Of a stretch of 38,545 bases of DNA, positions 1 through 38,545 are shown one piece after another. The translations under genes and the position numbers were made by a program. The number at the start of each line of letters is the position of its first letter. Position 1 is the first letter of the stretch. The stretch is from Candidatus Dojkabacteria bacterium (lineage in GTDB: Bacteria > Patescibacteriota > Dojkabacteria > B142 > OLB20): the NCBI GenBank assembly GCA_020429395.1, contig JAGQLL010000002.1:1-38545 (forward strand), in the 5' to 3' direction. The notes beneath the pieces were generated by a model. The model was not told where the DNA came from. It saw only the letters and a list, made by a program, of their open reading frames with translations, and ran no database searches.

Positions 1-242
1 ACTGATAAACTTACATTACTAAGGGCACTTGAGAACCGCACGAAAATGCCCCAATAACCCCATTTAGGCGATTTTTATTATCTACTGCTTTTCCCTTGTA
101 CAATAATGGTTGATATGTTAATTAAATTTTACAAAACATTAAGAATTGTTTCACGAAATATATGTAACATTTGTGTACAAATAAAGATTAATTTGGGAAA
201 ATAGTTTGTTTAATTGGTTTGATAAATGGTTAAATTACATAT

Positions 243-1700
243 ATGGAAATCGCAGAAATAAGAAAAAATTTGCCTGAATATGTTTTAAATACTTCTGATG
301 TATTAGTTAACCATGGTTATAAAGCATTTCTTGTTGGAGGAGCAGTAAAGGATATGCTTCTTGGCGTTGAACCCAAAGACTACGATATAGCAACAGACGC
401 TCTCCCAGAGCAAATATCGGAAATATTTCCACATTCCGTTTCAACAAATGCAAAGTTTGGAACAATACTAGTCATAAATAGTGATAGAAAAGGTGAACGT
501 TATGATGTAGAAGTGACTACTTTTAGAAGTGAAGAAGACTATTTTGGAGGAAGATGGCCGTCCAAAGTTGAATTCGCAGACGATATTACAACAGATTTAT
601 CCAGACGTGATTTTACAATCAATGCGATGGCGATTGATCTGGATAATCTAAATGAACAAGGTAGTACTCATCATGAAATTATTGTAGATCCATTTGGTGG
701 CCAAACCGACCTAGAAAACAAAATTATTAAAGCAGTAGGTGATCCTATGGAACGGTTCGGAGAAGATGGTTTAAGAGCATACAGAGCCTGTAGATTGGCT
801 GCAATTCTAGGTTTCACTATAGAGGAGAAAACATTCGCAGCAATCAAAGCAAGTCTCAATATTTCAAAGATGGTGTCTATGGAAAGAGTCAGAGATGAGC
901 TTTTGAAGCTACTTAAATATGCACCACAGCCTTCTATAGGTATTGAATTGCTTAGAGAAAGCGGGTTATTAGAACTTTTCCTACCAGAATTGCTAGAGTG
1001 TATAAATGTTGAACAACCTGAATGGCATACAGATGATGTATATACACATAGTCTAAAGACTCTTGATTTAGCTGAAGATTCGATTAAATTAGCAGCATTG
1101 TTACATGACATCGGAAAGGCTAGAACAAGATCCGAAGATGAAACTGGGGTTCATTTTTACAGTCATGATACTGTTGGTGCAGAAATGGTAAAAGTTATCA
1201 TGGAGAGATTAAAATTCTCAAATTCTGAAATTAAAAAGGTTTCAACTCTTGTGAGGTGGCATATGTTTTATTATCCCTCTGCAGAGTGGAGAAAAGAGAA
1301 TCCTCTTGAGATTATTACCGATCAAAAATCAGATTCATCAGGAGGGTGGAGTGATTCCGCAATACGCAGATTTATTGCAAATGTTGGAGAAGAATACATA
1401 GATAATCTGTTTAAACTAAGAATCGCCGATGCTAATGCCAATCCAAAATCAGAATTTGATCCCATTGAGATACAAGCATTACAAGACAGGATTTCTGAAG
1501 TTCGCTCGAAAGATATGGCTCTAAAAATTACAGACCTGAACATCACAGGTGAAGACTTATTTGAAGCGGGAATTGAAAAAGGTCCTAAGATGGGAGAAGT
1601 ATTGAAATTTCTACTGGAGAAAGTGATAGAAGATCCAATTTTAAATGATAAAGAACAGTTACTTTCATTGTCAAAGGATTATTTGAGTAATAAGGCTTAA
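243..1700 (+). CDS. cca: CCA tRNA nucleotidyltransferase with HD domain
   Basis: This enzyme adds or repairs the 3' CCA end of tRNAs using CTP and ATP in the cytoplasm. The 485-residue protein has the class II nucleotidyltransferase head, with GGAVKD at residues 32-37, the metal-binding DYD at 46-48 and RRDFTINAMA at 121-130. The RNA-binding helical region follows. An HD phosphohydrolase-type domain has LLHDIGK near 286-292. Length fits the HD-containing bacterial Cca/PcnB family, and the missing poly(A)-polymerase features favour Cca. It is first in a plus-strand run and lies 42 nt before the next gene. No Shine-Dalgarno sequence precedes the ATG, as for most genes here. The only tRNA gene in the window lacks an encoded CCA, which agrees with a need for this enzyme. 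Separating a full CCA-adding enzyme from an A-adding one would need closer motif comparison. Confidence 0.93.
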   Translation: MEIAEIRKNLPEYVLNTSDVLVNHGYKAFLVGGAVKDMLLGVEPKDYDIATDALPEQISEIFPHSVSTNAKFGTILVINSDRKGERYDVEVTTFRSEEDYFGGRWPSKVEFADDITTDLSRRDFTINAMAIDLDNLNEQGSTHHEIIVDPFGGQTDLENKIIKAVGDPMERFGEDGLRAYRACRLAAILGFTIEEKTFAAIKASLNISKMVSMERVRDELLKLLKYAPQPSIGIELLRESGLLELFLPELLECINVEQPEWHTDDVYTHSLKTLDLAEDSIKLAALLHDIGKARTRSEDETGVHFYSHDTVGAEMVKVIMERLKFSNSEIKKVSTLVRWHMFYYPSAEWRKENPLEIITDQKSDSSGGWSDSAIRRFIANVGEEYIDNLFKLRIADANANPKSEFDPIEIQALQDRISEVRSKDMALKITDLNITGEDLFEAGIEKGPKMGEVLKFLLEKVIEDPILNDKEQLLSLSKDYLSNKA

Positions 1701-1742
1701 ATTTCCACTAAAAGTTGTTGTTTAATTTTTTAAGAATTAACT

Positions 1743-3125
1743 ATGTTTAAAATTACATTTTTAGGTGCCACAGAAACTGTCACTGGGTCTTGTTATCTGG
1801 TTCAGTATGGGAATTCTAAATTCCTAATTGACTGTGGACTTTTCCAGGGGGAGGATGTTTATAAACGGAATTTTGATGAGTTTGATTTTAATGCAAGTGA
1901 AATCGATTTTGTAGTTTTAACACATGCCCATATGGATCATTCTGGTTTGTTACCAAAATTATTCCGTAAGGGTTTTACTGGTAAAATTTATACAACACCA
2001 CCAACTACACAATTGGCTGAAATCCTACTTTTAGATGCAGCAAAAATCCAGGAATCCAACTACTCCAGGGATAATCAAAATGGAAACACAGATATCATTT
2101 ACACAACATTTGATTCTCTAAATGCAATTGCGGGCTTAGTAAGTGTTGATTTTGATGAGGAGGTAAATATCTCAGAAGATATAAAGTTCACATTTAGAAA
2201 AGCAGGGCATATTTTGGGAGCTTCTAGTGTATTTATAAACCTTGGTGAGAAAAAGATTGTTTTCTCAGGAGATTTGGGAAGGGTGGATGAAGCCATAATT
2301 GAAAGTTTTATTAACTTGCAGGAAAATAAATACAATGCTGATTACGTAGTGATGGAATCTCTTTATGGAGGGGTTGTACATCAGACTAGACCAGACGCCA
2401 CAAACGAGTTAATTAATTTGATAAATGAAACAATAAAACGTGGCGGTAATGTTGTTATCCCTAGTTTTGCGGTCCATAAAACTCAAGAGATTTTGGAAAT
2501 CCTTAAAGAGGCATTTGCGAAAAATCTGATTGACCAGGAAGTGCAAGTTGTACTTGATAGTCCACTTGCGATAAAAGCTACAAGCATATATTCAAATAAT
2601 ACGACTTTCTTTGATCCTGTAAAATACAATCTGACAGACCCACAAATTGTCCGAAATATTTTCAATTTCCCAAATTTAAAAGTAACTAGGACTCATAAAC
2701 AATCACTCAAGTCATCCAATAAAATTAAGTCAATTTTTATTGCAGGTAGTGGTATGGCAGAAGGAGGAAGGGTTATTAGACATTTAATTAACAATTTGCC
2801 TCACAAAAATAACATGGTTATATTTGTAGGATACCAAGCAGAAGGAACAAAAGGTCGAGAAATACTAGAAGGTCAGAAAGAAATTGAATTAGATAGAAAA
2901 AGGGTGAAAATAAATGCCGATATCAAACGTATAGAAGGGTTTTCATCTCACGGAGATCATAATGATTTACTTGAATGGTTGAAAAACTTTGACCAAACAG
3001 GTCTGAAAAAAGTGTTTTTAACTCATGCTGATCCAGATAGAAGTGAAGCATTCAAAACTGCATTAGACGAAAAAGGCATTACCTCCTATATACCAAAATG
3101 GAAAGAGGTAGTAGAATTAGATTAA
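1743..3125 (+). CDS. MBL-fold / beta-CASP RNA metallo-hydrolase
   Basis: A predicted zinc-dependent ribonuclease of the bacterial CPSF73/YSH1-like group (TTHA0252 type), acting on RNA in the cytoplasm. The 460-residue chain opens with the family signature TVTGSCYL. It carries HAHMDH at residues 61-66, a metal-ligand His near 156 and Asp near 177 (SGDLGR), the beta-CASP region with GSGMAEGGR near 335-343, SHGDH near 402-406, and a final metal His near 428 (FLTHAD). All main metal ligands are therefore present and the protein should be active. Substitutions at usually conserved spots (ESLYGG where ESTYGD is usual) are minor. It lies between cca and ychF with only 13 nt to ychF, so it is probably co-transcribed. 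It is not RNase J, which is longer and has a distinct C-terminal domain. Confidence 0.88.
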   Translation: MFKITFLGATETVTGSCYLVQYGNSKFLIDCGLFQGEDVYKRNFDEFDFNASEIDFVVLTHAHMDHSGLLPKLFRKGFTGKIYTTPPTTQLAEILLLDAAKIQESNYSRDNQNGNTDIIYTTFDSLNAIAGLVSVDFDEEVNISEDIKFTFRKAGHILGASSVFINLGEKKIVFSGDLGRVDEAIIESFINLQENKYNADYVVMESLYGGVVHQTRPDATNELINLINETIKRGGNVVIPSFAVHKTQEILEILKEAFAKNLIDQEVQVVLDSPLAIKATSIYSNNTTFFDPVKYNLTDPQIVRNIFNFPNLKVTRTHKQSLKSSNKIKSIFIAGSGMAEGGRVIRHLINNLPHKNNMVIFVGYQAEGTKGREILEGQKEIELDRKRVKINADIKRIEGFSSHGDHNDLLEWLKNFDQTGLKKVFLTHADPDRSEAFKTALDEKGITSYIPKWKEVVELD

Positions 3126-3138
3126 TTATCTGAAAAAT

Positions 3139-4236
3139 ATGAACTTATCACTTGGCATTGTTGGTTTACCCAATGTAGGAAAATCCACACTATTTAATGC
3201 ATTAACAAATCAAAAAGTTCCAGCGGAAAATTATCCGTTTTGCACAATTGACCCCAATGTTGGTGTAGTTGCCGTATCCGACTCAAGGTTTGATAACTTA
3301 GTAAATGTTGCAAATCCTGCAAAGATATCCCCGGCAATTATAGAATTCGTTGATATTGCTGGAATTGTAAAAGGAGCTCACGAAGGAGAAGGACTAGGTA
3401 ACGCTTTCTTAGCAAACATACGCAATGTAAATGCTGTGATTATGGTTATTCGAGTTTTTGCTGACAAAAAAGTCACTCATGTCCATGATGATATTAATCC
3501 TAAATTCGACAAAGAAGTTATCGAATCCGAACTTATTCTGAAAGACCTGGATACAGTTGATGCGCGTCTTGCAAAAATGGAGAAAGAAGCAAGATCAGAC
3601 AATTCAAAGACAAAATATCTAGAAGAACTCAAAAAAATCAAAGGCGTTCTTGAAAAAGGACAATTGGCAAACACTCTCAAAGCTGATGAGAAGAATAAAG
3701 ATATTCTAGCAATGAGAAGAGAGTTATGCTTATTAACGGATAAACCCTTTATTTATCTTGTGAATGGTGATTGGATTAATATCGATGTTTCGTTAGCAAC
3801 TAAACTGCGTAAAGAGCTCGATATTGATGAAGAACATCCTTTACTACCTATAAATATTTCTCTCGAGTACGAACTGACTACCATGGGTGTAGAGGAGAGA
3901 GAGGAACTCATGAAAGATATGGGGATGAATTTTAGAGGTCTGGAAGAGCTTACACGAATTGGTTATAGACTTTTAGATTTAATTTCATTCTTTACGGTTG
4001 GACCAGAGGAGGTTAAGGCATGGACAATCAGAAGAGGATCCTCAGCGCCTCAAGCTGGAGGAGCAATTCATACCGACTTTGAAAAGAAATTTATAAGTGC
4101 CGAAGTTGCTAAAGTAGATGATTACCTTAACAATCCTAACTGGCATCTTCTCAAAGAAGAAGGAAAGGTCAAGCTAGAGGGTAGGGATTACATTGTTCAG
4201 GATGGAGATGTAATCATATTTAGACATGGTGCATAG
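3139..4236 (+). CDS. ychF: YchF/Obg-family P-loop NTPase
   Basis: YchF (OLA1 family) is a ribosome-associated P-loop NTPase that often prefers ATP to GTP. The 365-residue length is normal for the family. The G1 motif GLPNVGKST is at residues 9-17. The G3-type DIAGIVKGAHEGEGLGNAFL stretch is intact, a coiled-coil insertion follows near 130-175, and the C-terminal TGS domain contains FFTVGPEEVKAWTI and the strongly conserved APQAAG-like segment (here APQAGG). The specificity loop reads LVNGDW rather than the NKxD of true GTPases, as expected for a family with altered base specificity. It follows the beta-CASP gene by 13 nt and is the last gene before a 108-nt gap ahead of rpsF. Confidence 0.96.
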   Translation: MNLSLGIVGLPNVGKSTLFNALTNQKVPAENYPFCTIDPNVGVVAVSDSRFDNLVNVANPAKISPAIIEFVDIAGIVKGAHEGEGLGNAFLANIRNVNAVIMVIRVFADKKVTHVHDDINPKFDKEVIESELILKDLDTVDARLAKMEKEARSDNSKTKYLEELKKIKGVLEKGQLANTLKADEKNKDILAMRRELCLLTDKPFIYLVNGDWINIDVSLATKLRKELDIDEEHPLLPINISLEYELTTMGVEEREELMKDMGMNFRGLEELTRIGYRLLDLISFFTVGPEEVKAWTIRRGSSAPQAGGAIHTDFEKKFISAEVAKVDDYLNNPNWHLLKEEGKVKLEGRDYIVQDGDVIIFRHGA

Positions 4237-4274
4237 TAAAAACGTGAAGGGTTATTCTATTTTTTGATAAATTA

Positions 4275-4304
4275 TGCTAATATCATGTCTATCGCTAATA
4301 GCGA
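4275..4304 (+). promoter_or_regulatory. Candidate extended -10 and small hairpin before rpsF
   Basis: TG at 4275-4276, one base, then TAATAT at 4278-4283 looks like an extended -10 element. No convincing -35 lies 16-19 nt upstream. Just downstream is a small perfect hairpin, TCGCT-AAT-AGCGA at 4292-4304, followed by GTTTT, which would sit at the very 5' end of the message. It could protect the transcript end or terminate ychF transcription weakly. I do not see the CCG-bulge architecture of the known S6:S18 leader RNA. Confidence 0.35.
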
Positions 4305-4344
4305 GTTTTAGTTGTATTGTTTTAATTGTTTAGTGAGAAATTAT

Positions 4345-4626
4345 ATGAAATACGAATTGATGCTTATTATGAAACCGATGCTAACTGAAGATATTCGAGC
4401 AAACGTTTTAAAGAAAATCGATGAATATGTTACAAAAGCTGGAGGTAAGATTACAAAAGAAGATATCTGGGGTAAACGCCACTTAGCATATGTTATCGAA
4501 GGTAACGAAGAAGGGTATTATGTAGTTTACAATTTGGAAATTGATAAATCCAAAATCACAGAAATTCAAAATAAACTCAAATTCATGAACGATATTTTAA
4601 GATTTCTTCTTGTTTTAGAAGATTAA
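4345..4626 (+). CDS. rpsF: 30S ribosomal protein S6
   Basis: S6 binds 16S rRNA together with S18 in the platform of the small subunit. The protein (93 residues from this start) begins MKYELMLIMKP, the usual first beta strand. It contains the family pattern GGKITKEDIWGKRHLAYVI and ends with the strand FLLVLED. The reading frame is open upstream to an ATG at 4312, but the 11 extra residues have no counterpart in S6 proteins, so I place the start at 4345. Next comes ssb and then rpsR, the conserved rpsF-ssb-rpsR order that keeps the S6 and S18 partners together. There is no Shine-Dalgarno motif. Confidence 0.95.
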   Translation: MKYELMLIMKPMLTEDIRANVLKKIDEYVTKAGGKITKEDIWGKRHLAYVIEGNEEGYYVVYNLEIDKSKITEIQNKLKFMNDILRFLLVLED

Positions 4627-4655
4627 TTAACTTTTTTATTTATTAACGTATAAGA

Positions 4656-5162
4656 ATGTCAACCTCTAGATCAGTAAATAAAGTAATACTAATCGGAAAC
4701 CTTACAAGGAATCCTGTTTTAAGAACAATAGGCAACGGTTCCGTTGTTTGTAATTTTGGAATCGCAACAAACGCAACATGGAAAGATGGCGGTAGTAACG
4801 TACAAGAGAGAACGGAGTTTCATAACTTAGTAGCATGGAATAAATTAGCTGAAATTTGTGCTCAAATATTAGCAGTTGGAATGTTAATTTATGTTGAGGG
4901 TGAACTTAGAACCAGAACATGGGACGATGCAAATGGCGTTCGACATTACAAAACAGAAATCAAAATCAATGACATGAAGTTGCTCGATGATAAAGGTAAG
5001 AAAGGTGTAGGACTTGATGAAGCTAAACTCGCAGGTGAAGAAGATGGAGAAACTCCTATTGAGACTTTAGAAATTGAACCAGAAGAAAAACAATCAATAG
5101 AAGAAGTTAAAGAACCAAAAGAAGACCTTGCTAAGGTTGATGATGGTGAGGATTTATTTTAA
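4656..5162 (+). CDS. ssb: Single-stranded DNA-binding protein
   Basis: SSB coats single-stranded DNA in replication and repair and recruits partner proteins through its C-terminal tip. The OB fold covers roughly residues 7-112, with the family strands NKVILIGNLTRNPVLR, FHNLVAWNKLAE and LIYVEGELRTRTW. A Glu-rich, probably disordered tail of about 55 residues follows. The tail ends in GEDLF instead of the common DDDIPF; the terminal acidic-hydrophobic-Phe character is kept but the Pro is missing. The gene lies between rpsF and rpsR, 29 nt after the former and 9 nt before the latter. Length (168 residues) is normal. Confidence 0.96.
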   Translation: MSTSRSVNKVILIGNLTRNPVLRTIGNGSVVCNFGIATNATWKDGGSNVQERTEFHNLVAWNKLAEICAQILAVGMLIYVEGELRTRTWDDANGVRHYKTEIKINDMKLLDDKGKKGVGLDEAKLAGEEDGETPIETLEIEPEEKQSIEEVKEPKEDLAKVDDGEDLF

Positions 5163-5171
5163 TAAGTAACA

Positions 5172-5414
5172 ATGGCTAAAAAGAATAACAAAAAAAAGAT
5201 AAAGAAACTCCCAAAACCTTCATGTCCTTTTGCAGGTGATAAAAGTAGAATCAATTATAAAGATGTCTACAAATTAAAGAAATTTATCACCACTAGAGGC
5301 AGGATTATTAATCCAGAAAGAACTGGAGTATCACCATCCTGTCAAAGGAAGTTGTCAAGGGAGATAAAGAGAGCAAGATTTATGGCTTTACTTCCATATA
5401 ACGAGCTAACCTAA
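5172..5414 (+). CDS. rpsR: 30S ribosomal protein S18
   Basis: S18 is the partner of S6 on the 30S platform. The 80-residue protein has a Lys-rich N-terminus. It has the S18 core INYKDVYKLKKFITTRGRI followed by the segment NPERTGVSPSCQRKLSREIKRARFMALLPY split over residues 47-77, which closely follows the family consensus. It is nine nt downstream of ssb. In most bacteria rplI (L9) follows rpsR; here a 643-residue protein of another kind follows after 20 nt, and no L9 gene is present anywhere in the window. Confidence 0.96.
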   Translation: MAKKNNKKKIKKLPKPSCPFAGDKSRINYKDVYKLKKFITTRGRIINPERTGVSPSCQRKLSREIKRARFMALLPYNELT

Positions 5415-5434
5415 ACTAAAACACATTCTGCCCA

Positions 5435-7366
5435 ATGTTATTAGCATCAAACTATTTCTTGCTAGGGGACTTCTTTAGTAGAAGAATTTCTATAGGTGAA
5501 AGCGGTGCTAGATCAGTAACTCTCCATAGGGTAAATTCATTTCTTCATAATTGGTACACGAGGCAAATCCCCAAATCTTTCGATGATTATGAGATATCGG
5601 ATCTGTCTTTAATTAATCCTGAAATTGTTTCGGAGAACTTATCAATTCTGTCTGACTATTATAAATCCACAATTGAATATTACGATTTCAATTTTAAATA
5701 TGTAAATAAATATTCAAAGTCAGAAAATTCTTCAACAAAGGTCTCTTTAGAAAAGAATTTTATTAATTCAAAACACTCCAAAAAGTTAGGTAAAAAAGGT
5801 ATAAAAAGTGATGTCTTACTTGATTCTTTCTCTGCATATCCTGTAATTCCCATAAATAAAGAAACAGAAAAAATTAATTACGAAATATTCCAGCAAGTTT
5901 ACCCAAAAATTAAGTCAAACGCTGAGATAATAATTTTATCTGGAGAATTAGTATGGAGTGGTTGGTTAACAATGGACATTGTCCTGAACACCATAAACGA
6001 TAATAAACTAGATAATAAGATTTTCATCATTGACAGTTGGGGTTTGATACAGCAACTGTTTTGCACAAATGATTCTAAAAATAGATTCATAATTCAAAGT
6101 TATGATGATCTTATTGATAGCTTTACGACATCGCTTTTCCTAACTAATAAAGTATTGAAAACATTAAATGATGTTTCAAAAATTAAAAGTAGTAACTATC
6201 CACTCTATGCAAACAGTGAGATGATTAAAACTTTTCCTTCTGGGGTTACTCATAAACCAGATTATACATTCCATTTAAGTAAAAAATATAAAGTACTACT
6301 GAATAAAACAGTTATTTCCATAGGTATTGATGAGATTACACCTCTTACCATTCCAAAAAGTATTCTAGAGAAAGCTGAGTTAATCTATAATTTCCCCGCA
6401 GGTAGTGTAATACAAAAATATGAAGGAGAAAATGTAACTATGATGGAAGACATAGGTTTAGTTCCCAGTTACGTTAATCAGTTATTAAGATTAAAATTAC
6501 CTAAACAATTAACCCTCAAGGTAAAAGATGGACAATTTGTCAAAAAAGGAGATGTTATAGCTGAAAGGGCAGTATTGAAAAATATGTTGAGGGAAAAAGT
6601 GCTCTCTCCATATACTGGTTTCTTAAATTCTAGTTACTTTGATCAAGGAATTCTTTTAATTAAAGACTTAAATGATAAAAAGCAATTCCTTTCAGATTTT
6701 GAAGGAGAAATTTTGTCAATTGAAAAGTCGGAAACTGCACAAATAGCAAAGATAAGAGCCAACTCTTTTTCGATAGAAATTATATATAAAATTGGAAATG
6801 ATGCACAGGGTAGACTTATGAGAATGAGCGACGTCCCTAGCTCTATTGAAGCAAAAATACTATTAGTAAAACCGGTTGAATTAAGTGAAATTAATTCGGA
6901 ATTTATTATTAATAATAACGTAAAAGGAGTAATTGTTGATTCACCTGATTATACTACGATACGTAGATTTATCGCCAAAGTTCTAAAAAATACAAAAGTA
7001 ACAACGATATGCGTATTGAATCCTTTCTCAATACAGGCTAAAAGTAACATAATTGATATTTTATATCTTTTTACAGGAAATTCGGTAATCATTTCGAATA
7101 ACAGGTTACACTTATTAATAGATCAGCAACAAAGTAAACAAATACTTATGAGGCTGAAATCAAAGGATACACAAGGAAAAAATAGCCAACTAAAAAAAGG
7201 TGAACATGTCTTATTTTTTAACTATTCCCATCAAGATCCTTATGCTAGAATAGAAAATGTTTCTCCTCAAGAACTGGTTTTAAATACCGAAAGAGGGATA
7301 GTAGTTTCAAGTTTCACCAATATTATTAAATATACAAGTACATTCTATGATTCAAAAAATAAATAA
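5435..7366 (+). CDS. Multidomain protein, remote MutL-like ASKHA plus barrel-sandwich and KOW-like regions
   Basis: I do not recognise a firm function for this 643-residue soluble protein. The N-terminal ~125 residues are unassigned and include a low-complexity Ser/Lys/Asn stretch (about 80-125). Residues ~150-240, with IIILSGELVWSGW and IFIIDSWGLIQQL, recall the end of the glutamate-mutase MutL-type ASKHA domain. Residues ~318-410 look like a barrel-sandwich or hammerhead fold (LTLKVKDGQFVKKGDVIAE, then LSPYTGFLNSSYFDQGILLI). Residues ~500-570 contain VKGVIVDSPDY, and the last ~55 residues resemble a KOW-like beta barrel. The order recalls MutL-fused proteins of Chloroflexota, from memory only. 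Nucleotide-binding motifs are not evident, so any ASKHA part is probably inactive. It is 20 nt after rpsR and overlaps the next gene by 20 nt, so it should be translated with ribosomal genes and a protease. Confidence 0.6.
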   Translation: MLLASNYFLLGDFFSRRISIGESGARSVTLHRVNSFLHNWYTRQIPKSFDDYEISDLSLINPEIVSENLSILSDYYKSTIEYYDFNFKYVNKYSKSENSSTKVSLEKNFINSKHSKKLGKKGIKSDVLLDSFSAYPVIPINKETEKINYEIFQQVYPKIKSNAEIIILSGELVWSGWLTMDIVLNTINDNKLDNKIFIIDSWGLIQQLFCTNDSKNRFIIQSYDDLIDSFTTSLFLTNKVLKTLNDVSKIKSSNYPLYANSEMIKTFPSGVTHKPDYTFHLSKKYKVLLNKTVISIGIDEITPLTIPKSILEKAELIYNFPAGSVIQKYEGENVTMMEDIGLVPSYVNQLLRLKLPKQLTLKVKDGQFVKKGDVIAERAVLKNMLREKVLSPYTGFLNSSYFDQGILLIKDLNDKKQFLSDFEGEILSIEKSETAQIAKIRANSFSIEIIYKIGNDAQGRLMRMSDVPSSIEAKILLVKPVELSEINSEFIINNNVKGVIVDSPDYTTIRRFIAKVLKNTKVTTICVLNPFSIQAKSNIIDILYLFTGNSVIISNNRLHLLIDQQQSKQILMRLKSKDTQGKNSQLKKGEHVLFFNYSHQDPYARIENVSPQELVLNTERGIVVSSFTNIIKYTSTFYDSKNK

Positions 7367-8567
7367 TAACGGGGCACCAAAGTATCTAGTAATATTTTTA
7401 TTAATTGTATCGATTTTTGTGGCTGGCTTTTATGTTGGAAAGATCGATTTATTTAAGAATGTAGAACTAAATCCAGAAAAATATCAAATTACAGGTGATA
7501 AACTTACTGAAAGAAATAATGTTGATGTTGGACTATTATGGGAAGTTTGGTCAGAGATAGAACAGGAATACATTGATACTAAAAATATCGATGGACAGGA
7601 TTTACTATATGGCGCAGTAGATGGATTAGTGAAAGGACTTGATGATCAGTATACAAACTTTCTAACACCAGAGGAGACAAAAGAATATCTAAGTGGAAAT
7701 AAAAGAGAATTTGAAGGAATTGGAACCACTCTTGCACAAGAAGGTGAATTTGTAGTGATTGAGAGTCCTATAGATGGTTCACCTGCCCAACAAGCTGGTT
7801 TAAAACCTAAAGATGTCATACTACGTGTAAACGAAGAAGATATGCAGGGAAAGTCAGTTATTGAAGTTGCTAAAAACATTCGTGGAGAAGCCAATTCAAA
7901 AGTAATGATTACATACTATCGCGCTGATAATAACGAAACTAAAGATGTCGAAATTATTAGACAAAAAATTGATTTAAAAAATATCGAGGTAATAGACCTC
8001 GAGAATGGCATTAAAATACTAAAGATATATCAATTTACGGAAGCTGATGTAGAGACATTTAACAGAGAGTGGGACTCAAATATTAGCCAACTTATTCAAG
8101 ACAATCCAAAAGGTTTAATTGTAGATTTAAGGAACAATCCAGGAGGTTTTGTGGATGCTGTTCGATATTCAGTCGGAGAGTTTTTACCTAAAGGTGCAGT
8201 AGTGTTCCAAGAAGAAGATAAATCAGGTAGAAAAACACAATATAAAGTAAACAGGGATGGCAAACTACTAGATATCCCAATGGTTATCATCGTAAATGAA
8301 GGAAGTGCCTCTTCTTCAGAAATCTTTGCAGGAGCTATGCAAGACAATGATAGGGCAGAAGTGGTTGGAACAAAGACAGTTGGAAAAGGAGTAGAACAAA
8401 AACTAATAAACCTATCAGATGGATCTATGTTACAGATTGTATTCCAGAAATGGTTAACATCAAACGGAAGACATATAAATGAAGAAGATCCTATAACACC
8501 AGACCATGCTGCGGATGATACAGAGGCACAAGATCAAAAAGCGATAGACTTATTACTTTCTAAGTAA
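7347..8567 (+). CDS. S41 family C-terminal processing peptidase (CtpA-like)
   Basis: A membrane-anchored serine protease expected to act outside the cytoplasmic membrane on C-termini of envelope proteins. A single N-terminal membrane anchor spans residues ~12-30. A PDZ domain covers about 120-205 (FEGIGTTLAQEGEFVVIESP, then SPAQQAGLKPKDVIL), and the S41 catalytic domain follows. The Ser-Lys dyad is visible: S322 in GSASSSEIFA and K347 in GTKTVGKG, 25 residues apart as in Prc/CtpA. LIVDLRNNPGGFVD is the usual substrate-binding strand. Length (406) is typical. The start ATG lies inside the end of the preceding gene (20-nt overlap, another frame). Its 3' end overlaps the convergent prmC by 8 nt. 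Confidence 0.94.
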   Translation: MIQKINNNGAPKYLVIFLLIVSIFVAGFYVGKIDLFKNVELNPEKYQITGDKLTERNNVDVGLLWEVWSEIEQEYIDTKNIDGQDLLYGAVDGLVKGLDDQYTNFLTPEETKEYLSGNKREFEGIGTTLAQEGEFVVIESPIDGSPAQQAGLKPKDVILRVNEEDMQGKSVIEVAKNIRGEANSKVMITYYRADNNETKDVEIIRQKIDLKNIEVIDLENGIKILKIYQFTEADVETFNREWDSNISQLIQDNPKGLIVDLRNNPGGFVDAVRYSVGEFLPKGAVVFQEEDKSGRKTQYKVNRDGKLLDIPMVIIVNEGSASSSEIFAGAMQDNDRAEVVGTKTVGKGVEQKLINLSDGSMLQIVFQKWLTSNGRHINEEDPITPDHAADDTEAQDQKAIDLLLSK

Positions 8568-9453
8568 TTATTTGAAGAAAACGCTCGCGTCCGAATGTAT
8601 CTTTTCGTAGATCGTATACGACAGACTCTCCAATTTCATCTTTGAAGACTTTGATAATATTGTTGACGTTAGTTGAATGTAGTTCAAATAGCGCCATGCC
8701 TCCTGTGTTTAAATTATTTTGCACCAGGTGAGCTAACCGTTTATAAAAATGTAAACCATCACTAGAATCAGTGAGCGCAATTTGTGGTTCATAGAATAAT
8801 GACTTTTCAAGTTTTTTGTATTCGTCAAAAGGTATATACGGTGGATTCGAAACTATGAAGTCGAAAGTTTCGCTAGGGTATTCAGTTAGAGCATCTTGTC
8901 TGACGAACGAGATTTGTTTTTGTCTATGTTTTTGTAAATTCCTTTGTACATTCTCACTAGCTAACTTGAGTGCGTCAACAGAAATGTCTGTAGCAATTAT
9001 TTGAACATTATTATTTTGCACATTATTCATAATTGAAATCGAAATACATCCTGAACCTGTTCCAATTTCTAATATTTTTGTAGGAACATTTTCTTTACGA
9101 GTATTTATTTTATTAATACACATTTCTACAAGTAATTCAGTTTCAGGTCTCGGAATCAAAACAGACTCATTAATAGAGTAGTTTTCTTTATAAAAATCTA
9201 TGTTACCCATTATGTACGATATTGGGTAGTCCCTATTAAGCTTATCTATAAGGGTAGTTATAGTTTTGACTTGAGATTTAGTAAGTGTGTTATCCAGGTT
9301 AAGTATTAAGTCGTTCTTTGAGGTTTGTAAATCACTGCTAAGAAGAGATAATGCATAAGTATATGGTTCAAGATAATGCTTCGAAAGGCTTGTTGAGATT
9401 AACCCTAATGCATCTCGTATCGTTACTATCGATTTTTCATTAACGCGTCTCAT
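8560..9453 (-). CDS. prmC: Release factor glutamine N5-methyltransferase
   Basis: PrmC methylates the Gln of the GGQ motif of release factors, using S-adenosylmethionine. The 297-residue protein has an N-terminal helical domain, IPRPETE at residues 100-106, the SAM-binding loop LEIGTGSGCISI near 128-139, ATDIS near 154, and the catalytic NPPY at 203-206. It is encoded directly after prfA, whose product is its substrate. The prfA stop and the prmC start share bases (ATGA), implying coupled translation. It stops with TAG inside the end of the convergent S41 gene. Confidence 0.95.
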   Translation of the reverse strand: MRRVNEKSIVTIRDALGLISTSLSKHYLEPYTYALSLLSSDLQTSKNDLILNLDNTLTKSQVKTITTLIDKLNRDYPISYIMGNIDFYKENYSINESVLIPRPETELLVEMCINKINTRKENVPTKILEIGTGSGCISISIMNNVQNNNVQIIATDISVDALKLASENVQRNLQKHRQKQISFVRQDALTEYPSETFDFIVSNPPYIPFDEYKKLEKSLFYEPQIALTDSSDGLHFYKRLAHLVQNNLNTGGMALFELHSTNVNNIIKVFKDEIGESVVYDLRKDTFGRERFLQIIT

Positions 9454-10499
9454 TTAGGTAACGTTAATTGTGCATTCACATCAGTAACTATTTGATCAAT
9501 ATTACCACTTAGAATATTTGGTAAGCCATGCCAAGATTTACCTATTCTATGATCGGTAACTCTGTCTTGTGGAAAGTTATAGGTACGAATCTTGTCAGAT
9601 CTGTCACCAGATTTGATTGAGGACTTTCGTATTTCAGAAATTGCTGAATTGGATTCTTGAAGCTTAAGATCGTATAGTTTTCCTCTTAATATTGATAAGG
9701 CTTTTTCTTTGTTTTTAAGCTGTGACTTGCTATCCTGGCATGTAACTGTTATTCCAGAGGGCTTGTGTGTGATTCTGATTGCTGAATCTGTGGTGTTAAC
9801 ACTTTGACCTCCTGGCCCACTTGATCTATAAGTATATACTTCTATATCAGCTTGATTGACTTCGATATCTTGTTCTTTTGCTTGAGGGTATACTACTACA
9901 GAGACGGCAGAGGTATGTATTCTACCTGATGTTTCTGTCTTTGGAATTCTTTGTACTCTATGAACTCCACTTTCAAACTTTAATTTTGAGTATGATCTCA
10001 TTTCTAGAACTTCCACAATTACTTCCTTTATGCCACCTAATGCACTTTCGTTGGCAGACAGTATATTGGCTTGCCAGCCTAAAATTGAAAAATATCCCAT
10101 ATACATTCGAAGTAAATCTTGGGCAAATAGATTTGACTCTTCACCACCAGTTCCGGCCCTAATTTCTATGATTGCGGGATTTGGAATTTCTTTTGATTTG
10201 GAAATGATTGTCTCCAAGGACTTTAAATGGTTAGTTAGCAGAGAAGAGTTAGTAGTGATAATATTCTGATAAAACTCAGTTTCTTCGGTATCTTTGGTCG
10301 AGTTGAGCAAATCTTTTGCCTCTGTTAATTCTTGACGTAGTGAAGATATTTTTTTGGCAATATTGTACTGCTCTTTCAAATCTTCAAGTTGGGTATTTAG
10401 TTCTGTTGATTTTTTATGGTCAGAATAAATTTCGGGTGAGGAGAGTAATGAGAGAATATTTTCGTATTCGGAAATTATGGAATTAATTTTGCTATCCAT
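9450..10499 (-). CDS. prfA: Peptide chain release factor 1
   Basis: RF1 recognises UAA and UAG stop codons and triggers peptide release on the ribosome. The 349-residue protein has an N-terminal coiled-coil domain and the conserved RAGTGGEES at 114-122. The codon-recognition tripeptide region HRVQRIPKTETSGRIHTSA has PKT at 186-188, matching the PxT of RF1 rather than the SPF of RF2. The catalytic GGQ is at 230-232 within SSGPGGQSVNTTDSA. TYNFPQDRVTDHRI near the C-terminus also marks RF1. The gene ends in TGA, so TGA is a real stop here and an RF2 gene should exist elsewhere. It lies 5 nt after rpmE and overlaps prmC by 4 nt. Confidence 0.96.
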   Translation of the reverse strand: MDSKINSIISEYENILSLLSSPEIYSDHKKSTELNTQLEDLKEQYNIAKKISSLRQELTEAKDLLNSTKDTEETEFYQNIITTNSSLLTNHLKSLETIISKSKEIPNPAIIEIRAGTGGEESNLFAQDLLRMYMGYFSILGWQANILSANESALGGIKEVIVEVLEMRSYSKLKFESGVHRVQRIPKTETSGRIHTSAVSVVVYPQAKEQDIEVNQADIEVYTYRSSGPGGQSVNTTDSAIRITHKPSGITVTCQDSKSQLKNKEKALSILRGKLYDLKLQESNSAISEIRKSSIKSGDRSDKIRTYNFPQDRVTDHRIGKSWHGLPNILSGNIDQIVTDVNAQLTLPK

Positions 10500-10504
10500 T
10501 GAGG

Positions 10505-10825
10505 TTATTTAACCTTGGCAAGCATATCTTTAAGTGTCAGTGTGTTTTTTGTGTTTATTGAGGTAGTTCTTTGACGTCTTTGTGTTTGTTTTGATTTCTT
10601 GGAAGAAACTTTATCAATATTTGCTCCTTCTCGTCTTTTTTCGAATTTTTTAACAAGATTTTCTGTATCAACAATCCTGTGTTTACCGGTATAAAAAGGG
10701 TGACTGAGATTCGTAACTTCAGTAACAATCTCTTCTTTTGTCCCTGGTAACGTAAAAGTAGTCCCTGAAGAGAGATCAGTTACCTTTGCATTCATGTGTA
10801 ATTTTGGATGTATTCCTTTTTTCAT
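10505..10825 (-). CDS. rpmE: 50S ribosomal protein L31, cysteine-free, with C-terminal extension
   Basis: L31 bridges the 50S and 30S subunits. The N-terminal ~65 residues follow the family: MKKGIHPKLH, then a beta segment, then SHPFYTGKHRIVDTENLVKKF. Zinc-type L31 has Cys pairs around residues 16-18 and 36-39; all four are absent here (VTDLSSGTTF and EVTNLSHPFYTG), so this is a zinc-independent form. A basic, Ser/Thr/Gln-rich C-terminal extension of about 40 residues brings it to 106 residues, longer than the usual 65-90. A -10 and -35 pair is visible upstream at 10847-10875. The gene heads the rpmE-prfA-prmC translation operon. AAAGG sits only 3 nt from the ATG, too close for a standard ribosome-binding site. 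Confidence 0.9.
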   Translation of the reverse strand: MKKGIHPKLHMNAKVTDLSSGTTFTLPGTKEEIVTEVTNLSHPFYTGKHRIVDTENLVKKFEKRREGANIDKVSSKKSKQTQRRQRTTSINTKNTLTLKDMLAKVK

Positions 10826-10846
10826 TACCTTTAAATAAACTTTTGA

Positions 10847-10875
10847 ATTATAACAATAAATTATCTTCTGTACAA
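10847..10875 (-). promoter_or_regulatory. Candidate sigma-70-type promoter of rpmE-prfA-prmC
   Basis: On the minus strand TTGTAC (10875-10870) and TATAAT (10852-10847) are separated by 17 nt, about 22 nt before the rpmE ATG. The -10 is a perfect consensus match and the -35 is partial (TTG matches). The position between divergent genes makes it a credible promoter. Confidence 0.55.
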
Positions 10876-10939
10876 CACACAGAACTAATGTTTCGATAAA
10901 TAATAATTAAACTAGTCAAAAAGGGTCTAGATGATATAG

Positions 10940-10945
10940 TATAAT
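10940..10945 (+). promoter_or_regulatory. Candidate -10 element before the degenerate MBL gene and dnaB
   Basis: A perfect TATAAT at 10940-10945 lies 26 nt before the ATG of the MBL-like gene, in the 145-nt gap between divergent operons. The upstream area around 10914-10922 (AGTCAAAAA) offers only a weak -35. If used, transcription would start near 10952 and the leader would be very short. Confidence 0.45.
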
Positions 10946-10970
10946 TACTTAAATTTAAGACAAGTAAAAC

Positions 10971-11522
10971 ATGAAAATTAAAATTGAAAAAAAGAATTTA
11001 CTAGTAAACACAGATAATAAACGTGTTCTATTTCACAAAGAAGGGAAAATAGATTTAGCCGATTACTCTTCAGTGATAAGTATCGGTGATCATGTTGAAG
11101 TAGGGAACAATGTTATGAGTGCTCCTGGTGAATACGAAATAGAAGACATTCTTTTTAGTATATTCGCTTTTGGTGAAAATCTTGATCATCCGGATATCAT
11201 TTTTCTAGATAGTAATGAAAACATTAGGGTTTTATATTTGTTATCTCATGTCGACAACTTAGACAAATCAATTATTGAAAAATTGCCTGAAGTCAACATA
11301 GTGATTGCTGAAATTGAGGATTCTAAGTTGGACAAGAAGATGCAAATAGTATCAGATTTAGAACCTGACATCTTTGTGCCATTGGTTGATAAATCTAGAT
11401 CGGAAGAAATAAAAAAGGCCTTAGGGGTATCAAATATAGAATCAGTTGCTACTTTGAATGTGGCACAAAAAGACATCGAAGGTGAATCATCAGAATTACT
11501 AGTGTATTTGTTAAATAACTAA
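10971..11522 (+). CDS. Degenerate MBL-fold (lactonase-like) protein without active site
   Basis: The function is unknown. The 183-residue protein resembles, from memory, the small MBL-fold hydrolases common in CPR and other bacteria (UlaG/UPF0173-like). SAPGEYEIEDI near residues 49-59 matches their GPGEYEI segment. LPEVNIVIAEI followed by DLEPDIFVPLV matches their VDVLLIPV and LEPKIVIPMHY strands. The C-terminal run of VATLNVAQKDIEGESSELLVYLL also fits. The HxHxDH metal motif is absent, and the His of IPMHY is lost (VPLVDKS). It is therefore probably catalytically dead and may be a structural or binding protein. It precedes dnaB by 3 nt, pointing to co-translation. Confidence in the gene is high and in the fold moderate. 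Confidence 0.7.
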   Translation: MKIKIEKKNLLVNTDNKRVLFHKEGKIDLADYSSVISIGDHVEVGNNVMSAPGEYEIEDILFSIFAFGENLDHPDIIFLDSNENIRVLYLLSHVDNLDKSIIEKLPEVNIVIAEIEDSKLDKKMQIVSDLEPDIFVPLVDKSRSEEIKKALGVSNIESVATLNVAQKDIEGESSELLVYLLNN

Positions 11523-11525
11523 AAG

Positions 11526-12842
11526 TTGGAAATTAAGTTACCTCCTCAAAATCTCGATGCAGAGAAATCTGTTTTGGGTGCTATCCTATTAGATTCAGAA
11601 GCTATATACAAAATTGCCGAAATAGTAACCTCTGAAGATTTCTACGATAAAACTAACGGATTGATATACAAATCTTGCATTGAGCTGTTTTCAAACCAAA
11701 AAGCAGTTGATGTTTTAACACTTTCAAGTGTACTTAAGAAAAAGAAGAAGCTTGCCGATGTGGGTGGAGTGAAATTCCTTTCGGATCTTGTGAGTAGTGT
11801 TCCTACATCTGCACACGTTGAAGAGTATGCACGATTAGTAAAAGAAACGTCTCTAAGAAGAAAAATTATTTCTTTATCTTCAAATTTGGAAAAAATGTCC
11901 TATGAAGAGGACAAAGAGCTTTCTGAACTTCTTGATCAAGCTGAAAAAGCACTTGTTCAAATTTCTGAAACGAGTAGCAAGAGCGATTTTGTTCATATAA
12001 GCACACTTCTTGAAGATGCATACGAAAGAGCAGAAGAATTAAATAAAAATCCTGGTGCAGTTAGAGGAGTGGCTACGGGATTCTCATATCTAGATAATTT
12101 GTTAGGAGGATTGCAAAAGTCGGATTTAATAATTCTTGCTGCGAGACCTTCTGTAGGAAAAACTGCATTTTCCCTTGATATCGCTAGGCATGCTGCTGTT
12201 GTTGACAAAAAGACTGTAGCTGTATTCTCATTGGAAATGTCTAGTGCACAATTGATGGATAGATTGTTATCAATGCAAGTAGGTGTAGGATTATGGGATC
12301 TGCGAACTGGAAGAATTAAAGACGAGTTCTTTCCAAAGATTTCCGATGCAATGGGTATGCTCTCAGAAACAAATCTTTATATTGATGATACCCCAGGAAT
12401 AAGCATTATGGAATTGAGATCAAAAGCTAGAAAACTTAAATTAGAAAAAGGTTTGGATATGGTCGTTGTTGATTACTTACAACTAATTGTAGGGAACAAT
12501 AGAGAGGGTCGAGTGCAAGAGGTGTCTGAAATATCAAGGTATCTCAAAGGGATTGCTAGAGAACTAAATGTGCCTGTGCTTGCTCTTTCACAGTTGAGTC
12601 GAGCAATCGAACAAAGATCAGACGGAAACCCTATGTTATCAGACCTTAGAGATTCAGGTTCTATTGAACAAGATGCTGATATTGTTTTGTTCTTAAGTCG
12701 AGTAGGAGGAGATGGAGAAAATAGCGACAACAGGACACTTAGTGTTGCAAAACACAGAAATGGACCAACAGGAGCTGTTGAGTTATTCTTTGTGAAAGAA
12801 ATGGCGAGATTTAAAGAAATCGATAGATACCATCAACAATAA
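11526..12842 (+). CDS. dnaB: Replicative DNA helicase DnaB
   Basis: DnaB is the hexameric helicase that unwinds DNA at the replication fork and binds primase. The protein starts MEIKLPPQNLDAEKSVLGAILLD, the classic N-terminal domain. Residues ~175-430 form the RecA-like core, with Walker A ARPSVGKTA at 206-214, Walker B VVDYLQL at 314-320, and DLRDSGSIEQDADIVLFLSR. The start codon is TTG at 11526; it is chosen because conserved sequence begins at once and no ATG lies upstream in frame after the previous stop at 11522. The 438-residue length is slightly short and the C-terminus is trimmed. No intein is present. Confidence 0.97.
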   Translation: MEIKLPPQNLDAEKSVLGAILLDSEAIYKIAEIVTSEDFYDKTNGLIYKSCIELFSNQKAVDVLTLSSVLKKKKKLADVGGVKFLSDLVSSVPTSAHVEEYARLVKETSLRRKIISLSSNLEKMSYEEDKELSELLDQAEKALVQISETSSKSDFVHISTLLEDAYERAEELNKNPGAVRGVATGFSYLDNLLGGLQKSDLIILAARPSVGKTAFSLDIARHAAVVDKKTVAVFSLEMSSAQLMDRLLSMQVGVGLWDLRTGRIKDEFFPKISDAMGMLSETNLYIDDTPGISIMELRSKARKLKLEKGLDMVVVDYLQLIVGNNREGRVQEVSEISRYLKGIARELNVPVLALSQLSRAIEQRSDGNPMLSDLRDSGSIEQDADIVLFLSRVGGDGENSDNRTLSVAKHRNGPTGAVELFFVKEMARFKEIDRYHQQ

Positions 12843-12854
12843 AAATATGTTAAA

Positions 12855-12870
12855 TTTAATAATTATTAAA
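12855..12870. repeat. 16-nt perfect palindrome between dnaB and the next gene
   Basis: TTTAATAATTATTAAA at 12855-12870 equals its own reverse complement. It lies in the 36-nt gap after dnaB and contains only A and T, so as RNA it would be weak. It may be a protein-binding site, or chance in AT-rich DNA. Confidence 0.4.
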
Positions 12871-12878
12871 TAAGCAAA

Positions 12879-13217
12879 ATGAACAATCCACAAAATGCTA
12901 ATATGCCAAAAGACCAGAATGTTTTATCTTTTATGATGCAATTAGTACAAGAAAAATACGGTGATGAAACTGAAATCGATTTCTTGAATCAAGAGGCTGA
13001 TAGACTCTACGACATGTTTGGTAATAATCTTGTGGATTATTTTGAACCGATGCTCACAGAGGAACAGAAGTTACAATTTGACCAATTAGTGGCAACAAAT
13101 CCAGAGCAGGAAAAGCTTCTTGAATTTCTTATCACAAACATTCCAAACCTCGAGCAACAAATACTTCAAGTATTGGTAAATTTCAGAAATGAATATTTAA
13201 ATACCCCTCAATCTTAA
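12879..13217 (+). CDS. Small helical protein, DUF5663-like
   Basis: A 112-residue acidic, helix-rich protein of unknown function. Its pattern (an N-terminal MMQLVQEKYG helix, LYDMFGNNLVDYFEPMLTEEQ, then a KLLEFLITNIPNLEQQILQVLVNFRNEYL helix pair over residues 85-109) recalls DUF5663, a family I associate with Patescibacteria. That match is from memory. There is no signal peptide or membrane segment. It lies between dnaB and a coiled-coil gene on the same strand, 36 nt after dnaB and 16 nt before the next gene. Confidence 0.65.
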   Translation: MNNPQNANMPKDQNVLSFMMQLVQEKYGDETEIDFLNQEADRLYDMFGNNLVDYFEPMLTEEQKLQFDQLVATNPEQEKLLEFLITNIPNLEQQILQVLVNFRNEYLNTPQS

Positions 13218-13233
13218 TCTAGCCAGTTAAATT

Positions 13234-13725
13234 ATGGCAGGTGCCCAAGCTAGCATTAACAAAATTAAGGCAGAAACGCTTACCCTAGAGAGCCAAAAAC
13301 AAGAGGCTGTCAAAGGTAGGAGCAAACTCAAAGAAGCAGTTTCTTCCATGAAAAACCAAAGAAATGAAATTCAATCCAATTTAAAAAGGATGTATGGAGG
13401 TTTGGATCAGATAAATGGTGCAATTAATAGCGTAAAAAGCCATCCTTTGGGACCGGATCATCCTCAGGTTTCAGAACAACTTGCCAAACTTCGTGCTCAA
13501 AAAGAACAAATTATTGGACAAATTTCATATTTAAAAAAAGGTTTGAACGAGATAGGCAATAGAATAAACGAATATTCTGGAAAACTAGAATCGGTTGGTC
13601 AGAATATTGAGATGATGGGTTCTGCAGTTGGTGCCAGAAAAGCTGCTCTTCAGAAGATTTCAGGGCAAATGGCTGCTCAGATCGGATTAAACTCAAACAG
13701 AGAGTTGGGAAGAAAAAAGGGATAG
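13234..13725 (+). CDS. Hypothetical coiled-coil protein
   Basis: A 163-residue basic protein, unrecognised by family. Nearly the whole length has heptad-compatible helix: residues ~5-60 (INKIKAETLTLESQKQEAV onward) and ~80-130, joined by a turn with HPLGPDHPQVSEQ near 70-82. The shape suggests a two-helix hairpin. The C-terminus ends in a basic GRKKG. There is no membrane segment or signal. It is downstream of the DUF5663-like gene and ends just before the tRNA gene. A scaffold or DNA-associated role is possible, but nothing in the sequence decides it. Confidence 0.65.
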   Translation: MAGAQASINKIKAETLTLESQKQEAVKGRSKLKEAVSSMKNQRNEIQSNLKRMYGGLDQINGAINSVKSHPLGPDHPQVSEQLAKLRAQKEQIIGQISYLKKGLNEIGNRINEYSGKLESVGQNIEMMGSAVGARKAALQKISGQMAAQIGLNSNRELGRKKG

Positions 13726-13753
13726 AGAACTATTATTTTCAGCCATTTCCCGC

Positions 13754-13759
13754 TATAAT
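13754..13759 (+). promoter_or_regulatory. Candidate -10 of the tRNA-Leu / efp transcript
   Basis: A perfect TATAAT lies 44 nt before the tRNA, in the 78-nt gap after the coiled-coil gene. The matching -35 region (TATTAT at 13731-13736, 17 nt upstream) is poor. The position suits a promoter for the tRNA and possibly efp. Confidence 0.4.
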
Positions 13760-13803
13760 CGATGTACGTTTTCCACCATTAATAGTGTATTAACGTGTTT
13801 ATT

Positions 13804-13887
13804 GCCAAGATGGCGGAATTGGTAGACGCGCCGGACTCAAAATCCGGTCCCTTCACGGGGGTGTGGGTTCGATTCCCTCTCTTGGCA
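13804..13887 (+). tRNA. tRNA-Leu (anticodon CAA)
   Basis: The 84-nt cloverleaf has acceptor arms GCCAAGA (13804-13810) and TCTTGGC (13880-13886) with discriminator A at 13887. The D-arm contains GGTAGACGCG. The anticodon stem CCGGA/TCCGG encloses loop CTCAAAA, giving anticodon CAA at 13838-13840, which reads UUG. A long variable arm (GTCCCTTCACGGGGGTG region) marks a class II tRNA. The T arm contains GGTTCGATTCC. The genome does not encode CCA; the next bases are TGA, so the CCA must be added after transcription. Confidence 0.97.
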
Positions 13888-13917
13888 TGATTAATAATTA
13901 ATAAGTAACAAATAGAT

Positions 13918-14481
13918 ATGGCATATCTTGCAAGCAACACATTAAGAGAGGGTTCATTGTTTATTTATGACGGACAGAAATACATTGTCCTTAAATATCA
14001 GCATATCAAGAAGGGTAGGGGTCAGGCAGTAATTAGAGTCAAAGTTCAGAATATTGTCACAAGATCAAATACAGAACTTACGTTTAGTAATGAAGAGAAA
14101 CTAGAGGAGTTCACCGCAGAGAAGAAATCCGCACAGTTTCTATATAATGAAGCAGATAGTTACTACTTTATGGACAACGAGAATTTCGAACAGTATGAAA
14201 TTAATAAAGAAATATTAGGCTCAAAAGCCGATTTTCTCTACGAAGGTTTGAAAGTGGTGGTTTTGTTTGTAGAGGATGAACCTCTAAGTATTGATCTTCC
14301 CAAATCTGTTGTCTTGGAGGTTATTGATACAGAGCCTGCTGTCGCTGGAAATACGGCAACTGGGGCTTCAAAAATCGCAAAAGTTGGAAATAATTTAAAT
14401 GTCTTGGTGCCGTTGTTCATTAAGATTGGAGATAAAATCAAAATTAATACTGAGACCGGGAAGTACTCATCCCGAGAGTAA
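13918..14481 (+). CDS. efp: Elongation factor P
   Basis: EF-P binds between the P and E sites of the ribosome and relieves stalling at polyproline. The 187-residue protein has the three beta-barrel domains in order: KOW-like (1-65), central OB (67-130, with SYYFMDNENFEQYEI) and C-terminal OB (VLVPLFIKIGDKIKINTETGKY). The tip loop reads KKGRGQA, so residue 34 is Arg where Lys is most common. That matches neither the EpmA-lysylated type (PGKGQ) nor the full EarP context (SGRN), although an Arg tip is known in rhamnosylated EF-Ps. No modification enzyme is visible in the window. It starts 30 nt after the tRNA-Leu gene. Confidence 0.95.
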   Translation: MAYLASNTLREGSLFIYDGQKYIVLKYQHIKKGRGQAVIRVKVQNIVTRSNTELTFSNEEKLEEFTAEKKSAQFLYNEADSYYFMDNENFEQYEINKEILGSKADFLYEGLKVVVLFVEDEPLSIDLPKSVVLEVIDTEPAVAGNTATGASKIAKVGNNLNVLVPLFIKIGDKIKINTETGKYSSRE

Positions 14482-14500
14482 TATTTTTTATATATAAAAG

Positions 14501-15217
14501 ATGGTAAATTTCATTCTAGAACTTATTAGTTTTAACGAGGGGGTTGATTATTCCGTAGTTACTAAGATTGTTGTTTTGTATTTGATCTTATTATGGGTTT
14601 TTGTGTCTGTTTGGGTTTTTAATGATGCCAAAGCAAGATTTAACAACCTCGTAGTAGCAGGGATTCTGGCGTTACTCAATCTAATACTTTCGTTTCCTTT
14701 TTTATTGATCTATTTATTAATCAGACCAAGTCATAGAGACGAATGGGATGAAGCTTCTGATGGTGGAATTAATATCCCTGTCGCAAACTTTACAGGAAAA
14801 GACGGAGTTGTGATCTCTTTACAGTTGAAAATAGATTCAAGGAAAATTTTAGATGAGAAAGTTGATTACAATCTAGATGTAGTTCTTAATAAAGAAAATG
14901 AAGATCCCTCGACAGGAAAAATAGAAATTTCAACACAAGATAGCGATACGGTTAGTACCAATAATGTCAGTACAAATGATGACTTGAAAGTTACTCGAAA
15001 ACTTTTAACAAAATTAAAAGAAAAATTTAGTAATATGATTACTAAACTCAAGGGAAAACTCAGTAGGAATCGCGATAGAGCTGATGATTCAGTAGGGGAT
15101 GATGATGTACAAGATGAGGGTACAAGTATTAACGACGAATCAACCGATGCTGAAATAATATCCAATTCGAAAAAGAAGAAAAAGAATAAAAAAGGTAAAA
15201 AGAAAAAAAATAGATAA
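14501..15217 (+). CDS. Two-helix membrane protein with lysine-rich tail
   Basis: Unknown function. Residues ~20-40 and ~50-74 are membrane helices separated by VWVFNDAKARFNN, a WxxxDAKxR hairpin that I have often seen in small CPR membrane proteins. A hydrophilic region follows, rich in Asp, Ser and Thr. The last 16 residues are almost entirely Lys and Asn (SKKKKKNKKGKKKKNR). The A-rich DNA behind this tail (about 15170-15212) runs directly into a TAATG junction with the next gene, so stop and start share one base. The acidic middle and basic end suggest an extended cytoplasmic tail that could bind nucleic acid or lipid. Confidence 0.65.
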   Translation: MVNFILELISFNEGVDYSVVTKIVVLYLILLWVFVSVWVFNDAKARFNNLVVAGILALLNLILSFPFLLIYLLIRPSHRDEWDEASDGGINIPVANFTGKDGVVISLQLKIDSRKILDEKVDYNLDVVLNKENEDPSTGKIEISTQDSDTVSTNNVSTNDDLKVTRKLLTKLKEKFSNMITKLKGKLSRNRDRADDSVGDDDVQDEGTSINDESTDAEIISNSKKKKKNKKGKKKKNR

Positions 15218-16488
15218 TGAAAAAATCGAACTATTCTGTAAACGAGTTTGAGTTAAAAAATAACTTATCAATAACCCTCATAAATGGCTTCGAAGTTCAA
15301 TCAGTAACTATTATGTTATTAGTTGGGGCTGGGTCTAGGCATGAGTCTGAGGACTTTTCAGGTTCTGCTCATTTTCTAGAGCATATGTTTTTCAAAGGGT
15401 CCTCAATGTATCCAAGTAGTAATAAGCTTGCTATGGCAATGGAAATGTTGGGTGGATTATCTAATGCATTTACATCATATGACTACACAGGTTATTACAT
15501 AAAAGTACCCCTTAAAAATTTCGACAAAGCTATCGAACTGATTGCGGATATAATTTTGAATCCAATATTTAAGCTTGAAGAATTCGAAAAAGAAAAAGGT
15601 GTAATAGAGGAAGAAATTAGAATGTATGACGATCTTCCCTCCGAAAAGATTAAAGATGAATTTAATAAAACATTATTCTTAGATCATCCTCTAGGCAGAA
15701 ATATCGCAGGCACGATTCAAACACTCGGGAATATCAAGATAGAAACAATCTCTGGTTTTAGGGACGAGAATTACTTTCCAAATAACATGCGATTGATTAT
15801 TGCCGGAGATTTGACTGTGAAACACGCTTTGCAATCTGCAGAGAAATATTTTGTACAGCTAAAGGATAAAAAAACTAAAGAAAAACAGATATTTAAGTCC
15901 ATCGAAAAGATTGGAGATTTATCTACAAAACATTTACATATCAAAAAGAAAACCGAGCAATCACATGTTGTAGTTGGAGGAATCTCTTATGAAAGAAATC
16001 ATTTATTAGAGTATCCTATGAAAGTAGGAATGACGCTATTGTCCGATGGGTTTGGTAGTAGATTATTCCAGAGTCTGAGAGAAAAACTTGGTATTGCTTA
16101 CTATATTGGTGGAGGCGTGGCAACATATGATGATCTTGGGAAATTTTATATACGAGCAGGAATCGCAAATAATTCAACTCAAAAAGGAGTTGATGAAATT
16201 CTGCAATCGTTTAAAGACTTGTCAGTGGGGACTTTTTCTCAAGAGGAATTAGATAGAGCAAAGAATTATCATATTTCCTCAATTCTCAATAATATTGAAA
16301 CTGGGGAAGACAAGGCAGGATGGTTTGGAATAACTTCAATACTAAACAAAAAACATAAAACACCAGAACAACAAATAAAAGAGATTGAATTAATTACAAA
16401 GGAAGAGGTAAAACAAGCATGGGAAGGGGTAGTGCGTGATAGTAATATTCTAGTAGCAATTATATCGGAGAAAGATATAAAATATTAG
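15217..16488 (+). CDS. M16 family zinc peptidase
   Basis: A processing-peptidase-like protease (pitrilysin superfamily). The inverted zinc motif HFLEH is at residues 52-56 within SAHFLEHMFFKGS. The downstream Glu ligand lies in GVIEEEIRMYDD near 128-139, so the catalytic N-domain looks intact. The C-terminal half contains GFGSRLFQSLREKLGIAYY, the conserved substrate-binding Arg-Tyr region of M16B proteins. Length (423) is typical. No signal peptide is seen. Translation is probably coupled to the membrane-protein gene through TAATG. Substrates are unknown. Confidence 0.93.
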   Translation: MKKSNYSVNEFELKNNLSITLINGFEVQSVTIMLLVGAGSRHESEDFSGSAHFLEHMFFKGSSMYPSSNKLAMAMEMLGGLSNAFTSYDYTGYYIKVPLKNFDKAIELIADIILNPIFKLEEFEKEKGVIEEEIRMYDDLPSEKIKDEFNKTLFLDHPLGRNIAGTIQTLGNIKIETISGFRDENYFPNNMRLIIAGDLTVKHALQSAEKYFVQLKDKKTKEKQIFKSIEKIGDLSTKHLHIKKKTEQSHVVVGGISYERNHLLEYPMKVGMTLLSDGFGSRLFQSLREKLGIAYYIGGGVATYDDLGKFYIRAGIANNSTQKGVDEILQSFKDLSVGTFSQEELDRAKNYHISSILNNIETGEDKAGWFGITSILNKKHKTPEQQIKEIELITKEEVKQAWEGVVRDSNILVAIISEKDIKY

Positions 16489-16524
16489 TACGAAATAACG
16501 TAACTTAGTTAATATTTTTGATCG

Positions 16525-17418
16525 ATGGATTTGTTTAGACACCCACATTCGCTAGGAGTATTACTTTTTGTAATGTCCTTTACATATTTCTCTTGGAGAA
16601 CATTCATAGGGGAATATAAATATGAAAAATTATTTGATTTCACTCTGTTGTATATATTTTTTGGGTTACTGACAGAACGGGTGCTATTCATTGTGACTAA
16701 CTGGATTGATTTGAGTAATTTAACTTGGTCTGTTGTAAACTTCACAAATACACTGCCGATAGCATTGTTTAATTTCGACAAGTTCTCAGGATTTTCTTTC
16801 GTTTACTTTTTTATTGGCGCGATTTTCGGAATAAGTCTCTATAATTGGATAAATAATATCCAAAGAGTCGGATATAATACACTAGACCGTATTACTAGAC
16901 TTTCGATATTATGTTTTCTACCTTTGGTAATTTTAGGTATTGTATTTACTTTCTTCAACATTAGAAACGGTGGAACAGAAATTGAAATAGCATTATTTAT
17001 ACCTTACATAATTAGACTATTCGAATTCGTACTACTTTTAGCATTCTTTAATTTCTTTAATAATTTCTGGTTGACCAAGAGTGGTCTATTCACAAGTCTC
17101 TCAGTATTGGTAATCACTATTGGTGAAATAATTATTGATTACCTTAGTCCGTCTTATCTTCCTAACTTTTTGGGAATATTAAATTACCAACAGATAATTG
17201 GTATTCTTTCAATAATTCTTTCAATAAACTTATTACTCACTTCAATCGCTACCTTGCAGGAGCAAGAAATAAGAAGGAAGTTGAAGCCACAAAAGCCCAC
17301 AATGAACAAGGGATTCGCAATATCTTTCGCTAATCGCAGAAGAGTCTCAAATCCCATCAATATAAAAATCAAAAACTTAACTACAAATAAGCGGAAGTTC
17401 CGCGACTCTATGAATTAA
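16525..17418 (+). CDS. Polytopic membrane protein, degenerate Lgt-like
   Basis: Predicted to have about seven membrane helices (roughly 8-27, 37-58, 90-108, 127-145, 157-180, 189-206, 221-242) and a basic C-terminal tail. The helix pattern and some residues follow prolipoprotein diacylglyceryl transferase: LTERVLFIV resembles IGARLGYVL, FSGFSFVYFFIGAIFG resembles GGLSFHGGLIGG, IPYIIRLFEFVLL resembles HPTQLYEALLL, and LNYQQIIGILSIIL resembles the final helix. Catalytic residues are missing: the GRIGNFINGE loop is replaced by LGIVFTFFNIRNGG, the SFHGG His is Val, and the C-terminal Arg and Glu positions are Glu201 and Asp205. It sits 2 nt before lspA, the next step of lipoprotein maturation. 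The homology call is tentative; it may be inactive or altered. Confidence 0.55.
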   Translation: MDLFRHPHSLGVLLFVMSFTYFSWRTFIGEYKYEKLFDFTLLYIFFGLLTERVLFIVTNWIDLSNLTWSVVNFTNTLPIALFNFDKFSGFSFVYFFIGAIFGISLYNWINNIQRVGYNTLDRITRLSILCFLPLVILGIVFTFFNIRNGGTEIEIALFIPYIIRLFEFVLLLAFFNFFNNFWLTKSGLFTSLSVLVITIGEIIIDYLSPSYLPNFLGILNYQQIIGILSIILSINLLLTSIATLQEQEIRRKLKPQKPTMNKGFAISFANRRRVSNPINIKIKNLTTNKRKFRDSMN

Positions 17419-17420
17419 CC

Positions 17421-17834
17421 ATGAAGATAGCATTGTTTATTCTATTCCTGGTAGATCGGGGACTGAAATTCTATTTCATCAATTACGGAAGTCACTTTTT
17501 AAATCTGGGAGTTGCTTTTGGTGCAATAAGCACTAAACCTAAATTGGTAATCATAATTCAACTCTTTATCACTTGTTTACTTATTCTCTATTTTTATAGA
17601 AATAATCTTGGGGAAAGGGTGAGATATTTTTTACTCGCGATTATTCTAGGTTCTATATCCAACTTGATAGATAGATTTATGTATAATGGAGTAGTCGATT
17701 ATATTGATCTATGGATATTCCCAAAGTTCAATCTGGCAGATATAATGGTTGTGCTAGGTGTTTTATTGCTAATTATTCTAGAATTAAATGAATATTTCAA
17801 AAACCTTAAAAGTCGAAGAATCCCAAGAGGGTAA
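17421..17834 (+). CDS. lspA: Lipoprotein signal peptidase (signal peptidase II), compact
   Basis: LspA is an aspartic protease in the membrane that cleaves the signal peptide of lipoproteins. The 137-residue protein is shorter than the usual 155-170. The conserved blocks are present: VDRGLK near 11-16, LNLGVAFGAI (the N.G.AFG block) at 27-36, GSISNLIDRFMYNGVVDYID at 77-96, and FNLADIMVVLG at 103-113. The catalytic Asp pair is D93 and D107. Shortening affects the N-terminal helix and the periplasmic loop. It is preceded by the Lgt-like gene (2-nt gap), and its end overlaps the pseudouridine synthase gene by 47 nt. Confidence 0.9.
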   Translation: MKIALFILFLVDRGLKFYFINYGSHFLNLGVAFGAISTKPKLVIIIQLFITCLLILYFYRNNLGERVRYFLLAIILGSISNLIDRFMYNGVVDYIDLWIFPKFNLADIMVVLGVLLLIILELNEYFKNLKSRRIPRG

Positions 17835-18708
17835 GAGATTGGATTTATTCCTCGCATTCAAATTTAACGATTTAACTAGATCGATAGTAAAGAAACAAAT
17901 AGAGTCAGGCAATGTCAGGGTAGAAAATGTGATTGAATATAGGCCTAACTATAAGGTCAGAAAAAACGACGAGATCAATTGTGACTTTGAAATTGAGGAA
18001 AAGGGAGGGAATGGAATCATACCGCAAGACATCCCTTTAAAAATAATATACGAAGACGAGAATTTAGTTGCTATAGATAAGCCTGTAGGTATGGTGGTAC
18101 ATCCTTCTACTTCAAACTGGGACTCCACTTTATTAAATGCTCTATTTTTCCGATATTCAGATTTATCAAAAGTTGGTGATTCAAAAAGATCAGGACTGAT
18201 TCATAGACTTGATAAGGATACATCTGGAATAGTTTTGGTTGGAAAAACGAATGAGGGTCTGTGGTATTACTCTAAATTGTTTGCAGAGAGAAAGATAGAA
18301 AAAACCTATCTGGCAGTTGTAAAGGGGGACTTCTATGAAAAATTTGGACCTATTGAACAGATAGTTGATAACTATTTGGGACGAAATCAAATAAACAGAA
18401 AAAAATTTGCCAAAGTTTCACCTAGTAAAGGCAAGAAAGCCATCACTGCTATCACCTTTTTAAGAACATTAGAATATCAAGGACAACCATACAGTCTTTT
18501 AAAGGTACAGCCAAAAACCGGTCGAACTCATCAAATACGAGTACATCTTTCGGAGTTAGGGTTTCCAATTCTAGGTGATGTTGTCTATGGCAAGGGCAAT
18601 GCATATCCACGACTTATGCTTCATGCTTGGAAATTGAAGTTGAAAATGTTAACAGGTGAACAAAAAGAATTAGAAGCTAAACCCGATGAATCATTTAACA
18701 ATTTGTAA
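17788..18708 (+). CDS. RluA/RluD-family pseudouridine synthase
   Basis: Converts uridines in rRNA (probably 23S) to pseudouridine. The N-terminal S4 RNA-binding domain covers residues ~10-65, beginning EGKRLDLFLA. The catalytic domain has VAIDKPVGMVVHPS at 94-107, HRLDKDTSG at 139-147 with catalytic Asp142, and KTGRTHQIRVHLSELGFPILGD split across the C-terminal part. Length (306) matches RluD. The start ATG at 17788 lies 47 nt inside lspA; it is kept because the S4 domain begins within ten residues and no later ATG would preserve it. The exact rRNA target cannot be read from sequence. Confidence 0.92.
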   Translation: MNISKTLKVEESQEGKRLDLFLAFKFNDLTRSIVKKQIESGNVRVENVIEYRPNYKVRKNDEINCDFEIEEKGGNGIIPQDIPLKIIYEDENLVAIDKPVGMVVHPSTSNWDSTLLNALFFRYSDLSKVGDSKRSGLIHRLDKDTSGIVLVGKTNEGLWYYSKLFAERKIEKTYLAVVKGDFYEKFGPIEQIVDNYLGRNQINRKKFAKVSPSKGKKAITAITFLRTLEYQGQPYSLLKVQPKTGRTHQIRVHLSELGFPILGDVVYGKGNAYPRLMLHAWKLKLKMLTGEQKELEAKPDESFNNL

Positions 18709-18716
18709 AGCTCACT

Positions 18717-19970
18717 ATGCTTGGCAGGAAATTATTTAGTCTTCGAAATAGAGTTAAACGGAACAAGACTACAAAGAATAAAAAGAATATCTCATCCGGT
18801 TATGTAATCTCTGGAATATTTTTTACTATACTATTAGCTTTTATCGCGCTAGTTTCCCCGGTAATAACCGCTATGGTAAAGTTTGAACCAAAGACTAACT
18901 ACCCAAACTTAGATGTTGAAAAATGGGATTACAACGAGAAATTTAAAGTACTCTTGGTTGGTCTGGATAAGAAAAGTGAGGAACACGTTTTTGTTGATGC
19001 AGTTGCTTTGTTAGTAGTGGATCCAAGCTATGATCAGGTCGGGATTATAAATATTAACCCAGATATTTTAGTTAATACTCCGTTAAATCAATCGCAAACA
19101 CCACTTCGACGAGGCTTAATGGATCTCGATGAAGGAAATGTAGTGCAATTGGCTGAGGAATTACTGGCGACAAAAATTGACAGATATTTGTATGTTGATA
19201 GCATATATTTTGAAGAGATGTCGAAGTTTACCAAAACAATATATGTGGAAAATTTTAATGAGGTGGAAGATGTCGATGTCTATGCTGAAGATAGTTCGTC
19301 AAGATGGCAGAAGGGCAGGCATAGCGTGCAAAGTGCGCAAATTGTGAACTATATAAAAAGCGATAGTGATGGAGAAGACAAACAACTAGAGAGACAGTTA
19401 GAGTTGTATAAGAGGTATGTTCAAAGTATAGATCTTGTAAAAGTGGCATTGGGAACTCAAGAAGCTTTAAATATTCTTCAAGATAATATAAGTACGAATT
19501 TGTCGCGAAATGAGATTTATTACCTCTACTATTATTTAAGATCTATTCCACCTTCGTCATATAATTACGCTGTAACTAAAAGTGATATACTATCGGAAGT
19601 AGGACGTACTGGAGTTTATAATGTATTCAGAGTAAATGAGGCGCAACTCGATTATCAGACGAACTCAATATTAGAGAATAAGCAGACTGTTCTTGAGCAA
19701 ACAACGATTGAAATCTTGAATGCGAGTGGACAATCCGGAAAAGCAAGACAATTTTCCAGATGGGTTGGAAATGCAGGTTTGGAAGTTATTCACGTGGGTA
19801 ATGCCCCTTTTGCAAGTGAGGATACAGTAATATATGCACCAAACCCTAATGAATATCCAAATTCTTTTCAAAACTTGAAAGAAATTTTCGGACTAGATGC
19901 TAAAATTGTTGAAGAGGAGTATGATTATAGACATATTGGCAAGATAGTTGTCATTATTGGAGATTCATAA
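18717..19970 (+). CDS. LCP-like (LytR-CpsA-Psr) protein with LytR_C domain, divergent
   Basis: LCP proteins attach glycopolymers to peptidoglycan outside the membrane. This 417-residue protein has a basic cytoplasmic N-terminus and one membrane helix (~28-52). An LCP-like domain starts at KFKVLLVGLD (~75-84), and the C-terminal LytR_C domain begins near 329 (TTIEILNASGQSGKARQFS). The LCP core is eroded: the usual RTDT is VDAVA, the SIPRD strand is NINPD, and the later YxRxR region reads NYIKSDSDGEDKQLERQ. These positions normally bind pyrophosphate or metal, so catalysis is doubtful. It follows the pseudouridine synthase by 8 nt. Alternatively it may be a binding or scaffold member of the family. 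Confidence 0.72.
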   Translation: MLGRKLFSLRNRVKRNKTTKNKKNISSGYVISGIFFTILLAFIALVSPVITAMVKFEPKTNYPNLDVEKWDYNEKFKVLLVGLDKKSEEHVFVDAVALLVVDPSYDQVGIININPDILVNTPLNQSQTPLRRGLMDLDEGNVVQLAEELLATKIDRYLYVDSIYFEEMSKFTKTIYVENFNEVEDVDVYAEDSSSRWQKGRHSVQSAQIVNYIKSDSDGEDKQLERQLELYKRYVQSIDLVKVALGTQEALNILQDNISTNLSRNEIYYLYYYLRSIPPSSYNYAVTKSDILSEVGRTGVYNVFRVNEAQLDYQTNSILENKQTVLEQTTIEILNASGQSGKARQFSRWVGNAGLEVIHVGNAPFASEDTVIYAPNPNEYPNSFQNLKEIFGLDAKIVEEEYDYRHIGKIVVIIGDS

Positions 19971-19995
19971 ATATATTATTTTTTAAGTAATTTAC

Positions 19996-20787
19996 ATGTC
20001 GGGACACTCAAAATGGGCGAAGATTAAAAGGCAAAAAGGAGTTAATGATGTTAGAAGAGGCAATCTTTTTACTAAACTCGCTAAAAACATCACACTAGCA
20101 GCAAAAGAGGGTGGAGGAGATATCGGAATGAACTTTACACTTAGGTTGGCCGTTGATAAGGCAAAAGTTGCCAACATGCCTTCTGACAACATACAAAGAG
20201 CGATTGATAAGGGAACTGGAAAAGGCTCTGAGGGGATTACTTATCACAGGGTAACGTACGAAGCGCTTGGTCCGGGGGGAATTGCTGTTTTGGTAGATTG
20301 TCAGACTGATAACACCAATAGGACAGTTTCTGAAGTTAGAAACATGATTGAAACAAATGGTGGAAAGATGGCATCAACGGGAAGTATTTCGTGGCAATTT
20401 ACCGAAAAGGGGTTGATCATTGTGGGTCTCACAAAAGTCCTGCCCAGTAAGCAATTTGGTAAGGATGAGGAGATAGTAAAGGTTGATGCAGATGAAGCAG
20501 AGATAGAACTTTTTGATACGGAAGGGATAGAGGATTTAAACAGAGTGGAATGGTTGGTAGATGATGTGGAAGTAGATGCTTTTGAATTAATAACAGTAAA
20601 AGAAGATTTCAGTAAAGTATTGAAAAGTATTGAGCAGTTAAACTTTAAAATTTTGTCAGCAGAGTTAGTTAAGGTGCCAAATGAGAAAGTGGAAGTTGAT
20701 GATGATAAAACTCTTGATAAAATAAATGCGTTTATACAAAATTTGGAAGAACACGATGATGTAGATTCAGTTTGGACAAATAATTAG
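19996..20787 (+). CDS. yebC: YebC/PmpR family protein
   Basis: A conserved cytoplasmic protein, long annotated as a transcriptional regulator and more recently linked to relief of ribosome stalling at proline runs. The 263-residue protein starts with the hallmark MSGHSKWAKIKRQKGVNDVR. LFTKLAKNITLAAKEGGGD, PSDNIQRAIDKGTG and YEALGPGGIAVLVDCQTDN follow. C-terminal domains are complete, with an acidic insertion near 160-190. It is directly upstream of ruvC (8-nt gap), the classical yebC-ruvC-ruvA-ruvB order. Confidence 0.95.
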   Translation: MSGHSKWAKIKRQKGVNDVRRGNLFTKLAKNITLAAKEGGGDIGMNFTLRLAVDKAKVANMPSDNIQRAIDKGTGKGSEGITYHRVTYEALGPGGIAVLVDCQTDNTNRTVSEVRNMIETNGGKMASTGSISWQFTEKGLIIVGLTKVLPSKQFGKDEEIVKVDADEAEIELFDTEGIEDLNRVEWLVDDVEVDAFELITVKEDFSKVLKSIEQLNFKILSAELVKVPNEKVEVDDDKTLDKINAFIQNLEEHDDVDSVWTNN

Positions 20788-20795
20788 TTATACAC

Positions 20796-21305
20796 ATGGG
20801 TATATTAGTAAAACCTGGAGTAAGTGAAAGAGTAATTTCGATCGATTGTGGAACAGCCATTACAGGTTGGGCGATTATAGACAAAAAGGGTAATAATTTA
20901 ACACACATTGCAAGTGGTGCAATACAAACAAGTAAAAATACTGATATGTCTTTGAGACTTAAACACATTTTCGAAGAATTGAACGAGCTTATACAAGAAT
21001 TTAGCCCTGTTACTATGGCTATTGAGGATCTATTTTTCTTTAAAAACCAAAAAACTATCGTCACTGTGAGCCAAGCAAGAGGAGTGATAATTCTTGCAGG
21101 TGTCGCAAATAACCTGGGGGTTTTTAATTACACTCCATTGCAGGTCAAATCAGCTGTTACAGGATTTGGTAGAGCGGAGAAGGATCAAGTTGCTTTTATG
21201 GTAGGAAGGATACTTAAATTAAAAGATATTCCAACACTTGACGACGTTACAGACGCCATAGCCGTTGGGATATGTCATTTAAATACAAATCATCATGTTC
21301 GCTAA
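20796..21305 (+). CDS. ruvC: Holliday junction resolvase RuvC
   Basis: RuvC is the dimeric endonuclease that cuts Holliday junctions. Catalytic acids are visible: D17 in ISIDCGTAITGW, E77 in AIEDLFF, and D150 and D153 in LDDVTDAIAVGICH. The FFKNQKT and VSQARGV segments of the family follow E77. The N-terminus is about nine residues longer than typical (MGILVKPGVSERVISIDCG), but no better start is available. The 169-residue length is normal. Its end overlaps ruvA by 11 nt. Confidence 0.95.
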   Translation: MGILVKPGVSERVISIDCGTAITGWAIIDKKGNNLTHIASGAIQTSKNTDMSLRLKHIFEELNELIQEFSPVTMAIEDLFFFKNQKTIVTVSQARGVIILAGVANNLGVFNYTPLQVKSAVTGFGRAEKDQVAFMVGRILKLKDIPTLDDVTDAIAVGICHLNTNHHVR

Positions 21306-21873
21306 ATTAAAAGGTACAATTTCAGATATATTTGCAGACTTCATAATATTGGATGTGGGAAATGTAGGGTACAGGGTTGAAACTGTACAGAACGAATTTT
21401 TAGTTGGTGAAGAAAAGTCATTCTTCATTTATACCCACGTTAGAGAAAATGAGATACGGCTCTTTGGTTTAAATACAAAAAACGAATATTTACTTTTCGT
21501 TGATTTGATAGGTATATCAGGGGTTGGTCCTAAGTTGGCACAAAATATACTCAAGCAAATACCTTACGCATCAATAATGTCCGCGATTGCCGATAAAAAT
21601 ATTGATACACTTTTAGTAAAAGGAGTAGGGAAGAAAACAGCCCAGAGAATTATAATAGATATGACTTCCAAGTTAGAAAAATATACCTGGGATGGTGCCT
21701 CAAGTCAGAATAACTTAACTCCCGAGTTTAAAAACCAGGCGCAGCAAGCATTATTAAGCTTGGGATTAAGTAAGGATGAAATCAAAGATATAATAAAAGA
21801 ATATGGTTTAAATCATACCGAGGAAAAGCTAGAATTATTAGTTAAGTTCGCATTAAAATTCATAAACAAATAA
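21295..21873 (+). CDS. ruvA: Holliday junction DNA helicase subunit RuvA
   Basis: RuvA binds four-way junctions and loads the RuvB motor. The N-terminal OB domain begins MFAKLKGTISDIFADFIILD and includes YTHVRENEIRLFGL. The helix-hairpin-helix region includes LIGISGVGPKLAQNIL and VKGVGKKTAQRIIID. The C-terminal RuvB-contact domain is QAQQALLSLGLSKDEI onward. The 192 residues are typical. The start lies 11 nt inside ruvC, and the stop shares one base with the ruvB ATG (TAATG), a sign of strong translational coupling. Confidence 0.96.
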   Translation: MFAKLKGTISDIFADFIILDVGNVGYRVETVQNEFLVGEEKSFFIYTHVRENEIRLFGLNTKNEYLLFVDLIGISGVGPKLAQNILKQIPYASIMSAIADKNIDTLLVKGVGKKTAQRIIIDMTSKLEKYTWDGASSQNNLTPEFKNQAQQALLSLGLSKDEIKDIIKEYGLNHTEEKLELLVKFALKFINK

Positions 21874-22865
21874 TGAATGATAGTATTACAAATGCAGAAT
21901 CGGAGAGTGATGAGGAGTTTGTACTCTTTGATAGATCTCTACGACCCAAACTTTTCAAGGATGTAATTGGTAGAAAGCGCGAAGTTGATAATCTCAAGAT
22001 TCTTATTGATGCTGCTAATATGCGAAATGAGCCGATAGATCATGTTCTTTTACATGGTCCACCTGGTTTAGGCAAAACTTCACTTGCATATGTTATAGCA
22101 AATGAAGCAAATGTACCTATATATACTACCTCTGGTCCAGCCATTGAGAGAAAGGCTGATTTAGCAGCTATACTTAGCAACCTAGAGGATAAGGCTATTT
22201 TATTTATTGATGAGATTCATAGATTAAATAGATCATTAGAAGAAATTTTGTATTCAGCTATGGAGGATAGCACAATTGATATAGTTATTGGTAAAGGACC
22301 TTCTGCAAGGACACTCAAGTTAGAATTAAATAAATTTTCATTGATCGGAGCGACGACTCGAGTAGGTATGTTAAGTTCCCCATTAAGAGATAGGTTTGGG
22401 GTTGATATGCATTTGGATTATTATGGTTATGAAGATCTGGCTTTATTAATCAGGCAAAAAGCAAAAATGTTAGACATTGTTATCGACGATAAAGCTTCAG
22501 AGGAAATTGCGAAAAGATCAAGAAGAACACCCAGGATTGCTCAACGATTATTAAAAAGAGTTCGGGACTACGCTCAGAGTAATTCAAATAGTGTCATAGA
22601 CGTTAAGTCTGTAACAGAAACTTTAAATATGTTAGGTATTGATAATTTTGGACTTGATAGTCTCGATAAGAAGATTTTGCAAGTCATGGTGAAGAACTTC
22701 AAAGGCGGCCCTGTAGGCATCAATACAATCGCTGCATCTTTGTCTGAAGATCGTGATACAATCGAGAATGTTTATGAACCGTTTCTATTAAAAGAGGGTT
22801 TTATTATGAGAACGGCTCGGGGTAGGGTAGTTACTGAAAAAGTTTATGAAATTTTAGACTTATAA
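21873..22865 (+). CDS. ruvB: Holliday junction DNA helicase RuvB
   Basis: RuvB is the AAA+ hexameric motor of branch migration. Walker A GPPGLGKTS is at residues 62-70 and Walker B is LFIDEIHR. Sensor 1 is GATTRVGMLSSPLRDRFG, with the arginine-finger region in LRDRFG. The C-terminal winged-helix domain contains GGPVGINTIAASLSEDRDTIE and EPFLLKEGFI. The 330-residue length matches the family. It is the last ruv gene, with the DUF5656-like gene 1 nt downstream. Confidence 0.97.
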   Translation: MNDSITNAESESDEEFVLFDRSLRPKLFKDVIGRKREVDNLKILIDAANMRNEPIDHVLLHGPPGLGKTSLAYVIANEANVPIYTTSGPAIERKADLAAILSNLEDKAILFIDEIHRLNRSLEEILYSAMEDSTIDIVIGKGPSARTLKLELNKFSLIGATTRVGMLSSPLRDRFGVDMHLDYYGYEDLALLIRQKAKMLDIVIDDKASEEIAKRSRRTPRIAQRLLKRVRDYAQSNSNSVIDVKSVTETLNMLGIDNFGLDSLDKKILQVMVKNFKGGPVGINTIAASLSEDRDTIENVYEPFLLKEGFIMRTARGRVVTEKVYEILDL

Positions 22866-22866
22866 A

Positions 22867-23694
22867 ATGCCAAAAATAAACACAAGATCAAGGATAATGA
22901 TAACAACGTCGTTACTTACGTTTTTATTTCTCGTAATTCAACAATTCGATTTCCGTACTATTTGGCCTATAAATCTCAGTTTCGATCCTATTAAGCCATT
23001 CATACTAAGTTTTTTTGCTTATGTTCTATGTTATTGGGTACTTCATTTCAAGGTATCTGGCGAGAGATTTGTAACTATCTTACTATTTCCAGCTATTACC
23101 GTTTTTGCGCTATCACTTCTGTCCGAGATCTTAGTGGCAGGCATACTTTCCGAATTCGGACAACTAGGACTTGTGCTTATTAGCACAATTGTGTTTTGGA
23201 TCTTTGTCTATATTACATTCCTCACAGTTAACGTTTTAAATGTTTCGTATATTCGAGAAATTCCTTTAGGTCAAGCGGGTAGGGCATCGCAGTTTATTCT
23301 AACGATGATTATTGCATATATAAGTTTCTTTTTGGTTTTCAGTAATGATATTTTCCTGGTTTTTAGAGAACTTTTCATATTGTTAGAAACATTTCTGTTG
23401 GTATACATTACACTTTGGACGATCAAGATCTCGAAACGACAAAGAATCATTGCGTCTCTTAACATTGGTGTACTAATTGCATTGCTAACCTTTATCTTGA
23501 GTCTCTGGCCAATTAATTCAACATATATCGCATTAGTACTAATTCTAGTATTTTATGTTTGTCTCGGAATAGCCCTTGAAATAAGGGAATTCATAAGTCA
23601 GTTTATTTGGGTTGAATACGTTTCGTTATTGGTTCTCATCTTCGTAATGTTATTTCTATTGGCAGAGTGGGGGATAAACGGTCACCTTCTCTAA
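22867..23694 (+). CDS. Polytopic membrane protein, DUF5656-like
   Basis: Unknown function. The 275-residue protein is almost wholly hydrophobic, with about eight membrane helices and short loops. VNVLNVSYIREIPLGQAGRA around residues 121-140 recalls the N.F.V..IR.IPL.RAA signature of DUF5656, a family I associate with CPR genomes; this is a memory-based match. It starts 1 nt after ruvB, so it is presumably the tail of the yebC-ruvCAB operon. No enzymatic motif is visible. Confidence 0.62.
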   Translation: MPKINTRSRIMITTSLLTFLFLVIQQFDFRTIWPINLSFDPIKPFILSFFAYVLCYWVLHFKVSGERFVTILLFPAITVFALSLLSEILVAGILSEFGQLGLVLISTIVFWIFVYITFLTVNVLNVSYIREIPLGQAGRASQFILTMIIAYISFFLVFSNDIFLVFRELFILLETFLLVYITLWTIKISKRQRIIASLNIGVLIALLTFILSLWPINSTYIALVLILVFYVCLGIALEIREFISQFIWVEYVSLLVLIFVMLFLLAEWGINGHLL

Positions 23695-23927
23695 GGCCTT
23701 GTAAATTACTCTATCATTCCCATAAATAGAAATCTTTGTAACCAATATTTCCCGGAGCAATCTAATAGTAGGGTAAACCAGGAATATTAATAAATCCGAA
23801 TATGTTTATGCGTAGTAATGAAATAATATTTTTATACATATTATAGGTGAAATAGCACTATATAGAAACTGAGTATAATAACCCTTATATGCAATTAACG
23901 ATAGAATAAGGCGGAGAAGTGGGTATA

Positions 23928-23955
23928 TTGCTATTTAATTCTAATTAGTTATAAT
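23928..23955 (+). promoter_or_regulatory. Candidate promoter of the tyrosine recombinase gene
   Basis: TTGCTA (23928-23933) and a perfect TATAAT (23950-23955) are spaced by 16 nt. Transcription starting near 23962 would give a leader of about 130 nt, unusually long for this compact window. Confidence 0.5.
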
Positions 23956-24003
23956 ATTTTTAATTCTTATATTATTACTGTTACTTTTAATTTTTAGTAG
24001 TTT

Positions 24004-24064
24004 CTGAGATTAAGGTTTTTATTATCTCGGATCTCGGATCACCTTTATTTCCGGGAGTTCTCCC
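24004..24064 (+). promoter_or_regulatory. Structured leader before the recombinase gene
   Basis: CTGAGAT (24004-24010) can pair with either of two tandem ATCTCGG copies (24024-24030 and 24031-24037), giving two alternative 7-bp stems with one G-U pair. A separate GGGAG-TT-CTCCC hairpin is at 24053-24064. The start codon lies about 29 nt further on, after AAAGAGGG. No known riboswitch class is recognised. Confidence 0.35.
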
Positions 24065-24092
24065 CTACTAGTTTTTATCGAAAGAGGGCACC

Positions 24093-25190
24093 ATGGATGA
24101 TTTTGATAAGTATAACAAAGAGATCGTAGCCCAATTGCCATTATTGGAAGACTTCTTCTATGATCTTATAAACAATAATTATTCAGAGAAAACGGTGTCT
24201 AACTATCAGAGGGATTTATTAGTTTTCGCTAGTTTCTTATACTCACAGAAATTAAAATTTGATGACATTGGAAAATTAGATCTAATTAAATATAAAGACT
24301 ATTTACGTAATGGTAAATACTTAAAAGATTTAAAATTTCTCTATGATGGAGAAAAAGATGAGGTTAATCCTGAAAATCCACTTCCTGAAACGCAACACAA
24401 AGAATCGAGCCCTAAGGCATCTAGAAGGCTTTCAATGTATCAAGGTAGACTTGGAAGTCGCAGTGTAAACCGAATGTTATCAGCTTTAAGGAGTTATTTC
24501 AGATTTTTAACAGATGCTGATGAAAAAGTTCCAATTCCTGCTGACGCGATAAAATTAATTAAAACTGAAAAAGTTGTTTCAAATGTTGCAGACTTAGACG
24601 AATTAATTTCATTAATTGAGTCTCCAGAAAATTTTGAAAATAAAAAAAATGTTCGTTACAGAAATCGTGCAATGTTGGAATTATTATTTTCAACTGGAAT
24701 GAGAATTTCAGAACTTATCAATTTGAACCTTGAAGATTTGAAACTCGACGAGTCCAAAAAAGTTATACAAGATGACAGAATCTTTATTACCGGAAAAGGA
24801 AAAAAACAAAGATTTGTATATCTCACTGAGCGTGCAAAACATTATCTAGAAAGGTATTTGATGACCCGGGATGATGATTTTAAGGCACTATTTATTCCTT
24901 ATAGAGGTTCTCGTCTAGGTACCGAGAACCCATATGCTGTAAGGGTTTCTGTAAATTATCTGCAATATAAAATTAAACAATATAGGAATCGACTTGGTAT
25001 AAACATACCTACATCCGCACATAGCTTGAGACATGGGTTTGCAACGTATCTGTCAGAGAATGGCGCGAATCCGGCGTCAATTCAACGACTTCTTGGACAT
25101 GAATCTTTGCAAACGACAAGTCGATATGTACACACAAGCGACCGAGTCGCACAAAAATCTCACAAACAATTCCATCCACTAAAAGAGTAG
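24093..25190 (+). CDS. Xer-type tyrosine recombinase/integrase
   Basis: A site-specific recombinase of the XerC/XerD/integrase family, probably resolving chromosome dimers. The catalytic set is complete: R204 (STGMRISEL), a Lys near 235 (GKGKKQR), H310 and R313 (HSLRHGF), H336 (LGHESLQTTSRY) and nucleophile Y345. The N-terminal SAM-like DNA-binding domain is interrupted by an extra charged segment at about residues 74-118, which explains the 365-residue length against about 300 for XerD. It is the only gene here with a clear Shine-Dalgarno-like AAAGAGGG before its ATG. It forms its own unit: a promoter and long leader in front, and a terminator that overlaps its stop codon. A mobile-element integrase is less likely because no other mobile genes are nearby. 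Confidence 0.88.
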   Translation: MDDFDKYNKEIVAQLPLLEDFFYDLINNNYSEKTVSNYQRDLLVFASFLYSQKLKFDDIGKLDLIKYKDYLRNGKYLKDLKFLYDGEKDEVNPENPLPETQHKESSPKASRRLSMYQGRLGSRSVNRMLSALRSYFRFLTDADEKVPIPADAIKLIKTEKVVSNVADLDELISLIESPENFENKKNVRYRNRAMLELLFSTGMRISELINLNLEDLKLDESKKVIQDDRIFITGKGKKQRFVYLTERAKHYLERYLMTRDDDFKALFIPYRGSRLGTENPYAVRVSVNYLQYKIKQYRNRLGINIPTSAHSLRHGFATYLSENGANPASIQRLLGHESLQTTSRYVHTSDRVAQKSHKQFHPLKE

Positions 25191-25209
25191 GGATCCCCTA
25201 CTCTTTTTA
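25181..25209 (+). terminator. Strong intrinsic terminator overlapping the recombinase stop codon
   Basis: A perfect 12-bp stem is formed by AAAAGAGTAGGG (25181-25192) and CCCTACTCTTTT (25196-25207) around an ATC loop, continuing into a T-run. The TAG stop of the recombinase (25188-25190) lies inside the left arm. Because the arms end in A4/T4, it could also stop greA transcripts arriving from the opposite strand. Confidence 0.9.
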
Positions 25210-25248
25210 TTTATGTTAGTTAGAAATGATTGTCGTTTTAGGCTTTAT

Positions 25249-25674
25249 TTAGACTGCAGATACTTCTAAAATCTCGATAACCTGCTTACCTGCTGGTGTA
25301 TCAAGTTCTACATAGTCCCCTGCTCTATTGCCATCTAGTGCCAGTGCTATTGGTGATTCTGTTGATATATATCCATTCTGAGTATCAACTTGTGTAGGAT
25401 GTACAACCTTGAATTCGCGCGTACTGCCATTTATACTGACTTTGTACTGTTGTCCAAATGTCTTTGGTAATTCAGTATTCTTCAATGAATCTAATAAGGT
25501 ATCGATTGATTGTTCAAGATAATCCTTCTTGTCTAACAATTCATGCAAGACCGCAGAATCATCTGCATCGTTTTCTTTACGATCTCTTTCGATTTGGGTT
25601 CCAATAGAGTCAATTTGTTTTTTTAAGTCTTGTATCTTTGCAAGTATTTCTTCTCTTGATTTTGCCTTCTTCAT
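25249..25674 (-). CDS. greA: Transcription elongation factor GreA-like
   Basis: GreA enters the RNA polymerase secondary channel and stimulates cleavage of backtracked RNA. From this start the protein has 141 residues, somewhat short of 158. The N-terminal coiled coil (about 1-68) has an acidic tip, KENDADDS, where GreA normally has GDLSENAE. The C-terminal FKBP-like domain shows GYISTESPIALALDGNRAGDYVEL. The frame is open to an ATG at 25740, but those 22 extra residues do not resemble GreA and would run through a terminator hairpin, so I place the start at MKKAKSREE. It lies downstream of gyrA behind its own promoter candidate and an attenuator-like leader. Confidence 0.85.
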   Translation of the reverse strand: MKKAKSREEILAKIQDLKKQIDSIGTQIERDRKENDADDSAVLHELLDKKDYLEQSIDTLLDSLKNTELPKTFGQQYKVSINGSTREFKVVHPTQVDTQNGYISTESPIALALDGNRAGDYVELDTPAGKQVIEILEVSAV

Positions 25675-25689
25675 GTTTTGTTTGTAAAA

Positions 25690-25719
25690 AATAAAAAAAC
25701 CTCTCGTCTTTGAGAGGTT
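25690..25719 (-). terminator. Intrinsic terminator in the greA leader
   Basis: On the minus strand AACCTCTC (25719-25712) and GAGAGGTT (25705-25698) form a perfect 8-bp stem with a six-base loop, followed by T7, A and T6 (25699-25686 region). It points toward greA and ends only about 20 nt before its ATG. It either ends gyrA transcripts or acts as an attenuator. Confidence 0.75.
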
Positions 25720-25751
25720 AAATACAGGGAAAGTATTCACCTCTCAGGTGA
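25711..25751 (-). promoter_or_regulatory. Alternative-pairing segment (candidate antiterminator) of greA
   Basis: A hairpin TCACCT-GAG-AGGTGA is formed at 25751-25737 on the minus strand. Part of its 3' side, TGAGAGGT (25746-25739), is an exact 8-nt complement of ACCTCTCA (25718-25711), the left arm of the downstream terminator plus one base. The two pairings exclude each other, giving the 1:2, 2:3, 3:4 logic of attenuators. Confidence 0.45.
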
Positions 25752-25800
25752 TTAGTGATTTATTCATAATAAAAATTTGTGTGCAACAACTATGCCTCAT
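25744..25800 (-). CDS. Possible 18-codon leader peptide before greA
   Basis: On the minus strand an ATG at 25800-25798 opens an 18-codon frame, MRHSCCTQIFIMNKSLIT, that stops with TGA at 25746-25744. That stop lies inside the first hairpin of the attenuator-like leader. An AAGGA-like sequence lies about 14-18 nt upstream, a poor distance. Short frames arise by chance in any leader, so this rests on position alone; adjacent Cys codons are the only notable composition. Confidence 0.2.
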   Translation of the reverse strand: MRHSCCTQIFIMNKSLIT

Positions 25801-25834
25801 TTCTTTTTCTGTTTTCCTTTATATATCACAACGA

Positions 25835-25865
25835 ATTATATAACGTTGTTTGAAAGTAATGTCAC
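25835..25865 (-). promoter_or_regulatory. Candidate greA promoter
   Basis: On the minus strand GTGACA (25865-25860) precedes TATATAAT (25842-25835). Read as TATATA the spacer is 17 nt, and as TATAAT it is 19 nt. It lies in the 142-nt gap after gyrA and would give a leader of about 150 nt containing the hairpins and the short frame. Confidence 0.45.
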
Positions 25866-25882
25866 AAATAATACAATTTTTT

Positions 25883-28477
25883 TTATACAATAGCAATAGC
25901 GCTCACCTCATCGCCCTTCTCTAGGGACATTAGGCGTACTCCTGCAGTTTGTCTACTTCGTTCTGGAAGGTCATTAGTTGGAGTTCTGAGTGCTTTTCCA
26001 ACCTTACTTATGATTAGTAAATCCAATCCAGGATGATCAAATATTCTTGCTGTGGCTAAATATCCAGTTTTTTTATTTATTCTCGCTGCATATACCCCCT
26101 GCCCTCCTCTTTTTTGTCTAGGGAATTGCGACAATTTGCTCACCTTACCATAACCATTTCTTGAAATTGTTAGTAATAAATCTTCTTGATTACGAACCAC
26201 ATCCATTGCTATAACAAAGTCTCCGGGGTTTTTAAACAGAATTCCACGTACACCCATTGTGTCTCGTCCCGTAGGTCGAACATCTTTTTCGTGGAAGCGG
26301 ATTGATCTTGCTTGTTCAGTAATAAGAAGAACTTCATCATCTCCATTTGTAGGTTTTACCCAAGCTAATTCGTCTTCTTTCGATAACTTAATAGAGATTA
26401 AGCCATTTGTTCTAATATTGCTAAAATCTTCGATGGCTGTTTTCTTTACTGTTCCTAATTTAGTAGCCATGAAAAGATATTTGTATGGTTTTTTCTCACG
26501 TTTTTCTTCTCCTTCCTGAATAGTGTCTTCGTCATATAGCTTCCCATCTTCTCGTTTGCTCAATATGCTAGTCACAAGTTCGTTCTGATCAATGTTTATC
26601 AAATTGATAATTGCTTGTCCTTTTGCTGTTCTACCAAACTCAGGTATCTCATATACCTTCTTGAAGAATACTCGTCCTCGATTTGTGAAAAATAAAATAT
26701 CATCATGTGTGGAACAACTTAAAATATGAGAAACACCATCGTCTTCTTTTGTTCCCATACCGGTCTTACCTTTTCCACCGCGTTTTTGTTGTTTATAAGT
26801 ATTTTCATTAATTCTTTTTATGTATCCTTGTTCGCTCACAGTAACAAAAACATTTTCTTTGTGTATCAAATCCAATTCCGAGAATTCTCCAACTTTGCCT
26901 TTATGCAACTTTGTCCTTCTCTTATCTGAAAGCCTTTCTTTAAGTGATGTAAGTTCTTCATCAATAGTTTTTATAACCATATCTGGTGTTGTAATTAATT
27001 TGATCAGTTCTGCAATTGTTTTCTTTATTTGCTGATATTCTTCTTCAATTTTTTGTCTTTCAAGTGCGGCAAGTTTTCGAAGTTGCATATCAAGAATTGC
27101 AGTTGCTTGAATTTCACTTAAGGCAAATTTCTTAATTAAATTAGTTTTAGCAGTATCTGCATCTTTTGAACTTCTGATTGTATTGATTACTTCATCTAGA
27201 TTGTCTAGGGCAATCATCAAACCTTCGAGAATATGTTCCCTTTCTTTTGCTCTAGCAAGATCAAATTCTGCTCTTCTAATAATTATTTCCTGTCTATGAG
27301 TTATAAATAATTCGAGAATTCTTTTTAGGTTTAGTAATTTGGGTTCACCATTAACCAATGCTAACAGGTTCATATTGAAAGTTGTTTGCATTTCGGTATA
27401 TTTGTACAGCTTGTTCAATACAGTATTTGGGTTTCCATCTTTTTTGATATCAATTACAACTCTAATCGTTTTAGTTGATTCGTCTCGTAAATCTGCAATA
27501 CCTATAATCTTTTTATCTCTGTGAAGATCTGCAATTTTTATTACTAGATTAGATTTATTAACCTGATAAGGAAGTTCGGTTACTACAATTCTAAATTTAC
27601 CTCCGGCTCTTTCTTCAATATGTGCTACTGCTCTCATTAACACTCTTCCTCTTCCCGTGGCATATCCGCGAATTATTTCTGCCTGATCGTACATCTCCGC
27701 TCCTGTAGGGAAATCCGGCGCAGGGATAAATTTCACTAGGTCTTCGATTGTCGTTGATGAGATGAATTCAGGAAATCTATTTTTTGGTAATTTTTGTAAA
27801 TCCTCAACAGTTCTAATATCTTTGGCATACTTTAAGTCAAGTTGGCTATAATCAAATTCATTCCCGATTTCAATCATAGACTTCATACCATCTACAATTT
27901 CTCCTAAATTATGAGGAGGGATTTTTGTTGCCATACCGACAGCAATACCTTCTGCACCATTTAGTAATAAGTTAGGTAGTAAGGATGGTAATAAATTTGG
28001 TTCTGAGTAACTTCCGTCGTAAGTTGGTATGAAATCAACAGTATTCTTGTCTAGATCCTGCAGAATTTCTAAAGCATTTTTCCCAAGCCTTGATTCTGTA
28101 TATCTCATGGCTGCAGCAGTATCACCATCGATTGAACCGAAGTTTCCTTGGCCATCGATAAGTGGATATCTGAAACTGAAATCTTGAGCCATACGGACCA
28201 TAGCGTCGTATACAGCAGTATCACCGTGAGGATGGTATTTACCGATTACTTCTCCAACTGTTCTAGCAGATTTTTTATAACTCTTGCTTGGTAAGAAACC
28301 TTGTCGATACATAGCGTAAAGGATTCTCCTTTGTACTGGTTTTAGACCATCTCTTACTTCTGGGAGTGCTCTTGCAACAATAACGCTCATGGCGTAATTG
28401 ATGTAAGAAGTAGACATCTCATCTACAATGTTTCTTGAATTTATTGTTCCTGTAATTTTTTGATCTTGATCTGCCAT
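25883..28477 (-). CDS. gyrA: DNA gyrase subunit A
   Basis: GyrA is the DNA-cleaving subunit of gyrase. The 864-residue protein has catalytic Tyr126 in [12 protein letters not shown] and the quinolone-pocket segment [17 protein letters not shown], with Thr87 and Asp91 at the positions equal to E. coli Ser83 and Asp87. The breakage-reunion and coiled-coil domains are complete. The C-terminal beta-pinwheel contains the GyrA box as QKRGGKG, which identifies GyrA rather than ParC. It starts 10 nt after the gyrB stop, on the same transcript. Confidence 0.97.
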
Positions 28478-28487
28478 TTGTTGATTA

Positions 28488-30431
28488 TTAAATATCTACT
28501 GTTGCTTCTTTACTATGAGTTTGGATAAATTTCTTTCTAGGTGCAACTTCTGCTCCCATTAAAATATCAAAAATTTTATCGGATTCTTCTCCATCTTCGA
28601 TACGGATTTGTTTAAGTGTTCGACTATTTGGATTCATCGTTGTTTGCCATAATTGTTCTGGATTCATTTCTCCAAGACCTTTGAATCTTTGAATACTTTT
28701 TGGTGACTTCTTAGCGGCTTTTAATTGTGCTGTTAGCTCTTCTAATTTGGAGTCATTAGCTACCCAGTAGTTTTCGTCTTTATTAATTTCTACCTTGTAC
28801 AAAGGTGGCTGGGCAACGTATAGATATCCCTTTTCGAGGATAGGTTTCAAGTGGCGATAAAAAAGTGTCAAAACAAGTGTTGTTATATGTTCTCCATCCA
28901 CATCTGCATCATTCATAAGTACAATTTTATGATATCGAAGTTTCTCAATATTCATTGTGTCCGAAATACCAGTTCCTAGGGCAATTACTAAGTCTTTAAT
29001 CTCTTTATTGTTCATGATTTTATCCAGACGATATTTCTCAGTATTAAGAGGTTTTCCTCTTAATGGGAAAATCGCCTGTGTATTTCTATCACGAGCTTGT
29101 TTTGCAGATCCTCCTGCAGAATCTCCCTCTACTATGAATAATTCGGAAATGGTAGGATCTTTACTTGAGCAATCAGCGAGTTTCCCAGGTAAGCTTCCAC
29201 CATCAAGTGCACCTTTTCTGATTACAGCATCACGCGCAGCCTTGGCTGCTTTACGTGCTTTGTTAGAAAGTACTGCTCTTGAAATAATATTTTTGGCATC
29301 TTGAGGATTTTCACCCAGGTAGGTTTTGAGAGATTCTTCTACAACTTTTCTGACCGCTTGAGTAACTTCTGGATTATTAAGTTTAATTTTTGTCTGTCCT
29401 TCAAATTGTGGATCGTGAATTTTGACTGAGACAATAGCTGTAAGACCTTCACGAGTATCGTCTCCACTTAGTTTGAGATCTTTCTCTTTGTCTGTAGCTA
29501 TTGTAGAGAAGTAATCATTTAGACTTTTAGTCAGAGCAATCCTGAAACCTGAAAGATGTGTTCCTCCTTCAGGATTGTGAACGTTGTTTGCGAAAGCTAG
29601 AACTCTTTCTTGTAGGTCGGTTGTGTATTGCACTGCAACTTCGACATCAACATTGTCTTCAGTCTTATGTACATAGAAAATATTTTTATTTACAGGTTTG
29701 TATGAAGAATTGATTTGCTTTATGTAGGATTTCATACCATTCTGGAAGTAGAAAGCATAATGCCTAGGAATATTCGTCTCCCCTCCTCTATCTTCGTCAT
29801 CTCGGTCATCACGGACTATGATTCTAACTCCAGCTGTCAAATATGCTTGTTGTCTGAAGCGTGTATGAAGTTTTTTGATACTAAACTGTGTGGAGGTAAA
29901 GATGGAGTCATCAGGTTGGAATGTGATTCTAGTTCCAGATTCATCTGATTTGCCAACAACAGATACTTCTTTTAAAGGTTTTCCAATTTTGTACTCTTGC
30001 ATATAGTGTTTGCCATCTTTGAAAACCTCTGCTTTCATATACGTACTGACAGCATTTACTACTGAAAGTCCTACTCCGTGTAATCCAGATGATACTTTGT
30101 ATGAAGATTCGTCAAATTTTCCTCCTGCGTGAAGTGTTGTGGCAGCAATTTCTAGAGCGCTCACCCCTTTTACAGGATGAATATCTACTGGAATTCCACG
30201 ACCATTGTCAGAAACACTTATTGAACCATCTTTGTTTAAATTAATTTCAATCTTATCTGCATATCCACCTAAGGCTTCGTCTATCGAGTTGTCTACAATT
30301 TCGTAAACTATGTGATGTAAACCAGTAACATCAGAGTCCCCAATGTACATAGCAGGTCTTTTACGAACAGCTTCTAGTCCTTCTAGGATTGTGATAGATG
30401 AAGCATTGTAAGAATTATCCTTTTTGCTCAT
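28488..30431 (-). CDS. gyrB: DNA gyrase subunit B
   Basis: GyrB is the ATPase subunit of gyrase. The GHKL ATP site shows [26 protein letters not shown] and [14 protein letters not shown]. The transducer domain follows, and then the TOPRIM domain with [18 protein letters not shown] and [15 protein letters not shown]. The C-terminal [19 protein letters not shown] is standard. The 647-residue length is the short GyrB form without the E. coli insertion. It lies 45 nt after the delta'-like gene and 10 nt before gyrA. Confidence 0.97.
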
Positions 30432-30476
30432 AAAATTACATCGTTAGTGAAAGTAGTTATTCTAGCATAAGCTCGA

Positions 30477-31139
30477 CTAATATTTCATATTAATTACCAT
30501 ATTTTCTAAAGCGAGCCTTTTAGATGTATTACCAGATATCATTATAGATGTTTGGTCTACCAAATCAATGTTTTGTCTAAGTTTTGTATTTGAGTGGTCT
30601 TTTTCAAGCTGCTTTTGTAGTGTTGATAGCAAGTTAAATAAAAATGTTTTTATATTCTTGTTTTGTTCGATTGCGTTTTTTTCAGAAAAAAGATCCTCAA
30701 TATACTTGAATTGTTGAGTTCTGCTCAGCATCATAAAATTTGAATCTTCGGATGATCTTGCTACCTTTGTGTCTTGGATAATTTCGCATCTGGACAACAC
30801 TGTTGGCAGAAGATTTGAAGGATTGGCAAGTGTTAATGCTATGAAGCAGTTGTCATTTGGTTCTTCTAATAGTTTTAAAATTGAGTTTTGTGCTTCTACT
30901 GTGAGTAGATCGGCATTTTGAATAACTGCGAACTTGTTTGGACTGCTGTAGGGTTTTACGCTAAACCACTCTTTCAGCTTCCTCGTTTTATCAATTCCAA
31001 TAGACTGTTTCTTGTCAGCGGGTTCGACGCATAGAAAGTCAGCATTCATATCATCAATTTGGAACTTTGAACATAATGAATTAATAGTTTCATTGATAAA
31101 ATCTATTTGATTTGAAGAAATGATGTACGACTTAGACAT
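30477..31139 (-). CDS. DNA polymerase III delta'-like clamp-loader protein, minimal
   Basis: Related to the clamp-loader delta' subunit (HolB), which helps load the sliding clamp. KFAVIQNADLLTVEAQNSIL followed by KLLEEP (residues 69-94) and TVLSRCEII with the SRC motif at 116-118 are diagnostic. The protein has only 220 residues. The N-terminal P-loop segment and the zinc-binding Cys module are missing, so it cannot bind ATP in the usual way; delta' itself is normally inactive as an ATPase. The C-terminal helical collar is reduced. It starts the gyrB-gyrA run on the minus strand, divergent from pilB. Confidence 0.82.
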   Translation of the reverse strand: MSKSYIISSNQIDFINETINSLCSKFQIDDMNADFLCVEPADKKQSIGIDKTRKLKEWFSVKPYSSPNKFAVIQNADLLTVEAQNSILKLLEEPNDNCFIALTLANPSNLLPTVLSRCEIIQDTKVARSSEDSNFMMLSRTQQFKYIEDLFSEKNAIEQNKNIKTFLFNLLSTLQKQLEKDHSNTKLRQNIDLVDQTSIMISGNTSKRLALENMVINMKY

Positions 31140-31252
31140 AAAATTAAAACAATATACAAGTTAGTAGATTAATTAATAGAAAAATTTTTGAATAAAAGGT
31201 AGACTATAGTTACATCTAATTTTAACACTTTAAGGGTCAAAAGACACAGTAA

Positions 31253-33049
31253 ATGAACGATACAACTGCCCAAACAACTCCTGTTCTAACTGGTACGGAC
31301 TCTTCGAGTTTGGCTAATACTGATAATTTTAATCTCCAACAAAACGAACTGGTTTCAAAATTAATTGAGAATGGAATTGTATCAAAAGAAAAGTTTGATT
31401 CTGCAAAAGTAAAAGCGCTTACCAGCGGTAAAAGCATAGAAGATGTCCTTATTCAAGACCGAATTGTTTCCTCACAAGATTATTACAAAATTAAAAGTGA
31501 AATTTACAACATCCCGTTCATAAACATCGCTGAAAAAAGAATTCCAGTTGAAATATTAAATATTTTTTCCAAAGATATTGCGAAGAAGAATCAAGCTGTT
31601 TCATTTGAGGAAACTCCAGATGTAGTTAAAGTTGCCATGGTTGATCCCCTTGATTTGCAAAAAACAAGGTTTCTTACCACCATCATTGGCAAGAAAATTG
31701 AGCCATATTTCACAGATCCTGTTTCGATCAAAACAGTTATTGATACTAGGTACGGAGCACAGATTAGTAGTGAGGTGGATGAAGCTCTAGAAGATGTTGC
31801 AGATATTATCGATGTCACAGGAGATGGAGACTTTAGTAATGAAGACATTACGTCTGCCCCAGTTGCAAAAATAGTAAATATGATCCTCGAATATGCGGTA
31901 AAACATAAAGCATCTGATGTACATATCGAACCCAGAGAGTCAGGCATAATTGTAAGATACAGAATGAGTGGAGTTCTATCCGAAAAACTAAACTTTCCTA
32001 AAAAACTTGAGAAACCCGTTGTTGCTAGGATTAAGATTCTTTCAAACCTAAAAATTGATGAGCATAGAGTCCCACAGGATGGTAGATTCCAAATTAAAAT
32101 GGACAATCATATCGTTGATATCCGTGTCTCAATTATGCCATCTGTATACGGAGAAAAAGTCGTTTTGCGTTTATTGGAAAGAGGTGGGAATGCTATTAGT
32201 TTTGACAATACTGGTATTAGAGGACAAGCAAAAGAGGATTTCTTATTAGGTCTAAAGAAAACTCAAGGAATTATATTAGTTACCGGTCCAACCGGTAGTG
32301 GTAAGACGGTTACCCTTGCCTCCTCTCTCATGATTCTCAACAATCCTGAAGTAAATATTGTAACTCTAGAAGATCCCGTTGAAATCAGAGTTGAAGGAAT
32401 TACGCAAATTCAAATAAATGCTGATATTGGTCTAACTTTTGCAAATGGGCTCAGATCTGTACTTAGGCAAGATCCTGATATTGTGATGGTTGGAGAAATT
32501 CGTGATCAAGAAACAGCTAGACTTGCAGTTCAGGCTTCATTAACAGGACACTTAGTCTTGGCAACTTTGCACACAAATAATGCAGCCGGCGCGATTCCTA
32601 GATTAATTGATATGGGTATTGAACCGTTTTTATTGGCTTCCACCATAAATGTAGTAGCAGCACAAAGATTGACAAGAAAAATTTGTGAAAACTGCAAGAT
32701 GGAATATATGGCAAGTGCTGAGCAGATCGAAGAAATTGAAAAAGTACTTTCAGATGTTCCAGGGTTTGATTTTACAAAACTTTTAAGGCAGAATAATAAT
32801 AAGCTTGTATTATATAAAGGAAAAGGATGTCCTGAATGCGGAGATAGTGGTTATAGAGGAAGGATGGGAATATTCGAAGCATTTTCAGTAGATGAAGATG
32901 TTATGGGTTTGATATCGGATTCTGCTGTGGCAAATGATATCGAGAAACTTGCTGTTAAGAAAGGAATGATCACTATGGTTCAAGACGGATACATAAAAGT
33001 ATTAGAAGGAACGACAACAATTGAAGAAGTTCTTCGTGTAGTTAATTAA
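31253..33049 (+). CDS. pilB: Type IV pilus assembly ATPase PilB (GspE family)
   Basis: PilB powers pilus extension from the cytoplasmic side of the membrane. The 598-residue protein has a MshEN-like N-terminal domain (about 30-165) and SDVHIEP near 221-227. Walker A GPTGSGKT is at 345-352, the Walker B region is DPDIVMVGEIRD at 407-418, and a His-box GHLVLATLHTN follows. Two zinc-binding Cys pairs are present, at 478/481 and 526/529 (CPECGDSGYRGR). All features point to an active assembly ATPase. It heads the pilus operon, with pilT 17 nt downstream. Confidence 0.95.
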   Translation: MNDTTAQTTPVLTGTDSSSLANTDNFNLQQNELVSKLIENGIVSKEKFDSAKVKALTSGKSIEDVLIQDRIVSSQDYYKIKSEIYNIPFINIAEKRIPVEILNIFSKDIAKKNQAVSFEETPDVVKVAMVDPLDLQKTRFLTTIIGKKIEPYFTDPVSIKTVIDTRYGAQISSEVDEALEDVADIIDVTGDGDFSNEDITSAPVAKIVNMILEYAVKHKASDVHIEPRESGIIVRYRMSGVLSEKLNFPKKLEKPVVARIKILSNLKIDEHRVPQDGRFQIKMDNHIVDIRVSIMPSVYGEKVVLRLLERGGNAISFDNTGIRGQAKEDFLLGLKKTQGIILVTGPTGSGKTVTLASSLMILNNPEVNIVTLEDPVEIRVEGITQIQINADIGLTFANGLRSVLRQDPDIVMVGEIRDQETARLAVQASLTGHLVLATLHTNNAAGAIPRLIDMGIEPFLLASTINVVAAQRLTRKICENCKMEYMASAEQIEEIEKVLSDVPGFDFTKLLRQNNNKLVLYKGKGCPECGDSGYRGRMGIFEAFSVDEDVMGLISDSAVANDIEKLAVKKGMITMVQDGYIKVLEGTTTIEEVLRVVN

Positions 33050-33066
33050 TTAAAAAAGCTTAAAAT

Positions 33067-34509
33067 ATGCAAAACACTGTACTGCCCCAAAATAATAATG
33101 TTAGAGAATATTCTGGTCCACCACTTCCTAGGTCAAATGCCTTATTTAATGATATTGATTATCAATTGAGTACTGATTTTCGAGACGCTGTTTTGCAACC
33201 TTCGTCAGCGGGAAATGCATCTACGCAGACTCTTGACACTCCACCGAGTGCTAATGATGTTTCTGTAGCTCAGACTCAACAACCGATTACCCAACCAACA
33301 CTACCTGAAAATCCGCAATTAAATTACACACCCATTCAACCTGTTCCTAGCCAATCTGAACAAAGTCAGCCACCTGTAACACCTCAGGTTTCTCAAGTAT
33401 ACAAACCAGCCCAGGAGAACAAAGTAATTCTTGGATCAAATATTACTAACTTCAATTCCATAAATGATTTACTTTCTTTAGCTGTCGATAAAGGAGCGTC
33501 TGACTTACATATTTCTGTTGGATATCCTCCCCTACTGAGGATCAATGGAGACTTACTTCCAGTACCTTCTCAAGTGTTAACTCAAGAAAAAGTTTCTCAA
33601 CTGTTTACTGAGATTTTACAGGAAAATCAGAAAAAACAATTAATGAATTATCTTGATATTGATTTTTCTTACACACATACAACCGGAAACAGATTTAGAA
33701 TAAATATATTTCACAAACAAGGTCAGCTGGCTGGTGCTTTTCGATTGATTCCATCAAAAATCAGAACAATTACCGATCTCGGAATGCCCAGTATCCTTCA
33801 AGATTTTACTACAGTTGCAAATGGCCTAGTATTGATTACTGGTCCAACCGGTAGTGGAAAAAGTACGACAATTGCATCAGTCATTCAAGAGATCAATCTT
33901 ACGCAAGCAAGGCACATTATCACAATTGAGGATCCTGTGGAATACTTATTTCCAAGGGCAAAAGCATTGGTTAATCAAAGAGAGGTTGGAAAAGATGTTC
34001 GAAGTTGGACTCGAGGGTTGAGAGAAATTCTAAGAGAGGATCCTGATGTTGTTCTTGTTGGAGAAATGAGAGACTATGAAACTATCGCGTTGACGATAAC
34101 TGCAGCCGAAACTGGTCATTTGGTGTTTTCTACATTGCACACAAACTCCGCTTCTCAGACTATTGATCGTATAATTGATGTATTCCCTGATGTTCAACAA
34201 GCTCAAATACGTGCTCAGTTGGCAAATGTGATTCATGCAGTTGTATCTCAAAGATTAATCCCACTAAAAAGCGGAGGAAGAAAAGCAGTTTGCGAAATTA
34301 TGATTGCTACCCCTGCTATTAGAAATGCCATTCGTGAAAAGAAAACATACCAAATTGATAATATGATTCAAACTAGTTCTGAATTGGGTATGATCAGTTT
34401 GGAGAAATCGCTTGTCAATTTGATTAGATCAGGTGAAATCACTCTAGATGAAGCGCAGGCATATACAGTCAAACATAATGATTTAATTAGTTTATTAAAA
34501 CAAAATTAA
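33067..34509 (+). CDS. pilT: Type IV pilus retraction ATPase PilT with long disordered N-terminus
   Basis: PilT depolymerises pili for retraction and twitching. The ATPase core begins near residue 125 (INDLLSLAVDKGASDLHISVG), with Walker A GPTGSGKS at 259-266, the Asp box IITIEDPVEYLF, REDPDVVLVGEMRD, and the C-terminal AIRE motif of PilT (AIREKKTYQIDNMIQ). The first ~120 residues are Pro/Gln/Ser/Thr-rich and probably disordered, making the protein 480 residues against about 345-370 usually. Its stop shares a base with the pilC start (TAATG). Confidence 0.94.
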   Translation: MQNTVLPQNNNVREYSGPPLPRSNALFNDIDYQLSTDFRDAVLQPSSAGNASTQTLDTPPSANDVSVAQTQQPITQPTLPENPQLNYTPIQPVPSQSEQSQPPVTPQVSQVYKPAQENKVILGSNITNFNSINDLLSLAVDKGASDLHISVGYPPLLRINGDLLPVPSQVLTQEKVSQLFTEILQENQKKQLMNYLDIDFSYTHTTGNRFRINIFHKQGQLAGAFRLIPSKIRTITDLGMPSILQDFTTVANGLVLITGPTGSGKSTTIASVIQEINLTQARHIITIEDPVEYLFPRAKALVNQREVGKDVRSWTRGLREILREDPDVVLVGEMRDYETIALTITAAETGHLVFSTLHTNSASQTIDRIIDVFPDVQQAQIRAQLANVIHAVVSQRLIPLKSGGRKAVCEIMIATPAIRNAIREKKTYQIDNMIQTSSELGMISLEKSLVNLIRSGEITLDEAQAYTVKHNDLISLLKQN

Positions 34510-35723
34510 TGGCATTATTTCAGTACGAAGCAGCCGATAAACAAGGCAAAGTTATCTCAGGAAAACGTGATGCAGATTCTGCAAAAGAAATCGTCGACTT
34601 CTTACATGAGAAAGACTTAATCGTTATCACTATTGAAGAGTCTTTCGATTTTAAGAATATTCTTTCTCTCCAGATAGGAGGTGTACCTTATAAAGAAAGA
34701 GTTTTTCTGATTAAACAACTTACGTTTATGATGGAGGCTGGATTGCCTATATTGCAGTCTCTTGAGGTTTTGGTTGATCAAGCTAAATATCCAGGCTTAA
34801 AAGAAAAGTTAAAAAAAGCTCACAACGATGTTAAAGGTGGTTTACCTTTGGCTACTTCATTTGCAAAACAGGATGTACTATTTGATGAAATTCAAATCAG
34901 CTTAATCCAATCTGCCGAGAAAAGTGGAAACCTAGTGGAGGTTATGCAACAAATCTCAATTGATATTGAGAAAAAACAAAAGCTTAAAAACAAAGTGAAA
35001 AATGCTTTGATATACCCTACTATCATTGTCCTAACTGCTATAGTTGTGATGGTAATTTTGGTAATTTACATGGTGCCTGCAGTAGTTGATTTATATTCTG
35101 ACTTGGGTGCTGAAGATCAAATACCTCTGATTACAAGGATTCTTGTCGGAATCAGTAATTTCTTTACATCTCCTGGAGGACTGATTGTTACTGCTTTGAT
35201 TGTACTTGGATTAGTTTTGGGTTATAGGGTTGCTTATGCATCACAGGGTGGTAAAAGTGTTATTGATAAAGCATATTTAAAGATGCCTATTTTAGGTAAG
35301 TTATTGAACAATGTTCAAGTTGTGGAAATGACTAGGATGTTAGCTATGCTTTTAAAGAGTGGTATTCCTATTATTGACGCTATGTATTCTACAGCAGGAG
35401 GATTAAGCAATTATCATTATAGTACCGCATTAATCACATCTGCAGAAAAAGTTTCAAAAGGATCTTCGATCGCCCTCTCTTTAGCTAGGTCTGAGGTTAT
35501 ACCTAATATCGTGATTAAAATGATTGCAACGGGTGAAGATACAGGTTCATTAGATAAAATTTTGAAAGATTTGTCAGAATTCTATGAAAACGAAGTGAAT
35601 GAAATGACAGCAAATCTCACTAGTTTAATTGAACCGGTGCTATTATTAGTTGTGGGAATAATGGTAGCATTTCTGGCGATTGCTGTGTATTTCCCTATTT
35701 ACAATATAGCTCAAATTATTTAA
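34509..35723 (+). CDS. pilC: Type IV pilus inner-membrane platform protein PilC
   Basis: PilC (GspF family) is the membrane platform on which pilins are assembled. The 404-residue protein starts with the short N-terminal domain FQYEAADKQGKVISG. It carries two T2SSF domains (about 67-190 and 270-392) with RVFLIKQLTFMMEAGLPILQ and EMTRMLAMLLKSGIPIIDA. Three membrane helices lie near 169-190, 218-238 and 373-397. Family length is normal. It is translationally coupled to pilT and precedes the first pilin gene by 23 nt. Confidence 0.95.
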   Translation: MALFQYEAADKQGKVISGKRDADSAKEIVDFLHEKDLIVITIEESFDFKNILSLQIGGVPYKERVFLIKQLTFMMEAGLPILQSLEVLVDQAKYPGLKEKLKKAHNDVKGGLPLATSFAKQDVLFDEIQISLIQSAEKSGNLVEVMQQISIDIEKKQKLKNKVKNALIYPTIIVLTAIVVMVILVIYMVPAVVDLYSDLGAEDQIPLITRILVGISNFFTSPGGLIVTALIVLGLVLGYRVAYASQGGKSVIDKAYLKMPILGKLLNNVQVVEMTRMLAMLLKSGIPIIDAMYSTAGGLSNYHYSTALITSAEKVSKGSSIALSLARSEVIPNIVIKMIATGEDTGSLDKILKDLSEFYENEVNEMTANLTSLIEPVLLLVVGIMVAFLAIAVYFPIYNIAQII

Positions 35724-35746
35724 TTATTATTTATTATTTTTTCTCA

Positions 35747-36166
35747 ATGAAAGCAAAAAAAGCTTTTACATTACTTGAATTGCTCGTAGCTATGGCTATT
35801 ATCGCAATTTTGATAGCTTTAGCAATATTTGGTATTTTACAAGTTCAAAAGAACTCTAGAGACACACAAAGAAGAAAAGCTTTGGAGGATGTAAACATAG
35901 GAATACAGTCATTTTATTCTAAATATGGCCAATATCCTGAAACAATCACCTTTATTGATAATGAGGCAGATTTAGCTGGAGCTGGTACTGGTACAGTAGA
36001 ATTAAAGAATTCTGCAAGAGCAGGTTCGACTACAACTGGTAATACTACAAAATACGGATATTTCAATGACTCAGATGGATACAAACTAGCTTTCTGTGAT
36101 GAAGATGACGAGGTTTATAACGCAGGTATTCATCCAACTGGCTACAATGCATGTTCTGAGTTTTAA
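35747..36166 (+). CDS. Type IV prepilin (major-type pilin)
   Basis: A 139-residue prepilin with a short basic leader and a processing site MKAKKA|FTLLELLVAMAIIAIL; Glu at mature +5 is present. The hydrophobic N-terminal helix (about 7-31) embeds in the membrane and later in the fibre. The residue before the cut is Ala rather than the usual Gly. The globular part has RDTQRRKALEDVN and GQYPETI, the pattern of pseudopilins and CPR pilins, and a Cys pair (near 116 and 136) for a C-terminal disulfide loop. It is directly downstream of pilC and could be the main pilus subunit. Confidence 0.88.
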   Translation: MKAKKAFTLLELLVAMAIIAILIALAIFGILQVQKNSRDTQRRKALEDVNIGIQSFYSKYGQYPETITFIDNEADLAGAGTGTVELKNSARAGSTTTGNTTKYGYFNDSDGYKLAFCDEDDEVYNAGIHPTGYNACSEF

Positions 36167-36176
36167 TTAATGTTAA

Positions 36177-36647
36177 ATGTCAGAAAATAAAAATAAGAAA
36201 AGGATAATCCAGAAAAAGGATAATAATTTATTATTCTATGCACTAATTGGTTTGGTACTGGTTTTACTAATAATCGGTTTCTCAATAAGCAGATTAGCTC
36301 TTTGGCAAAAAGATATTAGGGATAAGCAAAGAGTTGAGATAATGGAAAGTGTTGTTTCCGAAATTGAAAAGTTAAAGAGTGAAAACGAAAATTATCCTGA
36401 AGCAGTATTTTTCAAAACCGATTCTGTATTAATTTGCTCTACTATTGATTGTTTTATTAGTGAAGAGGTAGTGATTAATGGCTCTGCAAAAGGAACATCA
36501 GACATCTTAAACAAAACTGACAGAAATTACACAAAATATGCATATGAACTCACTGAGGAGGCCTATAAGATTGCTTATTGTGATGAAGAAGGAAATATTC
36601 GTAATTTCGGAAAAGCACCTTTTGGTGAAGAGTTGAATTGTGAGTGA
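36177..36647 (+). CDS. Pilin-like membrane-anchored protein without prepilin signal
   Basis: A 156-residue paralog of the pilin encoded just upstream. QKDIRDKQRVEIMESVVSEI and ENYPEAVFF align with QKNSRDTQRRKALEDVN and GQYPETITF. Near the end AYKIAYCDEEGNIRNFGKAPFG aligns with GYKLAFCDEDDEVYNAG and beyond. Four Cys suggest two disulfides. The N-terminus, though, has no type III signal: the FTLLE cut site is replaced by a basic stretch and a plain membrane helix (about 18-40, LLFYALIGLVLVLLIIGFSI). It should stay anchored and not be processed by the prepilin peptidase. It could prime or cap assembly, or regulate pilin levels; that is inference. It ends in TGA. Confidence 0.75.
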   Translation: MSENKNKKRIIQKKDNNLLFYALIGLVLVLLIIGFSISRLALWQKDIRDKQRVEIMESVVSEIEKLKSENENYPEAVFFKTDSVLICSTIDCFISEEVVINGSAKGTSDILNKTDRNYTKYAYELTEEAYKIAYCDEEGNIRNFGKAPFGEELNCE

Positions 36648-36654
36648 TTAAATC

Positions 36655-37479
36655 ATGGAATTATTATTAATTTTACAGGTTTTTATCTTCGGACTGGTTT
36701 GGGGAAGCTTTCTAAACATGGCTGTTTATCGGGTCAAGCATGAAATGAATTTTTCAGGTAGGTCATTTTGTGATCATACTAAAGAGAATCTGACCTGGAA
36801 AGATTTGATTCCCCTACTCTCTTATATTGTTTACAAAGGAAAGTGTCGTCACTGTGGTGAAAAATTACCAAAAATTTACCCCTTCGTGGAAGTATTGACT
36901 GGAACTCTATTTGTTTTTGGATTCTGGCACTTATGGGTCAACTACTTAGATAAACCATTACTCGGACTAAATTTATTAATTACGATCATATACATTCTTT
37001 TTTTCCTTTTTTTTGCAATATATGACTACTTATACTGGGAAGTCAATGTAAGAGCTATAAAGAGTGCACTGGTGTCAGCTGCAATTTTTTCGATACTTGC
37101 AATAATCTTGAATAATTACCAACTTGTAATTCCAGGTATAGGGGGATTTATAGGGGCTTTCGTTGCAGGTTTAATCATCTACTTAATTGTTAAATCTACA
37201 AAAGGCTCTGGTATGGGTGAGGGAGACATCTATCTAATGGCATTCGCTGGTTTTGTAGTAGGGATTGATGGATTGATCCCACTCTTTTTGATCAGTTCTG
37301 TAAGCGGATCAATTATTGGCATTATTAAAGCTCTAAAAATCAAAAAATTTCACGGAGTTCAAATACAATTTGTTCCATTTATAAGTTTTGCGGCATTAGC
37401 GGTATTTTTTTGGAAGGATTTCATTCTAAAGATTCTTTCTTTAGATGATTTCTTTTCTTTAATAAATAATTATTTATGA
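36655..37479 (+). CDS. pilD: Prepilin leader peptidase / N-methyltransferase
   Basis: PilD cleaves prepilin leaders and methylates the new N-terminus in the membrane. The 274-residue protein has the methyltransferase N-domain with WGSFLNMAVYRV near 16-27 and LIPLLSYIVYKGKCRHCGEK near 51-70. The A24 peptidase aspartates are D124 (AIYDYLYWEV) and D191 (GMGEGDIYL). About seven membrane helices follow. The cytoplasmic zinc loop is incomplete: the second Cys pair (C64, C67) is present but the first is C39-D-H-T, lacking one Cys; His41 may substitute. It sits 7 nt after the pilin-like gene and overlaps the next prepilin gene by 4 nt. Confidence 0.92.
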   Translation: MELLLILQVFIFGLVWGSFLNMAVYRVKHEMNFSGRSFCDHTKENLTWKDLIPLLSYIVYKGKCRHCGEKLPKIYPFVEVLTGTLFVFGFWHLWVNYLDKPLLGLNLLITIIYILFFLFFAIYDYLYWEVNVRAIKSALVSAAIFSILAIILNNYQLVIPGIGGFIGAFVAGLIIYLIVKSTKGSGMGEGDIYLMAFAGFVVGIDGLIPLFLISSVSGSIIGIIKALKIKKFHGVQIQFVPFISFAALAVFFWKDFILKILSLDDFFSLINNYL

Positions 37480-38018
37480 ATACAATAAAGCGAGGATATA
37501 CCCTTCTTGAAATATTGGTTGTAATGGCAATTATCGCTATCTTATTGTCTATGCTAGTTAGTGTTATGGCTGATTTCAGAAGGACTGTAGAACTTCAACA
37601 GGCTAGTGATTTTATAGCATCGAGTATTAATGAGACTAAAAACTATGCAGCAAATAATATTTTGCCTGATCAAGTTATTATAGATAAGGATAGTATTTAT
37701 GCTTATCAGATCCTTCCTACTTCTAATAATCTTGAACGAAGAATTTGTGAAAAATATAGAAGCTCCTCTTGGGATTGCACGATTTCGGGCAAAATAGATA
37801 TGTTTCTAGATATGGACGATAAAATAGTTTTAAATCCAGTTGGTTGTGATAGTATTTTATTAATCAATTTGACGAGTGATTGGCAGGTTGGAACGTATGG
37901 GACATATAGTGATAATTCTTGTGTTATAGAGATGTCACATCGGGATGATTCTGATATCTTTAGAAAATTTGTTTTTGATGGAAAAAAGAATACATTTGAA
38001 ATCGAATATGGGAGTTAA
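37476..38018 (+). CDS. Minor prepilin / pseudopilin (GspH/FimT-like)
   Basis: A 180-residue prepilin with leader and cut site MNTIKRG|YTLLEILVVMAIIAIL, where Gly precedes the cut and Glu is at mature +5. One hydrophobic helix (about 12-30) is followed by a mainly beta globular region and four Cys spread over 88-149. The start overlaps the pilD stop (ATGA). It is one of several minor pilins that probably form the priming tip complex. The family assignment to GspH/FimT is by general shape only. Confidence 0.82.
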   Translation: MNTIKRGYTLLEILVVMAIIAILLSMLVSVMADFRRTVELQQASDFIASSINETKNYAANNILPDQVIIDKDSIYAYQILPTSNNLERRICEKYRSSSWDCTISGKIDMFLDMDDKIVLNPVGCDSILLINLTSDWQVGTYGTYSDNSCVIEMSHRDDSDIFRKFVFDGKKNTFEIEYGS

Positions 38019-38520
38019 TAAAAAAAATATAAATGCATTTGGGTTATTAGAGTCGATTATTGCTATTGGCGTATTTGGTGTAACTATTGTTATAGGTTTA
38101 TCTTTGATAGTAAAGTCTCTAGCAATTATCAAGGATAATCAAGTCGCTGATCAAGCTTCTGCACTTATGTATACTTCCTTGGAATATGTGAGATCTCCAT
38201 TGGTAAGGGCTGAAGATCTCACCAAAGATGCATATTATAAATTGGATTTAAATACCGATGGTGAGATTATAGGTATAATTGAAACTTCTTCTGTCTCAGC
38301 AATTGAAGCTAACAATTCGTGTAATACATCTTTTGAATACTTTGTAGATGTTGATGGACCTGACTCTGCAGGAATTTTCTGTAACCAAATAACTGTTGAC
38401 TATGTAAATAGCGCAGATCCTACAAGTGATTATATTATTAAATCAATTGGTGTTTATAAAATCAGAGATGGTTATAGATATAGTGAATCTGTTGGATTTA
38501 AAAGTAGAACTCAACCATAA
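38008..38520 (+). CDS. Minor prepilin (PilV/GspI-like)
   Basis: A 170-residue prepilin. I place the start at 38008, giving MGVNKKNINA|FGLLESIIAIGVFG, with Ala before the cut and Glu at mature +5. The frame is open to an ATG at 37945, but that extra part would put a non-basic 21-residue extension before the leader. The GLLESIIA pattern is like PilV/GspI minor pilins. The globular domain has two Cys (near 112 and 130). It overlaps the preceding gene by 11 nt and stops just before another gene. Confidence 0.82.
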   Translation: MGVNKKNINAFGLLESIIAIGVFGVTIVIGLSLIVKSLAIIKDNQVADQASALMYTSLEYVRSPLVRAEDLTKDAYYKLDLNTDGEIIGIIETSSVSAIEANNSCNTSFEYFVDVDGPDSAGIFCNQITVDYVNSADPTSDYIIKSIGVYKIRDGYRYSESVGFKSRTQP

Positions 38521-38523
38521 ATC

Positions 38524-38545
38524 ATGAAAAATATTAACAAAAAGA
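38524..38545 (+). CDS. Start of a further gene, cut by the window end
   Basis: An ATG at 38524, 3 nt after the preceding stop, opens a frame reading MKNINKK before the window ends. The Lys/Asn-rich start is like a prepilin leader, and the context suggests another minor pilin, but too little is present to decide. Confidence 0.4.

Follow-up and report, generated by a model that had tools for sequence, protein, structure and literature searches.

A probable leader-peptide attenuator before a GreA/Gfh1-type paralogue in Dojkabacteria, and similar leaders across the CPR

Ribosome-mediated attenuation, as in the amino-acid operons trp, his, leu and pheA, relies on a short ORF that ends at the 5' arm of an antiterminator and on a middle segment common to this antiterminator and to an intrinsic terminator placed before the gene; the leader described here shares all of these features. 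A 2010 survey, at which time leader-peptide systems were known in Proteobacteria and Actinobacteria, added bacilli and found attenuators to be frequent before greA and rnk genes in Proteobacteria, bacilli and Clostridia, with a leader peptide unmentioned (PMC2965389). E. coli greA is autoregulated via the leader RNA GraL (PMC6829880), and for the Bacillus subtilis bmrB leader the level is set by rare codons and induction is brought about by translation inhibitors (PMC4191407). Since CPR bacteria are hard to grow, how they regulate their genes has hardly been explored. A literature search that left most subscription papers outside its reach found no paper linking leader-peptide attenuation with CPR or Patescibacteria, in agreement with the first-pass annotation of this locus, which knew of no such leader in CPR; the novelty holds for the CPR but not for the gene family, as attenuators before greA-family genes are known in other phyla (PMC2965389). 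Here we describe what is likely a ribosome-mediated transcription attenuator of the trp/his mechanistic class that would control a GreA/Gfh1-type secondary-channel paralogue in Dojkabacteria, located in a 38,545-nt stretch of Candidatus Dojkabacteria DNA that was analysed as a whole (the window; contig JAGQLL010000002.1).

Leader and gene downstream of gyrA

All leader features lie on the minus strand of the window. A promoter-like site (TTGCTA-17-TATTAT, 25868-25896) overlaps the stop codon of the upstream gene, gyrA (25883-28477), and precedes a leader ORF of 18 codons from ATG (MRHSCCTQIFIMNKSLIT, 25744-25800) that has equivalents in six other genomes and lacks a good Shine-Dalgarno site. 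The leader TGA (25746-25744) falls within a first hairpin read in the sequence (segments 1:2, TCACCT-GAG-AGGTGA, 25737-25751) and belongs to an 8-nt segment, TGAGAGGT (25746-25739), that is exactly complementary to ACCTCTCA (25718-25711). The antiterminator extends beyond these 8 bp, as segment 2, its 5' arm (25733-25746), combines TGAGAGGT with the inner helix GAATAC and its 3' arm (25711-25725) combines inner GTATTT with ACCTCTCA, resulting in a 14-bp hairpin with one bulge. Segment 3 (25719-25711) is common to the antiterminator and to the intrinsic terminator (segments 3:4, 25698-25719), in which AACCTCTC-AAAGAC-GAGAGGTT forms a perfect 8-bp stem followed by the U-tract T7 A T6 (25686-25699), whose first T-run ends about 18 nt before the start of the downstream gene (25674). 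The 18-codon frame, the first hairpin, the 8-nt complement and the perfect terminator match the first-pass annotation base for base. The predicted energy of the antiterminator alone is -17.2 kcal/mol versus -11.5 kcal/mol for the terminator. The 5' part of the leader RNA also carries a motif, TTCGTT[AG]..TATATA (25835-25805), that occupies the same place in L041, L042 and L044 and is common to genomes G000 (that of the window) to G003 and partly to G006. A second terminator (25181-25207) lies between the downstream gene and a convergent tyrosine recombinase gene (24093-25190).

The downstream gene (25249-25674, minus strand), the presumed target of regulation, had initially been read as greA. 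Its 141-aa product has the Pfam GreA_GreB C-terminal domain and scores 47 bits against the NCBIfam greA model, below the cut-off of 139. A profile built from seven relatives found a GreA/Gfh1 chimera, Gfh1 and GreA as its best PDB matches, and the predicted structure (mean pLDDT 82, pTM 0.50) shows a long coiled coil and a C-terminal domain whose best fold matches are GreA and Gfh1; by profile and fold, both proteins fit the paralogue about equally well. At the tip of the coiled coil, the window copy reads NDADDSA and its nearest relatives [SNQ]EED. The catalytic acidic pair of GreA (D..E) is not kept at the tip in this family, in which the first position is variable and the second is Asp, and its members differ at the acidic position that corresponds to Asp41 of GreA, a point of difference from Gfh1 and Rv3788. 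The same genome encodes a canonical GreA on another contig (G000:C19) that retains the tip GDLSENAAY, from a gene that starts a few nucleotides after the preceding ORF, without a leader. Owing to the sub-cut-off greA score, the altered tip and the presence of canonical GreA elsewhere, we rename the gene: it is a GreA/Gfh1-type paralogue and not canonical greA. By eye, no such leader precedes the GreA-like genes of the order that lie away from gyrA (L005, L006 and L008), and a scan of viral contigs for the paralogue found none.

Judging from its sequence and modelled fold, the paralogue would act as a secondary-channel RNA polymerase factor with either GreA-like or Gfh1-like activity. Gfh1 binds in the secondary channel and is a polymerase inhibitor despite acidic residues at its tip (PMC4598747). 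The inhibitory GreA homologues Gfh1 and Rv3788 have a GreA fold with a coiled coil, as does the paralogue, and the tip NDADDSA is closer to DDYDDSG of Gfh1 than to the GreA motif, although the identity of the paralogue to Gfh1 and Rv3788 is only 20-25%.

Conservation, alternative pairing and the proposed switch

The order gyrA, leader, paralogue is kept in seven of the ten genomes sampled from the order (WS6/Candidatus Dojkabacteria), with gyrA as the synteny anchor in all seven and a gap of 183-305 nt between gyrA and the paralogue. Since paralogues outside the genus share only 30-42% identity with the window copy, a gap free of constraint would be expected to have lost all recognisable similarity. 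In each of the seven (about six independent paralogue leaders in the genomes examined), the end of gyrA carries a promoter-like site, and a short ORF and a CCTC[TC]C segment follow, before a terminator that immediately precedes the start codon. The promoter-like sites read TTGACA-17/18-TATACT in G008 and G009 and TTGACA-17-TAACAT in G006, and are weaker in G002 and G003 (TTGCAA-18-TAACAT). The leader stop codon overlaps or adjoins the antiterminator arm in six of the seven, and in G002 it precedes the arm by no more than 7 nt and remains inside the assumed ribosome footprint; the start of the leader ORF is uncertain in G006. Thus, absence of conservation in relatives, which had been named as the outcome that would speak against the attenuator, is not what we observed: ORF, stop position, antiterminator and terminator are all kept in the seven genomes.

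Both the terminator and the antiterminator use the CCUCYC segment in all seven genomes, and in G006 the three segments are altered jointly, from GAGAGG/CCTCTC/GAGAGG to GGGAGG/CCTCCC/GGGAGG. Between G000 and G001 the leader ORF is 91% and the terminator 96% identical, compared to 68% for the loop between segments 2 and 3 and 59% for third positions of gyrA. Within the family, a relationship among the leader peptides can be recognised (MRHSCCTQIFIMNKSLIT, MRNCCLTNKMIFINKTG, MQNTHLCKMVIKATSG). Pooled, the seven peptides contain no Glu (0 versus 10 expected), and codons with an initial G are underrepresented (21/139 versus 32%). Pairing was counted sequence by sequence, as a MAFFT alignment of the leaders misregisters segment 2 in G002 and G003. 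The four mutually exclusive segments proposed earlier are all present in the window, but only three of them are conserved: the first hairpin (1:2) is limited to the genus, being found only in G000 and G001, and G002 has a different pairing. We dropped a reinitiation model, as the second short ORF on which it relied after segment 2 (MFTKPLKF in G003, for instance) lacks conservation.

The antiterminator pairing is better than that of dinucleotide-shuffled sequences in six of the seven leaders (p <= 0.02; p = 0.000 for the window leader), with p = 0.09 for the seventh, and the exact complementary runs are 6-9 nt long. The competing structures are of similar predicted energy, -11 to -19 kcal/mol for the antiterminator and -11 to -14 kcal/mol for the terminator. 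The leader arrangement is not due to chance. These findings bear on one alternative, that the stem is a plain terminator of the gyrBA operon, that the paralogue has its own promoter beyond it, and that the alternative pairing is a by-product. The location after gyrA and weak promoter-like matches near the paralogue gene are compatible with such an arrangement, but in seven genomes the stem immediately precedes the gene, roughly 135-250 nt past gyrA and with a promoter-like site and an ORF ahead of it, and the antiterminator both beats shuffled sequences and covaries. We therefore regard a plain terminator as very improbable. Still less probable is that a ligand- or tRNA-binding RNA, a riboswitch or T-box, drives the switch and that the ORF is incidental: an Rfam search of the leader returned chance-level matches only, even at E<=5, the T-box model RF00230 was not among them, and comparison of the leaders revealed no conserved folded element upstream of segment 2, whereas the ORF is conserved. 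What speaks for it are T-box-like matches elsewhere in these genomes, the best at 91 bits against a cut-off of 93. The full-length matches (85-91 bits, Rfam cut-off 93) are at G009:C128:1489, G008:C6:8637, G008:C16:12709 and G004:C196:6193, and suggest that divergent T-boxes exist beside leader peptides in Dojkabacteria.

We infer promoter use, leader translation and switching from this anatomy as follows. Transcription would begin at the end of gyrA and the 18-codon leader would be translated. An undelayed ribosome reaching the stop codon would cover segment 2 with its footprint and leave segment 3 free to pair with segment 4, forming the terminator and stopping transcription about 20 nt before the gene. 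When the ribosome lags upstream or has not loaded, segments 2 and 3 would pair as the antiterminator and the factor would be made, so that slow translation of the leader would raise the level of the factor. In folding predictions with a ribosome footprint at the leader stop codon, all seven leaders give the terminator a probability of 0.95-0.99. Moving the A-site back by five codons is predicted to lower this value to 0.04 in G000, 0.10 in G006 and 0.14 in G009, and to 0.43-0.81 in G001, G008 and G002. At equilibrium the terminator is favoured at every ribosome position in G003 and mostly so in G002, and kinetics must therefore do the work in these two leaders. Co-transcriptional folding could still choose between the pairings in G003, because segments 2 and 3 are synthesised before segment 4.

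Leaders of the same design across the CPR

An unbiased scan for an exact hexamer in the order X...rc(X)...X followed by a T-run, over a background of 0.94 Mb from four related genomes (three relatives plus the window), gave three matches, each with a leader ORF and with a gene directly after: besides the window leader and its sister, there was a new leader in OLB20 that precedes a different gene. For larger samples we used pattern searches with a reversed-pattern control, which were cleaner than a sequence-only covariance model. Among 86 genomes of the class, the GRGAGG form gave 14 matches (control, 0) and the GGAGG form 22 matches in 18 genomes (control, 0), and among 381 genomes of the phylum there were 26 matches in 23 genomes versus 2 in the control.

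Many peptides encoded in these leaders can be read directly against the gene that follows. A GLLLLRS leader stands before leuS, LMMVMMMQNL before metG, FTTTTTG before thrS, RRR before argS, and FCCCLCN before a small ORF and cysS (the latter read from sequence, not by family search). NFFFFAN and NWFFFTFA leaders precede prephenate dehydratase genes, SFFFFTS precedes a PheS-like fusion, a leader with a single Trp precedes trpS and one with two His precedes hisS. An MMM leader precedes a SAM hydroxide adenosyltransferase-like gene, and Ile- or His-rich leaders precede M20 peptidase genes. The most enriched residue was the cognate one in 8 of the 11 leaders before synthetase or prephenate dehydratase genes (12 of 200000 permutations). 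Leader peptides that match the amino acid of a downstream synthetase or biosynthesis gene are found across Patescibacteria (loci L121-L163). L160 and L162 precede what we judge from sequence to be rpsB-like genes and are probably ribosomal-protein leaders, so not every match to the pattern is a switch of this type. Conversely, as only one segment sequence (GGAGG/GRGAGG) was searched, the true number of matched leaders is probably larger than found.

Several further loci deserve mention. The genome of the window holds a second attenuator, L115 (G000:C39:14676), similar to L116 (G001:C4:102839). At both loci a GCS2-like gene follows the leader M[KN]KQIFVKIFNYYYSH, whose triple Tyr suggests that tyrosine is sensed. 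The related leaders L118 (G002:C3:179575) and L127 (G003:C27) end in LIFVWA[DN]SAWEV, and their downstream genes have no Pfam match. Attenuators also occur in tandem, with two successive Met-rich leaders at L134/L145 (G008:C5:48359 and 48500) and two successive Ile-rich leaders at L117 (G005:C19), the second of which has GCGGAG for GGAGG.

These leaders also bear on a ribosome-free alternative modelled on what has been proposed for the E. coli greA leader, in which the factor or polymerase pausing would shift the balance between termination and read-through, and the leader RNA may act in trans. Attenuators are frequent before greA and rnk genes in other phyla (PMC2965389), E. coli GreA autoregulates via GraL (PMC6829880), and these leaders resemble ours in placing a terminator and an antiterminator before a GreA-family gene and release a short leader RNA, as ours would (PMC2965389, PMC6829880). 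They differ in having no reported leader peptide and in responding to GreA itself rather than to translation, and an Rfam search at E<=5 revealed no homology between them and the window leader. Here, by contrast, conservation extends to the ORF, to the place where it stops and, among members of the family, to the peptide, and sister leaders match the amino acid of the downstream gene, which makes such autoregulation improbable at this locus. Conservation in seven genomes and the cognate-codon look-alikes instead support the original proposal that the leader is an attenuator whose pairings would be selected by a ribosome translating the short frame.

Candidate cues and comparison with known systems

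Pooled over the paralogue leaders, Cys occurs 8 times versus 1.0 expected (P=7.6e-6, uncorrected for the 20 residues, with the residue picked after inspection of the peptides and with leaders within the family sharing ancestry). Cys ranks first by enrichment in G000-G003, and the leaders of G000, G001 and G003 contain Cys-Cys(-Cys). The signal is weak in G008 and G009, in which one Cys codon is the last codon and for this reason cannot serve as a stall site in this geometry, and no Cys is present in the G006 leader. At 1.2-1.9 per 1000, no codons of the genome are rarer than those for Cys. Since Cys tops the ranking in G000-G003 but is absent from G006, the two best candidates for the cue that would slow the ribosome in the genus of the window, and the most likely ones, are a shortage of Cys-tRNA and a general slowdown at rare Cys codons.

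The second of these candidates can be taken further, to a switch of the same anatomy that acts as a general sensor of translation rate, comparable to B. subtilis BmrB, and not as a sensor of a single amino acid. The basal level would then depend on rare codons, and the factor would rise whenever translation is blocked. This reading opposes the sensing of cysteine within the attenuator that we favour, and the probability we give it, somewhat short of even, overlaps with that of the attenuator as a whole. The rarity of Cys codons fits a general sensor, as does the BmrB precedent for rare codons and translation inhibitors (PMC4191407), and peptides outside the family have no common single-residue run; on the other hand, the enrichment of Cys in the paralogue leaders is specific, and similarly built sister leaders bear unmistakable single-residue runs.

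DksA/TraR was not detected in any of the ten genomes from the order, and in most of them we saw no clear RelA/SpoT either, so that an alternative path from translation to RNA polymerase would be of use. These absences make ribosome-read control of a secondary-channel factor attractive, but they prove nothing. A bolder and more doubtful extension of the attenuator, which we offer tentatively, is that translation speed is wired to RNA polymerase in these CPR bacteria: amid CPR-wide leader-peptide attenuation, a stalled or scarce ribosome would switch on a Gfh1-like factor that retunes transcription, as a ribosome-read substitute for the stringent response.

The comparative evidence points to wide use of leader-peptide attenuation in the CPR and to leaders that reveal which amino acid they sense; such peptides could be used to predict which amino acids reduced genomes must monitor. 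In one order the same device precedes an RNA polymerase factor instead of an amino-acid gene, and lineages without DksA thereby become a setting in which to test whether translation status is linked to RNA polymerase.

Compared to the attenuators of amino-acid operons, most of the paralogue leaders are without a run of a single control codon, and their segment 1 hairpin, a usual but inessential element of the class, is not conserved; their presumed target is an RNA polymerase factor and their host lineage is the CPR. The bmrB leader of bmrCD is similar in being a translated leader with alternative stem-loops and a terminator before the gene, and in using rare codons with no single sensed amino acid, whereas its terminator lies inside the BmrB ORF and its target is a drug transporter (PMC4191407). 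A leader switch before amino-acid genes throughout the CPR is apparently previously unreported. The proposed mechanism belongs to a known class; new are its polymerase-factor target and its CPR lineage.
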